This document shows positions 1 through 48,095 of a stretch of DNA of 48,095 nucleotides, in pieces. Both the position numbers and the translations under genes were made by a program. Source of the stretch: Desulfuromonas sp. (lineage in GTDB: Bacteria; Desulfobacterota; Desulfuromonadia; Desulfuromonadales; Desulfuromonadaceae); contig JAQUDG010000005.1 of the NCBI GenBank assembly GCA_028685815.1, forward strand, positions 1 through 48,095. The letters run 5' to 3'. Below the pieces are notes generated by a model. That model had not been told where the DNA came from, searched no databases, and saw only the letters and a program-made list of their open reading frames with translations. The stretch's first letter is position 1; the number at the start of each line of letters is the position of its first letter.

Positions 1-1
1 C

Positions 2-1042
2 ATGAAACGTCTAATAATTGCTCTACTTATAGCGGCATGCGCCCTGAGTGCATCCCTAGCCGCCGCATCCCCAGCGCTGGCAAATCAAAAACCCGGCGCC
101 GGAATCACGGTTAAACCCGGGCGCGCCACCTGGAACACCGGCTACATCCTCGAAGCCATCGTGCGCGAAGGACTCGTAGAATTGGGCTACACCGTAGCCC
201 CCGTAAAAGAACTAACCAACCCGCTGTTTTATCAATCCGTCTACCTCGGCGATCTCGACTACTGGGCCAATGGCTGGTTCCCGACCCATGACAACCAGCT
301 GCCACGCCGGTTTTATGAAGGTGCCGACAAATATGGACGCATCATGGAAGCTGGTGGCCTGCAAGGGTATCTCGTCTCCAAAGACGCGGTAGAAAAATAC
401 AACATACAATCGCTGGCCGACTTCAAGCGCCCCGAAGTAAGAAAAGCCTTTGATGAAGATGGTGACGGCAAAGCCGAATTGGTGGCGTGTCCTGCAGGGT
501 GGGGCTGTGAAAAAGCCATCGCGCACCATATGAAAGTTTACGAGCTCGAAGACCACATCAAGCCCATCAAGGCATCATATTCTGCCAGCATCGCCGATGC
601 CCTCGCCAAGCAACGTGCTGGGAAACCCGTAATCCTCTACACCTGGGCCCCCAACTGGGTTTTGTCTAAATTCAAGCCAGGTGAAAACGTGATGTGGATT
701 AACGTCCCCGAAATCAACCCTAACGAAGCCCAAAAAGGCTCCGAGGACCGCATGGTCGTTTCCGGCCTCAAAGGTGCAGTATCCGACCCGATCAAGCTCG
801 GCTTCATCGCGAGTGATATTCATGTAGTTGCGAATAAAAAATTCGCCGAAGCCAACCCCGCGGCCAAACGCTTTTTTGAACTCTTCACCATCCCACTGGC
901 CGATGTAAGCGCCCAAAACGACCGCATGAACGACGGCGAAAACTCCACCCAAGATATCCAGCGCCATGCGCAAGAGTGGGTAAAAGCTAACCAGCAACAG
1001 TGGAATGAGTGGATGGCAGCAGCCAGAGCTGCGGCGCAGTAG
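2..1042 (+). CDS. proX: Glycine betaine/proline ABC transporter substrate-binding protein ProX
   Basis: 346-residue periplasmic solute-binding protein of the ProX/OpuAC type. It should deliver glycine betaine or proline betaine to a ProVW importer for osmoprotection. The first ~27 residues are a Sec signal peptide (positive start, Ala/Leu core, cleavage near ASPALA-N). Trp residues that in ProX form the aromatic cage for the quaternary ammonium are visible in YWANGWFP, in the CPAGWGCEKA loop and in YTWAPNWVL. Length fits the family (~330). The ATG is at base 2, so the ribosome binding site and the expected proV/proW genes lie outside. A family B repeat begins 6 bases after the stop. Family assignment is firm; the exact ligand is inferred. 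Confidence 0.93.
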   Translation: MKRLIIALLIAACALSASLAAASPALANQKPGAGITVKPGRATWNTGYILEAIVREGLVELGYTVAPVKELTNPLFYQSVYLGDLDYWANGWFPTHDNQLPRRFYEGADKYGRIMEAGGLQGYLVSKDAVEKYNIQSLADFKRPEVRKAFDEDGDGKAELVACPAGWGCEKAIAHHMKVYELEDHIKPIKASYSASIADALAKQRAGKPVILYTWAPNWVLSKFKPGENVMWINVPEINPNEAQKGSEDRMVVSGLKGAVSDPIKLGFIASDIHVVANKKFAEANPAAKRFFELFTIPLADVSAQNDRMNDGENSTQDIQRHAQEWVKANQQQWNEWMAAARAAAQ

Positions 1043-1047
1043 AGGCA

Positions 1048-1285
1048 CCACCCCCCAACCCCCTCCTTAATCAAGGAGGGGGAGCACAGCAAGTTCCCCT
1101 CCTTACCCAAGGAGGGGCTAGGGGTGGTTGGGTCCTCCCCACCGTTGCGCGTAAATAGCCGCAAATTATTCCCCTCCTTACCCAAGGAGGGGCTAGGGGT
1201 GGTAGGTTCTCCCCACCGTTGCGCGTAAATAGCCGCAAATTATTTCCCTCCTTACCTAAGGAGGGGCTAGGGGTGGTTGGGGTTC
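1048..1285. repeat. Family B hairpin repeat cluster, including a 74-bp tandem unit
   Basis: Three palindromic cores (CCCCTCCTTA-CC-CAAGGAGGGG type) each followed by CTAGGGGTGGTTGGG, plus an inverted variant at the start (CCACCCCCCAACCCC). The spacer beginning ACCGTTGCGCG at 1141 recurs at 1215, giving a 74-bp tandem period. The right end overlaps the 3' end of the DUF559 gene and supplies its stop codon. Short, non-coding and able to fold strongly on either strand. Confidence 0.85.
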
Positions 1286-1635
1286 CCCTCGACTTCAAGA
1301 AGTATCCTCTCGCAAACAGCCTCAGCGTTTTCATACACATCCGTATTCAAAAAACGGAGTACCGTGATGCCCAAAGCATGCAAATATGCTGTTCTCACCT
1401 GATCATACACAACCGCCTCATCCAAAAAATGCGAATCCCCGTCAATCTCAAGCGCCAGTTTCCTAGCAGGACAATAAAAGTCCAGAATATAGGGTCCAAC
1501 GCTGTGTTGACGGCGAAACTTGTGCCCACCAATATTTCTGCATCTCAGCACCCTCCATAATTGTTGTTCCGCAGCAGTAGCATTGTTGCGAAGCTCCTTG
1601 CGGCGTTCTTTCATTTTCGGGCTATTATGCAGCAT
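1267..1635 (-). CDS. DUF559 domain protein (Vsr/PD-(D/E)XK-like endonuclease domain)
   Basis: 122 residues. The pattern is that of DUF559: a basic N-terminal helix (MKERRKELRNNATAAEQQLW), then a core with YILDFYCP, a few residues later LALEIDGDSH, and finally ITVLRFLNTDV. The family is related to the very-short-patch-repair endonuclease fold, with D and E as likely metal ligands. Start: an ATG at 1635 has AAAGGA 7 bases upstream; a TTG seven codons earlier is possible but lacks a good site. The last codons (NPNHP) and the stop lie inside a family B repeat. Family B repeats in the same orientation flank the gene (1246-1285 and 1697-1740), so it looks like cargo or a partner of the repeat. Cellular role unknown. 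Confidence 0.8.
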   Translation of the reverse strand: MLHNSPKMKERRKELRNNATAAEQQLWRVLRCRNIGGHKFRRQHSVGPYILDFYCPARKLALEIDGDSHFLDEAVVYDQVRTAYLHALGITVLRFLNTDVYENAEAVCERILLEVEGNPNHP

Positions 1636-1670
1636 GTGGGCATCCTTTCTCAGCAATCTCGTTTGTAATC

Positions 1671-1908
1671 ACTGCACCAACACACACTAGCAGCCAATAT
1701 TCCCCTCCTTACTTAAGGAGGGGTTAGGGGTGGTTGGGTTCACCCGCCGTAATAAACAAATAACATTAAAGATTTGTTGCTGCAATAAAACCCAACCACC
1801 CCCCAACCCCCTCCTTACTCAAGGCGGGGGAGCACTGCACTGCACCAACACACAATAGCAGCCAATATTCCCCTCCTTACTTAAGGAGGGGCTAGGGGTG
1901 GTTGGGTT
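1671..1908. repeat. Family B repeats: 70-bp direct repeat, 168 bp apart
   Basis: Bases 1671-1740 and 1839-1908 are almost identical (one visible difference). Each holds a CCCCTCCTTACTTAAGGAGGGG palindrome followed by the AGGGGTGGTTGGGTT tail. Between them, near 1790-1830, is an inverted family B variant with an imperfect palindrome (CTCCTTACTCAAGGCGGG). The start of each long repeat (ACTGCACCAACACACA) is outside the palindrome, so a larger segment was duplicated. Confidence 0.85.
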
Positions 1909-1988
1909 GTGGTTCAATGATTTTGCATTGTCCCCCAACTCCTCTCCTGATAAACTGCATTGCAAATGTAGCGCAAAGGAGGTGCGAG

Positions 1989-2258
1989 ATGAAAACAGCA
2001 ACAATACCATCGTTAAGGGTTGAACCAGATCTGCGCAAAGCTGCGGAAAGTGTTTTAGGTGAAGGTGAAACCCTCTCCAACTTTATGGAAGAAGCATTGC
2101 GTGCAGGTATCATGCGGCGCAAAGCCCAGCAGGAGTTTATGTCTCGCGGGCTCGCTTCTAGAGATGAAGCACGGCAAACAGGCGAATATTACGCGGCAGA
2201 GGTTGTGCATGCCGAGCTGCGCTCTATGCTGGCTCATGCCGAAAAAAGCAGCAGGTGA
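1989..2258 (+). CDS. Putative ribbon-helix-helix antitoxin (YlcI/YnfO-like)
   Basis: 89 residues. The N-terminus (TIPSLRVEPDLRKAAESV then GETLSNFMEEALRAGI) reads as a beta strand and two helices, typical of ribbon-helix-helix DNA-binding antitoxins. The charged C-terminal tail would cover the toxin. ATG at 1989 is preceded by AAGGAGGTG, a near-perfect ribosome binding site. An in-frame upstream ATG at 1902 lies in repeat sequence and is rejected. The stop overlaps the toxin start (GTGA), so the pair is translationally coupled. It probably represses its own promoter, as such antitoxins do. The module sits between family B repeats. Confidence 0.75.
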   Translation: MKTATIPSLRVEPDLRKAAESVLGEGETLSNFMEEALRAGIMRRKAQQEFMSRGLASRDEARQTGEYYAAEVVHAELRSMLAHAEKSSR

Positions 2259-2554
2259 GCTATCAGGTTCGCTTCACCAAAGCCGCAAAAAGTGACATTG
2301 TGCGCCTCTATGGTTTTTTGCTTGAGCACGATCCCGCAGCGGCGCGAAAAGCTCTCGCCCAGATTGAAAAAGGGATCAAGTTTTTGCAGGATTTTCCTTT
2401 TACGTGTCGCAAAGTCACCCCTGAAAATTCTTTTCTGCGCGAAATGATCCTTTCTTTCGGGGCTAAGGGGTATGTTGTGTTGTTTGAAATTGAAAACAAC
2501 AATACGGTCACTATTTTAGCTCTGCGCCATCAGCACGAAGAGGATTATCATTAA
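2255..2554 (+). CDS. RelE/ParE-type toxin
   Basis: 99 residues starting at a GTG that overlaps the antitoxin stop by 4 bases. It shows the RelE/ParE fold order: strand (YQVRFTKAAKSDIVRLYGFL), helices, then FPFTCRKV, FLREMILSFGAKGYVVLFEI and the final strand VTILALRHQHEEDYH. The last block with Arg-His-Gln is characteristic of the superfamily. ParE members poison gyrase and RelE members cleave mRNA on the ribosome; sequence alone does not decide between them here. Two-gene type II module, antitoxin first. Confidence 0.85.
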   Translation: MSYQVRFTKAAKSDIVRLYGFLLEHDPAAARKALAQIEKGIKFLQDFPFTCRKVTPENSFLREMILSFGAKGYVVLFEIENNNTVTILALRHQHEEDYH

Positions 2555-2592
2555 GGGTTGGTTTGGGCTGCGATATCTGCTTCTGTGTTTAA

Positions 2593-2874
2593 AACCCAAC
2601 CACCCCTAGCCCCTCCTTAAGTAAGGAGGGGAATCATGTGCTGCTAGTTGATGCTGGCGCTGTGCTCCCCCTCCTTAGACAAGGAGGGGGTCGGGGGGTG
2701 GTATGAAACAGCTGCTGCCACAAATAATCTTCGAAGCTATTTACTAACTGCGGCAGGAGAACCCAACCACCCCTAGCCCCTCCTTAAGTAAGGAGGGGAA
2801 TCATGTGCTGCTAGTTGATGCTGGCGCTGTGCTCCCCCTCCTTAGACAAGGAGGGGGTCGGGGGGTGGTATGAA
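2593..2874. repeat. Perfect 115-bp direct repeat made of two family B palindromes, period 167 bp
   Basis: Bases 2593-2707 recur at 2760-2874 with no difference that I can find. Each copy holds a CCCCTCCTTAAGTAAGGAGGGG palindrome and a second, different one (CCCCCTCCTTAGACAAGGAGGGGG), joined by a spacer with CATGTGCTGCTAGTTG. The 52 bases between the copies are unique. Identity implies a recent duplication or gene conversion. Confidence 0.9.
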
Positions 2875-3213
2875 CCTGCCCCCACAATAATTCCCCACCT
2901 AATAAACAAAAAACCAAAAATAATTCACTTTATCCCTAAACCCCCCGCCCCATCCTGTCGAAGAGCACACCAAGGACATGGAAACACCTAAAAATATTTA
3001 CCAGCACCAACACGGCCAACACCAGCACAACGGGAATACAGGCGCATGGAAAGGGGGGTAACAGAAACATTATCCGCTGACCCAACTGCACCACCAAGCA
3101 CCACCGCACCACCCACGTACCAAAACTAGCACTACGTACCACCGGCACCACGCAACAACTTATGTACCACTGGGCAAGGAAGCCCGCACTCTCAAACCTC
3201 ATGGAGGAACATC
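2875..3213 (+). other. Gene-free leader upstream of fliC
   Basis: No supported coding region. The plus strand is strikingly rich in A and C (runs of ACCAACAC, ACCACC) and poor in G up to the fliC ribosome binding site GGAGG near 3203. This may be an unstructured flagellin leader. The only promoter-like match is described separately. Confidence 0.5.
2937..2964 (+). promoter_or_regulatory. Weak candidate sigma-28 (FliA) promoter for fliC
   Basis: TAAA at 2937-2940, a 16-base spacer, then GTCGAAGA at 2957-2964, which matches 5 of 8 bases of the GCCGATAA element. Spacing is one base longer than usual. Flagellin genes are normally sigma-28 dependent, which is the main reason to propose it; the match itself is poor. 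Confidence 0.25.
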
Positions 3214-5466
3214 ATGGCACTAACAATCAATACCAACGTCGCATCCCTCAACGCTCAACGTAACCTTGGCGCTTCCCAGGCGGATTTGAACAAATCCATG
3301 CAACGCCTCTCTTCCGGTCTGCGCATCAACTCTGCGAAGGACGACGCCGCCGGTCTGGCCATTTCCGACCGCATGACCTCGCAGATTCGTGGCCTGAACC
3401 AGGCCGTGCGTAACGCCAACGATGGTATCTCCCTGGCGCAGACCGCTGAAGGCGCCATGCAGGAGACCACCAACATTCTGCAGCGGATGCGCGAACTGGC
3501 CGTGCAATCGGCCAACGATACCAACAGCGCCACCGACCGTGCTTCCCTGCAGGCCGAAGTCAACCAGCTTAAGCAGGAAATTACCCGTATTGCTGAAACT
3601 ACCACCTTTAACGGCAAGAACCTGCTCGACGGCTCGCTGAGTTCCGCTCAGTTCCAGGTCGGTGCCAACGCCAATGAAACCATCAGTTTCGGGATCAGCT
3701 CGGCTAAAGCCTCCGATCTGGGCAGCAACACTCTCACTTCTGACAATGCTGCCGGTATTGAATCGGCTACGGCCGTTTATGCCATATCCTCAGCCGGTGG
3801 TGGTGCTGGTGTTGTTGGTACACCTGACGCATCTCCTACAACCAACGGAGTCATTGCTGAAACCCTGACCATCTCTTCTGCCAGTGGCACGGTGGGTACG
3901 GTTGCGATTAGCGCAGATGACAACCTTGGCGATACAGGGCTGGCGGTTGACGGCCTCAATGCCATTGCTGGTGTGACGGCAACGGGTTCGAATACGGTTG
4001 TGCTGAGTGGCCTGACAAGTAGTTACGAAGGCGATACTGGATCAGGCTACGGTGGTTCTCTTGTGCTGACGGATAGTGCGGCGACGGCTTCCATTGATCT
4101 GAGTGGTTATGTCGAGGCGGATGGTTCCATTACTGACGCTAACATGGCCGCTATTGCTGCAGAGATCGGCACAGACACCAGTAACGCATTTACGGCCAGC
4201 TATAACAGTGATACGGGAGAACTGACCGTTACCGCCGCATCCGCTAAGGACATCGATGTTTCCATAGCTGGCCTTGCAGCTGATGGTGCAAATAATACCA
4301 ACGCTTCGGTCGATGTGGCAGGGGCCAATTCCTCCAGTGCGACCAATATTGCATCGACAGCCGCTACGGTACAAGGCGTATCGGTTTCCGGCACGATCAC
4401 CGTGGCTCTGGACGAGGGCCTGAGCATGACTTCCACGGTGACTGGTGGCACGGGACTGTTCTCGGATGCGGCCGTGGATAACACCACCGGCGTCGTTTCC
4501 ACCGTGAAAACCGGTGTCGCCAATACTGACGATGGTAACAACGTCGGTGCTCAAACCCTGACCATCGTTGGTCCGAACGGTTCGGCACCGGATGTTGAAA
4601 TTGCCGCCGGTGCAACCGCCAACGCCGTTGCTACCGCCGTCAATGCTGAAACCGCCACCACCGGTGTTACCGCCGAAGCGCGCACCGTGGCCACCCTGTC
4701 AGATCTGTCGGCCAACGGTACGGTTTCGTTCACGTTGCAAGGCAACACCGAGGTTGACCCGGTCGAAATTCAGGCTACTGTGACCAAAGATGACCTGTCG
4801 GCGCTGGCCAAAGCCATCAACGATAATTCCGGCGCCACTGGCATCACTGCTCAGTTGTCGGGCAGTAATAACGAAATTATCCTGACCCAGGATAGCGGTT
4901 ATAACATCGCCATCGAGGATTTTGCCCACAGCGATACCGGCAGCCAATCAATGAACGTCGCCGGCAACCAGGGCGATGCCACTAAACTGATGGATGATGG
5001 CACCGGCACCTACGATTCAACGGTGGTGGGTGGTGAAGTCACCTTCTCTGCTTCGGACGATTTCAACATCACCAGCAGCATTGCCGAAGATGCAACCGGT
5101 GGTAACTCGTTGTTCGCTGCCGAAGCCGGTGAAGCTAACGTCAGTGATCTGAATTCAATTGCCGATGTTGACATTACTACTGTTGAAGGCTCCGCTGCCG
5201 CTATTAAGTCCATCGATGGCGCCCTGGCACAGATTGACACCTTCCGTGGCGATCTGGGTGCGGTACAAAACCGCTTCGAAAGCACCATTTCCAACTTGCA
5301 GAACGTTTCCGAAAACTTAAGCTCTGCCCGCAGTCGGATTCTCGATGCGGACATCGCCGAGGAGACCTCTAACATGACCAAGCAGAATATTTTGCAGCAG
5401 GCTGGGGTATCTATCCTCGCCCAGGCCAACCAGGCTCCACAGCTGGCCCTGAGCTTGCTCGGCTAA
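3214..5466 (+). CDS. fliC: Flagellin, with a very large variable domain
   Basis: 750 residues, the filament subunit exported by the flagellar type III system. Residues 1 to about 160 are the conserved D0/D1 helices ([44 protein letters not shown]). The last ~90 are the C-terminal D1/D0 partner ([18 protein letters not shown], ending LALSLLG). The ~500 residues between form a Thr/Ser/Ala/Gly-rich beta-type surface domain with at least two flagellin-IN-like blocks (near [18 protein letters not shown] and [18 protein letters not shown]). Standard flagellins have 280-500 residues. The start follows CATGGAGGAACATC. No signal peptide and no Cys, as expected. FlaG follows 110 bp downstream. The Ser/Thr-rich surface is a plausible O-glycosylation target (inference). 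Confidence 0.95.
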
Positions 5467-5497
5467 CCTCAACCTAGTTTAAACGGGTAACCAACAC

Positions 5498-5525
5498 GCA
5501 GGGGCACAACACATCGTGCCCCTGC
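5498..5525 (+). terminator. Perfect 10-bp hairpin between fliC and flaG
   Basis: GCAGGGGCAC and GTGCCCCTGC pair perfectly around an 8-base loop. There is no T-tract after it, so it is more likely a processing, stabilising or attenuating hairpin behind fliC than a full intrinsic terminator. It could explain high fliC and low flaG expression from one promoter. Confidence 0.5.
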
Positions 5526-5576
5526 ACTCGCTATCCACCAGCGTTACCCCCATAAACCCAGGGAGGAGGACACCCC

Positions 5577-5927
5577 ATGCGAGTAGATGCAGCCAAAATA
5601 GCTGGCAATACCTTGCAAAAGATGTCGCAAGCACCCGAAAAACTCGACATCCAGCGCAAACAACAGCAAGATAACCCCACCCCACAGGCCGACAACAGCA
5701 TCAGCCAAGTCCAACCCGAAGAACTCCTAAGTCAGATTCAAACCCTGACCGAAGGCGGCCTGTACAGTGTAAGGTTTGAAAACAACAAAGACGACCAAGC
5801 CCTAATAGTAAAAATAGTCGACACCAAAACCGACGAAGTAATCCGTCAAATCCCCGCCGAAGAACTACTAGACTTAAACGCCCGCCTAAACGAATTACGC
5901 GGCAACCTAGTAACCACCGAAGCATAA
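5577..5927 (+). CDS. flaG: FlaG family protein
   Basis: 116 residues. The conserved C-terminal half is typical FlaG: LYSVRFENNKDDQALIVKI, then VDTKTDEVIRQIPAEELL and a final helix with LNARLNELRG. The first ~55 residues are polar and Gln-rich, probably disordered. FlaG proteins lie next to flagellin genes and influence filament length; the mechanism is not settled. ATG follows a clear GGGAGGAGG. A strong terminator follows the stop. Confidence 0.9.
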   Translation: MRVDAAKIAGNTLQKMSQAPEKLDIQRKQQQDNPTPQADNSISQVQPEELLSQIQTLTEGGLYSVRFENNKDDQALIVKIVDTKTDEVIRQIPAEELLDLNARLNELRGNLVTTEA

Positions 5928-5957
5928 GGCAGGGGAAAACAGACATAAGTAACACCC

Positions 5958-5992
5958 AAAAGGCATCGCACAAGCGGTGCCTTTTGCTGTTT
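5958..5992 (+). terminator. Intrinsic terminator after flaG
   Basis: AAAAGGCATCGC pairs with GCGGTGCCTTTT (one G-T wobble) around an ACAA tetraloop, followed by a T-rich stretch (TGCTGTTTG). Confidence 0.8.
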
Positions 5993-6012
5993 GAGGACAC
6001 AAACACATAAAC

Positions 6013-6508
6013 ACCCCCCTTTCCGCTGCGCTCCCTTCCCCCCTATAAAATAGGGGGGATTGAGGGGGGTCGGTTGTTTTCGCTATTACGCCGCAATACC
6101 GTCATTGCGGGCTTGACCCGCAATCTAGTTTAAACACCGGAGCCTCACTTTTGAGGGGATCCTGAATCGAGTTCAGGATGACGGCGCGGGGGGTTCAGGA
6201 TGACGGCGGAGGGGCACCCCCCTTTCCGCTGCGCTCCCTTCCCCCCTATTTTATAGGGGGGATTAAGGGGGGTCGGTTGTTTTCGTCATACCTACCCAAT
6301 ACCGTCATTGCGGGCTTGACCCGCAATCTGGTTCGAATAACACCGGAGCCTCACTTTTGAGGGGATCCTGAATCGAGTTCAGGATGACGGTGCGGGGGGG
6401 TTCAGGATGACGGTGCGGGGAGTTCAGGATGACGGCGGAGGGGCACCCCCCTTTCCGCTGCGCTCCCTTCCCCCCTATTTTATAGGGGGGATTAAGGGGG
6501 GTCAGCTT
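6013..6508. repeat. Family A compound hairpin repeats (two full units and a part)
   Basis: Each unit joins three hairpin modules in fixed order: (i) a CCCCCCTTTCCGCTGCGC arm and a CCCCCTATAAAATAGGGGG-type palindrome, with ATTTTAT in some copies; (ii) TTGCGGGCTTGACCCGCAA; (iii) ATCCTGAATCGAGTTCAGGAT, followed by a GACGGCGCGGGG motif. Units start near 6013, 6215 and 6444. The last has only module i and ends about 20 bases before the -35 of the Rpn promoter. No gene is present from 5928 to 6564 apart from the flaG terminator and these repeats. Confidence 0.85.
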
Positions 6509-6528
6509 CACCGAAAGTGCTTTCATCA

Positions 6529-6557
6529 TTGTCTGCCCCAACAGTGCGCGGTATAAT
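6529..6557 (+). promoter_or_regulatory. Sigma-70 promoter giving a probably leaderless rpn mRNA
   Basis: TTGTCT (6529-6534), exactly 17 bases, then a consensus TATAAT (6552-6557). Only 7 bases separate the -10 box from the ATG at 6565, so transcription should start at or next to the A of the start codon. There is no Shine-Dalgarno in those 7 bases. The core GCGGTATAATTAACGACATG is repeated ahead of each unit of the array. Confidence 0.6.
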
Positions 6558-6564
6558 TAACGAC

Positions 6565-7575
6565 ATGAGTGCTCAAATCCATAAGCCCCATGATACGTTC
6601 GTGCGCAAAGCGCTGGAAGATATGCGAGTTGTGCGCAGCCTGCTTCAGTGCGAGTTGCCGGAGCAAATCGCCGCTCAGCTGGATTTCACAACCACTGAGC
6701 GTATCGATGGCACCTATATCAGCAAGTCCATGCGCAACACCTATAGCGACATCGTGTTTCGAGTGCAGTTTAAGGATAAGAGCGACGACGAAAGCAGCGA
6801 CAAGAGCGACCACGCCTACATTTACACCCTGTTCGAGCATAAAAGTTACATGGATGACTGGTGTAACCTGCAACTATTAAAATATATGGTATCTCAGTGG
6901 GAGATTTTCCATACCGCCCATCCCAAAGAGAAACTACCGCCCATCATTCCGCTGGTGCTGTACCATGGCAAACGCGGCTGGCGTAGACGTGAAATGCTGG
7001 ATCTCATCAACACCAAAGATCCCGCGGCACTGCAACCGTACACCCCAACGTTTGACTACGTCCTTTGGGATGTAGCCCACATGGACAGAGAGCGGTTAGA
7101 CCTTACCCTAGAGGCCAGGGCGTTCCTAGAGATTCTGCACCACATAAAAAGAAGCTCGCTGGAACAAGCACTCCCACGCATCGCACACATGCTGGAAATG
7201 TCCTCAAATGACCGCCGCAGCATACTAGAAAAGATCGAAATGTATCTAAGATATGTCAGCAGCTGCAGTAAACACATAAATGAAGAAACCATCAGAAAAA
7301 GTATCGATGACAGTGAGATAAGGGAGGAAATTATGGCTACACTTGCACAGAAATGGATGAATGAGGGTGAAGCACGGGGCAAAGCTATAGGCGAAGCACG
7401 GGGGATAATAGGCGGCCAGTCCGCATTGCTGCGCAAACTGATCAAACTACGTTTCGGGCAGATTCCACCCTATGTAGAGGGCCAACTCGCCGCCGCAACA
7501 GCTGAGCAGCTTGAGCGCTTTGCCGAGAATGTGCTGACCGCTACTACCGCCGAAGAAGTTGTGACACTGAACTAG
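6565..7575 (+). CDS. Rpn family recombination-promoting nuclease, full length, with DUF4351-like C-terminus
   Basis: 336 residues. The N-terminal ~210 match the Rpn/PD-(D/E)XK 'putative transposase' family: HKPHDTFVRKALEDM, LPEQIAAQLDF, the catalytic set D62 (YSDIVFRV), E91 and K93 (LFEHKSYMDD), and IPLVLYHGKRGW. The C-terminal ~60 (LLRKLIKLRFGQIP then QLERFAENVLTATTAEEV) resemble DUF4351. The start at 6565 is shared with the neighbouring copy; the frame is open upstream to 6517 only through repeat-adjacent sequence. Rpn proteins are DNA endonucleases, and several are toxic or antiphage and are held back by a C-terminal fragment made from an internal start. Here a good internal start exists (7333). 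Family A repeats flank the array on both sides. Confidence 0.88.
   Translation: MSAQIHKPHDTFVRKALEDMRVVRSLLQCELPEQIAAQLDFTTTERIDGTYISKSMRNTYSDIVFRVQFKDKSDDESSDKSDHAYIYTLFEHKSYMDDWCNLQLLKYMVSQWEIFHTAHPKEKLPPIIPLVLYHGKRGWRRREMLDLINTKDPAALQPYTPTFDYVLWDVAHMDRERLDLTLEARAFLEILHHIKRSSLEQALPRIAHMLEMSSNDRRSILEKIEMYLRYVSSCSKHINEETIRKSIDDSEIREEIMATLAQKWMNEGEARGKAIGEARGIIGGQSALLRKLIKLRFGQIPPYVEGQLAAATAEQLERFAENVLTATTAEEVVTLN
7333..7575 (+). CDS. Candidate intragenic small Rpn product (RpnS-like antitoxin)
   Basis: In frame inside the full-length rpn gene, ATG at 7333 (residue 257) is preceded by AGGGAGG at 7321-7327 with a 5-base spacer, far better than anything before the main start. It would give an 80-residue protein beginning MATLAQKWMNEGEARG and covering the DUF4351-like domain. 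Intragenic C-terminal proteins that neutralise the full-length nuclease have been described for enterobacterial Rpn genes. The site is seen directly; the function is inferred by analogy. Confidence 0.5.
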   Translation: MATLAQKWMNEGEARGKAIGEARGIIGGQSALLRKLIKLRFGQIPPYVEGQLAAATAEQLERFAENVLTATTAEEVVTLN

Positions 7576-7596
7576 CATTCGGAGTTATCTGCGCGG

Positions 7597-7602
7597 TATA
7601 AT
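7597..7602 (+). promoter_or_regulatory. -10 box of the second rpn copy
   Basis: TATAAT, 8 bases before the ATG at 7611, in a duplicate of the first promoter core. One extra A widens the gap, and no good -35 lies at 16-18 bases, so this copy may be transcribed mainly by readthrough. Confidence 0.4.
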
Positions 7603-7610
7603 TAAACGAC

Positions 7611-8072
7611 ATGAGTGCTCAAATCCATAAACCCCATGATACGTTCGTGCGCAAAGCGCTGGAAGATATGCGAGTTGTGCGCAGCCTGCTTCAGTGCGAG
7701 TTGCCGGAGCAAATCGCCGCTCCCTCAAATGACCGCCGCAGCATACTAGAAAAGATCGAAATGTATCTAAGATATGTCAGCGGCTGCAGTAAACACATAA
7801 ATGAAGAAACCATCAGAAAAAGTATCGAAGACAGTGAGATAAGGGAGGAAATTATGGCTACACTTGCACAGAAGTGGATGAATGAGGGTGAAGCACGGGG
7901 GATAATAGGCGGCCAGTCCGCATTGCTGCGCAAACTGATCAAACTGCGTTTCGGGCAGATTCCACCCTATGTAGAGGGCCAACTCGCCGCCGCAACAGCT
8001 GAGCAGCTTGAGCGCTTTGCCGAGAATGTGCTGACCGCTACTACAGCCGAAGAAGTTGTGACACTAAACTAG
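7611..8072 (+). CDS. Internally deleted Rpn copy lacking the nuclease core
   Basis: 153 residues. The first 37 are identical to the full-length neighbour, then the sequence jumps to the equivalent of residue 214 (AAPSNDRRS). The missing 525 bp corresponds to 6677-7201, exactly 175 codons, so the frame is kept. A second in-frame loss removes 8 residues (one of two GEARG repeats). The PD-(D/E)XK residues D62, E91 and K93 are gone, so it cannot cut DNA; the helical middle part and DUF4351-like end are intact. It could be decay, or a free-standing inhibitor of the neighbouring nuclease. The high identity to copy 1 shows a recent duplication. Confidence 0.75.
   Translation: MSAQIHKPHDTFVRKALEDMRVVRSLLQCELPEQIAAPSNDRRSILEKIEMYLRYVSGCSKHINEETIRKSIEDSEIREEIMATLAQKWMNEGEARGIIGGQSALLRKLIKLRFGQIPPYVEGQLAAATAEQLERFAENVLTATTAEEVVTLN
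7854..8072 (+). CDS. Candidate intragenic small product in the second rpn copy
   Basis: The same AGGGAGG and ATG arrangement as in the full-length gene (ATG at 7854), giving 72 residues with the same DUF4351-like end. The site survived the deletions unchanged, including its spacing. Confidence 0.4.
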   Translation: MATLAQKWMNEGEARGIIGGQSALLRKLIKLRFGQIPPYVEGQLAAATAEQLERFAENVLTATTAEEVVTLN

Positions 8073-8090
8073 CATTCATAGTTATTTGCG

Positions 8091-8112
8091 CGGTATAATT
8101 AACGACATGAGT
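8091..8112 (+). pseudogene. Remnant of a third rpn unit (promoter and start codon only)
   Basis: CGGTATAATTAACGACATGA reproduces the promoter/start core of the rpn units. After ATGAGTG the sequence passes directly into a family A repeat. The 34 bases before the ATG match the spacer before copy 2 with a few changes, so this is the end of a tandem array, cut by or joined to the repeat. Confidence 0.7.
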
Positions 8113-8231
8113 GACCCCCCTTTCCGCTGCGCTCCCTTCCTCCCTATAAAATAAGGGGGATTGAGGGGGGGGCGGTTATTTGTGTCATTACGACGCAATA
8201 CCGTCATTGCGGGCTTGACCCGCAATCTAGA
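8113..8231. repeat. Family A repeat after the rpn array
   Basis: Module i (CCCCCCTTTCCGCTGCGC with a slightly decayed TATAAAATA palindrome) and module ii (TTGCGGGCTTGACCCGCAA) in the same orientation as the units at 6013-6508. The rpn array is thus bracketed by direct copies. Module iii is absent. Confidence 0.8.
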
Positions 8232-8264
8232 ATCGTCCTTGCTACAGTGGTGGGATACGTGTTT

Positions 8265-9674
8265 TTAGCTCCCGGCAATCCTGGAATCGCGCTGCGCGAC
8301 GATTTTGGTGTGTTCGGTTTGCCCGGTTAGGTTTTGTGGGGCGGATTCGCGCTGGGGTTGAGCGATGTGGTGTTGTGGGTGTTCCATTATGGATACTAGT
8401 TCGGTGACGCGCTGGTTGAATTCGGCCAGCTTGGCTTTGGGTACGGAGGAGGCTTTGGGGATGCTGGCGGTCAGGGGATTGACTGGGCGCCCTTTGACGT
8501 GGAGCTCGAAATGGAGGTGTGGGCCGGTTGAGCGCCCGGTGTTGCCTGATTGGGCGATGCGTTGGCCACGTTCGACCTTTTGCCCGGTTCTTACATGAAA
8601 ACGGCTTAGATGCAGGTAGCGGGTGGTGTATTGGGTGCCGTGTTGAATTTCGATGTATTTGCCTGCAAAGGGATGGTTTTGCACTCTGGAGACTATGCCA
8701 TCGCCGGTGGCCAGGACGGGGGTTCCGCTTGGCATGGCGAAATCGACGCCGTTATGGGGTGAAATCCGGCGGGTGATGGGGTGCAGGCGGCGCGGGTTGA
8801 AGGGGGAACTTACGCGGTACTGGGTGTTGGTGGGATAGCGGCGGAATGCGCGCGCCAAGCTTTCACCGCGGTGGTCGTAATAGTTGCCGTCTTCAAATAG
8901 AAATGCGCTGTAGAGGCGTTTGCCACGGAAGATGCGTACTCCTTCGATGCGGCTCTGGCCGGTAAATTCATCTTCGACAAACTGCTGGCTGCGGATAATC
9001 TGAAACACGTCTCCGGCGCGGATTTCGCGCGCGAAATTAATCTGCTCACCAAACAAGTCAGAGACTATCGCGGTTTCTTTTTCGCTCAGCCCCGCGCGTT
9101 TGGCGGAAAGGTAGAAACTGCCTTCGATGCTCCCTTCGAGCACGTCCTGTTCCCAGATCCCTGGCAGGATAACTTCTTCAAAGCCAAAGGTGGTGTCATC
9201 CTGACGTTGATATACAACGTGTCTGGCGGGGTGAATAAATAGTTCCATCCGCTCTAGGGAGCGTACCTCTTTATCGAGGGTGAAGGTCAGGCGGTTCCCT
9301 GGGCGTAAGGTGTCGAGCGCGAGTACTTCTTCGTCTGCGGCCAGAATCTGCTGCAGGGTGCAGGGGGCGATCTCGAACATGTTGAAAATCGAACCGAGGG
9401 TGTCTCCGGGTACGATGTCGCGTATAAAAATATTGTCAGGGGCTGCTGCTGGCTCGGGTGTTGGGTCGCAAAGCTGCGCCTGGAGCTCTTCTTCCGGCAA
9501 AGATAGGGGTGAAACCACTATTTCAGCGCCGGTGGAAGGGAAGAGAGATGCGGAGCTGGTGTAGATAAAAGCCGCTAAGGAGAGGGCAAGGGTTCCTACC
9601 AGCAGCCGAAACCGGCGTCTACGGCGCAGTTTATGGCGTTCTTCGCGGGTATTGTTCCTGATGGCGTTCATCAT
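8265..9674 (-). CDS. M23 family murein endopeptidase (MepM/YebA-like)
   Basis: 469 residues. A basic N-terminus is followed by one membrane segment (about 24-42), so the protein is anchored with its bulk in the periplasm. Residues ~82-135 look like an OapA/LysM-like glycan-binding module (VPGDTLGSIFNMFEIAP). The peptidase M23 domain covers about 285-400, with zinc ligands H307 and D311 (HNGVDF) and the H386-L-H388 motif in GPHLHFEL. This set suggests an active D,D-endopeptidase that opens crosslinks for wall growth, as MepM does. The tail is polar and Gln-rich. ATG-ATG start with AGG a few bases upstream. Standalone gene. Confidence 0.88.
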   Translation of the reverse strand: MMNAIRNNTREERHKLRRRRRFRLLVGTLALSLAAFIYTSSASLFPSTGAEIVVSPLSLPEEELQAQLCDPTPEPAAAPDNIFIRDIVPGDTLGSIFNMFEIAPCTLQQILAADEEVLALDTLRPGNRLTFTLDKEVRSLERMELFIHPARHVVYQRQDDTTFGFEEVILPGIWEQDVLEGSIEGSFYLSAKRAGLSEKETAIVSDLFGEQINFAREIRAGDVFQIIRSQQFVEDEFTGQSRIEGVRIFRGKRLYSAFLFEDGNYYDHRGESLARAFRRYPTNTQYRVSSPFNPRRLHPITRRISPHNGVDFAMPSGTPVLATGDGIVSRVQNHPFAGKYIEIQHGTQYTTRYLHLSRFHVRTGQKVERGQRIAQSGNTGRSTGPHLHFELHVKGRPVNPLTASIPKASSVPKAKLAEFNQRVTELVSIMEHPQHHIAQPQRESAPQNLTGQTEHTKIVAQRDSRIAGS

Positions 9675-9975
9675 AGATGACCTGTTTTGGTAAGTAAGTT
9701 ACGGCGCAGCTACTGCCGTAAGCATGGAAGACGTAAGACGCAGGCTATGTGCAGTATCATCTGCGGGGCCTACAGGGCGAACAAAACTACGAGGCAAGCA
9801 AGCTTTGGGCAAATATACGTATAGGAAAAAAACGCGCACGCGCCCATCAGCGGTAAATACTATAGGTTCTGCCTCATATGCCCCGTGTTTGTCAACCTCA
9901 ACCGACGTTTTGGCCAAGATATTTTCAGCTTAGCATGGGTTTTAATGGCGCTTTAACCACTCTAGACTCTGTATA
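9675..9975. other. Gene-free interval between the M23 gene and the LysR gene
   Basis: About 300 bases. Short open frames on both strands (69 and 72 codons) look unlike proteins and lack ribosome binding sites. It must hold the M23 promoter (minus strand), but I see no convincing -35/-10 pair. Confidence 0.4.
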
Positions 9976-10890
9976 TCATGGCAGCGGGAAGGTGCTTGCG
10001 TCCTGGGCCAGCAGGTAATAGTCGTCTACTTCTTCGATGAGAAATTCAACAAAAGCGTGGTTGGCGCGTGACAGGCTGGTGTTTTTCTTCCAAGCGATGG
10101 AGAGGTCAAGATAGAGCGGGGGAGAGCAGGAGAGCGCCGCCAGTTGAGTGTCTTGCGTCACCATCATCCGTAAGAGAAAGGCCAGCCCCAGATCCTCTTT
10201 GACTAGATTGGCGATCAGGGAGAACAGGTTTGATTCTGCCACCACGACGGGGGTCATCCCTTCTTGCTGCGCGAGGGCGTCGATCATCTCGCGCAGATGA
10301 TAGCCGGTTTTGAAGTGGATGAGGGGTTCGCCGAGCAACTCGCGCACGGGGACGCTTCCGCGCCGGGTTAAGGGATGGTTGCGCGGCACGCACGCGACCA
10401 CCTCATCGCGTAACAGGTGGTGGGCGTCGAACCCCTCTGGCACTGGCCCCGCGATGATGCCCATGTCTATTTTGCCCTGTTCGATTTGACGGGAGATGTT
10501 CCAGGCGCTATCCCCGGTGATGGACATTTGCAGCGCTGGATGGCGCTGTTTGAAGGCGGAGATGATCCTGGGGAGGAAGCAGCTGCTTAACATTGGGGTC
10601 AGGCCGATCCGCACCTCCCCTTTGAGCAGCCCGCGCAGGTCGGCGAGTTCTTGGCGGGTCTCGGCCACTTTGCGCTGAATTTCGCGCGCGTGGCGGGCCA
10701 GCACTTCCCCCTCGGCGGTAAGGGTGATCCTGCGGTCGCGGCGGTTGAAGAGTTTGACCTCCAGCTCTTCTTCCAATTTGCGGATGGCGATACTTAGAGC
10801 TGGCTGCGAGATATGTAGGCGTTCCGTCGCGCCGGTGAAGCTGCCGCAACGGGCCACTTCCAGAAAAAAATGGAGCTGACGTAGATTCAT
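9976..10890 (-). CDS. LysR family transcriptional regulator
   Basis: 304 residues. The winged helix-turn-helix occupies residues 1-60 (MNLRQLHFFLEVARCGSF, LHISQPALSIAIRKLEEEL, LFNRRDRRITLTAEG). The periplasmic-binding-like effector domain follows from ~90 (VRIGLTPMLSSCFLPRII). The start at 10890 is preceded by CGGAGG with a 5-base gap; the frame runs further upstream only through the AT-rich promoter and repeats. A perfect palindrome upstream (10945-10960) may be its operator. The NifS-like gene is divergent but separated by ~450 bp of repeats. Effector and targets unknown. Confidence 0.9.
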   Translation of the reverse strand: MNLRQLHFFLEVARCGSFTGATERLHISQPALSIAIRKLEEELEVKLFNRRDRRITLTAEGEVLARHAREIQRKVAETRQELADLRGLLKGEVRIGLTPMLSSCFLPRIISAFKQRHPALQMSITGDSAWNISRQIEQGKIDMGIIAGPVPEGFDAHHLLRDEVVACVPRNHPLTRRGSVPVRELLGEPLIHFKTGYHLREMIDALAQQEGMTPVVVAESNLFSLIANLVKEDLGLAFLLRMMVTQDTQLAALSCSPPLYLDLSIAWKKNTSLSRANHAFVEFLIEEVDDYYLLAQDASTFPLP

Positions 10891-10944
10891 GGTGCCTCCG
10901 GGAGTTAAGCAACCGCGCGGGCTTGTTGCCCATCTGCTTGTATA

Positions 10945-10960
10945 TACTATTTTTATAGTA
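10945..10960. promoter_or_regulatory. Perfect palindrome, candidate LysR operator
   Basis: TACTAT-TTTT-ATAGTA, 6-base arms, containing a T-N11-A pattern, centred ~62 bp upstream of the LysR start in an AT-rich block (10940-10990). The position fits an autoregulatory site of a LysR protein. Confidence 0.45.
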
Positions 10961-11035
10961 ACAATAAAAACAATATATTTTATATATAAAGCATTCCTTT
11001 CTATACTAAGCCACAAAAGGGCGGCTCCGGTGTTC

Positions 11036-11495
11036 GCGGCAGATTGCGGGTCAAGCCCGCAATGACGAAAACAACCAACCCCCCTCAATCCCCCCTATAA
11101 AATAGGGGGGAAGAGAGCGTAGCGGAAAGGGGGGTGCCTCACCCCAGTCATCCTGAACTCCCCGCGCCGTCATCCTGAACTCGATTCAGGATCCCCGCAC
11201 AAGGAAGGCTCCGGTGTTCGAATCAGATTGTGGGTCAAGCCCGCAATGACGAAAACAACAACCCCCCTCAATCCCCCCTATAAGAATAGGGGGGAAGGGA
11301 GCGCAGCGGAAAGGGGGGTGCTTCACCCCAGTCATCCTGAACTCCCCGCGCCGTCATCCTGAACTCGATTCAGGATCCCCTCAAAAGAGAGGCTCTGGTG
11401 TTTAAACCAGATTGCGGGTCAAGCCCGCAATGACGAAAACAACAACCCCCCTCAATCCCCCCTATAAAATAGGGGGAAGGGAGCGCAGCGAAAGC
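11036..11495. repeat. Three family A units in inverted orientation
   Basis: Same modules as at 6013-6508 but read in reverse (ATTGCGGGTCAAGCCCGCAA, CCCCCCTATAAAATAGGGGG, TGAACTCGATTCAGGATC). The three successive units begin near 11036, 11218 and 11402. One palindrome carries an extra base (TATAAGAATA). The last unit is cut short at AGCGCAGCG and runs directly into the ribosome binding site of the following gene. Confidence 0.85.
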
Positions 11496-11509
11496 AAGGA
11501 GCAGCGATC

Positions 11510-12646
11510 ATGCCTATCTACCTTGACTGTAACGCCACAACTCCGGTGGAACCTGCGGTCGCCAAACTGGCGGCGCGGTTTCTGGAACAGGATTATGGTA
11601 ACCCCGCCAGTCCGATCCACGATTATGGGCTCTTCGCTCGTGCTGCGGTGGAACATGCGCGCGCGCAGATTGCGCGTGTGGTTGAAGCGCGCCCCGACGA
11701 GGTGATCTTCACCAGTGGTGCCACCGAGGCTAATAATCTGGCCATCCTCGGCCTGGCGCAATCCGCGTTGGCGGAAGGTAAGCGCCATGTTATCACCACC
11801 GCTATTGAGCACAAGGCGGTGCTGGAACCCTTTGAAGCTTTAGAGCGCCTAGGGTTTGAGGTGGAGATCCTCCCCGCAGGGGCGGATGGGCGCTTTGATC
11901 CGCACCAGTTGGCGGCGGCGTTGCGCCCCGATACGGCGCTGGTTTCGACCATGCAGGTAAATAATGAAACCGGCAGCGTGCAGCCCCTCGCCGAGGTTGC
12001 CAACGTTCTGGCACAGCACCCGGCCTGGTGGCATGTGGACGCCGCCCAAGGTTTCGGCAAGGAGCTCGAACAGCTACGCCAGAAGCGCATCGACCTCTTG
12101 AGTATCAGCGGGCATAAGATCTACGCTCCCAAGGGGGTGGGGGCGCTCATCGCCCGCAAGCGTGCTGCCAACCTGCCACCGTTGCAGCCTCTGATGTTCG
12201 GTGGGGGGCAAGAGCAGGGGTTGCGCCCGGGGACGTTGCCGGTTCCCCTCATTGTCGGCCTCGGCGACGCGGCGAAGCTCGCCCTCCGTGAGCACGCACA
12301 GCGTCAGGAGCGCTGCCGAGCTTTCCGGGTGCAGGTGCTGGCGGCGCTGGCGCGCCTTGGTGCGATTCAGAACGGAGCCGAGGCCCATTGTTTGCCCCAT
12401 GTGATTAACGTTTCGATTCCCGGTATTCCTTCCGATCAGGCGATCCACGCCTTGAAAGAGGTGATTGCCATCTCAAGTACGTCCGCCTGCACGTCTCACA
12501 CCCGCACCCCTAGCCATGTGTTGGCGGCGATGGGCGTATCCTTCGAGCAGGCGGAAAGTTCCCTGCGCCTGTCCTGGTGTCATCTGACCCCAGCGGTGGA
12601 TTGGGAGCGGGTAATCGATATTCTTCAACAACTGCGTCAAGCGTGA
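11510..12646 (+). CDS. Cysteine desulfurase (NifS/DndA-like aminotransferase class V)
   Basis: 378 residues. PLP-dependent enzyme that takes sulfur from L-cysteine as an enzyme persulfide. Visible hallmarks: YLDCNATTPVEP at the start, TSGATEANNLA, H101, NNETG, D177 in HVDAAQ, the Schiff-base lysine K203 in SGHKIYAPKG, and the persulfide cysteine C327 in SSTSACTS. Length fits NifS/IscS. SD AAGGAG lies 8-9 bases before the ATG, immediately next to a family A repeat. Two small genes follow closely, then a cytosine deaminase. No IscU, NifU or Dnd partner is present in the window, so the sulfur acceptor is unknown. The opening residues resemble DndA, but phosphorothioation is not implied. Confidence 0.88.
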   Translation: MPIYLDCNATTPVEPAVAKLAARFLEQDYGNPASPIHDYGLFARAAVEHARAQIARVVEARPDEVIFTSGATEANNLAILGLAQSALAEGKRHVITTAIEHKAVLEPFEALERLGFEVEILPAGADGRFDPHQLAAALRPDTALVSTMQVNNETGSVQPLAEVANVLAQHPAWWHVDAAQGFGKELEQLRQKRIDLLSISGHKIYAPKGVGALIARKRAANLPPLQPLMFGGGQEQGLRPGTLPVPLIVGLGDAAKLALREHAQRQERCRAFRVQVLAALARLGAIQNGAEAHCLPHVINVSIPGIPSDQAIHALKEVIAISSTSACTSHTRTPSHVLAAMGVSFEQAESSLRLSWCHLTPAVDWERVIDILQQLRQA

Positions 12647-12657
12647 AAGGAGTACAT

Positions 12658-12933
12658 ATGAATACACTATTTAAAGAGTTGGAAGAAGCAACCTTGGAGC
12701 AGTATATCCACGGCGAATTACCTCAATGGTTGGCCGATCCGGTGCTGGAGGTGGCACGCAATCCGCAGCAATATGCAGAGAAGGAATATCAGGTAGAAAT
12801 GTTGCTGGCGCAGGTGCTTGAGTACGATGTCTACGCTGAAGCTGGATGCTGTAAATGGGCTTACGACCACGAAGATATTAAACGGACGCTGCGCTGGTTG
12901 AATGAGGCGCAGAAGGGGTCGAAAGGAGCATAG
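12658..12933 (+). CDS. Small acidic helical protein of unknown function (paralogue of the next gene)
   Basis: 91 residues, soluble and acidic, no signal peptide. It begins MNTLFKELEEATLEQYIHGE and contains the pattern LPQWLADPVLEVARNPQQY, then QVEMLLAQVLEYDVYAEAG. It starts 12 bases after the desulfurase stop, with GAAAGGAG upstream, so it is in the same operon. It shares layout with the next gene: (Q)xELPxxLA, then DP or NP, then EYDVY or LYDTY. I do not recognise the family. An accessory role with the desulfurase is inference from position only. Confidence 0.7.
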   Translation: MNTLFKELEEATLEQYIHGELPQWLADPVLEVARNPQQYAEKEYQVEMLLAQVLEYDVYAEAGCCKWAYDHEDIKRTLRWLNEAQKGSKGA

Positions 12934-12935
12934 GG

Positions 12936-13190
12936 ATGGATATTTTTGCCGAACTCAAGAGCACGACCCTAGCGGCGCAGCGTGATCAGGAGCTGCCCGA
13001 TTTCCTCGCTGCCAAGGTTTTCGCCATTCTCGACGATCCGGCCCCTTTTCGTGCGCGGGAAGCTGAAATTCGCATACTTGTCGACCAGATTGAGCTCTAC
13101 GACACCTACGGCCAGACTGGTTATATCGGCATGGGGGTTGATAGTGTCATTCTGACCAAGACCCTTAAAAAGCTTTGGGGCGAAGTGTAA
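12936..13190 (+). CDS. Small acidic helical protein of unknown function (second paralogue)
   Basis: 84 residues, starting 3 bases after the previous stop behind AAAGGAG. Layout parallels its neighbour: MDIFAELKSTTLAAQRDQEL, LPDFLAAKVFAILDDPAPF, IRILVDQIELYDTYGQTGY, ending in a basic helix (TKTLKKLWGEV). It is probably an old tandem duplicate of the previous gene. Possibly the two form a heteromer. No known domain recognised. Confidence 0.7.
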   Translation: MDIFAELKSTTLAAQRDQELPDFLAAKVFAILDDPAPFRAREAEIRILVDQIELYDTYGQTGYIGMGVDSVILTKTLKKLWGEV

Positions 13191-13350
13191 GGCGGGAGGG
13201 GTTAAACCCAGCCATGGGTCTTAAGGATACGAATCTATATTGTTGCTGCCTAAGTAACTTGCTAGTATCCCTTTGGTGCTGGCGTTCTGCGGCAGCGGAG
13301 CTGATTTTAGCAAGCCAACTTTTATGCTTCCCTGACTTATGTGGAGATCT

Positions 13351-14649
13351 ATGTACGATCTTATTCTTAAAAATGCGACCTTGCCCGATGGGCGCACTAA
13401 CATGGCGGTTGGGGTGACGGATGGAGTGATCCGCACGGTTGCGCAGGGTATAGAGCAAGCGGCGGGGAAGGTGATAGATGTAATAGATGCCAAGGGCTAT
13501 TTACTTTCTCCATCGTTTGTCGACCCGCACTTCCACATGGATGCGGCCATGAGTTTGGGGCAGCCGCGTCTGAACCGCAGCGGCACCCTGCTGGAGGGGA
13601 TTGCGCTGTGGAACGAGTTGAAGCCGAAGCTCACCTTTGCGGCCATGGTAGAACGGGCGCTTGCGGTGTGTCGCCAAGCTTTGGTGCAGGGGGTGTTGCA
13701 TATCCGCACCCACGTAGATGTGTGCGATCCACGCCTTGAAGCGGTGCGGGCCTTGCTGGAAGTGCGGCGGCGTATGGCGCCATATTTGGATATCCAGCTG
13801 GTGGCGTTTCCCCAAGACGGCTATCTGCGTTGCCCTGAGGCGCGGGTTAATCTGGAACGCGCCTTGGATATGGGGGTGGATGTCGTGGGGGGGATTCCCC
13901 ATTTCGAACGCACCATGGACGAAGGTGCCGCGAGCATCCGCGCCCTGGGTGAGATTGCGGCGCAGCGTGGTTTGGCGCTGGATGTGCACTGCGACGAGTC
14001 CGATGATCCCATGTCGCGCCATGTGGAAACCCTGGCGGCGGAAACCTGTCGGCTAGGATTGCAGGGGCGGGTAACGGGCTCCCATCTTACTTCGATGCAT
14101 TCCATGGATAACTATTATGTCACCAAGCTGCTGCCGCTGATGGCCGAGGCGCAGCTGCACGTGATCGCCAACCCTTTAATCAATTTGACCTTGCAGGGGC
14201 GGCAGGATACATATCCGAAGCGGCGTGGGCTGACGCGGGTACCGGAGTTGCTCGCAGCGGGGATCAATGTGGCTTACGGGCATGATTGTGTCATGGACCC
14301 ATGGTACAGCCTCGGTTCGCACGACATGCTCGATGTAGCCCACATGGGGTTGCATGCCACCCAGATGACCTCGATGGAGCAGATGGAAGAGAGTTTTAGC
14401 ATGGTTACCACCCGAGGTGCGAGGGTGATGGGGCTGCAGGGTTACGGTTTGGAGGTTGGGTGTAATGCCGATATGGTTCTACTGCAGGCGCGCAGCACCA
14501 TTGATGCCCTGCGTTTGCGCCCGCCGCGCCTGTATGTGATCCGGCGGGGGCGGGTTATCGCTTCCACCCCTGAGCACAGGCCTGTACTTCAGTTGGAAGA
14601 GGGGACGTCCGAGTTGGATATGACGAGCACTGCGTATCTGCAGCAATAG
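13351..14649 (+). CDS. codA: Cytosine deaminase-type amidohydrolase
   Basis: 432 residues of the metal-dependent amidohydrolase superfamily, closest in pattern to cytosine deaminase (cytosine to uracil; related enzymes accept other nucleobases). Motifs: FVDPHFHMDAAM (metal-binding HxH), GIPHFERTMDEGA, HCDESDDP, GSHLTSMHSMD, and GHDCVMDPWYSLG with the catalytic Asp. A short C-terminal beta domain closes the fold. Start: ATG at 13351 has GGAGA upstream; an ATG four codons earlier has no site. A 160-bp gap follows the small genes, so it may have its own promoter. No codB permease is next to it. Confidence 0.87.
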   Translation: MYDLILKNATLPDGRTNMAVGVTDGVIRTVAQGIEQAAGKVIDVIDAKGYLLSPSFVDPHFHMDAAMSLGQPRLNRSGTLLEGIALWNELKPKLTFAAMVERALAVCRQALVQGVLHIRTHVDVCDPRLEAVRALLEVRRRMAPYLDIQLVAFPQDGYLRCPEARVNLERALDMGVDVVGGIPHFERTMDEGAASIRALGEIAAQRGLALDVHCDESDDPMSRHVETLAAETCRLGLQGRVTGSHLTSMHSMDNYYVTKLLPLMAEAQLHVIANPLINLTLQGRQDTYPKRRGLTRVPELLAAGINVAYGHDCVMDPWYSLGSHDMLDVAHMGLHATQMTSMEQMEESFSMVTTRGARVMGLQGYGLEVGCNADMVLLQARSTIDALRLRPPRLYVIRRGRVIASTPEHRPVLQLEEGTSELDMTSTAYLQQ

Positions 14650-14718
14650 GGTTGCCCATTGGAGAAATTGGGTGGCGCGCTGTGACTTCACCCGGTAGCC
14701 GACAGAGATAATTACGTC

Positions 14719-14740
14719 AAGGTTGTAAGATTGTAACCTT
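14719..14740. terminator. Weak hairpin between codA and yjdM
   Basis: AAGGTT and AACCTT (6 bp, 10-base loop) followed after 9 bases by TTTTTT. Marginal; placed between convergent genes. Confidence 0.25.
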
Positions 14741-14786
14741 ATCAGCCATTTTTTCGCCCTTTCCTGACGTCTGCTGAATTTGGTGA

Positions 14787-15125
14787 CTAAAGCTTCTTTA
14801 CAAATTCAGACTTGAGTTTCATGGCGCCGATGCCGTCGATTTTGCAGTCGATGTCGTGATCTCCCTCAATCAAGCGGATGTTTTTTACTTTTGTCCCTAC
14901 CTTTACCACTGCGGACGATCCTTTTATCTTCAGGTCCTTAATTACGCTGATGCTGTCGCCGTCCTGGAGCAGATTGCCGTTCGCATCTCTGACGCTGAGA
15001 CCGTCCGCTTCTTCTTGCGCCTGAGTGGCGCTCCATTCATGCCCACATTCCGGGCACACCAACATTTCCCGATCCTGATAGCTATATTCACCATTACACT
15101 TAGGGCAACTCGGCAGATCGCTCAT
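14787..15125 (-). CDS. yjdM: YjdM/PhnA-family zinc ribbon protein
   Basis: 112 residues. An N-terminal zinc ribbon ([12 protein letters not shown], then CPECGHEW) precedes the conserved YjdM domain ([49 protein letters not shown]). Length matches E. coli YjdM (~111). Despite the old name PhnA it is not the phosphonoacetate hydrolase; its function is unsettled. The ATG at 15125 sits at the family's usual start ([10 protein letters not shown]); the upstream open frame is not used by homologues as I know them. The site upstream is only an AGAGAG-rich stretch. Confidence 0.92.
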
Positions 15126-15555
15126 CTTGAATTCTCTCTCTCTGTTTTTTAGGGGTAAGGATGCGGTTACACAGGCGTTGCTGCATGTTTGACATGCAAG
15201 AGCGCGTGAGAATAGCACAAAAGGGGGGTGTCAGCGCCTGTTCCATCCATTAAATATCTTCTGTATACATCATATGACGAATATATTGTGACGTATGTTT
15301 TGCATATACATGGGGGCTTGATTGATAGTAATCTATATAATATCAATTAGTTAGGCTGATGGTAGTCCCTCTGAATCATCAATATAGCGGCGCTTAAGTG
15401 TATAATTTAAATATACGTTTCTCGCGTTTTGTGCGGCAGGATCGAACTGAGATTTAACCCTTAAAAGATATTAGACGTCAAAAAATTGAAATATTAAGTG
15501 TGTTATCAACGTGTTACGCAGTAAATAGGTTTAGGCATAAATGTATTTATGAAAC
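15126..15555. other. AT-rich gene-free region upstream of the microprotein operon
   Basis: About 430 bases with many TATA/ATAT stretches (for example 15255-15300 and 15310-15350). No coding region supported. It is the likely place for enhancer-binding-protein and IHF sites serving the sigma-54 promoter just downstream, and for the divergent yjdM promoter. I cannot point to a specific site. Confidence 0.4.
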
Positions 15556-15572
15556 TTGGCACGTAAGTAGCA
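15556..15572 (+). promoter_or_regulatory. Sigma-54 (-24/-12) promoter of the microprotein operon
   Basis: TTGGCACGTAAGTAGCA: the invariant GG and GC are 10 bases apart, and it matches the TGGCACG-N4-TTGCA consensus except for TAGCA. Transcription would start near 15583, about 96 bases before the first gene. The same TTGGCAC...TAGCA form occurs upstream of the paralogue at 36234. Confidence 0.75.
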
Positions 15573-15678
15573 GTGTTATAAAGGCAAGAAAGATCGAAGA
15601 GTAAGAAAGACGGAACACCACAACCCCAAACACAAAACGCCCGCACCAAAGGGCAGCAACATAAAACAGGAGGACATC

Positions 15679-15891
15679 ATGAAAAAGACCATCATCACTA
15701 CTACCGCAGCCATCCTTACCGCTTCCCCGGTATACGCCGCCACAGCCCAGGTTTCAAACTCAGGTATCCTGGCCTGGGCTTTCTTAGGACTCTGCGGCTT
15801 GTTAGTAGTCAGCCAGCTCGTACCCGCACTCCTGCTCTTGGTCGGGATCGGCAAGGGACTCAAAGGTGGCGAAGACGTGCCTGAACACTGA
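15679..15891 (+). CDS. Membrane microprotein 1 (GILxWAFLG family, divergent member)
   Basis: 70 residues: a short basic start, a signal-like hydrophobic stretch ending PVYAA (cleavage near 20-21), a short polar segment, a single hydrophobic segment (SGILAWAFLGLCGLLVV...LVPALLLLVG) and a charged tail. It shares the framework SGIL(A/V)WAFLG-C-L-VV-QLVPA with three other genes here but lacks the GRADH motif. SD AGGAGG precedes the ATG. First gene after a sigma-54 promoter. Function unknown; likely inserted in the inner membrane after signal cleavage. Confidence 0.8.
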   Translation: MKKTIITTTAAILTASPVYAATAQVSNSGILAWAFLGLCGLLVVSQLVPALLLLVGIGKGLKGGEDVPEH

Positions 15892-15957
15892 AAATAAATA
15901 CACAGATATAACAAATCGTATACATACACACACAAACTCTTAACAAGGAGAACAACC

Positions 15958-16188
15958 ATGAAAACACTCACTAAAATCGTACTGGCTACCCTCTTCACCT
16001 TCAGCGCTGCAGTACCCGCCATGGCCTCAAGTGCCGGGCGCGCTGACCACAGCGGCATCCTGGTCTGGGCATTCCTCGGCTTCTGCGCCTTGATCGTAGT
16101 AGCGCAGCTGGTACCTGCAACCCTGATGATGCTTGGCATCGTAAAGGGAGTTGCAAGCAGCAAGGACGAAGTTGCTGACAAAGCCTAA
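15958..16188 (+). CDS. Membrane microprotein 2 (GRADHSGILVWAFLG family)
   Basis: 76 residues. Signal peptide ending PAMAS, then the motif SAGRADHSGILVWAFLG running into a transmembrane helix (FCALIVVAQLVPATLMML) and the tail GIVKGVASSKDE. The SD AAGGAG is 6-8 bases upstream. Its closest relative in the window is the distant copy at 36004-36234 rather than its neighbours. Invariant residues in three of four copies (G-R, D-H-S-G, W, F-C, Q-L, P-A) suggest a specific interaction within the membrane rather than a filler peptide. Confidence 0.85.
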   Translation: MKTLTKIVLATLFTFSAAVPAMASSAGRADHSGILVWAFLGFCALIVVAQLVPATLMMLGIVKGVASSKDEVADKA

Positions 16189-16204
16189 AAACTTAATAAC
16201 ACAT

Positions 16205-16234
16205 GGCTCGGAGGCGCATAAACGGCTCCGAGCC
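16205..16234 (+). terminator. Hairpin between microprotein genes 2 and 3
   Basis: GGCTCGGAG pairs with CTCCGAGCC over a 12-base loop, followed by GATTTAAAG. Without a T-run it is more likely an attenuator or mRNA-stabilising element within the operon. Confidence 0.5.
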
Positions 16235-16287
16235 GATTTAAAGACTAAACAAACACCAACGCATAATCAAAATAAAGGATATAAGCC

Positions 16288-16527
16288 ATGTTTAAACAGA
16301 TAAGCGCAACCATTGCTACTCTGCTTCTTTTAACCGGCACCAGTTTTGCGGCCAGTACCGCCGGACGCGCCGACCATAGCGGCATTCTGGTATGGACGTT
16401 CCTCGGCTTCTGCGCCCTGATCGTTGTAGCGCAGCTTTTGCCTGCCCTGTTGGTTATCCTTGGGGTGGTAAAGAGCACCAGCAGCGCCACAGAAACCCAA
16501 CAGGCAACAGTAAGCGTCAAGAAATAA
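16288..16527 (+). CDS. Membrane microprotein 3 (GRADHSGILVWTFLG family)
   Basis: 79 residues. Signal peptide (ending TSFAA), then STAGRADHSGILVWTFLG, the helix FCALIVVAQLLPALLVIL, and a longer Thr/Gln-rich tail ending in KK. The start ATG has AAAGGA upstream at a somewhat longer gap. The DNA of the GRADHSGILVW block is conserved between copies while tails and signal peptides differ, as expected of a family under selection for the core. Confidence 0.83.
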   Translation: MFKQISATIATLLLLTGTSFAASTAGRADHSGILVWTFLGFCALIVVAQLLPALLVILGVVKSTSSATETQQATVSVKK

Positions 16528-16563
16528 CCCTTTAATGCTGCAGGAAACACAGGAGGAACCGCC

Positions 16564-16989
16564 ATGGTCACCACCATCATAGCTCACAACCACACCGATA
16601 GCGCCACCCTGCAGCGCATTGTTAATTCTGCCGGGTGTAACAGCGACATCGTAACCGATACCACCCAGGCCGTACACGCCCTGCGCGCGCACAAAGTTCC
16701 AGTGATGATCTTAGGGGATGAATTCGGCGGCAGCGATACCTTGGAGTTAATCAGTCTGTTCAAGCAGGTAAATAAAAGGGTGAAGATCATCCTGCTCGCA
16801 GATACCGACTCTGTTACCTTTTTGCGCAAAGCAAGAAGCGCCGGAATCTTCTATCACGCCTTGGAGCTTGAAACAGATGAAGATATAACCGAACTTACCC
16901 TTGCGCTTGAAGCTGCCAAGGATGCAAGCCTCAAGCAGCAGAGTGGTATTTTTGGCAAGATAGCTCAGGTGGTACCTACCCTGGGGTAG
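16564..16989 (+). CDS. Degenerate receiver (CheY-like) domain protein
   Basis: 141 residues, cytosolic, with the alternating pattern of a receiver: VTTIIAHNHTDSATLQRIV, then VPVMILGDEFGGSDTLELI, VKIILLADTDSVTFLRKA and GIFYHALELETDEDITEL. A single Asp stands near the phosphorylation position (LGDEF), but the acidic pair at the N-terminus is replaced by H-N-H and the conserved Lys after strand 5 is missing (YHALE), so normal phosphotransfer is doubtful. SD GGAGGA, 36 bases after microprotein 3, then a strong terminator: it is the last gene of the sigma-54 operon. It may be a regulatory or adaptor partner of the microproteins (inference). Confidence 0.65.
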   Translation: MVTTIIAHNHTDSATLQRIVNSAGCNSDIVTDTTQAVHALRAHKVPVMILGDEFGGSDTLELISLFKQVNKRVKIILLADTDSVTFLRKARSAGIFYHALELETDEDITELTLALEAAKDASLKQQSGIFGKIAQVVPTLG

Positions 16990-17015
16990 AAGAGAGTAAA
17001 AAGATAGCAGTTTAG

Positions 17016-17049
17016 CCAAAAAAGGCGACCCAACGGTCGCCTTTTTTGG
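17016..17049 (+). terminator. Strong intrinsic terminator of the microprotein operon
   Basis: A perfect 15-bp stem (CCAAAAAAGGCGACC with GGTCGCCTTTTTTGG) and a CAAC loop. The A-run and T-run make it active in both directions. Confidence 0.9.
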
Positions 17050-17157
17050 TTTGTGGCTTCAGCAGTTTATTGACGCGGCGAAAAGGATATTTTAAGGTTA
17101 TTTTATGGCGTCAATGACCGACGCGGTAGCATCCTATTTACCTCAAGGAGTCAGGAT

Positions 17158-17571
17158 ATGTGGAGAAATTTTTTATTGGTGGTGGGGTTGCTGGTTATGG
17201 GAGTGAGTCAAGGCGTAGGTGCAACTCCTGTGGATATGCAGGAGGGGCTGTGGGAGATCACCACCCGGGTGGAAATCCCAGGGATTCCGGTGGCTATCCC
17301 GCCTGTGACCATGACACAGTGTATCACCCAAGAGGATCTCATTCCGCCGAGCGAGCAGCCAAATAGTGAATGCAAAGTGACCAACCATCAGATCAAGGGC
17401 AATACCGTAACCTGGAGTATGGTTTGCGTTGGAGAGGAGGGCAAGATTCAGGGGGACGGACAAATCACCTATCATGGCGACCGTTTCGAAGGAACCGTGA
17501 AAATGTCTCTGCCCGAAGGGATGACGGTGACCAACCATATGAGCGGTCGACGAATCGGAGTGTGCAAGTAG
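17158..17571 (+). CDS. DUF3617 family periplasmic protein
   Basis: 137 residues with a signal peptide (cleavage near GVGA-TP). DUF3617 features: GLWEITTRVEIPGIP near the start of the mature chain, MTQCITQEDLIP, CKVTNHQIKGNTVTWSMVC and a C-terminal strand with Cys (RRIGVCK). Four cysteines probably make two disulfides. Family function unknown. SD AAGGAG. It precedes the amino acid permease by 66 bp; whether they are cotranscribed is unclear. Confidence 0.85.
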   Translation: MWRNFLLVVGLLVMGVSQGVGATPVDMQEGLWEITTRVEIPGIPVAIPPVTMTQCITQEDLIPPSEQPNSECKVTNHQIKGNTVTWSMVCVGEEGKIQGDGQITYHGDRFEGTVKMSLPEGMTVTNHMSGRRIGVCK

Positions 17572-17637
17572 GCAGGCGGATTCTTTCAGAACGGATTTTG
17601 CTGGATATCAATATTGAAACAGTGTGGAGCAACAACG

Positions 17638-18477
17638 ATGGCGCGATACCGAGGACAGAGCAACACAGCAGGGCGAAAATTTTTATGGGTGAGCCTGCTT
17701 TTCCTGGCATTGGTGCCAGCTGGGCTGTGGGCTCTGGGCGAGAGCGACTTAGGCACTGCACTGGTAGAGGCGAGTCTGTTCGAGAAACTGCGGCAGAGTT
17801 TTATGGCGAATATTATAGCTGAAGGACGCTGGCGCCTGATTCTGGAAGGGCTCAAAGCCACCCTGTTTATCTCCGCTGGAGCAACGGTGGGCGGCTCTGC
17901 CCTTGGGGGGCTGGTATGTGCAATGCGGATGTCGAAGCGTCCCGTGCTCCAAACGCTGGCGCGGAGCTACATTTTTTTGATTCGCGGGATGCCCGTGCTG
18001 TTGCTGTTGATGCTTACATTTTACGTAGTTTTTGCCTCTGCAAGAATCGCCCCAGTGACGGTAGCGATTATAGCTTTTGGGATTAATTTTTCGGCCTATG
18101 TAGCGGAGATGTTTCGCACCGGTATCGAGGGTGTAGCTGATGGTCAGATCGAAGCTGGGCTCGCTCTGGGTTTTACCCGGTTCAAAACTTTTTACTACAT
18201 TGTTTTGCCTCAGGCGCTGCGGCGTATCCTCCCTGTGTATCGTGGGGAGTTTATGACCATGGTAAAAACTACATCTATCGTGGGTTATATCGGAGTGCAG
18301 GATCTCACTCGCGCCGGGGACATCATCCGTAGCCGTACCTTTGAGGCTTTTTTCCCTCTGATGCTGGTGACAGTGTTTTATTTCGCCATCATCTGGTTTC
18401 TCGGTCTGGCCCTCGATTATGTTGAGCGCCGTACTGCGCCGCGCCGAAGCCAAGGTGCCGAGGGGTTACCGCTATGA
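17638..18477 (+). CDS. Polar amino acid ABC transporter permease (HisM/GlnP type)
   Basis: 279 residues, inner-membrane permease. After a basic start and a first membrane segment (~15-35) comes the GltK/HisM core: LEGLKATLFISAGATVGG, then PVLLLLML, and the EAA loop that docks on the ATPase (GVADGQIEAGLALGF, FKTFYYIVLPQALRRILP), ending VYRGEFMTMVKTTSIVGYIG. ATG at 17638 has GGAG upstream; an in-frame TTG at 17614 is less likely. It overlaps the ATPase gene by 4 bases (ATGA). Only one permease gene is seen, so a homodimer is expected. Confidence 0.88.
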   Translation: MARYRGQSNTAGRKFLWVSLLFLALVPAGLWALGESDLGTALVEASLFEKLRQSFMANIIAEGRWRLILEGLKATLFISAGATVGGSALGGLVCAMRMSKRPVLQTLARSYIFLIRGMPVLLLLMLTFYVVFASARIAPVTVAIIAFGINFSAYVAEMFRTGIEGVADGQIEAGLALGFTRFKTFYYIVLPQALRRILPVYRGEFMTMVKTTSIVGYIGVQDLTRAGDIIRSRTFEAFFPLMLVTVFYFAIIWFLGLALDYVERRTAPRRSQGAEGLPL

Positions 18478-19577
18478 TCAGTATCCGTAATTTGGCCAAA
18501 CGTTTCGGCAGCGTCGAGGTTTTACATTCCATCAATGCGGAAATCAAGAAAGGGGAAGTTGTCTCCATCATAGGTTCATCGGGAACCGGGAAAAGTACGC
18601 TGCTGCGGTGTCTGAATCTGTTGGAACAGCCCAGCGCCGGCAGTATCCTGATTGATGGCCAAGAGATCACTGCTCCCGGTGCGAATGTGCCACGTCTGCG
18701 GCAACGGATGGGGATGGTGTTTCAGTCCTTCAACCTCTTTCCCCATCTGGATGTGCTCGGCAACCTCACCCTGGGGCCGATCCATTTGCTGGGGCATAAG
18801 CCTGCGACCGCAACAGCTAAAGCCATGGAACTGCTGAGTATGGTGGGGTTGGCGGAGAAGAGTCACAGTTTTCCAGCGGAACTCTCTGGCGGGCAGCAGC
18901 AACGTGTAGCTATAGCGCGTTGCTTGTCGATGGAGCCGGATATTATCCTGTTTGATGAGCCCACATCCGCCCTTGATCCCACCATGGTGAGTGAGGTGTT
19001 GGCGGTTATTCGGCGTCTGGCGCAGGGGGGGATGACCATGGCCATCGTGACCCACGAGATGGAGTTTGCGCGTCAGGTTTCAACCCGGGTGTTCTATTTA
19101 GATGAGGGGATTATCTACGAGCAGGGGCCACCTGAGCAGATCTTCGCCAATCCACAAAACCAGCGCACCCGCGATTTTATTCAGCAGATCCGCCGTCTAG
19201 AGCTGAACCTCACCAGCCGGAATTTTGATCTGTACGCCATTTTTGGCCAGTTGGAACAATTCTGTCAGAAGCATTTGCTCCCCTCCGGAGTTGTCAACCG
19301 CGTGCAGTTGCTAACCGAAGAGACCCTGGAGCTGCTGAAGTTAGGTGTTGAACCCTTTGACGTACAATTCAGTGTTGCGCACCATGAGAAGGATGCTGCT
19401 CTAGAGCTGTGTTTTGCGAGTGTCGGGCCGCCGGGCAATCCTTTGGAGGCAGAGGATCTTGAGGATAATCTCGGGGCTATCTTGATTCGCAATTTGGCGC
19501 GTGAGGTGAGGTATGAGTGTAGCGTTGGGCGCAGCACTGAGCGCAATATGCTTACGCTGTGGCTGGATCTGAATTGA
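18474..19577 (+). CDS. Amino acid ABC transporter ATPase (GlnQ type) with an extra C-terminal domain
   Basis: 367 residues. Residues 1-240 are a complete GlnQ/HisP ATPase: Walker A GSSGTGKST (34-42), Q85, signature LSGGQQQR (138-145), Walker B ILFDEPTSALDP (159-170), H195 in VTHEM. Such subunits normally end near 245. Here ~120 further residues follow (from ~250: QLEQFCQKHLLPSGVVNRV, LLTEETLELLKLG, then beta-rich AALELCFASVGPPGNPLE and LIRNLAREVRYECSVG). The shape recalls HATPase/anti-sigma-like folds with the Asn box lost, so it is probably a regulatory domain (low confidence). Translationally coupled to the permease; a convergent binding-protein gene lies beyond. Confidence 0.87.
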   Translation: MISIRNLAKRFGSVEVLHSINAEIKKGEVVSIIGSSGTGKSTLLRCLNLLEQPSAGSILIDGQEITAPGANVPRLRQRMGMVFQSFNLFPHLDVLGNLTLGPIHLLGHKPATATAKAMELLSMVGLAEKSHSFPAELSGGQQQRVAIARCLSMEPDIILFDEPTSALDPTMVSEVLAVIRRLAQGGMTMAIVTHEMEFARQVSTRVFYLDEGIIYEQGPPEQIFANPQNQRTRDFIQQIRRLELNLTSRNFDLYAIFGQLEQFCQKHLLPSGVVNRVQLLTEETLELLKLGVEPFDVQFSVAHHEKDAALELCFASVGPPGNPLEAEDLEDNLGAILIRNLAREVRYECSVGRSTERNMLTLWLDLN

Positions 19578-19601
19578 TGCGGTTGCGTGCGGGGCAGGGT
19601 T

Positions 19602-19637
19602 TCCCTTTCAGGCGCTTAAGCAGCGGTCTGAAAGGGA
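19602..19637. terminator. Hairpin between convergent ABC genes
   Basis: TCCCTTTCAG and CTGAAAGGGA (10 bp) with an inner CGC/GCG pairing. No strong T-run on either side; suited to block transcription from both directions. Confidence 0.55.
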
Positions 19638-19646
19638 TGCCATTGT

Positions 19647-20429
19647 TTACTTTCTCACCATAGCAGCGATCCCGCCGGTGTAGTAGGGGGTGGAGAACAG
19701 GACCTTGCGGGCGCGTTCTTCGGAGATGGTGATGCAGGCGGCGATCATATCCACCTTACCGGCCATAAGCGCCGGTATCAACGAGCCGAACTCTAGGTTT
19801 ACCACTTCCAAATCCTTGCCGAGATGTTGCGCCACCCGTCGAGCCAGTTCAATGTCGAAGCCCACAATTTCATGTCCCTGAACGACAAAAGAAAAAGGTT
19901 CGGTGACTGCGGCGGTGCCAAGGCGCAGAACGCCATGGTCAGCCTTCAGTTCAATCGTTGGCATTGGTGCCGGTGCGCCTGCTGTGGGGAACCAGCGTGC
20001 GTGCATGTCGGCGTAGACCCCATTATTGCGCAGCTGCTCAATCACTGTATCGATAGCCTGCTTCAGGGCAGGGTTATTCCGGTTGGCGGCAACTCCGTAG
20101 GTGTCGGTGGTGACCATCTCCTCTAGAATCTGCAGCCCGCCACTTTTTGCAGCGATGTTGCGCAGAATGGGTTCATCGTAGGCCACTGCGTCGGCTTTAC
20201 CTGCTTTGACCGCCATAGCGGCGTCCAGTACGCTGTTGAAATAGATAAACTTCGCGTCTGGGAGCCTTGAGAGCACTAATTGGTCGGCCATGGTACCACC
20301 GGGAACGGCAAATACCGCCGTGCGCAGATCTTCAAGAGAGGTGATGGTTTTTTGTTTTTCGCAACCGCACAGAAAAGCGAGAGGTAGGACGAACAGCGAT
20401 AAATAGCGGAATATTCTGGTGATTTTCAT
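19647..20429 (-). CDS. Amino acid substrate-binding lipoprotein with lobes in swapped order
   Basis: 260 residues. Signal peptide with lipobox LCGC (Cys 23). In ordinary family 3 binding proteins lobe 1 (LRxGT..PFSF..GFDIELA..PYY) comes first, then lobe 2 (SLEDL..D..G..YGVA..WF). Here residues ~30-148 read as lobe 2 (TSLEDLRTAVFAVPGGTMA, DAVAYDEPIL, TYGVAANRNN, YADMHARWFP). A Pro/Ala linker (~149-165) leads into lobe 1 (VLRLGTAAVTEPFSFVV, GFDIELARRVAQHLG, VDMIAACITISEERA, FSTPYYTGG), which ends at MVRK, normally the hinge crossover. This is a circular permutation. It lies 35 bp after the nucleotidase gene in one operon and likely feeds the permease/ATPase at 17638-19577. Confidence 0.85.
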   Translation of the reverse strand: MKITRIFRYLSLFVLPLAFLCGCEKQKTITSLEDLRTAVFAVPGGTMADQLVLSRLPDAKFIYFNSVLDAAMAVKAGKADAVAYDEPILRNIAAKSGGLQILEEMVTTDTYGVAANRNNPALKQAIDTVIEQLRNNGVYADMHARWFPTAGAPAPMPTIELKADHGVLRLGTAAVTEPFSFVVQGHEIVGFDIELARRVAQHLGKDLEVVNLEFGSLIPALMAGKVDMIAACITISEERARKVLFSTPYYTGGIAAMVRK

Positions 20430-20464
20430 GGTGTTCTCCCTGGGTTTGCGTAGGTATCGCTGTT

Positions 20465-22291
20465 TTATAGGTTGTCGGTTGGGTCAGGGGTAGAAAGATA
20501 TTCCTTAATGCAGTGATCTTCAATACTTAAAGCGGTTACGTTCATATTTTCTAGGGTCAGGGCTTGAATATGCTCGATTAACGCTTGGTTTACATCGATG
20601 AAGGTATCGGTAGCCCCGCGTTGCTGTTTTATGTCCGCCACGGTGGCATAACCATCCTTGCCGGCGGCAATGAAGCTGTTGGTAACTAGGGTGTAGAGGC
20701 GGTCATCTTCAAGAGGAATAAACCCTTCCGCGTTGCGGGGACGAAACTCGAGTTCGGTTATCCGCTCTCCGAAGGCTCTGGTGGCGTCCACTGAATAGCG
20801 TATGGCGTACGCATAGGGGAAGCTGCCGCTCGAACCGCCGCTGGCGATGTTTTCAAGGGTATCCTCTAGGGTCTGCTTTATTTCGGCGCCGCTGATTTCC
20901 AGAGTGAATAGGGTGCCGGTAAACGGCATTACCGTATACACACTTTCGAAACGGACGTCGCCTGCTTGCAGATCCGTCCGGATAGCTCCGGCGTTGATGA
21001 GACCAATATCCGCATCGGGGATGCGGGCGTAGAAGGCTCGTGCTGCAAACGGTGCGAGGGTGCTGCCAAGCGCCAGCTTGGGGTTGATGTGGTGCGGGTC
21101 CGGGACGCGGACATGAGGCAGGGTTTCCGGGGCGTAACCGATCACCTGCATGGCCATATCTTCTAGCTGCTCGGCGTAGAAGCCGATGATCTGCGCTACC
21201 TGCGGATCTGCTTCACCCAAGGTCAGTTGCGGAGCTGCTTCGATTTCAGCATATACGCTACCGAGCTGTGAGGCTGTCAGCATCTCTTGCTTGCCTTCTT
21301 CACCCATGCGGCTGAATTGATGCCCCAATAGCAGATGGGGGGTGCCACTACATTCGGCTACGCTGTCGCCCGTAAATATGACGTTCAATTCACCGACTAC
21401 TTTGGAATTCTCCCACGCCTGAACAATGCAAACAGGCTCCCCTGAGCTATTGGTCTCCATGATGGGATAGGGGGCGCTGCTCTCCAATCCATAAGGGGCA
21501 AAATCTCCGAGGAGGCTGTGGGAGTCGCCATCTACAATTACATCGACGCCGGGTACTTGCCGAGCCAAAGAGAGTACATGCGGGTAGCCGTAGTGACTCA
21601 GGAGAATAATCCTGCCTACTCCAGCAGCCAGGAGTTCTTCCGCTGCCCCTCGCACCGCAATAACTTCATCTTCAAAGTGTACCTCGGAGCTGGGGGAGGA
21701 GGAGGCGCGGGTTTTGCCGGCGATGGTGAGTCCGATGATGCCGATATCGTAGCCACCGACCTTCTGAACGACATAGGGCTTATACCGCCCGGCTAGGGGA
21801 TTATGTGCGGGGACGCTGACATTAGCGCTCAGGATAGGGGTATCCAAACGGGCAAGAAAGTCCGCGAGCCAGAGGTCACCGTTATCAAACTCATGGTTGC
21901 CGATAGCCATGGCGTCGAATTCCATAGCGTTCATAACTTCCGCCTCCGCAGCGCCATCGAACAGGGTGCAGTACATGGTGCCTTGGACCGCATCCCCAGC
22001 GTGGAGCACCAGATGATTGGGGGTTGCTGCCCTGCGCTCAGCGATCAAGGCTGCAGCTCGCGCCATCCCCCCCACTTCGCAGCGAGTTATTTCACCACCA
22101 AGAAGCAAGTCAAGTTCAGTTGCATCCAGATGGGAGTGAACATCGTTCATGTGCAGGATTTTTACCCTGTCCCGTTCCGGGTCGCTATGACTGCTGCTAC
22201 TGCTGCATCCTGTAATGCAGGTAGAGATGCATAGCGATGCCAGCAACAGGGATGCATAGATAAACCCGGTAATATTGATTCTGCGCTGCAT
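20465..22291 (-). CDS. 5'-nucleotidase/UshA-family lipoprotein
   Basis: 608 residues. Lipoprotein signal (CITGC lipobox, ~29) followed by a Ser-rich linker. The N-terminal metallophosphatase domain shows MNDVHSHLD, HAGDAVQGT and GNHEFDNGD, plus later LLSHYGYP and DGDSHS: the ligands of the two-metal centre. The C-terminal 5'-nucleotidase domain shows NAGAIRTDL, the FTGTLFTLEISG region and NSFIAAGKDGY, which binds the base. Likely hydrolyses nucleoside 5'-phosphates or nucleotide sugars outside the inner membrane for scavenging. First gene of a two-gene operon with the binding lipoprotein. Insertion of Cys-containing loops (TRCEVGG, MYCTLFDGA) near the active site is a small oddity. Confidence 0.9.
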   Translation of the reverse strand: MQRRINITGFIYASLLLASLCISTCITGCSSSSSHSDPERDRVKILHMNDVHSHLDATELDLLLGGEITRCEVGGMARAAALIAERRAATPNHLVLHAGDAVQGTMYCTLFDGAAEAEVMNAMEFDAMAIGNHEFDNGDLWLADFLARLDTPILSANVSVPAHNPLAGRYKPYVVQKVGGYDIGIIGLTIAGKTRASSSPSSEVHFEDEVIAVRGAAEELLAAGVGRIILLSHYGYPHVLSLARQVPGVDVIVDGDSHSLLGDFAPYGLESSAPYPIMETNSSGEPVCIVQAWENSKVVGELNVIFTGDSVAECSGTPHLLLGHQFSRMGEEGKQEMLTASQLGSVYAEIEAAPQLTLGEADPQVAQIIGFYAEQLEDMAMQVIGYAPETLPHVRVPDPHHINPKLALGSTLAPFAARAFYARIPDADIGLINAGAIRTDLQAGDVRFESVYTVMPFTGTLFTLEISGAEIKQTLEDTLENIASGGSSGSFPYAYAIRYSVDATRAFGERITELEFRPRNAEGFIPLEDDRLYTLVTNSFIAAGKDGYATVADIKQQRGATDTFIDVNQALIEHIQALTLENMNVTALSIEDHCIKEYLSTPDPTDNL

Positions 22292-22315
22292 TTATTTTCT
22301 CCTGGTTAGCGTATG

Positions 22316-22357
22316 TTCCCCGCCTTCCAAAGGAGGGGCTAGGGGTGGTTGGGTTTT
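22316..22357. repeat. Solitary family B repeat
   Basis: CCCGCCTTCCAAAGGAGGGG (imperfect palindrome) followed by CTAGGGGTGGTTGGGTTTTG. It is the only family B copy outside 1048-2874. It lies upstream of the nucleotidase gene in a gene-poor interval (22292-22583). Confidence 0.8.
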
Positions 22358-22505
22358 GCTTGAAGTAGGGTAGAGCTTTCTGTGTTGCGCCATTCCTCGT
22401 AGTATCAATCTAGCGTGGGAAGTGGCAACGTGTGCCACGTTCTTGTGGGCGATGTGTGCAGGGTATGCAGGTAAAACCGGCCACGAATGGTGGGTGTGCG
22501 AACAT

Positions 22506-22524
22506 GGGCGACCGCGGGTCGCCC
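22506..22524. repeat. GGGCGACC hairpin in the intergenic region
   Basis: GGGCGACC-GCG-GGTCGCCC perfect stem. Similar GGGCGACC...GGTCGCCC elements are dispersed in many bacterial genomes. On the minus strand (the direction of the exporter genes) no T-run follows, so terminator activity is uncertain. Confidence 0.5.
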
Positions 22525-22583
22525 CTAACGCTTTTGTTTTTGAACCGAACCAGGAATGACACCTTCTAAGATGTAAGGCCAAT

Positions 22584-24362
22584 TCATGGATTTCCCTTAC
22601 GCTTACTCTGCGCCTCCAGTTGCTGAATACTCCATAGGTGGGCGTAGCGTCCATCAGCTGCGAGCAGTTGCTGATGGCTGCCCTGTTCGCAGACGCGTCC
22701 GTGGTGGAGTACCACGATGTGGTCTGCTTCGGCAGCCAGGCGCAGGTGATGCACAATCATCAGGGTGGTGCGCCCGCCAGCCAGGGTGCGCATTCCGGCG
22801 TAGATCAATTCCTCGCTGTCACCATCGAGGTGGCTGGTGGCTTCGTCCAGCACCATGATAGGTGGATTGAGGATCTGCGCCCGGGTTAGACATAACAGCT
22901 GGCGCTCACCGCTGGAGAGATTCTTGCCGTGTTCCACCAGACGCCCTTCGAGACCACCCAGGCGTTCGACTACCTTCTTGGCTCCGGTGGCGTCGATGGC
23001 GTGGAGCAATTCTGCGTCGTTCAGCGTATCGTGCGGGTCGAGGTTGGCGCGCACCGAGCCGGAAAACAGGAACGGCTCCTGCGAGACCCAGCCAACCATG
23101 CGGCGCAGTGCCGCTTTTTCGATGGTGGTGACATCCACCCCATTGATACGCACTTGCCCCTGATCGGCCGGATAAAAACCTAGGAGCAGTTGAGTCAGGG
23201 TGCTCTTGCCGCTGCCGGTTTCACCCACCAAGGCGGTGCGTTTGCCAGGTTCAAGGTTGAAACTGACCTGTTTCAGAATATCTTCACCTGGAAGGTAGGC
23301 AAAGGTGACATTGTCGAATTCCACCCCGCCGTTGCCGGGCACCTCCTGACGTCCCTCTTGAGGTTCATCTTCTTGATCAAGGATGTCGAAGATCCGTTCC
23401 AGCGACGCATTGCTGGTCTGCAGGACCGAAAACTTGGAGGCCAGATCGGTTAAGGGCATGAAGAATTTACGCGAATATTCGATAAACGCCACCAAGGTGC
23501 CAAAGGTCACGCTCTGCTGGATCACCTCTCCTCCACCCTTCCACAAAATAGCCGCCACGGCCAGACTCCCAAAAATATGTACGCTGGCGTAAAATACCGC
23601 TTCCAGGCTGACCCAACTCAGGGCGCTGCGGCGGTATTCATCCTGCAGCTTGTCAAACTCGATACTGCTGCGTTGTTCCTGACTGAATATCTGCACCTCG
23701 GCAATGCCGCTGGTGCGCTCGGAAATAAACGCATTAAGACTGGCCTGGCGTGCCCGCAGCTGCCGCATTACCCTGCGCATGGGTTTGCGCAGCAGCAAAA
23801 TCAGGAGCAGCATAAAAGGGACAACTGAAAAGGCCACCAGCGACAGGGGAACGTTGATGGAAAGCATGATGACGAAGATCAGCACGATGGTAGCAATGTC
23901 GCCGATGGCGGAGACAATCCCAGAGCCGAACAGGTCGCCGACGTGTTCAATATCGGAGGTCAGACGGGTGAGGATGCGGCCTGATGGCTGCCAGTCGTAC
24001 CAGGAGCGCGGCAGGCGCATGAGTTTGGCAAAGCCGACGCGGCGCAGGTCGGCCATGATGTATTGCCCTACGATCTGGACGCACCATGCCTGGCCAAAGG
24101 TCAGCACTGCCTCGGTGCACAACACCGCCAGTAGAATCGCTGCGATGGGCAGTAGTCCTGCCAGGTTACCGGGGATGATGCAGGTGTCAATTGCGGTTTT
24201 TATAAGCAGTGGTGGGATAACCCCCACCACTGAGATAAATGGTAGGAGCCCAAGTCCGGTCAACGCCAGTTTACGATAGGGGCGAATGAAGGGGAGAAAG
24301 CGCTTCAGGATCTGTCCGTCGAAATGGCGGCCGCGGATTTCATCGCTAGCAGATGATTTCAT
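22584..24362 (-). CDS. ABC exporter half-transporter, catalytic subunit (MdlB/SmdB-like)
   Basis: 592 residues: six membrane segments in the first ~320, then an ATPase domain with Walker A GETGSGKSTL, signature LSSGERQLL, Walker B IMVLDEATSHLDG with the catalytic Glu, and His in LMIVHHLRLA. All catalytic residues are present. It overlaps the partner gene by 4 bases (ATGA), so the two form a heterodimeric multidrug or lipid exporter. Sequence layout matches E. coli MdlB. Substrate unknown. Confidence 0.9.
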   Translation of the reverse strand: MKSSASDEIRGRHFDGQILKRFLPFIRPYRKLALTGLGLLPFISVVGVIPPLLIKTAIDTCIIPGNLAGLLPIAAILLAVLCTEAVLTFGQAWCVQIVGQYIMADLRRVGFAKLMRLPRSWYDWQPSGRILTRLTSDIEHVGDLFGSGIVSAIGDIATIVLIFVIMLSINVPLSLVAFSVVPFMLLLILLLRKPMRRVMRQLRARQASLNAFISERTSGIAEVQIFSQEQRSSIEFDKLQDEYRRSALSWVSLEAVFYASVHIFGSLAVAAILWKGGGEVIQQSVTFGTLVAFIEYSRKFFMPLTDLASKFSVLQTSNASLERIFDILDQEDEPQEGRQEVPGNGGVEFDNVTFAYLPGEDILKQVSFNLEPGKRTALVGETGSGKSTLTQLLLGFYPADQGQVRINGVDVTTIEKAALRRMVGWVSQEPFLFSGSVRANLDPHDTLNDAELLHAIDATGAKKVVERLGGLEGRLVEHGKNLSSGERQLLCLTRAQILNPPIMVLDEATSHLDGDSEELIYAGMRTLAGGRTTLMIVHHLRLAAEADHIVVLHHGRVCEQGSHQQLLAADGRYAHLWSIQQLEAQSKRKGNP

Positions 24363-26092
24363 AACCCCTCCATTTCGCGGTGAAGCTGCTCGCGCTTTAC
24401 TAGACGAGCATATTCCCCATTTAGCTGCATGAGTTCGGAATGATTACCTTGTTCAATAATTTCCCCATTATCTAACACTATAATTTTATCCGCACCCTGC
24501 AGCATGGAGACCCGGCTGGAGGCAAACAGCACGGTTTGGTGGCGCAGCTGCTGCTGTAGCGCATCCCATACCTTGCGTGTGGTTGCGGAGTCCAGATGGC
24601 TGAAGGGATCATCCAGCAACCAGAGTCCGCGCGGACGGGCCAGAGCGCGGGCAACCCCGACCCGCTGGCGTTGTCCGCCGGAGAGGGTTAGTCCCCCTTC
24701 GCCGATACGGGTGTCGAGGCCGTTGCGAAAAGTTTCAACCTCTTCCTGCAGCGCAACAAGGCGGATGATCTCGTGCAACGCTTCTGGTGCAAGGTTGGGG
24801 GCGGCAAAGCGAAAGTTATCCGCCAGGGTTCCGCTGAAGAGCTTGCCCTCCTGGAGTACGGCAGACAGGCGTTGACAATGGCGCTGTGGGTCGATGGTGC
24901 TAAGGTCCTCGCCATCGATAAACACCTGTCCGGCGGCGATGGGATAGCGCCCAGTCAGGAGATGAAGGAGCGAACTTTTACCACTGGCGACGCCGCCGGT
25001 GATGCCGAGCATGGAGCCGGCCGGAATCTCCAGATTCAACTGATGCAGCACCGGTTTGGCGGCGTTAAAGCCGAAGCTGGCGTTCTTAAGCTGGATGCCT
25101 GGGGCGCGGGAAGCCTCCGGCGGGGCTTTAAGCAGCGGCTTGGGTGCACTCAGATTGAGGAGCAGGCTAATGCGATCCATCCCCACTGCGGCGCGTTGTA
25201 CCAAGGTTAAGATCCAACCTAGTAGCATGGTGGGCATGGTCAGTTGCACCAGATAGGCGTTGAAAGCCACCAAGTCACCAAGACGGAGGGTGCCGTCAAT
25301 AACCTGGCGTCCACCGAAATACAGTACCAGCAGAATTCCCATGGGGGTGGCTATCCCCATGATCGGTCCGATCAAGGCACGCATCTTTGCCATACTTACA
25401 GAGGCGCTGAGGTAGTGCTGGTTGAGCCCATCAAACTGGTCGCAGCGCACATCCTGAAAGCCACTACTGCGTAAACTGAGCTGACCACGGATCGATTCTT
25501 CCACCATATCGCTGATATCGCCGAGACGCTCCTGCACTTGGGTGGAATAGTGTAGCAGGCGGCGGCTTATTTTTTTGACGGCAAAAAGCAGCAGCGGAAA
25601 CGGCAGCAGCGCAGCAACAGTCAGCGATGGTGACATCCACAGCATCATGCTGATGGAGATGGTGTAGATCACCGCAGCATTAACCAGCGAAACAAGCCCG
25701 AAACCCACCACCATGCGTACATTAGTGAGGTCGTTGGTGAAGCGCGACACCAGATCGCCGATGCGGTGATCGTTGAAGAACGGACCGGGCTGATACAGCA
25801 GACGTTCAAACATGGCGCGGCGCAAATTCACTTCGACCCGCCGTCCTGTGTGGAAGAAGTACAGGCGTGAGAGAATGCGGAGACCTCCGCCAAGGAGGGT
25901 GACCAGCATGATTATCGCGGCATAAAACTGTACATCTTGCCTCTGACGTTGTTCAATGGCGTCTATTCCCAAGCGCAGCAACTGCGGAATCATGAGGATA
26001 AGCGCGTTGGTGACTACAACCAGGAGAAAGCCGAGGGCAAGGTTGCGCCGATATGGACGCAACCACGGCCATAGGCGCTGGAATAACTTCAT
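24359..26092 (-). CDS. ABC exporter half-transporter, degenerate subunit (MdlA/SmdA-like)
   Basis: 577 residues from the ATG at 26092 (MKLFQRLWPWLRPYRRN); a TTG 19 codons earlier is possible but adds an atypical leader. Six membrane segments, then an ATPase domain with Walker A GGVASGKSSLL and signature LSGGQRQRVG. Walker B reads LWLLDDPFSHLD, with Asp in place of the catalytic Glu, and the switch His is replaced (FASSRVS). One of the two ATP sites of the heterodimer is therefore degenerate, as in TM287/288- and MdlAB-type exporters. Upstream gene of a two-gene operon. Confidence 0.9.
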   Translation of the reverse strand: MKLFQRLWPWLRPYRRNLALGFLLVVVTNALILMIPQLLRLGIDAIEQRQRQDVQFYAAIIMLVTLLGGGLRILSRLYFFHTGRRVEVNLRRAMFERLLYQPGPFFNDHRIGDLVSRFTNDLTNVRMVVGFGLVSLVNAAVIYTISISMMLWMSPSLTVAALLPFPLLLFAVKKISRRLLHYSTQVQERLGDISDMVEESIRGQLSLRSSGFQDVRCDQFDGLNQHYLSASVSMAKMRALIGPIMGIATPMGILLVLYFGGRQVIDGTLRLGDLVAFNAYLVQLTMPTMLLGWILTLVQRAAVGMDRISLLLNLSAPKPLLKAPPEASRAPGIQLKNASFGFNAAKPVLHQLNLEIPAGSMLGITGGVASGKSSLLHLLTGRYPIAAGQVFIDGEDLSTIDPQRHCQRLSAVLQEGKLFSGTLADNFRFAAPNLAPEALHEIIRLVALQEEVETFRNGLDTRIGEGGLTLSGGQRQRVGVARALARPRGLWLLDDPFSHLDSATTRKVWDALQQQLRHQTVLFASSRVSMLQGADKIIVLDNGEIIEQGNHSELMQLNGEYARLVKREQLHREMEGL

Positions 26093-26251
26093 GGCGTCAC
26101 CCCGGCGCTGCGGACAAAGGCGTAACAGTTGAGCCAAACTTCGAAACAAGCGGTGAAATAAAAGATGGAGTAAGTCATGTGCCTATCTCAACCTATTTGG
26201 GCGCGAATTTCCACTAATAAAATAACAAGAGCACAAGTTGTATCGGGTGCG

Positions 26252-26494
26252 GCCGTAGGGGCGCGGCGTACCGTGCCTACGTCCAGCGGCACAACCCCCC
26301 TCAATCCCCCCTATAAAATAGGGGGGAAGGCGAGCGCAGCGAGCAGGGGGGTGATTTGTGGCGCATCACCGTTCACACCTCCCGCCGTAGGGGCGCGGTG
26401 TACCGTGCCTACCACCACCGGCACAACCCCTCTCAATCCCCCCTATAAAATAGGGGGGGAAGGCGAGCGCAGTGAGCAGGGGGGTGATTTGCGG
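26252..26494. repeat. Two ~110-bp direct repeats carrying family A module i
   Basis: 26252-26361 and 26384-26494 are near identical: GCCGTAGGGGCGCGG, a short variable part, then the CCCCCCTATAAAATAGGGGGG palindrome with AAGGCGAGCGCAG(C/T)GAGCAGG and GTGATTTG(T/C)GG. Compared with family A elsewhere the arm is altered (GGCGAGCGCAGCGAGCAGG), so this is a subfamily. The second copy ends 25 bases before the MFS start codon. Nothing else is seen in 26093-26519. Confidence 0.85.
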
Positions 26495-26519
26495 ATAACC
26501 TACAAGTGACGAAGGCGAG

Positions 26520-27713
26520 ATGAGTATGGATGCTACTAAAACAACTATCACCCCTCCCCATCCCGAACGGGTGGCGTTAAGGGTCCTGCTCGGCGGTATG
26601 CTGGGTCTGGCGGTAGTGATGGGAATCGGGCGCTTTGCGTTTACCCCCATATTGCCGTTGATGCAGCGAGATCTGGGCATGAGCCATGCGGTGGCTGGAG
26701 GTCTGGCGGGGCTGAACTATCTTGGCTATCTCGCTGGTGCCATTGTATGCACCGTAGCACCACGCCTCCTCCTGCTGCGGATCCTGGCGCCTGCGGCCCT
26801 GTTGCTGAGCCTTGCCACTACGCTCCTGATGGGGATGACCCAGGCCGAGCTGGGCTGGGAACTCTCGCGTTTCTGGGGTGGAGTAGCAAGTGCGATTCTA
26901 TTTGTCCTTATTTCCGCCGAGGTTGGTGAGAGACTGATGCGCCTTGGATATGGGCACTGGTTTGGGGCCCTGTATGGCGGGGTTGGTACCGGTATCGCCC
27001 TCAGTGGCCTGCTGGTACCACAACTGGACAGACTCTGGGGTTGGGACGGCGCTTGGATCGGGATGGGCATAGTGGCGGTTATCCTCGCCCTGATTGGAGC
27101 GTCGCTTGGGCACAAAACCTCCCATGTCCCCAATATAAGCACGGCTACCTCTGCTGCGCCAGTTGCATCTAGCTTGAGAGCGGTGTGGCTGTTGGGGGTG
27201 GCGTATTTCTTCGAAGGGCTCGGCTACATCGTCAGCGCCACCTTTATGGTCGCCATTGTAGCGCAAATTCCTCAATTGACCAGAGTTGCCGCGTATAGTT
27301 GGGTTGCCGTAGGGTTGGCTGCGATCCCTTCAACCTTGTTCTGGCCGTGGCTGGCACACCGGTTGGGGTATAAAAAAACTCTGGTGCTGGCGTATTTTCT
27401 GCAAGCGACAGGCATTCTGGTGAGCACCAGCGCAGATTCTTTGGTTACGGTGTTGTTTGCTGCGGTTACCTTCGGCGGCACCTTTATGGGGATCGTGGCG
27501 CTGACTTTGACGGAAGGAAAGCGCAGGCTGGAGCATGCCGCTGGACGCGCGGCCGCATTTTTGACCGCGTGTTTCGGGGTTGGTCAGGTGATAGGGCCGG
27601 TTGTCGCCGGAGCGCTGGCTGATATGTACGCAGGTTTCACCCTGCCTTTGCTCTTTGCCGGAGGCAGTGTGATTTTTGGTGCGCTTCTGATTCTGGCAGA
27701 CCGGCGTTTTTAA
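26520..27713 (+). CDS. YbfB/YjiJ family MFS transporter
   Basis: 397 residues, about 12 membrane helices. Family pattern: GIGRFAFTPILPLMQRDLG in helix 1, AGGLAGLNYLGYLAGA in helix 2, GYGHWFGALYGGVGTGIALSG, and the second-half LGVAYFFEGLGYIVSATFM. Related proteins are inner-membrane exporters or carriers of unknown substrate. The ATG follows GAAGGCGAG; a second Met two codons on is possible. The gene starts just beyond a repeat pair. Convergent with czcA. Confidence 0.88.
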   Translation: MSMDATKTTITPPHPERVALRVLLGGMLGLAVVMGIGRFAFTPILPLMQRDLGMSHAVAGGLAGLNYLGYLAGAIVCTVAPRLLLLRILAPAALLLSLATTLLMGMTQAELGWELSRFWGGVASAILFVLISAEVGERLMRLGYGHWFGALYGGVGTGIALSGLLVPQLDRLWGWDGAWIGMGIVAVILALIGASLGHKTSHVPNISTATSAAPVASSLRAVWLLGVAYFFEGLGYIVSATFMVAIVAQIPQLTRVAAYSWVAVGLAAIPSTLFWPWLAHRLGYKKTLVLAYFLQATGILVSTSADSLVTVLFAAVTFGGTFMGIVALTLTEGKRRLEHAAGRAAAFLTACFGVGQVIGPVVAGALADMYAGFTLPLLFAGGSVIFGALLILADRRF

Positions 27714-27716
27714 TCT

Positions 27717-27760
27717 CCTGTACGTAACCAGTTGTTTTGTAACAGCCGGTTACGTACAGG
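27717..27760. terminator. 13-bp perfect inverted repeat between convergent genes
   Basis: CCTGTACGTAACC and GGTTACGTACAGG, separated by 18 bases, beginning 4 bases after the MFS stop. Stable hairpin on either strand but no T-run; a bidirectional transcription block or, less likely, a protein-binding dyad. Confidence 0.5.
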
Positions 27761-27786
27761 GTTGATGTTAAACGTAGGGATTAAAC

Positions 27787-30700
27787 TCAGGGAGCGGGTT
27801 CAGCATTTGCGCCACCATGCGGATGTCGCTTCTTTACGTCCCTGGCGGAGCCTGCTTTCTCTGCGTACAAGTAGAGTACCGGCAGCACAAACAGGGTAAG
27901 CAAGGTTGAGGTGAGCACCCCACCTACTACCACCGTGGCCAGGGGGCGTTGCACTTCGGCGCCAATCCCGGTGGACAAAGCCATGGGGAGAAAGCCGACC
28001 GCGTCGGTTATGGCGGTAGCGAGCACTGGGATGAGGCGTAGGCGTGCGCCGGAGACTACCGCTTCAAGCAGGGGGGTGCCCTGCTGGCGTAGGGTGTGGA
28101 TGGTGCCGACCAGAATCTGGCCGTTAAGAACGGCGATGCCGGACAGGGCGATAAAGCCGATGGCGGCACTGACACTGAAGGGGATTGAGCGCATGCTCAA
28201 GGCTATTACGCCGCCGATAGCCGCTAACGGGATGCCGGTGTAGATTATAGCTACATCACGCAGACGTTTAAGGCTTAAGTATAAAAGTACGAAGATCAGC
28301 AGCAACACCAGAGGAACCACAATGCTCAGGCGCTTCTGAGCGGCTTCAAGGTTTTCAAACTGACCCCCCCATTCAATCCTGTAGCCACTGGGCAGTTTCA
28401 CCCCTGCGTCAATCTTCGCTCTGGCTTCGGCCACATAGGAAGCGATATCGCGCGCGCCGATGCTGACATCAACCTTCACCAGGCGTTGTCCCCATTCACG
28501 GTTAATGGTCGAGGGACGCTCAAGGATGTGGATGGCTGCCAGATCCTGCAGGGGGATCAGAGCGCCGCTCGCGGTCGGAATCAGGGTCGCGGCCAGCACC
28601 GCCGGATCGTTGCGCTGGGCATCCGGTAGGCGCAGCACCAGCGGGAAGGAGCGTTCCCCCTCGTACACCTTGCCTACCTGCGGAGTTCCCACCGCTGCAA
28701 CTATCTCCAGCACCTCTCTAGCGCTCACTCCATGGCGCGCCAGCGCTTCCCGGTTTACTTCGATCTGCAGGGTGGGTTGGCCAGTTATCTGTTCCATGGC
28801 GGCTTCCGCCGTACCAGGAATATCGGCCAGCAGGTGTTCTACCTGTTCCCCCAATTCCACCAACTGGTCGAAATCAGGACCGAAGATCTTTACCCCCACG
28901 TCACCGCGAATCCCGGACAGCATTTCGTTGACCCTCAATTCTATGGGTTGAGAAAGCACCGTGCGGATCCCCGGAAGTCCATGTACGGCGGCCTCAATCT
29001 TTGCACTCAGATCTGCCTGATCGCTGGCTTTACGCCACTGCTTGCGTGGATGGAGGGTTATGAAGATGTCGGTTAATTCAACCCCCATGGGGTCGGTGGC
29101 AATCTCAGCACTGCCGATGCGGCTCCACGCATGGCGGATTTCATCCGGGAATTCATGCAGCAGCAGTTGTTCCATGTGGGTGTTATATGCCACTGACTCA
29201 TCCACCGAAACCCCGGCCAAGCGCACCACACTGACGACGACGGAACCTTCGGAGAGGCGGGGAAGAAATTCTCCCCCCAGACGATTCCCCATAAACACCG
29301 TCCCAACCAGAGCTATGCCCACTAGGAGCAGAAAGATGCGTCGATGGCGCAAAACGCCCTGCAGGGCGGAGATATAGGCACCTTTCAGCCACCCTTGAAG
29401 GCGGTTCTGTTTGGGTTTAAACGTGTGGGGCAGGAAGTAGTAGGACAGCACCGGAGTTAGAAATACGGCTACCGCCAGGGCGCCAAGGAGGGCAAACACA
29501 AAGGTCCACGCCATCGGCTTGAACATCTTGCCTTCTATCCCTTCCAAGGTAAGAACCGGGATAAATACCAAGGCAATAATTCCGAGCCCGAAGATAACTG
29601 GGCGCACCACTTCCCGACTCGAAAGGAGGATTGCGTCCAGGCGTTCGACGTTGGTCAGGGGACGCTGAAGTTTGCGCTGACGCGTGCTCAGGTGGCGCAG
29701 ATTGGCTTCGGTCATCACCACCGATCCATCCACGAGGATGCCGAAATCGATGGCGCCCAAAGAGAGCAGGCTCGCGGCTATCCCCAGATATCCCATGCCG
29801 AAGGCAGCAAAGAGCATAGCGATGGGGATGGTCGCCGCAACCAGCAGGCCGGCGCGCATATTACCCAGCAGAACAAACAAAACCACTACCACCAGCAGCG
29901 CTCCAATGCCCAGATTCTCCTGCGCCGTGATGATGACATGATTGACCAAGTCGGTACGGTCGTAGACAGTTTCTAATACGATATCTTCCGGCAAGGTGTG
30001 ACTGACGCGCTCCAGCGCCTGTTTAAGCCCGGCGGTTACCTCGCGGCTGTTTTCTCCCATGAGCATAAACCCAAGCCCCAGAATCACCTCTCCGTTGGCA
30101 TCCGCCGAAACCGCGCCTCGGCGGAGCTCATGCCCGATTTCGATAGTAGCAACGTCCTGGATGCGCACTGGCGTTCCCTGGGTGGAGAAGATGCCGATGT
30201 TGCCGATATCTTCGATGTTGTGCACCCGCCCCAGACCATGCACCAGCAGGGTTTGGCCGCCGGTGGTCACTTGGCCGCCGCCGACATTTAGATTGTTATC
30301 CCGCAGGGCGGTGGCAACGTCGCTGTAGCGCAGACCGTATTTAATCAGATGCTGCGGTTCAACAATAACGTGATACTGCTTTTTCAGCCCGCCCCAGGCG
30401 TTTACTTCCGCTACGCCGGAGACCTTGCGCAGTTCCGGTTTTACCACCCAGTCGTGCAGAGTGAGCAGTTCGTCCAGCCCGCGGGTGGGGTCGGTGGAGC
30501 GCATGGTGTAGTGAAACACCTCCCCCAATCCGGTAGAGATGGGACCGAGCTCGGGACGTTCGATCCCGTCCGGAAGTTCCACTGCAGCGAGGCGCTCCAT
30601 AATCAGTTGGCGCGAATCGAGGATCGCCATCTCATCTTTGAAGATCGCGACCACCTGCGAGAGGCCAAATTTAGAGATGGAGCGGACGTGAACTAAACCA

Positions 30701-30930
30701 GGTAACCCCGAAATAGAGAGTTCAACCGGGAGTGAAATCTGGGTTTCAATCTCCTCGGGCCCCAGCGCCGGAGCCGTGGTGTCTATCTGCACCTGCACCG
30801 GGGTGGTATCCGGAAAGGCGTCTAGGGGCAGGTGCAGCAGCGACCAGAGCCCAACGCCGCAGGCGATAAGGAAGAGGAGCACAACCACAACGCGGTTGCG
30901 CAGAGAAATATCGATAAGTTTTTCCAGCAT
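27787..30930 (-). CDS. czcA: Heavy-metal efflux RND pump, CzcA/CusA family
   Basis: 1047 residues, the usual size for the HME class. The inner-membrane proton/cation antiporter of a tripartite efflux system. Features: first membrane helix at 14-30, periplasmic porter domain, and the signature in helix 4 LGAIDFGILVDGSVVMTEA (D395 and D401), which carries protons and marks the metal-transporting class. A second helix bundle follows (IALSGIAVLNGQILVGT). The tail is short and His-containing (KKRHPHGG). Last gene of the czcCBA operon, 29 bp after czcB. Likely substrates are divalent cations such as Zn, Co or Cd; the choice against Cu/Ag is inferred from the His-rich CzcB. Confidence 0.93.
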   Translation of the reverse strand: MLEKLIDISLRNRVVVVLLFLIACGVGLWSLLHLPLDAFPDTTPVQVQIDTTAPALGPEEIETQISLPVELSISGLPGLVHVRSISKFGLSQVVAIFKDEMAILDSRQLIMERLAAVELPDGIERPELGPISTGLGEVFHYTMRSTDPTRGLDELLTLHDWVVKPELRKVSGVAEVNAWGGLKKQYHVIVEPQHLIKYGLRYSDVATALRDNNLNVGGGQVTTGGQTLLVHGLGRVHNIEDIGNIGIFSTQGTPVRIQDVATIEIGHELRRGAVSADANGEVILGLGFMLMGENSREVTAGLKQALERVSHTLPEDIVLETVYDRTDLVNHVIITAQENLGIGALLVVVVLFVLLGNMRAGLLVAATIPIAMLFAAFGMGYLGIAASLLSLGAIDFGILVDGSVVMTEANLRHLSTRQRKLQRPLTNVERLDAILLSSREVVRPVIFGLGIIALVFIPVLTLEGIEGKMFKPMAWTFVFALLGALAVAVFLTPVLSYYFLPHTFKPKQNRLQGWLKGAYISALQGVLRHRRIFLLLVGIALVGTVFMGNRLGGEFLPRLSEGSVVVSVVRLAGVSVDESVAYNTHMEQLLLHEFPDEIRHAWSRIGSAEIATDPMGVELTDIFITLHPRKQWRKASDQADLSAKIEAAVHGLPGIRTVLSQPIELRVNEMLSGIRGDVGVKIFGPDFDQLVELGEQVEHLLADIPGTAEAAMEQITGQPTLQIEVNREALARHGVSAREVLEIVAAVGTPQVGKVYEGERSFPLVLRLPDAQRNDPAVLAATLIPTASGALIPLQDLAAIHILERPSTINREWGQRLVKVDVSIGARDIASYVAEARAKIDAGVKLPSGYRIEWGGQFENLEAAQKRLSIVVPLVLLLIFVLLYLSLKRLRDVAIIYTGIPLAAIGGVIALSMRSIPFSVSAAIGFIALSGIAVLNGQILVGTIHTLRQQGTPLLEAVVSGARLRLIPVLATAITDAVGFLPMALSTGIGAEVQRPLATVVVGGVLTSTLLTLFVLPVLYLYAEKAGSARDVKKRHPHGGANAEPAP

Positions 30931-30959
30931 GTTTGCCCTCCTGGCGGGATTAAACGGCT

Positions 30960-32390
30960 TCAGTGATCAGCGCATGAAGCGCCAAGACGAGCACGCAGCA
31001 CTTCCGATTTAAGGGCAAAACCACGCGCGCTCACCACGCGCACAGCGAGGTCGTGGCTGGGGTCGAGACCAGCGCTGATGCCGACGAGCCCATCTTGGAT
31101 TGCACCGGTATTGACCCGGCGTAGCTCAAACAGATCTGCCTGCTGCTGAATGAAGATATAGCTGTCGCCGTCGATGTGTTGAATCGCATCGGCGGGGAGG
31201 GCAAGCCCGGGTGAAGTTGGGCCGGTCGCGATGTCGGCGCGGGCGAACATTCCAGCTTTCAGATGTCCGTCCGGGTTGGGGATGTGCGCCAGTGCACGCA
31301 AGGTACGGCTCTGCTCATCGAGGGCCGCATCCACATGGAAGAGCGTGGCCTGCAACGGCTCTGTTGCGCCGTCAATATGTACGCTTATGTGACTGTGGTT
31401 GCTGATGCCTCCGGCCTGGGTTGCAGGGATGGAGAGTTCGAGCCACAGAATATCAGGATCGGCAAGGGTGAGGAGAACGGAAGCTGGGGTAACCACCTCA
31501 CCGATAGAGGTGGCCAGGTTGGTGATGATTCCGCCAAATGGTGCGCGAATAGGTGCCAAGTTTGTTACTGTATCTGGCGCCGAATTGGCGGAGGTGGCCG
31601 AGGTGGTGGAGGCGATGCCAGCAGCATCGAGGCCAAAGTTCAGCAGTTGTTGGCGGTATTGTTCCAGTTCACTGCTGGCGCTTGCGTAGGCGGTTTTGGC
31701 TTGCTCATACTCCTGCTGTGAGCTGATCCCTTTGGCTAGCAGGTCTTGTTCACGTTCAAGGGAGGTTTGCGCCTGACTCAGACGGGCGTGGGCACCCGTA
31801 ACCCCGGCTTGAAGGGGTGCGAGTTCCGGAGTGGAGATCTCCACCAATAGATCGCCCCGCTTAACCCTGGTTCCGGGACGAACATGAACGCGGCGCACGG
31901 TTCCGGGGGCAACTGGGGCGATGGAGGCGGTGCGCTCGCGGTTGAACAGCAGGCGCGCAGGAACGCTCAAGTTTTGCGCAATTTTCATTGGTGTAGGGAC
32001 GGTGGTTAGGACCCCAGCCTGCGCCGCAACGCGCTTAGACTCAAGGCGTACCAGTAACCCTTCGCCGGGGCGGAGATCACCGATATGTTCCGCTTGACAC
32101 AAGGCGTCCTCGGCTTCTGGCACCCGGTGTTCTGGGCAGATGTCGGTGGCACAAGAGTCATCCCCCTCCGCGCTTGCGTGGTTGCTTTTGGGATTGTTTT
32201 TGGCATGGCTGTGTCCGCTGTGATCATGCCCGGCATGCTCGTCCTTCGTGTGCCCATGTCCGTCGTCATGCTCGACATGGGGCGCATGTAGCGCTGTCAG
32301 CACTTTTGTGGTCAGGGTGGGATTTAATAGCAATATTGCGCCGCCTAGAACAGCCACGCCAAGTACGCTTAAATAGATGTATGTTTTCAT
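30960..32390 (-). CDS. czcB: Periplasmic adaptor CzcB with a His-rich metal-binding N-terminus
   Basis: 476 residues. Membrane-anchoring segment (~5-25), then a His/Asp stretch (HVEHDDGHGHTKDEHAGHDH continuing to ~65) and a Cys-containing block (CATDICPEH). The membrane-fusion core then follows: lipoyl half (APVAPGTVRRVHVRPGTRV), helical hairpin (~210-245), second lipoyl half (PIRAPFGGIITNL) and beta-barrel. It bridges CzcA and CzcC and probably hands metal to the pump. It overlaps czcC by 4 bases. Confidence 0.92.
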   Translation of the reverse strand: MKTYIYLSVLGVAVLGGAILLLNPTLTTKVLTALHAPHVEHDDGHGHTKDEHAGHDHSGHSHAKNNPKSNHASAEGDDSCATDICPEHRVPEAEDALCQAEHIGDLRPGEGLLVRLESKRVAAQAGVLTTVPTPMKIAQNLSVPARLLFNRERTASIAPVAPGTVRRVHVRPGTRVKRGDLLVEISTPELAPLQAGVTGAHARLSQAQTSLEREQDLLAKGISSQQEYEQAKTAYASASSELEQYRQQLLNFGLDAAGIASTTSATSANSAPDTVTNLAPIRAPFGGIITNLATSIGEVVTPASVLLTLADPDILWLELSIPATQAGGISNHSHISVHIDGATEPLQATLFHVDAALDEQSRTLRALAHIPNPDGHLKAGMFARADIATGPTSPGLALPADAIQHIDGDSYIFIQQQADLFELRRVNTGAIQDGLVGISAGLDPSHDLAVRVVSARGFALKSEVLRARLGASCADH

Positions 32391-33793
32391 GCTTCACCTC
32401 TGTAGGTTGCCGCTGTGTCTGTTGTAGATTCTTTTGGGAGTTCTGTGCCCAGCAGGCGCTCTAACGCTATATGGGCTTTGTGTGCGGATGCGAGACTGTC
32501 TATGCAGCGATTCTGCATAACAAACAGGCTCTGCTGCGCGTCCAGAACCCTTTGATAGGGGTATTTCCCCGCTTGATAGGCGTACTTAATGCGCTCGAAG
32601 TTTTGTTGTGCCGCTGGGAGTAAATCCGCACGCAGCACTTCTGCTTCACGGCGTGCACTCTGAAACGCGTACCAGCCCTGTTGGAGTAAATTGCGCTGTT
32701 GCAACATAACCGTACGGGCCAGAGCCTCAGCTTCTCCCTTGCGCGCACGAGCCGCAGCTACGCCGTCTTGGTTGCGGTCAAACAGGGGGATTTCAATGGA
32801 GACTCCGGCAATAAGAGCATGGTCATTGCTGACTTCATCCTGTTTTGCCCCGAAGCTCAAAGTCAGGTCCGGTATTCGCCCCGCTTGCTGCAGGCGCAAC
32901 TCTTGAGTCGCGCGCTGCACTTTGGTTCGGGCCAGACTCAGCTCCGGGCTATCTGTGCTATGGGATAGGCTGTGGGGCAGATCGGCCGCCCAATCAGGTT
33001 CCACGGCGTCCACTGATTCGGCTTGGTTCGGAACAGATGGAAGCGTGGCCAAAGCCGCGCCAACAAGGGTAACGTCTGCCGGGTATTGCCCCCACAAGGC
33101 AGCGAGAGAGTTCTGGCTGCTGCGAAGCTGATGTTGCACCTGCTGTACGCGCAGCCGCGCCTCGTCTCGCTGCATTAAAAAAGCAGCCTGCTCCATGGTG
33201 GCGCTTTTGCCGGTAGTGATACGTTCGGTGACCATATTCAGCATGGTGTGGCACAGCTCCAGCTGTTGTTGGGCCATATCCAGACGCTGTTGTGCTGCCA
33301 TTACGTCTACATAGCGCTCTCGCACCAGGGCGCGCAATTCAGCGGTAAAAGCTGTTAGCTGTTGCTGGGTGAGCTGGGCATCGGCTTGGGCCACCGCAAC
33401 GCGGCGTTTTCCTTTGCCGCCAAGTTCTAAACGCTGATGCACAATCAGACTCGTCTCGGCGTTGCTGCTACCGCTGTATGCGCCACTGCCGCCAAAATCT
33501 TCGAGCACGAGCTCCAATTCTGGGTTGGGAAGGCGCCCAGCTTGGCGCACGATGTGGGTGCGCGCCTGGGTTGCGTGGGCAAAGGCATCGAGGCGCGGAT
33601 TATAGTGCAGGGCCAGTTCAAGCGCCTCGGCTTCACTTATGCTTCTCGATACCAGGGGGGTGGGCGTGGACGTGGAGGGCGAAATATTTATCCCCTCAGC
33701 CTTAGTATCTTGCGCACTCCACACCGGGAGGGCACACACACTCAGGCAGATTCCAAGCGCGACACCATAGGTAACTAGAACCTTGGTGGACAT
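32387..33793 (-). CDS. czcC: Outer-membrane efflux channel CzcC (TolC family)
   Basis: 468 residues, signal peptide (~1-27, ending VWSAQ). Two outer-membrane efflux repeats: ISEAEALELALHYNPRLDA, NPELELVLEDFG, then RLELGGKGKRRVAVAQ, and in the second half GRIPDLTLSFGAK with VSIEIPLFDRNQ, both typical of CzcC. Trimeric channel connecting the pump to the outside. First structural gene of czcCBA; the Cys-rich gene lies 95 bp upstream on the same strand. Confidence 0.92.
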   Translation of the reverse strand: MSTKVLVTYGVALGICLSVCALPVWSAQDTKAEGINISPSTSTPTPLVSRSISEAEALELALHYNPRLDAFAHATQARTHIVRQAGRLPNPELELVLEDFGGSGAYSGSSNAETSLIVHQRLELGGKGKRRVAVAQADAQLTQQQLTAFTAELRALVRERYVDVMAAQQRLDMAQQQLELCHTMLNMVTERITTGKSATMEQAAFLMQRDEARLRVQQVQHQLRSSQNSLAALWGQYPADVTLVGAALATLPSVPNQAESVDAVEPDWAADLPHSLSHSTDSPELSLARTKVQRATQELRLQQAGRIPDLTLSFGAKQDEVSNDHALIAGVSIEIPLFDRNQDGVAAARARKGEAEALARTVMLQQRNLLQQGWYAFQSARREAEVLRADLLPAAQQNFERIKYAYQAGKYPYQRVLDAQQSLFVMQNRCIDSLASAHKAHIALERLLGTELPKESTTDTAATYRGEA

Positions 33794-33888
33794 GGTTGAA
33801 TCTCCAGTAGATATGAATATTGAATAGGTGATTTGATCCGGAAGGTTCCGGATACGTTTGCTGGGTTGGTGTGGTGCTGGGGAGGGTA

Positions 33889-34353
33889 TTAAATGAGCAG
33901 AACGGTGGTGCGCTGGACGCGGATGGTACTGCTTATACGCGGAGGTGATTCAGGTAATTGGGTGCGGGCTAAGGTGGCGGTGCTGGCATGCAACCACTGT
34001 AGTTCGTGCCACTGCGGCGTTGGATCTTGCGCAGGCATTTTTTTGAGTTGGTATGTGGATGAGGTGGAGAATTCTGTCTCGAAGGGGATATCGATACAGC
34101 TAGCGCAATTAAGCTCGCAGGCGGAGCCGGTGCAGCAATGGGTAATGCTACTGGTGCTTTTGGATGCAGAAGCTGGGAGGTTGTGAGGATTGTGGGCTGC
34201 GGTGGCAAGGGTGCTGCTGCCTTCTTGCTTAACACACCACACGTAAGCCTGCGCTCCTGGATTGGTGCTGAGCATGAATGCCAGCAGCAACAGGAGTGTG
34301 ATAACAGGGCGGAGGGCTTGCGGAATATTTTGGTGGCTAGAGATTCGACGCAT
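33889..34353 (-). CDS. Cys-rich secreted protein leading the czc operon, possibly metal-binding
   Basis: 154 residues with a signal peptide (LLLLLAFMLSTNPGAQA). The mature part has YVWCVKQEG and a cysteine cluster, HCCTGSACELNCASCIDIPF, then ends RTTVLLI. Small secreted proteins with this WC...CxxC type layout occur before czc/cus genes in other bacteria as far as I recall; none has a firm function. The cysteines could bind metal or sense it (inference). ATG at 34353 has no clear Shine-Dalgarno. Divergent from modF, only 51 bp away, so promoters may overlap. Confidence 0.65.
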   Translation of the reverse strand: MRRISSHQNIPQALRPVITLLLLLAFMLSTNPGAQAYVWCVKQEGSSTLATAAHNPHNLPASASKSTSSITHCCTGSACELNCASCIDIPFETEFSTSSTYQLKKMPAQDPTPQWHELQWLHASTATLARTQLPESPPRISSTIRVQRTTVLLI

Positions 34354-34404
34354 GTGGCATATATAACTGAACTACTAAACAAATAGCAACAGGTGATTTT
34401 GACT

Positions 34405-35874
34405 ATGGACGAAGATACCCTTACACCCGCAAGCATGATTCAGATCGAAAATGGCCAGCTGCCGTGGCTACGAGTGGATAGCTTCGAAGCGCGCAGTGGT
34501 GAAGTCTGGTGCGTATTTGGTGCCAACCGCTCCGGTATCGACATCTTTTTTCGTCTCCTGAGTGAGGAACTGACGGACTTCAGGGCGGAGCACTTTTACC
34601 TTACTCCAAATAAGGCGGTGCTGTCTTTCAGTAGACAGCAGCAGATTTTTGAAGCGGAACTAAAAAAGGACGACAGCGATTTTCTGGAGCGCATTGATCC
34701 GGGGACCCCGGCGCGCGCATTTCTCCCACCTGGGGGAATTGACGCTGCCCTTATCGAGGCCTTCGGGCTGAGCTCTAGCCTAGAGCAGGGGTATCGCGAG
34801 TTGAGCACAGGCCAGGCACGGAAGCTCCTGCTGCTGGCCGAATGTGCTCGTGTGCCTGCATGCCTGCTTATCGAAGCGCCGTACGCGGGGCTGGATCAAC
34901 GTGCACGTACTGAGCTTGATGCAGCGCTGCTCCATCTGCAGCGTCAGGGTAGTTGTGTGCTTTTGTTTGTGACCAACAGCGCAGACATTCCCTCTTGGGC
35001 GACCCATCTGGCGCTTATCCGCTCTGGGGAACTGGTTTGGCAAGGGACACAGCAGAAATTTGGGCAGGAATTTCCACCCGAATTACTCCAAACCCTGCAG
35101 CATCAGAGCCCGGATTTCAGACCAGAGCCGACGCAGGCATGGATGCAACCGCTTCGGCAAAAAAACCGAACCTTTGCACCCTCCTCGCCCGACTTACAGA
35201 CTCCACTGGTAGAGCTGCGCCAGGGGTTCGCCTCGTATCGGGGGCGCAGAGTGTTCTCTGGCCTCGATTTAACCTTGCGCCGGGGGGAGCATTTGCTGGT
35301 TACTGGAGCCAATGGCAGTGGTAAGTCTACCTTGTTGCAGCTGATAAGTGGCGACCATCCGGCCTGTTATGAGAATGAGCTGTATCTGTTTGGCACCAAG
35401 CGTGGCAGCGGTGAATCCATCTGGGATATCAAGCGTAACATGGGGATAGTCAGCGCAGATCTGCAGCGCAACTATCATATTGGCGGCGATGTGCTGAGCT
35501 GTGTGGTGTCGGGTTTTTTCGACTCCATCGGTGTATATCAGAAGCCCGATCATGCACAGGTGCAACAGGCGCGCAGATGGTTGGCGTGGATTGGGCTTGA
35601 TCAGCAGCGCGCGCAGCCATTTAAAGGCTTGAGTTTTGCCGATCAGCGTTTGGTGTTGATAGCACGTGCGCTGATAAAAGCCCCACCCCTACTTATTCTG
35701 GATGAGCCCACCCAAGGGCTGGATGAGTCCAACCGCACCGCCGTGCTCGATTTTATTGAAAGCGTAGCTGCAAGGGGGATAACCACCATTGTGTATGTCA
35801 GCCATCGCCGCGACGAGCAGCGTTCTTTTTTCGTCCAGCATCTGGATATGGATCAATTTGCGGTAGAGGGCTGA
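34405..35874 (+). CDS. modF: ModF/PhrA-like double ABC ATPase, with degenerate first half
   Basis: 489 residues, two ATPase domains on one chain and no membrane part, as in E. coli ModF (490). The second half matches ModF strongly (TGANGSGKSTLLQLISGDHP, LFGTKRGSGESIWDIKRNMG, VSGFFDSIGVYQ, LLILDEPTQGLD). The first half has lost catalysis: Walker A reads GANRSGIDIF without Lys, and Walker B reads LLIEAPYAGLD. The second signature is altered too (LSFADQRL). Start: ATG at 34405 with AGGTGA 8 bases upstream, preferred over GTG at 34393. ModF is linked to molybdate genes in enterics, but none is near here; function unknown. Confidence 0.85.
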   Translation: MDEDTLTPASMIQIENGQLPWLRVDSFEARSGEVWCVFGANRSGIDIFFRLLSEELTDFRAEHFYLTPNKAVLSFSRQQQIFEAELKKDDSDFLERIDPGTPARAFLPPGGIDAALIEAFGLSSSLEQGYRELSTGQARKLLLLAECARVPACLLIEAPYAGLDQRARTELDAALLHLQRQGSCVLLFVTNSADIPSWATHLALIRSGELVWQGTQQKFGQEFPPELLQTLQHQSPDFRPEPTQAWMQPLRQKNRTFAPSSPDLQTPLVELRQGFASYRGRRVFSGLDLTLRRGEHLLVTGANGSGKSTLLQLISGDHPACYENELYLFGTKRGSGESIWDIKRNMGIVSADLQRNYHIGGDVLSCVVSGFFDSIGVYQKPDHAQVQQARRWLAWIGLDQQRAQPFKGLSFADQRLVLIARALIKAPPLLILDEPTQGLDESNRTAVLDFIESVAARGITTIVYVSHRRDEQRSFFVQHLDMDQFAVEG

Positions 35875-35916
35875 AAATCTGGATACAAGTCTGTACCACA
35901 TACCAGAATCGACACA

Positions 35917-35948
35917 AAAATACCCGCCTGGGCTCAGACGGGTATTTT
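35917..35948. terminator. Bidirectional intrinsic terminator
   Basis: AAAATACCCG pairs with CGGGTATTTT over a 12-base loop, giving A and T runs on both sides. Shared by modF (+) and microprotein 4 (-). Confidence 0.85.
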
Positions 35949-36003
35949 GCAGGTTTCAATATTTAAGGGAGCGATCCACTTTACTGGAAGCAATATTTGT
36001 ATA

Positions 36004-36234
36004 TTAGGCTTTGTCGCTTACCTTGTCGCTGGCGGTTACCCCTTTGACGATGCCGAACATTACCAATACTGCAGGTACCAGTTGAGCCATTACGATCAGA
36101 GCACAGAAGCCGAGGAAGGCCCACACCAAGATGCCGCTGTGGTCGGTGCGGCCCGCAGTTGAGGCGGCAACAGCAGGGATGGTGGCGCTTAAGGTGATCA
36201 GGGTTGCGAGTACGGTTTTAGTGAGTGCTTTCAT
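36004..36234 (-). CDS. Membrane microprotein 4 (GRTDHSGILVWAFLG family)
   Basis: 76 residues, the fourth member of the family at 15679-16527, 20 kb away and alone. Signal peptide (ending PAVAA), STAGRTDHSGILVWAFLG, helix FCALIVMAQLVPAVLVMF, tail GIVKGVTASDKVSDKA. It is closest to microprotein 2, including the signal peptide (MKxLTKxVLATL). SD CAGGAGG. It has its own -24/-12 promoter and a terminator, so it is a single-gene unit. Confidence 0.87.
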   Translation of the reverse strand: MKALTKTVLATLITLSATIPAVAASTAGRTDHSGILVWAFLGFCALIVMAQLVPAVLVMFGIVKGVTASDKVSDKA

Positions 36235-36329
36235 GGTGTCCTCCTGAGATTATGGTTGTTAGCCAGTCTGGCTGATATTCTTGGGTTGTTGTTTGTTGCA
36301 TTTGCATTGTGTTCTTGCTTGTATGTTAA

Positions 36330-36346
36330 TGCTATTAGTGTGCCAA
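36330..36346 (-). promoter_or_regulatory. Sigma-54 promoter of microprotein 4
   Basis: Read on the minus strand: TTGGCACACTAATAGCA, with GG and GC 10 bases apart. It has the same TTGGCAC start and TAGCA end as the promoter at 15556. Predicted mRNA start ~36318, about 85 bases before the ATG. Confidence 0.7.
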
Positions 36347-36822
36347 AGACCGAATGTAGTATGGCACGTAACGCTCAATTATGTGTAAGTTGCTAATGTT
36401 GTTGTTGTTTTATATTCGCTTTCGCCTTCGTAATGTCAGTAGAGTTTAGACTAGAGGGGGAAAGCTCGCCGCCAACAAGTAAACGGTATATAAAAACTAT
36501 ACGTTCAGGCAAGTCGGTTAACACCGGTAGTATGAACACGTAACAGCATAACTTGCTGTTTTTGCTATATATATAACCCATCTCTTGCCCTAGTGCAGTG
36601 GAGTATACAAGATTGTATATCCGCAAAGGGAGTGCATATTTAAAATATTCAGATCTTCTATGCAGAAAATTTAAACCGATGGTTTTTGAGCTGACTTGGA
36701 TTTTATCTTTGCTTAAGGTATACATAGCCTTCAATAAGTTTGGTACTCAAGAGTGGCTTTAACTCCTTGAACATATATTGTGCAGTCACTCCTCCTTTTT
36801 GGCGGCAACATTTGGGTAAATT
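36347..36822. other. AT-rich gene-free region before the LPS locus
   Basis: About 475 bases. The only sizeable frame (36393-36734, minus, 113 codons) has no ribosome binding site and a composition like translated AT-rich DNA. It probably holds upstream activator sites for the sigma-54 promoter and the promoter of the InaA-type kinase. Confidence 0.4.
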
Positions 36823-37599
36823 ATGAAAATATTCGAAGTTTTCCTCGACCCTCACTGGCAAAAACTACTCCAGAAAAATCAACTTGCCGACTTTTCCTCC
36901 ATCTGGGACTTAAAGGCCGAATGGTTTGAAGAGCCGAATATCCGCCGAGGCGGATGGAGCGGGGTGGTAAAACAGATACTCCAGAGCCCGGATGGGCCAA
37001 TCGAGATTTTTATTAAGCGCCAGGAAGGGCACATATCGCGGACTTTTTTGCACCCGATCACAGGGCTCTCGACCTTAAGGAAAGAGTACGCCAGTATCAG
37101 ACGCTTGCAGCGCTGTGGCGTCCCCACTCTGGAGACTCTTTATTTTGCCCATACGGGCAATAAAGCAGGCAAGAAGGCGGTTCTTATCACCCTTGGTTTA
37201 AGCGAGCACGTTAGTCTGGAAGAAATTGACCGGGCAACACTTTCACCTGTGGCCAAAAAAACTTTGCTTACGGCCATGGCAACGGCGGTGCGCACCATGC
37301 ACAAGCACAAGCTGAAACACAATTGTCTGTATCCAAAACATATCTTTGTGAAGCAAACGACTTCCACTTGGGATGTACGGATTATTGATCTGGAAAAAAT
37401 GAAGCGCAGCCTTTCGCAGCACGGTGCTATGCTCAAGGATCTGACTACCCTAGTTCGCCATGCTGGTGCGGATTGGAGCACAAGAGATCTGCTGTATTTT
37501 TTACGGGCCTATTGTGACGACAGTGTCTTGTCGGGCGGGACTAAAAAACTCTGGCATGACATAGCGGCAGAAGTTCGGCGTAAAAAAAGTAGATATTAG
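36823..37599 (+). CDS. InaA/WaaP-type lipopolysaccharide core kinase
   Basis: 258 residues of the eukaryotic-like kinase clan used for LPS core sugars. Visible: glycine-rich start NIRRGGWSGVVKQ, nucleotide Lys in IEIFIKRQEGH, HPITGLSTLRKEYASI with the Glu partner, the catalytic region LKHNCLYPKHIFV (HxxLYPxHI is the InaA variant of HxD) and the metal Asp in VRIIDLEKMKR. Expected to phosphorylate heptose or another core sugar on the cytosolic side. Weak ribosome binding site (GGGTAAATT). Followed by waaG on the same strand. Confidence 0.85.
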   Translation: MKIFEVFLDPHWQKLLQKNQLADFSSIWDLKAEWFEEPNIRRGGWSGVVKQILQSPDGPIEIFIKRQEGHISRTFLHPITGLSTLRKEYASIRRLQRCGVPTLETLYFAHTGNKAGKKAVLITLGLSEHVSLEEIDRATLSPVAKKTLLTAMATAVRTMHKHKLKHNCLYPKHIFVKQTTSTWDVRIIDLEKMKRSLSQHGAMLKDLTTLVRHAGADWSTRDLLYFLRAYCDDSVLSGGTKKLWHDIAAEVRRKKSRY

Positions 37600-37665
37600 C
37601 CCTTTTAGCTGCAACTACTCCTTCTTGCTGTATCCCGATGTTCCCCAACGAGAAATTTAGCTACG

Positions 37666-38805
37666 ATGAAACTAGCCTTTGCTCTGTTCAAGTATTTCCC
37701 CTATGGGGGGTTGCAGCGCGACTGTATCAAGATTGCGCAGGAGTGTGTGGCTCGCGGCCATAGTGTGGATATCTTTGCACTTGAGACCAGTGGTGAGATT
37801 CCGCAACCTCTTACGGTTACCTGTGTAGATGTCCGAGCACGCGTTAACTACAGACGTTATGCGCAGTTCGCCATCAAGGTTAAAGAGTTGGTAAGCAAGG
37901 GGGATTATGCTGCCCTGGTGGGGTTCAATAAAATGCCGGGGCTTGATTTTTACTACGCGGCCGATCCCTGTTTTGCGGCCAAAGCTCAGGAGCGCTCGTG
38001 CGTGTATAATATGCTGCCACGCACGCGCAGTTTTCTTGCCGCCGAAAAAAGCGTCTTTGCTCCGCAGGTAGATACGCAGATTCTCCTTATCTCTCCAATC
38101 GAGCAGGAAATCTTTACCCAAATTTATCACACCCAACCAGAGCGGATGCACTTGTTGCCCCCCGGAATCCAGCGCGACCGTACCGCCCCGCCTGATTACA
38201 TACAGCGGCGTCAGCTTAAGCGCGCTGAGCTGGGCTTAAACGATACCCACAAAATGCTTCTTATGGTGGGTTCTGGCTTCAAAACCAAGGGGGCAGATCG
38301 AAGCCTGATCGCCTTGGCTAGCCTGCCTGATGCGGTGCGAGATATTACCCGTATATATATTGTGGGACAAGATAACCCGCGTCCTTTTATGCGGAAGGCT
38401 AAAGAGTTGAAGGTTGCGGAGCAGGTGGTTTTTCTCGGGGGACGGGATGATATCCCCGACTTGCTGTTTGCGGCGGATGTGCTGCTACATCCGGCATATC
38501 GAGAAAATACCGGCACCGTGTTGTTGGAGAGTATCGCGGCGCAGTTGCCCATCCTTTGTACAGAAGCATGTGGCTACGCTTTCCATATCCGCAGTGCAAA
38601 AAGTGGGTGTGTGCTCAATTCCCCTTTTGCCCAGCAAGAAATGGATGCGGCACTTCTGGCACTACTTACCACTGCGGATATTGAGGCATTGAAGAAAAAT
38701 GCACGGGAATATCTAGTCCGAAATGATCTGTTCAGTATGCCGGAGAAGGCTGTGGATATTATTGAACAGTTTCGTCCCCGTAGGCGTAAAAATTCTGTTG
38801 AATGA
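37666..38805 (+). CDS. waaG: LPS core glucosyltransferase WaaG
   Basis: 379 residues, GT4 family, GT-B fold. Close to E. coli WaaG along the whole length: start MKLAFALFKYFPYGGLQRD, GFNKMPGLDFYYAAD, LLPPGIQRDR, FKTKGADRSLIALASLP, IVGQDNP, LLHPAYRENTGTVLLESI, CGYA, LFSMPEKAVDII. WaaG adds the first hexose to heptose II of the inner core from UDP-glucose at the inner membrane. One notable change is the acceptor/donor loop HPAYRENTG where E. coli has HPAYQEAAG. It fixes this region as LPS core synthesis. Confidence 0.95.
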   Translation: MKLAFALFKYFPYGGLQRDCIKIAQECVARGHSVDIFALETSGEIPQPLTVTCVDVRARVNYRRYAQFAIKVKELVSKGDYAALVGFNKMPGLDFYYAADPCFAAKAQERSCVYNMLPRTRSFLAAEKSVFAPQVDTQILLISPIEQEIFTQIYHTQPERMHLLPPGIQRDRTAPPDYIQRRQLKRAELGLNDTHKMLLMVGSGFKTKGADRSLIALASLPDAVRDITRIYIVGQDNPRPFMRKAKELKVAEQVVFLGGRDDIPDLLFAADVLLHPAYRENTGTVLLESIAAQLPILCTEACGYAFHIRSAKSGCVLNSPFAQQEMDAALLALLTTADIEALKKNAREYLVRNDLFSMPEKAVDIIEQFRPRRRKNSVE

Positions 38806-38872
38806 CCACCATAAATAGATATTTTTTACTTTGAAAAGAGATCCACCCAAGGGTGTGAAACAAGCGAAATAG

Positions 38873-40456
38873 ATGGATGATTTGATGGCGTTTAGTCGTA
38901 AGTACTGGGTCTACCTAGCAATATTTTTGTTGTCCCTGGCCATGAAGCTAATGTTGCTATCTGCTGCTTCTGTAGTCAACCGCGATGCCATGGTCTATAT
39001 CGCTGCTGCGCAGAAGTTCTCCTGCGGTATGTTTGCAGAAGGGATTCAACACTATCCCATGCCACTCTATCCCCTCCTGCTCGCGGCGCTACACCTGGTT
39101 GTCCCTGACTGGATTTTAGCGGGACGCTTGCTCAGTCTGATCCCTTTATTATTGTGTTTAGTGCCGGTATATTTTCTTACCTTACGCCTATTTGACCAAG
39201 ATAGCGCCAGAGCGGCAATTTTGTTGTTTGCAGTCTTGCCGGTGTTTAATACCCCTGTAACTGGAGTGGTGCGAGATCCGCTTTTTTTGCTGTGTGCGCT
39301 GGGAACCTTGGCGGCGGTTGCCCAGTACAATTACCGCTCCACGTTTAAAGCGCTGGCCGGTGCTGTAATTCTGGCGGTGTTGGCGACTTTGATGCGGATA
39401 GAGGGGGTGCTGTTGCTGGCGCTGGTGCCGGCCTTATATGTGTGGGAAAAACGCAAAAATTTCAGTACGCGCTACCTCTTCCAGGCGCTGGGGGCGCTGC
39501 TGGGCGCGCTGTTGATCCTTGCCCTCACTGTTTGGGGGTTCTCCATCTTTGGTATTGCCAGCCAGTCGCGCCTGCCAGAAGCATTTGAGTGGTTTAAGGG
39601 GTTGATAACCCTCGATATTCTGTCCAACTATCACGCCCTGATGGCTGAGTTGAAACAATTCCAGCAACAATTGCCTGCTGCAGATTTGCGCAATAATATC
39701 CTGGAATCGGCACGTCACTATGCGCCGATTATTTATGCTTTGGGGCTGACTGAAATTCTTATTAAAGAGGTGTTTCCTACCTCTTTGTTGGCTTTGTGGG
39801 GCTTACGCTTTTACTCCGAAGGGGAACAAAATATTTCTGCCCTAAGCCCATCCAGAGCGATTATTGTCTGGCCCTGGATTATGTTCGTTGCGCTTAATCT
39901 TTTGTTTTGCATGGTGCATAATTTCACCACCACCCGTTATATGCGGGTACCGATAGCGCTGTCACTTCCATTTGTTGCCCGAGGAATAAGTCTTTGGTGG
40001 CGTAAGCTACAACCTCGCAAGGGGTTGGCGTGGATACTCATGGGTGTCTTTTTTATCACTCCAGCACTTAAAACCATGGGGTATGCGAGCAAAAAAACGG
40101 AGGACCACTGTATTCGTGTCGCTGGAGAATGGGTGCAGCAACATGACCCGCATAAACAGCTTAGACTTCTGTTTAGTGATCGAAGGCTTATGGTGTATGC
40201 AGATAGAGTAGATGCATATTATTCCGCTGACCATGCAGACTGTTTCGCGCCACAGAGTGATTGTATTCAGACTATCGATATGGCGCTAATACTGCGCAAG
40301 CAGACACAAACGCTGGAATACCCCGTAGGCTTTGCCGAACTGGCACGTTTTGAGAGTGGGGATGAAGTGGTGGTGGTTTGGGGAAAATTAGGGACGGATA
40401 CTTCTGTCCCGACGATGGAAGAAGCTCACCGTGACGCCCCAGCAGGTAATGAGTAG
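38873..40456 (+). CDS. Polytopic GT39/ArnT-like glycosyltransferase
   Basis: 527 residues, about 10-12 membrane helices in the first ~420 and a soluble C-terminus. The first outer loop carries NRDAMVYIAAAQKF, placing an Asp-containing motif where GT39/GT83 enzymes have their catalytic acid; then MPLYPLLLAALHLVV and VVRDPLFLL. Such enzymes use polyprenyl-phosphate sugars on the periplasmic side, for example to decorate lipid A or core. Donor and acceptor unknown. Third gene after the kinase and waaG. Its stop is one base from the stop of the convergent DUF6625 gene (TAG-A-CTA). Confidence 0.8.
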   Translation: MDDLMAFSRKYWVYLAIFLLSLAMKLMLLSAASVVNRDAMVYIAAAQKFSCGMFAEGIQHYPMPLYPLLLAALHLVVPDWILAGRLLSLIPLLLCLVPVYFLTLRLFDQDSARAAILLFAVLPVFNTPVTGVVRDPLFLLCALGTLAAVAQYNYRSTFKALAGAVILAVLATLMRIEGVLLLALVPALYVWEKRKNFSTRYLFQALGALLGALLILALTVWGFSIFGIASQSRLPEAFEWFKGLITLDILSNYHALMAELKQFQQQLPAADLRNNILESARHYAPIIYALGLTEILIKEVFPTSLLALWGLRFYSEGEQNISALSPSRAIIVWPWIMFVALNLLFCMVHNFTTTRYMRVPIALSLPFVARGISLWWRKLQPRKGLAWILMGVFFITPALKTMGYASKKTEDHCIRVAGEWVQQHDPHKQLRLLFSDRRLMVYADRVDAYYSADHADCFAPQSDCIQTIDMALILRKQTQTLEYPVGFAELARFESGDEVVVVWGKLGTDTSVPTMEEAHRDAPAGNE

Positions 40457-40457
40457 A

Positions 40458-41342
40458 CTACTCCCGCTGAAAACCCTGTTGGTTCATTTTAAAGTTTTTA
40501 ACATTTGCATCTACGGCAAAAGTTTGCGCGTTCCCTGGTTTCAAAAACCCGCTTTCATCCCTGTAGTCGGTCTTCCAGAAATACTGCTTCCAGTATAAAA
40601 AATGAAAATACATGAAGGTGTTTTTGCTGTTGTTGTTCGTCAACGTACCGTTATTCCAGTACCATTCCGAAGGGAAGATTCTGCTCCCGTCTTCCCAATC
40701 AATTCGACAATCAGGGGTAGAGTGACGTTCGATGAAGGACGATTTAACCCCTAATCGGTTATATCCAGGGATATATTTTCTTACCCACGTAGGAAAATTC
40801 TTATAGCGGATAAAAAGTTTGCTGAATGCTTTTTCATCAAAGCGCTGATTTGTTTCGTCGCTTATTATATCCTCCCAGTTATCCACGCACCTAAAGGCTT
40901 CTCGAAGTTTCGGTAGGTTACGAAAAAGGGCCAAATGCCCTGAAATGCGTGTTGTATGGCAGGAGATAACATCGTACTCCAGCAATTTGGGGGTAAAAAA
41001 ATCACGCAGGTTGCCAAAAATCACATCCACATCGCAGAAACCCCAAAAATCATAGTCCTGCAACTCATCTTGGTGCAGAAAACCATACATAGGTTTTAAA
41101 TCACATAATTTGTACGGGTGTGCAGGGGCAAACTTGACATCAAGTTTTTGACTGACGGAGCTGGAATAATCGGCAAATGAAATTTCTTGATACTCAATGT
41201 TCGCAGGTAAATGTTCAGGGGGCGGGTTGTTGCTAATCAACAGCCATTGAATGGAAGGATTGTGGCGACACGAAAGTAAGAAAAAATCAAACCAGAACGG
41301 CCATTGGCCAAAATATGGTACAATCAGCATTATTTTCTTCAT
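40458..41342 (-). CDS. DUF6625 family protein, probable glycosyltransferase
   Basis: 294 residues, soluble. Pattern: MLIVPYFGQWPFWFDFFLLSC at the start, IQWLLISNN, KLCDLKPMYGFL, and a DxD-like motif in FWGFCDVDVIFGNLRDF, then HLALFRN. These features suggest a GT-A type transferase acting on surface glycans. DUF6625 is assigned from memory of the N-terminal pattern. It follows the GT4 gene by 5 bases, so it is the distal gene of the minus-strand core operon. Confidence 0.75.
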   Translation of the reverse strand: MKKIMLIVPYFGQWPFWFDFFLLSCRHNPSIQWLLISNNPPPEHLPANIEYQEISFADYSSSVSQKLDVKFAPAHPYKLCDLKPMYGFLHQDELQDYDFWGFCDVDVIFGNLRDFFTPKLLEYDVISCHTTRISGHLALFRNLPKLREAFRCVDNWEDIISDETNQRFDEKAFSKLFIRYKNFPTWVRKYIPGYNRLGVKSSFIERHSTPDCRIDWEDGSRIFPSEWYWNNGTLTNNNSKNTFMYFHFLYWKQYFWKTDYRDESGFLKPGNAQTFAVDANVKNFKMNQQGFQRE

Positions 41343-41347
41343 TTAGC

Positions 41348-42448
41348 CTACCTACACGCTGCTCTAACTGCATCTAGCGACCAGAACTTGTCCCTGGCAG
41401 CTTCATCAGAAAATCTATTCAACGAGTTGTCGCAATTGATCGTGGTGAAATCATGCTTCATCTGGATAATTTTCTCCGCAAGGGCAATGGCATCACCCAA
41501 AGGAAAAAGAAGTCCACACCCATCTACAACCTCTCGACCCCCTCCGCAATCCGAGCAGATAATAGGCACCCCTGCGGCCATGGCTTCGAGCAGCACCATC
41601 CCAAAGGGCTCGTGATCCGAAGTTAAGGCAAAAACATCAAACGCTTTAAAATATCGGCGGGCGTTCGGCACTTGGCCAAGAAACACAACCCGCTCTTCAA
41701 TATCAAGATCTTTGGCGAGGGCTTTAAGCTCATCTTCGAGTCTTCCCTTGCCCATAATTACAAGTAGGCTATTGGGCTGAAGATCAGGAAGCGCATGGGC
41801 AAAGCCACGGATAAGGGTGGCTTGATCTTTGTCTGGGTGTAACCGGCCCACATTCGCCACTATCCATGCATCCTGGGGTAGTTGAAGCTGCGTGCGCGCT
41901 TGGTCGCGCGAAACTTGCAGCGCTTGAATATGCTGTACGTCTATGCGGTTGTAGAGGGCTTCAATTTTTTTGGCGGGCCAATGAAGTTTTTGCCTAATGT
42001 CGTCGCGTACCGCGTTGGAAACACCCAGAAGATTGAGACGTTTATGGAATATTCTGGCCATAATCTGCCTTGAAAATCTGGCGTAATCCCCAAAAGCATG
42101 GCTGATACCGAAAACTGGCAGCTGTGTGGCCAGCAACGCTATGTAGGTAGCCTTATAGCGATGGGCGATACAGAATTTGAACATATGTTTTTTGTTTAGG
42201 CGCTTAATATCTTGGATTGCGCTGAGCTTCAGTCCGCGTATCTGGGCTGAAGTATAATTTAGAAATAAAACTTCGGCAGAGGCCGATGCTTCCTCAACAT
42301 ACTTATCTGGTTCACCGGTAAGATATGCGGTGCATACGTTATAAGGGGTGTCCTTGAAAAGCACCGCGTATTGTCTGGCACAGTCAAGAAAGGGGCCATC
42401 GTAGCCATGGCAGAGTTGTAGCACCCAGGGGTGTTGTTCATCAGCCAT
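41348..42448 (-). CDS. GT4 glycosyltransferase of LPS core (WapH-like position)
   Basis: 366 residues, GT-B fold. N-terminal acceptor half (HPWVLQLCHGYDGPFLDCARQ) and a clear GT4 donor half: VANVGRLHPDKDQATLI, LVIMGKGRLEDEL, VVFLGQVPNARRYFKAFDVF, the E-x7-E motif EPFGMVLLEAMAAGVPII and GGGREVV. Start ATG at 42448 overlaps the end of the carbamoyltransferase by 8 bases; the longer frame upstream is inside that gene. In Pseudomonas aeruginosa a GT (WapH) stands beside the core carbamoyltransferase in the same way, as I recall. Confidence 0.85.
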   Translation of the reverse strand: MADEQHPWVLQLCHGYDGPFLDCARQYAVLFKDTPYNVCTAYLTGEPDKYVEEASASAEVLFLNYTSAQIRGLKLSAIQDIKRLNKKHMFKFCIAHRYKATYIALLATQLPVFGISHAFGDYARFSRQIMARIFHKRLNLLGVSNAVRDDIRQKLHWPAKKIEALYNRIDVQHIQALQVSRDQARTQLQLPQDAWIVANVGRLHPDKDQATLIRGFAHALPDLQPNSLLVIMGKGRLEDELKALAKDLDIEERVVFLGQVPNARRYFKAFDVFALTSDHEPFGMVLLEAMAAGVPIICSDCGGGREVVDGCGLLFPLGDAIALAEKIIQMKHDFTTINCDNSLNRFSDEAARDKFWSLDAVRAACR

Positions 42449-44186
42449 CCTGCGTTTCCTTCTTTTGCACCAGCACATCTTCCAACACCAGATATTCCAG
42501 ATCGCTGCCGTAAAACATGCTGAGGGCATCTTCAGGGGAGCACACCATGGGCTCGCCGCGGCGATTCAGTGAGGTGTTGAGAACCACGCCGTTGCCGGTG
42601 AGTTTTTCTAGTTCCTCGATCAGGGTGTAGTAGCGCGGATTGGTTTTCTTTTCCACCACCTGCGCGCGCGAAGTGCCGTCTTCATGCACCACTTCGGGGA
42701 TTCTGTCTTTCCATGCTGGGTTTACATCGAAGGTGAAGGTCATGTAGGGCGCAGGGTGGTCGGTCTGCAGAATCTCGGGTGCGATCCGGTCCAGGATGCT
42801 GGGGCAGAACGGACGCCAGCGCTCCCTATATTTGATCTGCGCATTGATACGGTCAGCGACTCCTTTGGCACTAGGGCACCCCAAGATGCTGCGACATCCC
42901 AGGGCGCGCGGGCCGAACTCCATGCGCCCCTGAAACCAAGCCACGGGGTTCCCTTCGGCGAGCAATTTGGCCGTTACCTCCGGGATATTGGCGATTTTTT
43001 CCCATACTGGTTTTTGCGGATGGGTCTTGCATGCATTAATACATTCGTCGTTGGTATACTTCGGCCCGAGATACACATGTTTGAGCGGTTCCACCTCAAA
43101 ACCCGCCAGGTGCGCGGCGTATGATGCTGCGCCCAGCGCAGTGCCCGCATCGGAGGCGGCAGGCTGCACAAACAGTTCCTTGACGTAGGGGAGGGCGATG
43201 ATGCGTTGGTTGAGCTTCACATTCAGGGCGCTACCTCCGGCGAAACAGAGTTGACCAGTTTCCTGCAGAATATCTTTAAGATAGTAATCGATCATCTTCA
43301 GAGACAGATCTTCAAACAGCTGTTGCACGCACGCCGCGTAATCGATATAGGGCTCGTCGGCGGAGTCCCCCTGGCGTTTGGGTCCGAGCCAGTCCACCAG
43401 TTTTTTGCTGAAATAATAGCCCTTACCGTTTTCCTTGTAACGCCGCCACCCGATGGTGTTGACCAACTGGGTATTGACCTTGAGCTCGCCGTTTTCGAAT
43501 TTGGCTAGGCGCGAGAAATCATACTTACGTGGATCGCCGTAGGGGGCCATCCCCATCACCTTGAATTCTCCATCGAGCATGTCAAAGCCCAGGTATTCGG
43601 TCATGGCGCCATAGAGTCCTCCCAGAGAGTCGGGATCGTAGAATTCCTTGATCTTATGAATTTTACCGTTTTCGCCGTAACCAAAGAAGGTGGTGGCATA
43701 TTCGCCTTTGCCGTCAATGCCTAGAATGGCGGTTTTTCCCTTGAATCCGCTTAAGTGGTACGCGCTGCTGGCGTGGGCCAAATGGTGCTCCACCGGTACG
43801 AAGGCTACAGTGTCCCAGTTTATTCCCAGTTTATCCGTTAGCTTGCGCACGTTGGCGACATTGCGCCGGTAGTGGCGGTTGCCGTTGAAAATAGCATTGA
43901 GGGCACGATCCGGTGCATACCAGTAGCGTTTGGCGAAATGCCAGCGATCAGGGCGGTTGAGCCCTATTGGCGCAAACGGAAACGCCACAATATCGACATC
44001 GCGCGGTTCAATGCCTGCATAGTCAAGGCAGAAGCGCGCGGATTCGAGGGGAATGCGGTTCTTGGCGTGCTTATCGCGGATAAAACGTTCTTCCTCCGCA
44101 GCGGCTATCAGTTCAGAACCGATATACAGGGCGGCGGAAGGATCATGGGTCAGAGCGCCGGACAGGCCCAGAATCACTTTAGACAT
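42441..44186 (-). CDS. NodU/CmcH family carbamoyltransferase acting on LPS core
   Basis: 581 residues. N-terminal YrdC/Kae1-like half: LGLSGALTHDPSAALYIG, AAAEEERFIRDKHAK, FVPVEHHLAHASSAYH (metal-binding His pair), LGIDGKGEYATTFFG, CFAGGSALNVKLNQRI and QPAASDAGTALGAA. C-terminal carbamoyltransferase half: RMEFGPRALGCRSIL, INAQIKYRERWRPFCPSI and GVVLNTSLNRRGEPMV. It transfers carbamoyl from carbamoyl phosphate through a carbamoyl-adenylate, probably to a core heptose. SD CGGAGAACC. Followed by the GT4 gene with an 8-base overlap. Confidence 0.92.
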   Translation of the reverse strand: MSKVILGLSGALTHDPSAALYIGSELIAAAEEERFIRDKHAKNRIPLESARFCLDYAGIEPRDVDIVAFPFAPIGLNRPDRWHFAKRYWYAPDRALNAIFNGNRHYRRNVANVRKLTDKLGINWDTVAFVPVEHHLAHASSAYHLSGFKGKTAILGIDGKGEYATTFFGYGENGKIHKIKEFYDPDSLGGLYGAMTEYLGFDMLDGEFKVMGMAPYGDPRKYDFSRLAKFENGELKVNTQLVNTIGWRRYKENGKGYYFSKKLVDWLGPKRQGDSADEPYIDYAACVQQLFEDLSLKMIDYYLKDILQETGQLCFAGGSALNVKLNQRIIALPYVKELFVQPAASDAGTALGAASYAAHLAGFEVEPLKHVYLGPKYTNDECINACKTHPQKPVWEKIANIPEVTAKLLAEGNPVAWFQGRMEFGPRALGCRSILGCPSAKGVADRINAQIKYRERWRPFCPSILDRIAPEILQTDHPAPYMTFTFDVNPAWKDRIPEVVHEDGTSRAQVVEKKTNPRYYTLIEELEKLTGNGVVLNTSLNRRGEPMVCSPEDALSMFYGSDLEYLVLEDVLVQKKETQDG

Positions 44187-44223
44187 GGGTTGGTTCTCCG
44201 TTGTTTATAGCTTGTTGGCTAAT

Positions 44224-44592
44224 TTAAGGCAGTTTGGTATCAAATTGGCGGTGTATGGTGCTGCTCGGTTCCCAGTTACGCAAAAAACGGGCGCGGTCAG
44301 CCTTGTAATGGCGTAAAAAGTTGTGCCTGCAGCGAAATTCGCGCATGACGTCCAGGTCGATGACCCACGGAACACCATCCTTGAGCAAAAAGTTGTTTGC
44401 CTTGCAATCGCCGTGGCGGATACCGAGACGATACAGGAGATGAAACATCTGTGTAATTGTATCTATCGCTTGTTGTTTATCGACTTCAATCGGTGAATTG
44501 GTATTGAAATATTTACCTACATCGGGAGCCGCAACATGAGCGCACACATAGTAACCCGTAAGACGAAAAGGGCCAAAGCGTTTTTCCGCCAT
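44224..44592 (-). pseudogene. C-terminal lobe of the second kinase domain, cut off by an amber codon
   Basis: 122 residues from an ATG at 44592, but in frame back to the TAG at 44650-44652, which separates it from the gene at 44650-45618. It carries the catalytic part of a kinase (GIRHGDCKANNFLL, then WVIDLDVMREF) without the nucleotide-binding lobe. No ribosome binding site precedes 44592, and the residues between (WGNAHRLKISEINTPHAIA) are typical kinase sequence. It is thus the broken end of one longer gene (465 codons in all) unless the amber codon is read through. Confidence 0.7.
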
Positions 44593-44649
44593 AGCTATCG
44601 CATGAGGGGTGTTTATCTCGCTGATTTTTAGGCGGTGGGCGTTGCCCCA

Positions 44650-45618
44650 CTAAACGGCCGCTCTGGTGGGGCGTAGGCAGCGCTTCAAGCCATGCCAGAA
44701 CCCCTTTATGTTGTAGCGTTTGATCACCCAGTCGCCTTCGGAGTTTTGTAGGCGCACCACGGTGGCGCTGTTGCCTGCTTTGAGCGTCTCCCCTTGGGCA
44801 AGCAACGTATTCGGGGCTTCCAGCAGTTGTTGAATCAGGCTGGCAGGGGCGTCAGTGCGGTGAATGGTAAGCTGACTGTTAGTGCGGTGGCGGGTGAATT
44901 CGCTACAGGTGCGAAACGCCTTGGTTACATATATCAAGCGTCTTTTTTTGCGCCGGGCGGGTACCTTATTAGTTAACAGGGAGCCCCATTCGTGTAGATT
45001 GTCCCCAGTTTCGGCGCAGTAGAGCTCCAGCAGATTTTTGAACAGATGTTCGTATAATGGTGGAATCTGAGCCAGAAACAACGTCAAATTGGTTTGTCTG
45101 ATACGGGAAGGGAGCAGTTCTGCGGCACTACGCGCGCAGATAGCGTCACCGTCGATGGTGAAAATATCCCTCTTGCTGAGGAGGAAATTACCCAGATGCA
45201 GATCCTTTTGCCAGACACCTTGTTGGTGCATATGGGCGATGACGCTGGTTAGATCGCGCAGAAGAACAAGGCGCTCCTGCTCTGTTTCACTCTGCTGCCA
45301 TTGTTCTTGGGCGGTAATCGCATCGGGGATGAATGCGGTGATTAGTATATAGTTGGTGTCTGGCAGAGCGCCAGCAAACAGCAGCTCTGGCGTGAGAATA
45401 TTGCGCTGGCGTAAAAGCTCAATTCCCTGCTTTTCTCGCTCCCAGTGGCGTTTTGCGCTGCGGCCTTCAAATATTTTTACCCCTACTGGGCGTTCACCCC
45501 AATGCCCCGCATACATGCGGCGCTTGGCGGGCAAATGACGCAAAAGTTCCTCGCAGCGGATTGCGCTGGAGTCTGCGGAATTAAGGGTAAGCGAAAATGG
45601 GCAGGGAGGGCAGCTCAA
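44650..45618 (-). CDS. LPS-core double kinase, truncated by an in-frame TAG
   Basis: 322 residues as read. Domain 1 is complete: K48 (VGVKIFEGR), E60, the catalytic loop QKDLHLGNF (D139) and the metal site TIDGDAI (D156). From ~270 a second kinase lobe begins (LLAQGETLKAGNSATVVRL, DWVIKRYNIKGFWHGL) and is cut at TAG after RPTRAAV. The frame then continues without any other stop to 44224 with the matching catalytic lobe. Homologous core kinases have a Ser/Trp-containing sequence at this junction (SW-NAHRL), so TAG could come from a Ser codon (TCG) by one change. Domain 1 may still work. WaaP/InaA-clan kinases phosphorylate core heptoses. Confidence 0.75.
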   Translation of the reverse strand: MSCPPCPFSLTLNSADSSAIRCEELLRHLPAKRRMYAGHWGERPVGVKIFEGRSAKRHWEREKQGIELLRQRNILTPELLFAGALPDTNYILITAFIPDAITAQEQWQQSETEQERLVLLRDLTSVIAHMHQQGVWQKDLHLGNFLLSKRDIFTIDGDAICARSAAELLPSRIRQTNLTLFLAQIPPLYEHLFKNLLELYCAETGDNLHEWGSLLTNKVPARRKKRRLIYVTKAFRTCSEFTRHRTNSQLTIHRTDAPASLIQQLLEAPNTLLAQGETLKAGNSATVVRLQNSEGDWVIKRYNIKGFWHGLKRCLRPTRAAV

Positions 45619-45749
45619 GGCGGAGTTCTTCTACTTTGCTGGAGGACGAAGTTTGGGATTTCTTATAAAATAAGGGCATGCAAGCTAGCACAGGTCAGGC
45701 GCTTAATCTAGTACTTCAGCGTTTTTTTTGGGCTGGCACGTTTACAGCC

Positions 45750-47219
45750 TCATGCCGTTGCTGCGTCAACCAAGGCAGATAACTGCTCCAGATTGACCAC
45801 ATAAAACAGCTCATTATTGCGCACTGCCTTGCGGAAGAACTCATCTTCTCCGTAAGGGCTGACCTTTCTTCCTAAAAACAAGCTGTGTAAATGTAGACGA
45901 AACTTCTTTTTCAGGCTTAGGGAATTTCTTAGGTCATGCATCATGGCCAGCGCTGCACCTTTCAAACGTTGCGATTCCTGCTCCGCTGGATAGGAGAAAA
46001 TTTTATGGGTGGCGGCAGTAATTTTCATCTCTTGTGGAGGAACCGAGGCGATGCTCCCTGCTGGACCGAAAGGAAACATATCGGTGTTGTGGTAGTGATT
46101 GGCGTACAGCAAGAAGGTTGCATCGCTGCGATTCAGATTCTGACACGCTTCGCAGATCGCCTTAGTTGCGTAAATATGGTCTGGGTGTGGATCAAGCAGC
46201 GGGTGTGGGGTCAGGATTATATCCGATTTTTCTCGTTCCAGCAGCTCCTGTAAATCTTGTAGGAGGAGCGCCCATGAGGCTTCCCCTGCGTTATCGCTCT
46301 TCAGCGCTATGGTGTTAAAGTTGCGAAAGTAACTAGGGTCCGCAAGCTCTGCAGTGTGCGATAACACCGCTTGGGGTTGCTGCTGATACATTGCCTTCAA
46401 TGTCATGCAGAAGTAGCCGAGCTGGACAGTTTTGCCCTCCTCGACACCCCTCCAACGTGGAACCATGACGCTGTCGAATGCTCGCAGACGCCCTTTAAGC
46501 CTGCTGGCGGTAGCGCTACACGCATCAGGATCTTGATAATAGGGTGCCCCGACTTCACCAGCGGTGAGAGTGATAATACAGCTGTCATGATCACCGTAGA
46601 GAGCGAATGCGGCGAGCTCCGCATCATCAGCGTGTGGTGCCACAATGAACAGCTTTTGGTGCTCCAGCTGCGGGTTGGAAAAACTCAACAGTGAGACCTC
46701 GCCCCCCACCGCGCAATAGCGCCCTGTTACCAAGATGCTGGTCATTTCTTTATGTTCACTGAGATGGGTGATATTCAGATAACGCACCCCGGCGGCGCTG
46801 CGTTCAAAATATTGCCGCTGCGGGGCTACGTTGGTCGCGCTAGGCGTGCTCAGCTCTTTGAGCTCAACATAAGGATCGAAGATTCTACCCAGCAAGCGCG
46901 ACTTCAGGGTTACTTTAAGCAGATAGGTTTTATCTTGCTCTAGGCTCGTGGGCAGATCTAGCTTGTTTTTTTGCAGGGTAAGTTCCCAGGTGTTTTCAGG
47001 GTCTAATGCATGCTGGTCGTGGCGCTTAGGCGAGAAGAAGATGTGATCTGAGCCAAGCAGTTCATGCCCCAGAAAGGCGAAGACCAGAACCGCTGCAGTG
47101 GTAAACAGGTATCCATAGAAAAGAAGCAAGATAAGGACGCTGAGAAGGAACAGCCCTTTAAGTTGCTGAACACGCTTTTGTTTTCTGCGTTTATCGCGCC
47201 CCGTTTGCATTGCAGACAT
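45750..47219 (-). CDS. PIG-L family de-N-acetylase, membrane anchored
   Basis: 489 residues. A strongly basic start (RDKRRKQKRVQQLKG) and one or two membrane segments (~22-52) place the domain in the periplasm. A ~150-residue beta-rich linker precedes the LmbE/PIG-L core: FIVAPHADDAELAAFALYG (zinc-binding HxDD), ITLTAGEVG, ILTPHPLLDPHPDHIYA with the second His, and YANHYHNTD. ATG at 47219 follows the mig-14 stop by one base, with AGGTG upstream; the frame opens further into mig-14. It resembles the P. aeruginosa de-N-acetylase next to mig-14 in the core-LPS locus (dnpA, from memory), implicated in drug tolerance. Substrate probably an LPS amino sugar. Confidence 0.85.
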   Translation of the reverse strand: MSAMQTGRDKRRKQKRVQQLKGLFLLSVLILLLFYGYLFTTAAVLVFAFLGHELLGSDHIFFSPKRHDQHALDPENTWELTLQKNKLDLPTSLEQDKTYLLKVTLKSRLLGRIFDPYVELKELSTPSATNVAPQRQYFERSAAGVRYLNITHLSEHKEMTSILVTGRYCAVGGEVSLLSFSNPQLEHQKLFIVAPHADDAELAAFALYGDHDSCIITLTAGEVGAPYYQDPDACSATASRLKGRLRAFDSVMVPRWRGVEEGKTVQLGYFCMTLKAMYQQQPQAVLSHTAELADPSYFRNFNTIALKSDNAGEASWALLLQDLQELLEREKSDIILTPHPLLDPHPDHIYATKAICEACQNLNRSDATFLLYANHYHNTDMFPFGPAGSIASVPPQEMKITAATHKIFSYPAEQESQRLKGAALAMMHDLRNSLSLKKKFRLHLHSLFLGRKVSPYGEDEFFRKAVRNNELFYVVNLEQLSALVDAATA

Positions 47220-47220
47220 G

Positions 47221-48095
47221 TTAACACCTGTAGATAGGATGCCGATTACACCATACCTCTTTGTACTCATTGTCACTCAAGCCGAAGGAAAAACGTAGAG
47301 GGACTCCGGCTTGGGTGGCAACGTGTTCGGCATGCTGAATATTGATAAATGAAAGTATACTTCCGGGGCTATATTCACGGAAGGCTGGATCAACCCCGCC
47401 ATTAATGTATTCCACTGAAACGCCCACAACGCTGGAAACCATATACAGGAGCTGAATTGCCACTGGCTGGGCGTGCATCACCAACAGGTTGCCCTGCAGC
47501 AGAGGGGATATCAGGGTTAAAAATTCTGGCAGCAGTTCATGCCCTTTGGGTTTCTTACCCCAACGCAAGCTGAAAAGATTTATGTAGTACGCTGCGATCT
47601 CTTCTTTGCTCAGGTCAGAGAAGGGGATCACTTCGCCGCCATCTTCGGTGAATTTGGCCAACTCACGCCGGCGGTTGTAGCGGAACTTGGCTGAAAAATC
47701 TTTTTTAGTGATCGAGCGGGCAAAGCTCAGGGTTTCCTTGTGTTTCTTGCATGGCACGATGTTCTGCGCGTTTAATTCAGAGATGAGACGCCCCTTTAGA
47801 CCTTTGAGCGAAAACAGCTCGTCAGTTGCCAAAGGTAGAATGACTTCGGCGTTGCCTAAATCAAACAGGTGCGCCTTCCCACTTTTTTTCAGCGGGCGCT
47901 TATCCCCAACAATATATTTGCCCCACAGGGGTATTGCGCCGCGCCATGCTCCATGGCATTCACGCCCAAGGTATCGGGTTTTGAGCTGGGTAATGTTCTC
48001 CATCGCTTGGATCGTATGCGGATGTGTGGTTACGCTTCCCCCGAGGTTTGCGTATATGCCAGCGTATATTTGAGCGTCAATTTCTTGCCACTGCG
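47221..48095 (-). CDS. mig-14: Mig-14 family protein, 5' end beyond the window
   Basis: The frame is open from its stop at 47221 to the window edge with no stop, so the gene is partial. The ATG at 48003 is internal: upstream codons read NLGGSVTTHPHTIQ, which fits the Mig-14 N-terminus. Other features: GAIPLWGKYIVGDKR, FSAKFRYNRRRELAKF and INGGVDPAFREYSPGSILSF, with a GNAT-like (FemX/BioF2D) acyltransferase look. Mig-14 proteins support resistance to cationic antimicrobial peptides. Followed by the PIG-L gene one base after the stop. Confidence 0.85.
   Translation of the reverse strand, partial: QWQEIDAQIYAGIYANLGGSVTTHPHTIQAMENITQLKTRYLGRECHGAWRGAIPLWGKYIVGDKRPLKKSGKAHLFDLGNAEVILPLATDELFSLKGLKGRLISELNAQNIVPCKKHKETLSFARSITKKDFSAKFRYNRRRELAKFTEDGGEVIPFSDLSKEEIAAYYINLFSLRWGKKPKGHELLPEFLTLISPLLQGNLLVMHAQPVAIQLLYMVSSVVGVSVEYINGGVDPAFREYSPGSILSFINIQHAEHVATQAGVPLRFSFGLSDNEYKEVWCNRHPIYRC

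Follow-up and report, generated by a model that had tools for sequence, protein, structure and literature searches.

How might a single gene that encodes both a nuclease toxin and, within the same reading frame, the inhibitor of that toxin hold the two products in balance? The question is raised by an open reading frame at positions 6565 to 7575 (forward strand, as are all features of its array given below) of the window, the whole stretch of 48,095 nucleotides of Desulfuromonas sp. DNA that was analysed here and that is carried on contig C24 of a 2.6 Mb assembly of 166 contigs. The rpn genes of E. coli are already known to encode intragenic antitoxins, to vary in their repeats, to form tandem arrays and to be accompanied by separate rpnS copies downstream (Zhong et al. 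2023, PMC10327210), and the first-pass annotation had stated that small proteins from internal starts block the enterobacterial Rpn nuclease. Zhong et al. left open how the full-length toxin, RpnL, is released from the short antitoxin, RpnS, and a difference in the mode of initiation on one message would offer a concrete and testable answer. Our evidence is drawn from sequence; Desulfobacterota are well sampled in it, and other phyla are represented by a small sample.

The rpnL gene and its protein

By its sequence features the reading frame at 6565..7575 is a member of the Rpn family. Its 336-residue product, the predicted toxin, matches PF04754 (Transposase_31, PD-(D/E)XK) at 137 bits against a curated cut-off of 21 (E=8e-40), and a profile match places DUF4351 at residues 283-332. 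The catalytic residues are intact: D10, D62, E91 and K93 are, in the alignment to homologs, the equivalents of D11, D63, E82 and Q84 of RpnA, which are required in E. coli (PMC5350276). Lysine occupies the Q84-equivalent site in 61 aligned homologs and glutamine in 27. Because K93 sits where the RpnA-Q84K mutant was inactive (PMC5350276), the nuclease activity of the rpnL product is not certain. Comparison with an intact paralog on contig C153 gives a dN/dS of 0.18, and the nuclease has therefore been under purifying selection.

An alternative GTG start at 6517 was rejected, since translation from it would run through the promoter described below, and homolog starts align with 6565. An AlphaFold2 model of the protein is poor (pLDDT 55) and displays a possible long helix from residue 257. 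A search of solved structures with the rpnL protein sequence gave no match, and a PADLOC search gave none for the rpn locus.

The internal start and the predicted antitoxin RpnS

As the first-pass annotation had pointed out, an in-frame ATG at 7333 is preceded at a distance of 5 bases (AAATT) by the Shine-Dalgarno sequence AGGGAGG (7321..7327), and opens an 80-residue, C-terminal, DUF4351-type product (7333..7575, with the coding part at 7333-7572). No stable RNA structure lies over the Shine-Dalgarno, and we saw no unusual RNA folding that would mask either this start or the long one. Four 4-residue units, GEAR GKAI GEAR GIIG (7366..7413), make up part of the first helix of this predicted antitoxin, RpnS. 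The proven internal start of E. coli rpnA, where the internal-start mutations lie at K240, E241 and M244 (PMC10327210), aligns to the same site as ATG 7333, and because E. coli has a proven start at that site, the intragenic antitoxin predicted here is of a known kind. The likeness to E. coli RpnA-E (Zhong et al. 2023, PMC10327210) takes in the PF04754 nuclease with an internal Shine-Dalgarno and ATG at the same place, the DUF4351-type C-terminus with its 4-residue repeats, the tandem arrays and the separate downstream rpnS copies. The window gene carries the sequence features that define an RpnL/RpnS intragenic toxin-antitoxin.

The internal signal is widely shared. We searched 96 non-redundant rpn homologs that cover the region for an in-frame ATG with a Shine-Dalgarno of at least 5 nt, and 70 of them have both at the homologous site (77 if GTG and TTG are counted); elsewhere in these genes the signal appears in 1.6% of windows. 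The same letters encode a peptide, (K/R)-E-E-(I/L)-M, conserved in the closest homologs, and one could suppose that the Shine-Dalgarno-like stretch is an unused by-product of that peptide; indeed, versions recoded synonymously with each gene's own codons still yield the signal in a mean of 36 of 96 genes. Yet the maximum over 200 such trials was 46, well short of the 70 observed, and the Shine-Dalgarno core sits in one of two registers relative to the codons, in 35 and in 33 cases, and is written by different peptides (KGGEIM, REEIM, LEEVxxM). The two registers and the recoding shortfall argue that the nucleotide signal has been selected, and not the peptide alone. Since both E. coli and C. 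difficile have moreover been shown to use the internal start (PMC10327210), we find the coding by-product extremely improbable. As for an internal promoter for rpnS, upstream sites score 5.3 against 4.7 in other coding windows, and the best site in the window gene itself scores 2.4; since the scores barely exceed those of other coding windows, a conserved internal promoter was rejected and none is claimed.

A leaderless-type long start

Upstream of ATG 6565, the best promoter match of the region is a sigma70-type TTGTCT-17-TATAAT, with the -35 element at 6529..6534 and the -10 element at 6552..6557, which jointly match 10 of 12 consensus bases. The -10 element ends 7 bases (TAACGAC) before the ATG, the predicted +1 falls on the A of that ATG or on the adjacent base, and the 20 bases 5' of the ATG hold no Shine-Dalgarno-like run, all of which bears out the earlier description of a start codon only 7 bases from a TATAAT and without a Shine-Dalgarno. 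By sequence, the long start of rpnL fits a leaderless gene, in that the promoter places +1 on the start codon and a Shine-Dalgarno is absent. The arrangement is conserved in position. Other copies in this genome show a TTGnnn separated by 17 bases from a TAnnnT that lies 6-7 bases ahead of the ATG, and so does a homolog from another genus; between that homolog, which is 55% identical, and the copies of this genome the spacer sequence is otherwise unrelated. The exceptions in this genome are the second tandem copy, which has the -10 only, and a relic on contig C44, which is degraded.

How general is this geometry? Start codons for the survey were picked from the protein alignment, blind to the upstream sequence. 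Promoters were scored with an E. coli sigma70 model built on approximate frequencies, and a pattern-only test (TTG-16..18-TAnnnT, 5-8 bases before the ATG) is independent of that model. Among 82 non-redundant rpn genes of Desulfobacterota, 48 have a best sigma70 match whose end lies 5-8 bases, most commonly 6, ahead of the ATG, against a mean of 7.4 and a maximum of 18 in 100 dinucleotide shuffles. A promoter score of at least 6 at this distance is found in 40/82 rpn genes vs 4/179 flanking genes (Fisher p ~1e-19), and the pattern-only test finds 34/82 vs 1/179, a control count that stays at 1/179 when any in-frame ATG in the controls' first 40 codons is allowed. When the 30 genes with a distance of 6 are lined up by their start codons, the -35 hexamer occupies -35 to -30 and the -10 occupies -12 to -7, with +1 being the first base of the ATG. 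A pyrimidine stands at -1 in 39 of the 40 leaderless-type rpn genes, as opposed to about half of the controls, and all 40 start with ATG; long starts at TTG or GTG are confined to the remaining rpn genes. The abutting promoter, the -1 pyrimidine and the uniform ATG are the marks that would be expected of transcription beginning at the start codon.

Loci L001-L086 gave rise to the hypothesis, and the genes fetched later, which serve as a replication sample, show the leaderless geometry more strongly (31/45). The trait is spread over 13 taxonomic families and scattered on the rpn tree, with at least 13 state changes on a quick tree, 9 of them forced by well-supported branches. Control families from the same order are leaderless-like in 3/26 cases for Y1 transposases, of which 11/26 have a clear Shine-Dalgarno, and in 1/7 for PDDEXK_2 nucleases. 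Outside the phylum the sample is small, 15 rpn genes with those of E. coli included, and the leaderless test at a score of at least 6 picked out none of them. The E. coli genes rpnA, rpnB and rpnE have a Shine-Dalgarno at the long start, unlike the window gene, which is by prediction leaderless there.

An internal Shine-Dalgarno start is present in 32 of the 36 leaderless rpn genes that include the C-terminal region. To judge from these signals, the pairing of a presumably weak leaderless toxin start with a strong led antitoxin start is a conserved feature of Desulfobacterota rpn genes and, being conserved, one that has been selected. The core of the first-pass interpretation thus stands: the long start of this Rpn gene is of leaderless type, and a strong Shine-Dalgarno leads an internal start, which lies at the site used in E. 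coli rpnA. The pairing is also conserved. What it overlooked is that the gene has company, a second tandem copy (7611-8072) and a stub (8087-8113).

The tandem array and other copies in the genome

The second copy (7611..8072, 153 residues) begins after a gap of 35 bases, is 97-99% identical to copy 1 in DNA and has lost the nuclease core (residues 39-213) in frame. Its -10 element TATAAT (7597..7602) lies 8 bases before its ATG, and the matching -35 is not retained. The internal signal is kept, with AGGGAGG at 7842..7848 and Shine-Dalgarno plus ATG spanning 7842-7856, and leads a second predicted rpnS of 72 residues (7854..8072) that is two repeats shorter than the first and otherwise free of amino-acid substitutions; its 72 codons differ from those of copy 1 by 5 synonymous changes and by no amino-acid change. 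The third unit is reduced to a stub holding a -10, an ATG and the first codons (8087..8113), identical at 27/27 positions to 6545-6571. At the array junction, then, the -10 and the ATG travel with the gene.

A first scan of the genome's contigs with a single protein found no copies elsewhere; three were found later, an intact one on contig C153, one on C163 that is broken off after ~95 residues, and the relic on C44. The 4-residue units (GEAR, GKAI, GIIG) number four in copy 1, three in the C153 copy and two in copy 2. In E. coli the repeats set RpnL-RpnS specificity, and one extra 4-residue unit in RpnC abolished cross-inhibition (PMC10327210). Because repeat numbers differ among the copies here, and in light of the RpnC result, we predict that the rpn copies of this genome may form separate specificities.

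Several features around these copies deserve mention. The C163 copy (locus L016, ~3520-3636) retains its leaderless promoter and its initial ~95 codons; beyond them lies unrelated sequence with a Shine-Dalgarno-led ORF (MRKKRKNYTAKEKVF) that resembles an inserted transposase gene. A GC-rich repeat (core CCCCCCTATTTTATAGGGGGG) flanks the array on both sides, at window positions 6200-6274, 6429-6503 and 8098-8172; similar stretches in other parts of the window are called as spurious ORFs, and the element is perhaps a small repeat that is mobile in this genome. In a homolog from a neighbouring genus (locus L018, contig C42 of genome G004, 1115-2197), the RpnS helix carries a long run of 4-residue repeats of the GREEGRQEG type, beyond that of the window copies.

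Discussion

We consider it likely that the window, from a member of the Desulfobacterota (Thermodesulfobacteriota), holds an RpnL/RpnS gene in which a leaderless toxin start is paired with a Shine-Dalgarno-led intragenic antitoxin, and that this pairing is conserved in the phylum. From what is observed, namely both initiation signals, their conservation at the nucleotide level, the intact catalytic residues and the purifying selection, we infer a transcript start at the toxin codon, synthesis of both products, inhibition of one by the other and an excess of RpnS. One promoter would give rise to an mRNA that starts at or within one base of the toxin AUG, and RpnL would be translated from it in the leaderless manner, a mode that in E. 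coli employs intact 70S ribosomes and has low efficiency (PMC8485053). The strong internal Shine-Dalgarno and AUG would drive separate synthesis of RpnS from the same message, and RpnS would pair with the same C-terminal domain of RpnL and block the nuclease, as has been shown for RpnA (PMC10327210). The unequal initiation would probably keep RpnS in excess, such that the gene encodes its own antitoxin surplus. At the same time, an antitoxin excess needs no leaderless toxin, because the long starts of rpnA, rpnB and rpnE in E. coli have a Shine-Dalgarno and an internal transcript also supplies RpnS there (PMC10327210).

What else might the leaderless start provide? Consider, for example, a cell in which ribosomes are damaged, stress sets in or a phage takes over. 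If the toxin were made solely by the leaderless 70S route and the inhibitor solely by the Shine-Dalgarno route, any such event could shift the ratio of the two and arm the nuclease without a dedicated sensor. Leaderless mRNAs are favoured by stress, kasugamycin and MazF (PMC3898074, PMC8485053), and since it fits this known behaviour, a release of RpnL through ribosome choice is plausible; we offer it as a tentative proposal, still on the doubtful side.

A simpler account of the leaderless start is that it is a by-product of mobility, with low translation incidental. A 35-bp promoter that abuts the ATG would make rpn self-contained, and the gene would therefore work wherever it is duplicated or transferred. 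Rpn genes are indeed mobile and form tandem arrays (PMC10327210), the -10 and ATG are carried along at the array junction, and copies are dispersed in this genome and others. However, the mobile Y1 transposases of the same genomes are mostly built otherwise (3/26 leaderless-like, 11/26 with a clear Shine-Dalgarno), and Shine-Dalgarno-led rpn genes are just as mobile. The transposases thus argue against portability as the full reason, and we rate this account as possible and somewhat unlikely.

The other alternatives concern what the gene and its short product are for. Cas11d assembles with Cas10d as a structural partner, and the internal product of rpn could likewise assemble with the full-length protein and not act as an antitoxin. 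RpnA makes an L2S2 tetramer (PMC10327210), as such a partner would; yet E. coli RpnS stops RpnL cleavage, toxicity and SOS induction, and the domain, its position and the 4-residue repeats are alike here, which leaves the structural role unlikely. The core-deleted copy 2 without a -35, the stub at 8087-8113, the apparently interrupted copy on C163 and the relic on C44 might instead suggest that rpn is being lost and that its expression signals are relics of a decaying array. Against this, copy 1 is intact, with its catalytic residues and a dN/dS of 0.18, and the second RpnS has changed at synonymous positions only, so that decay is very unlikely to account for the signals. We thus return to the paired leaderless toxin and led antitoxin as our preferred reading.

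Parts of this arrangement have precedents. In Mycobacterium tuberculosis, toxin-antitoxin operons give preferentially leaderless transcripts, as predicted for the toxin start here, and the leaderless share rises in growth arrest (PMC3898074, PMC8485053). Those are two-gene operons in an organism where roughly one gene in four is leaderless, whereas here one gene would combine opposite start types, in a geometry that is rare in the genomes. A single gene also yields two proteins in the case of Shigella virF (PMC5101355), where a leaderless mRNA serves for one of them; but there it makes the short form of a regulator, whereas here the long toxin would come from the leaderless start and the short form from the led one. 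In the open-licence literature we found no description of a leaderless rpn gene, and the word "leaderless" is absent from PMC10327210 and PMC5350276. A single gene with a leaderless toxin and a Shine-Dalgarno-led antitoxin, as predicted here, appears to be new.

If true, this would be a clear example of selection maintaining a leaderless start in bacteria where such starts are rare. The rpn genes also provide a large comparative set for leaderless initiation, and the promoter motif and the internal Shine-Dalgarno can be used to reannotate rpn start sites and to find more intragenic antitoxins.

Other genes and genomes

Elsewhere in the window, a ParE-type toxin gene (PF05016, 2255-2551) lies with an overlapping upstream ORF, probably its antitoxin, on the forward strand (1902-2554), and a DUF559 (PF04480) endonuclease-like ORF lies on the reverse strand (1270-1656). 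Some Desulfobacterota genomes hold more than 12 rpn genes or fragments, with 23 matches in each of two genomes (G693 and G705) and 13 in a third (G400), many with the leaderless promoter.
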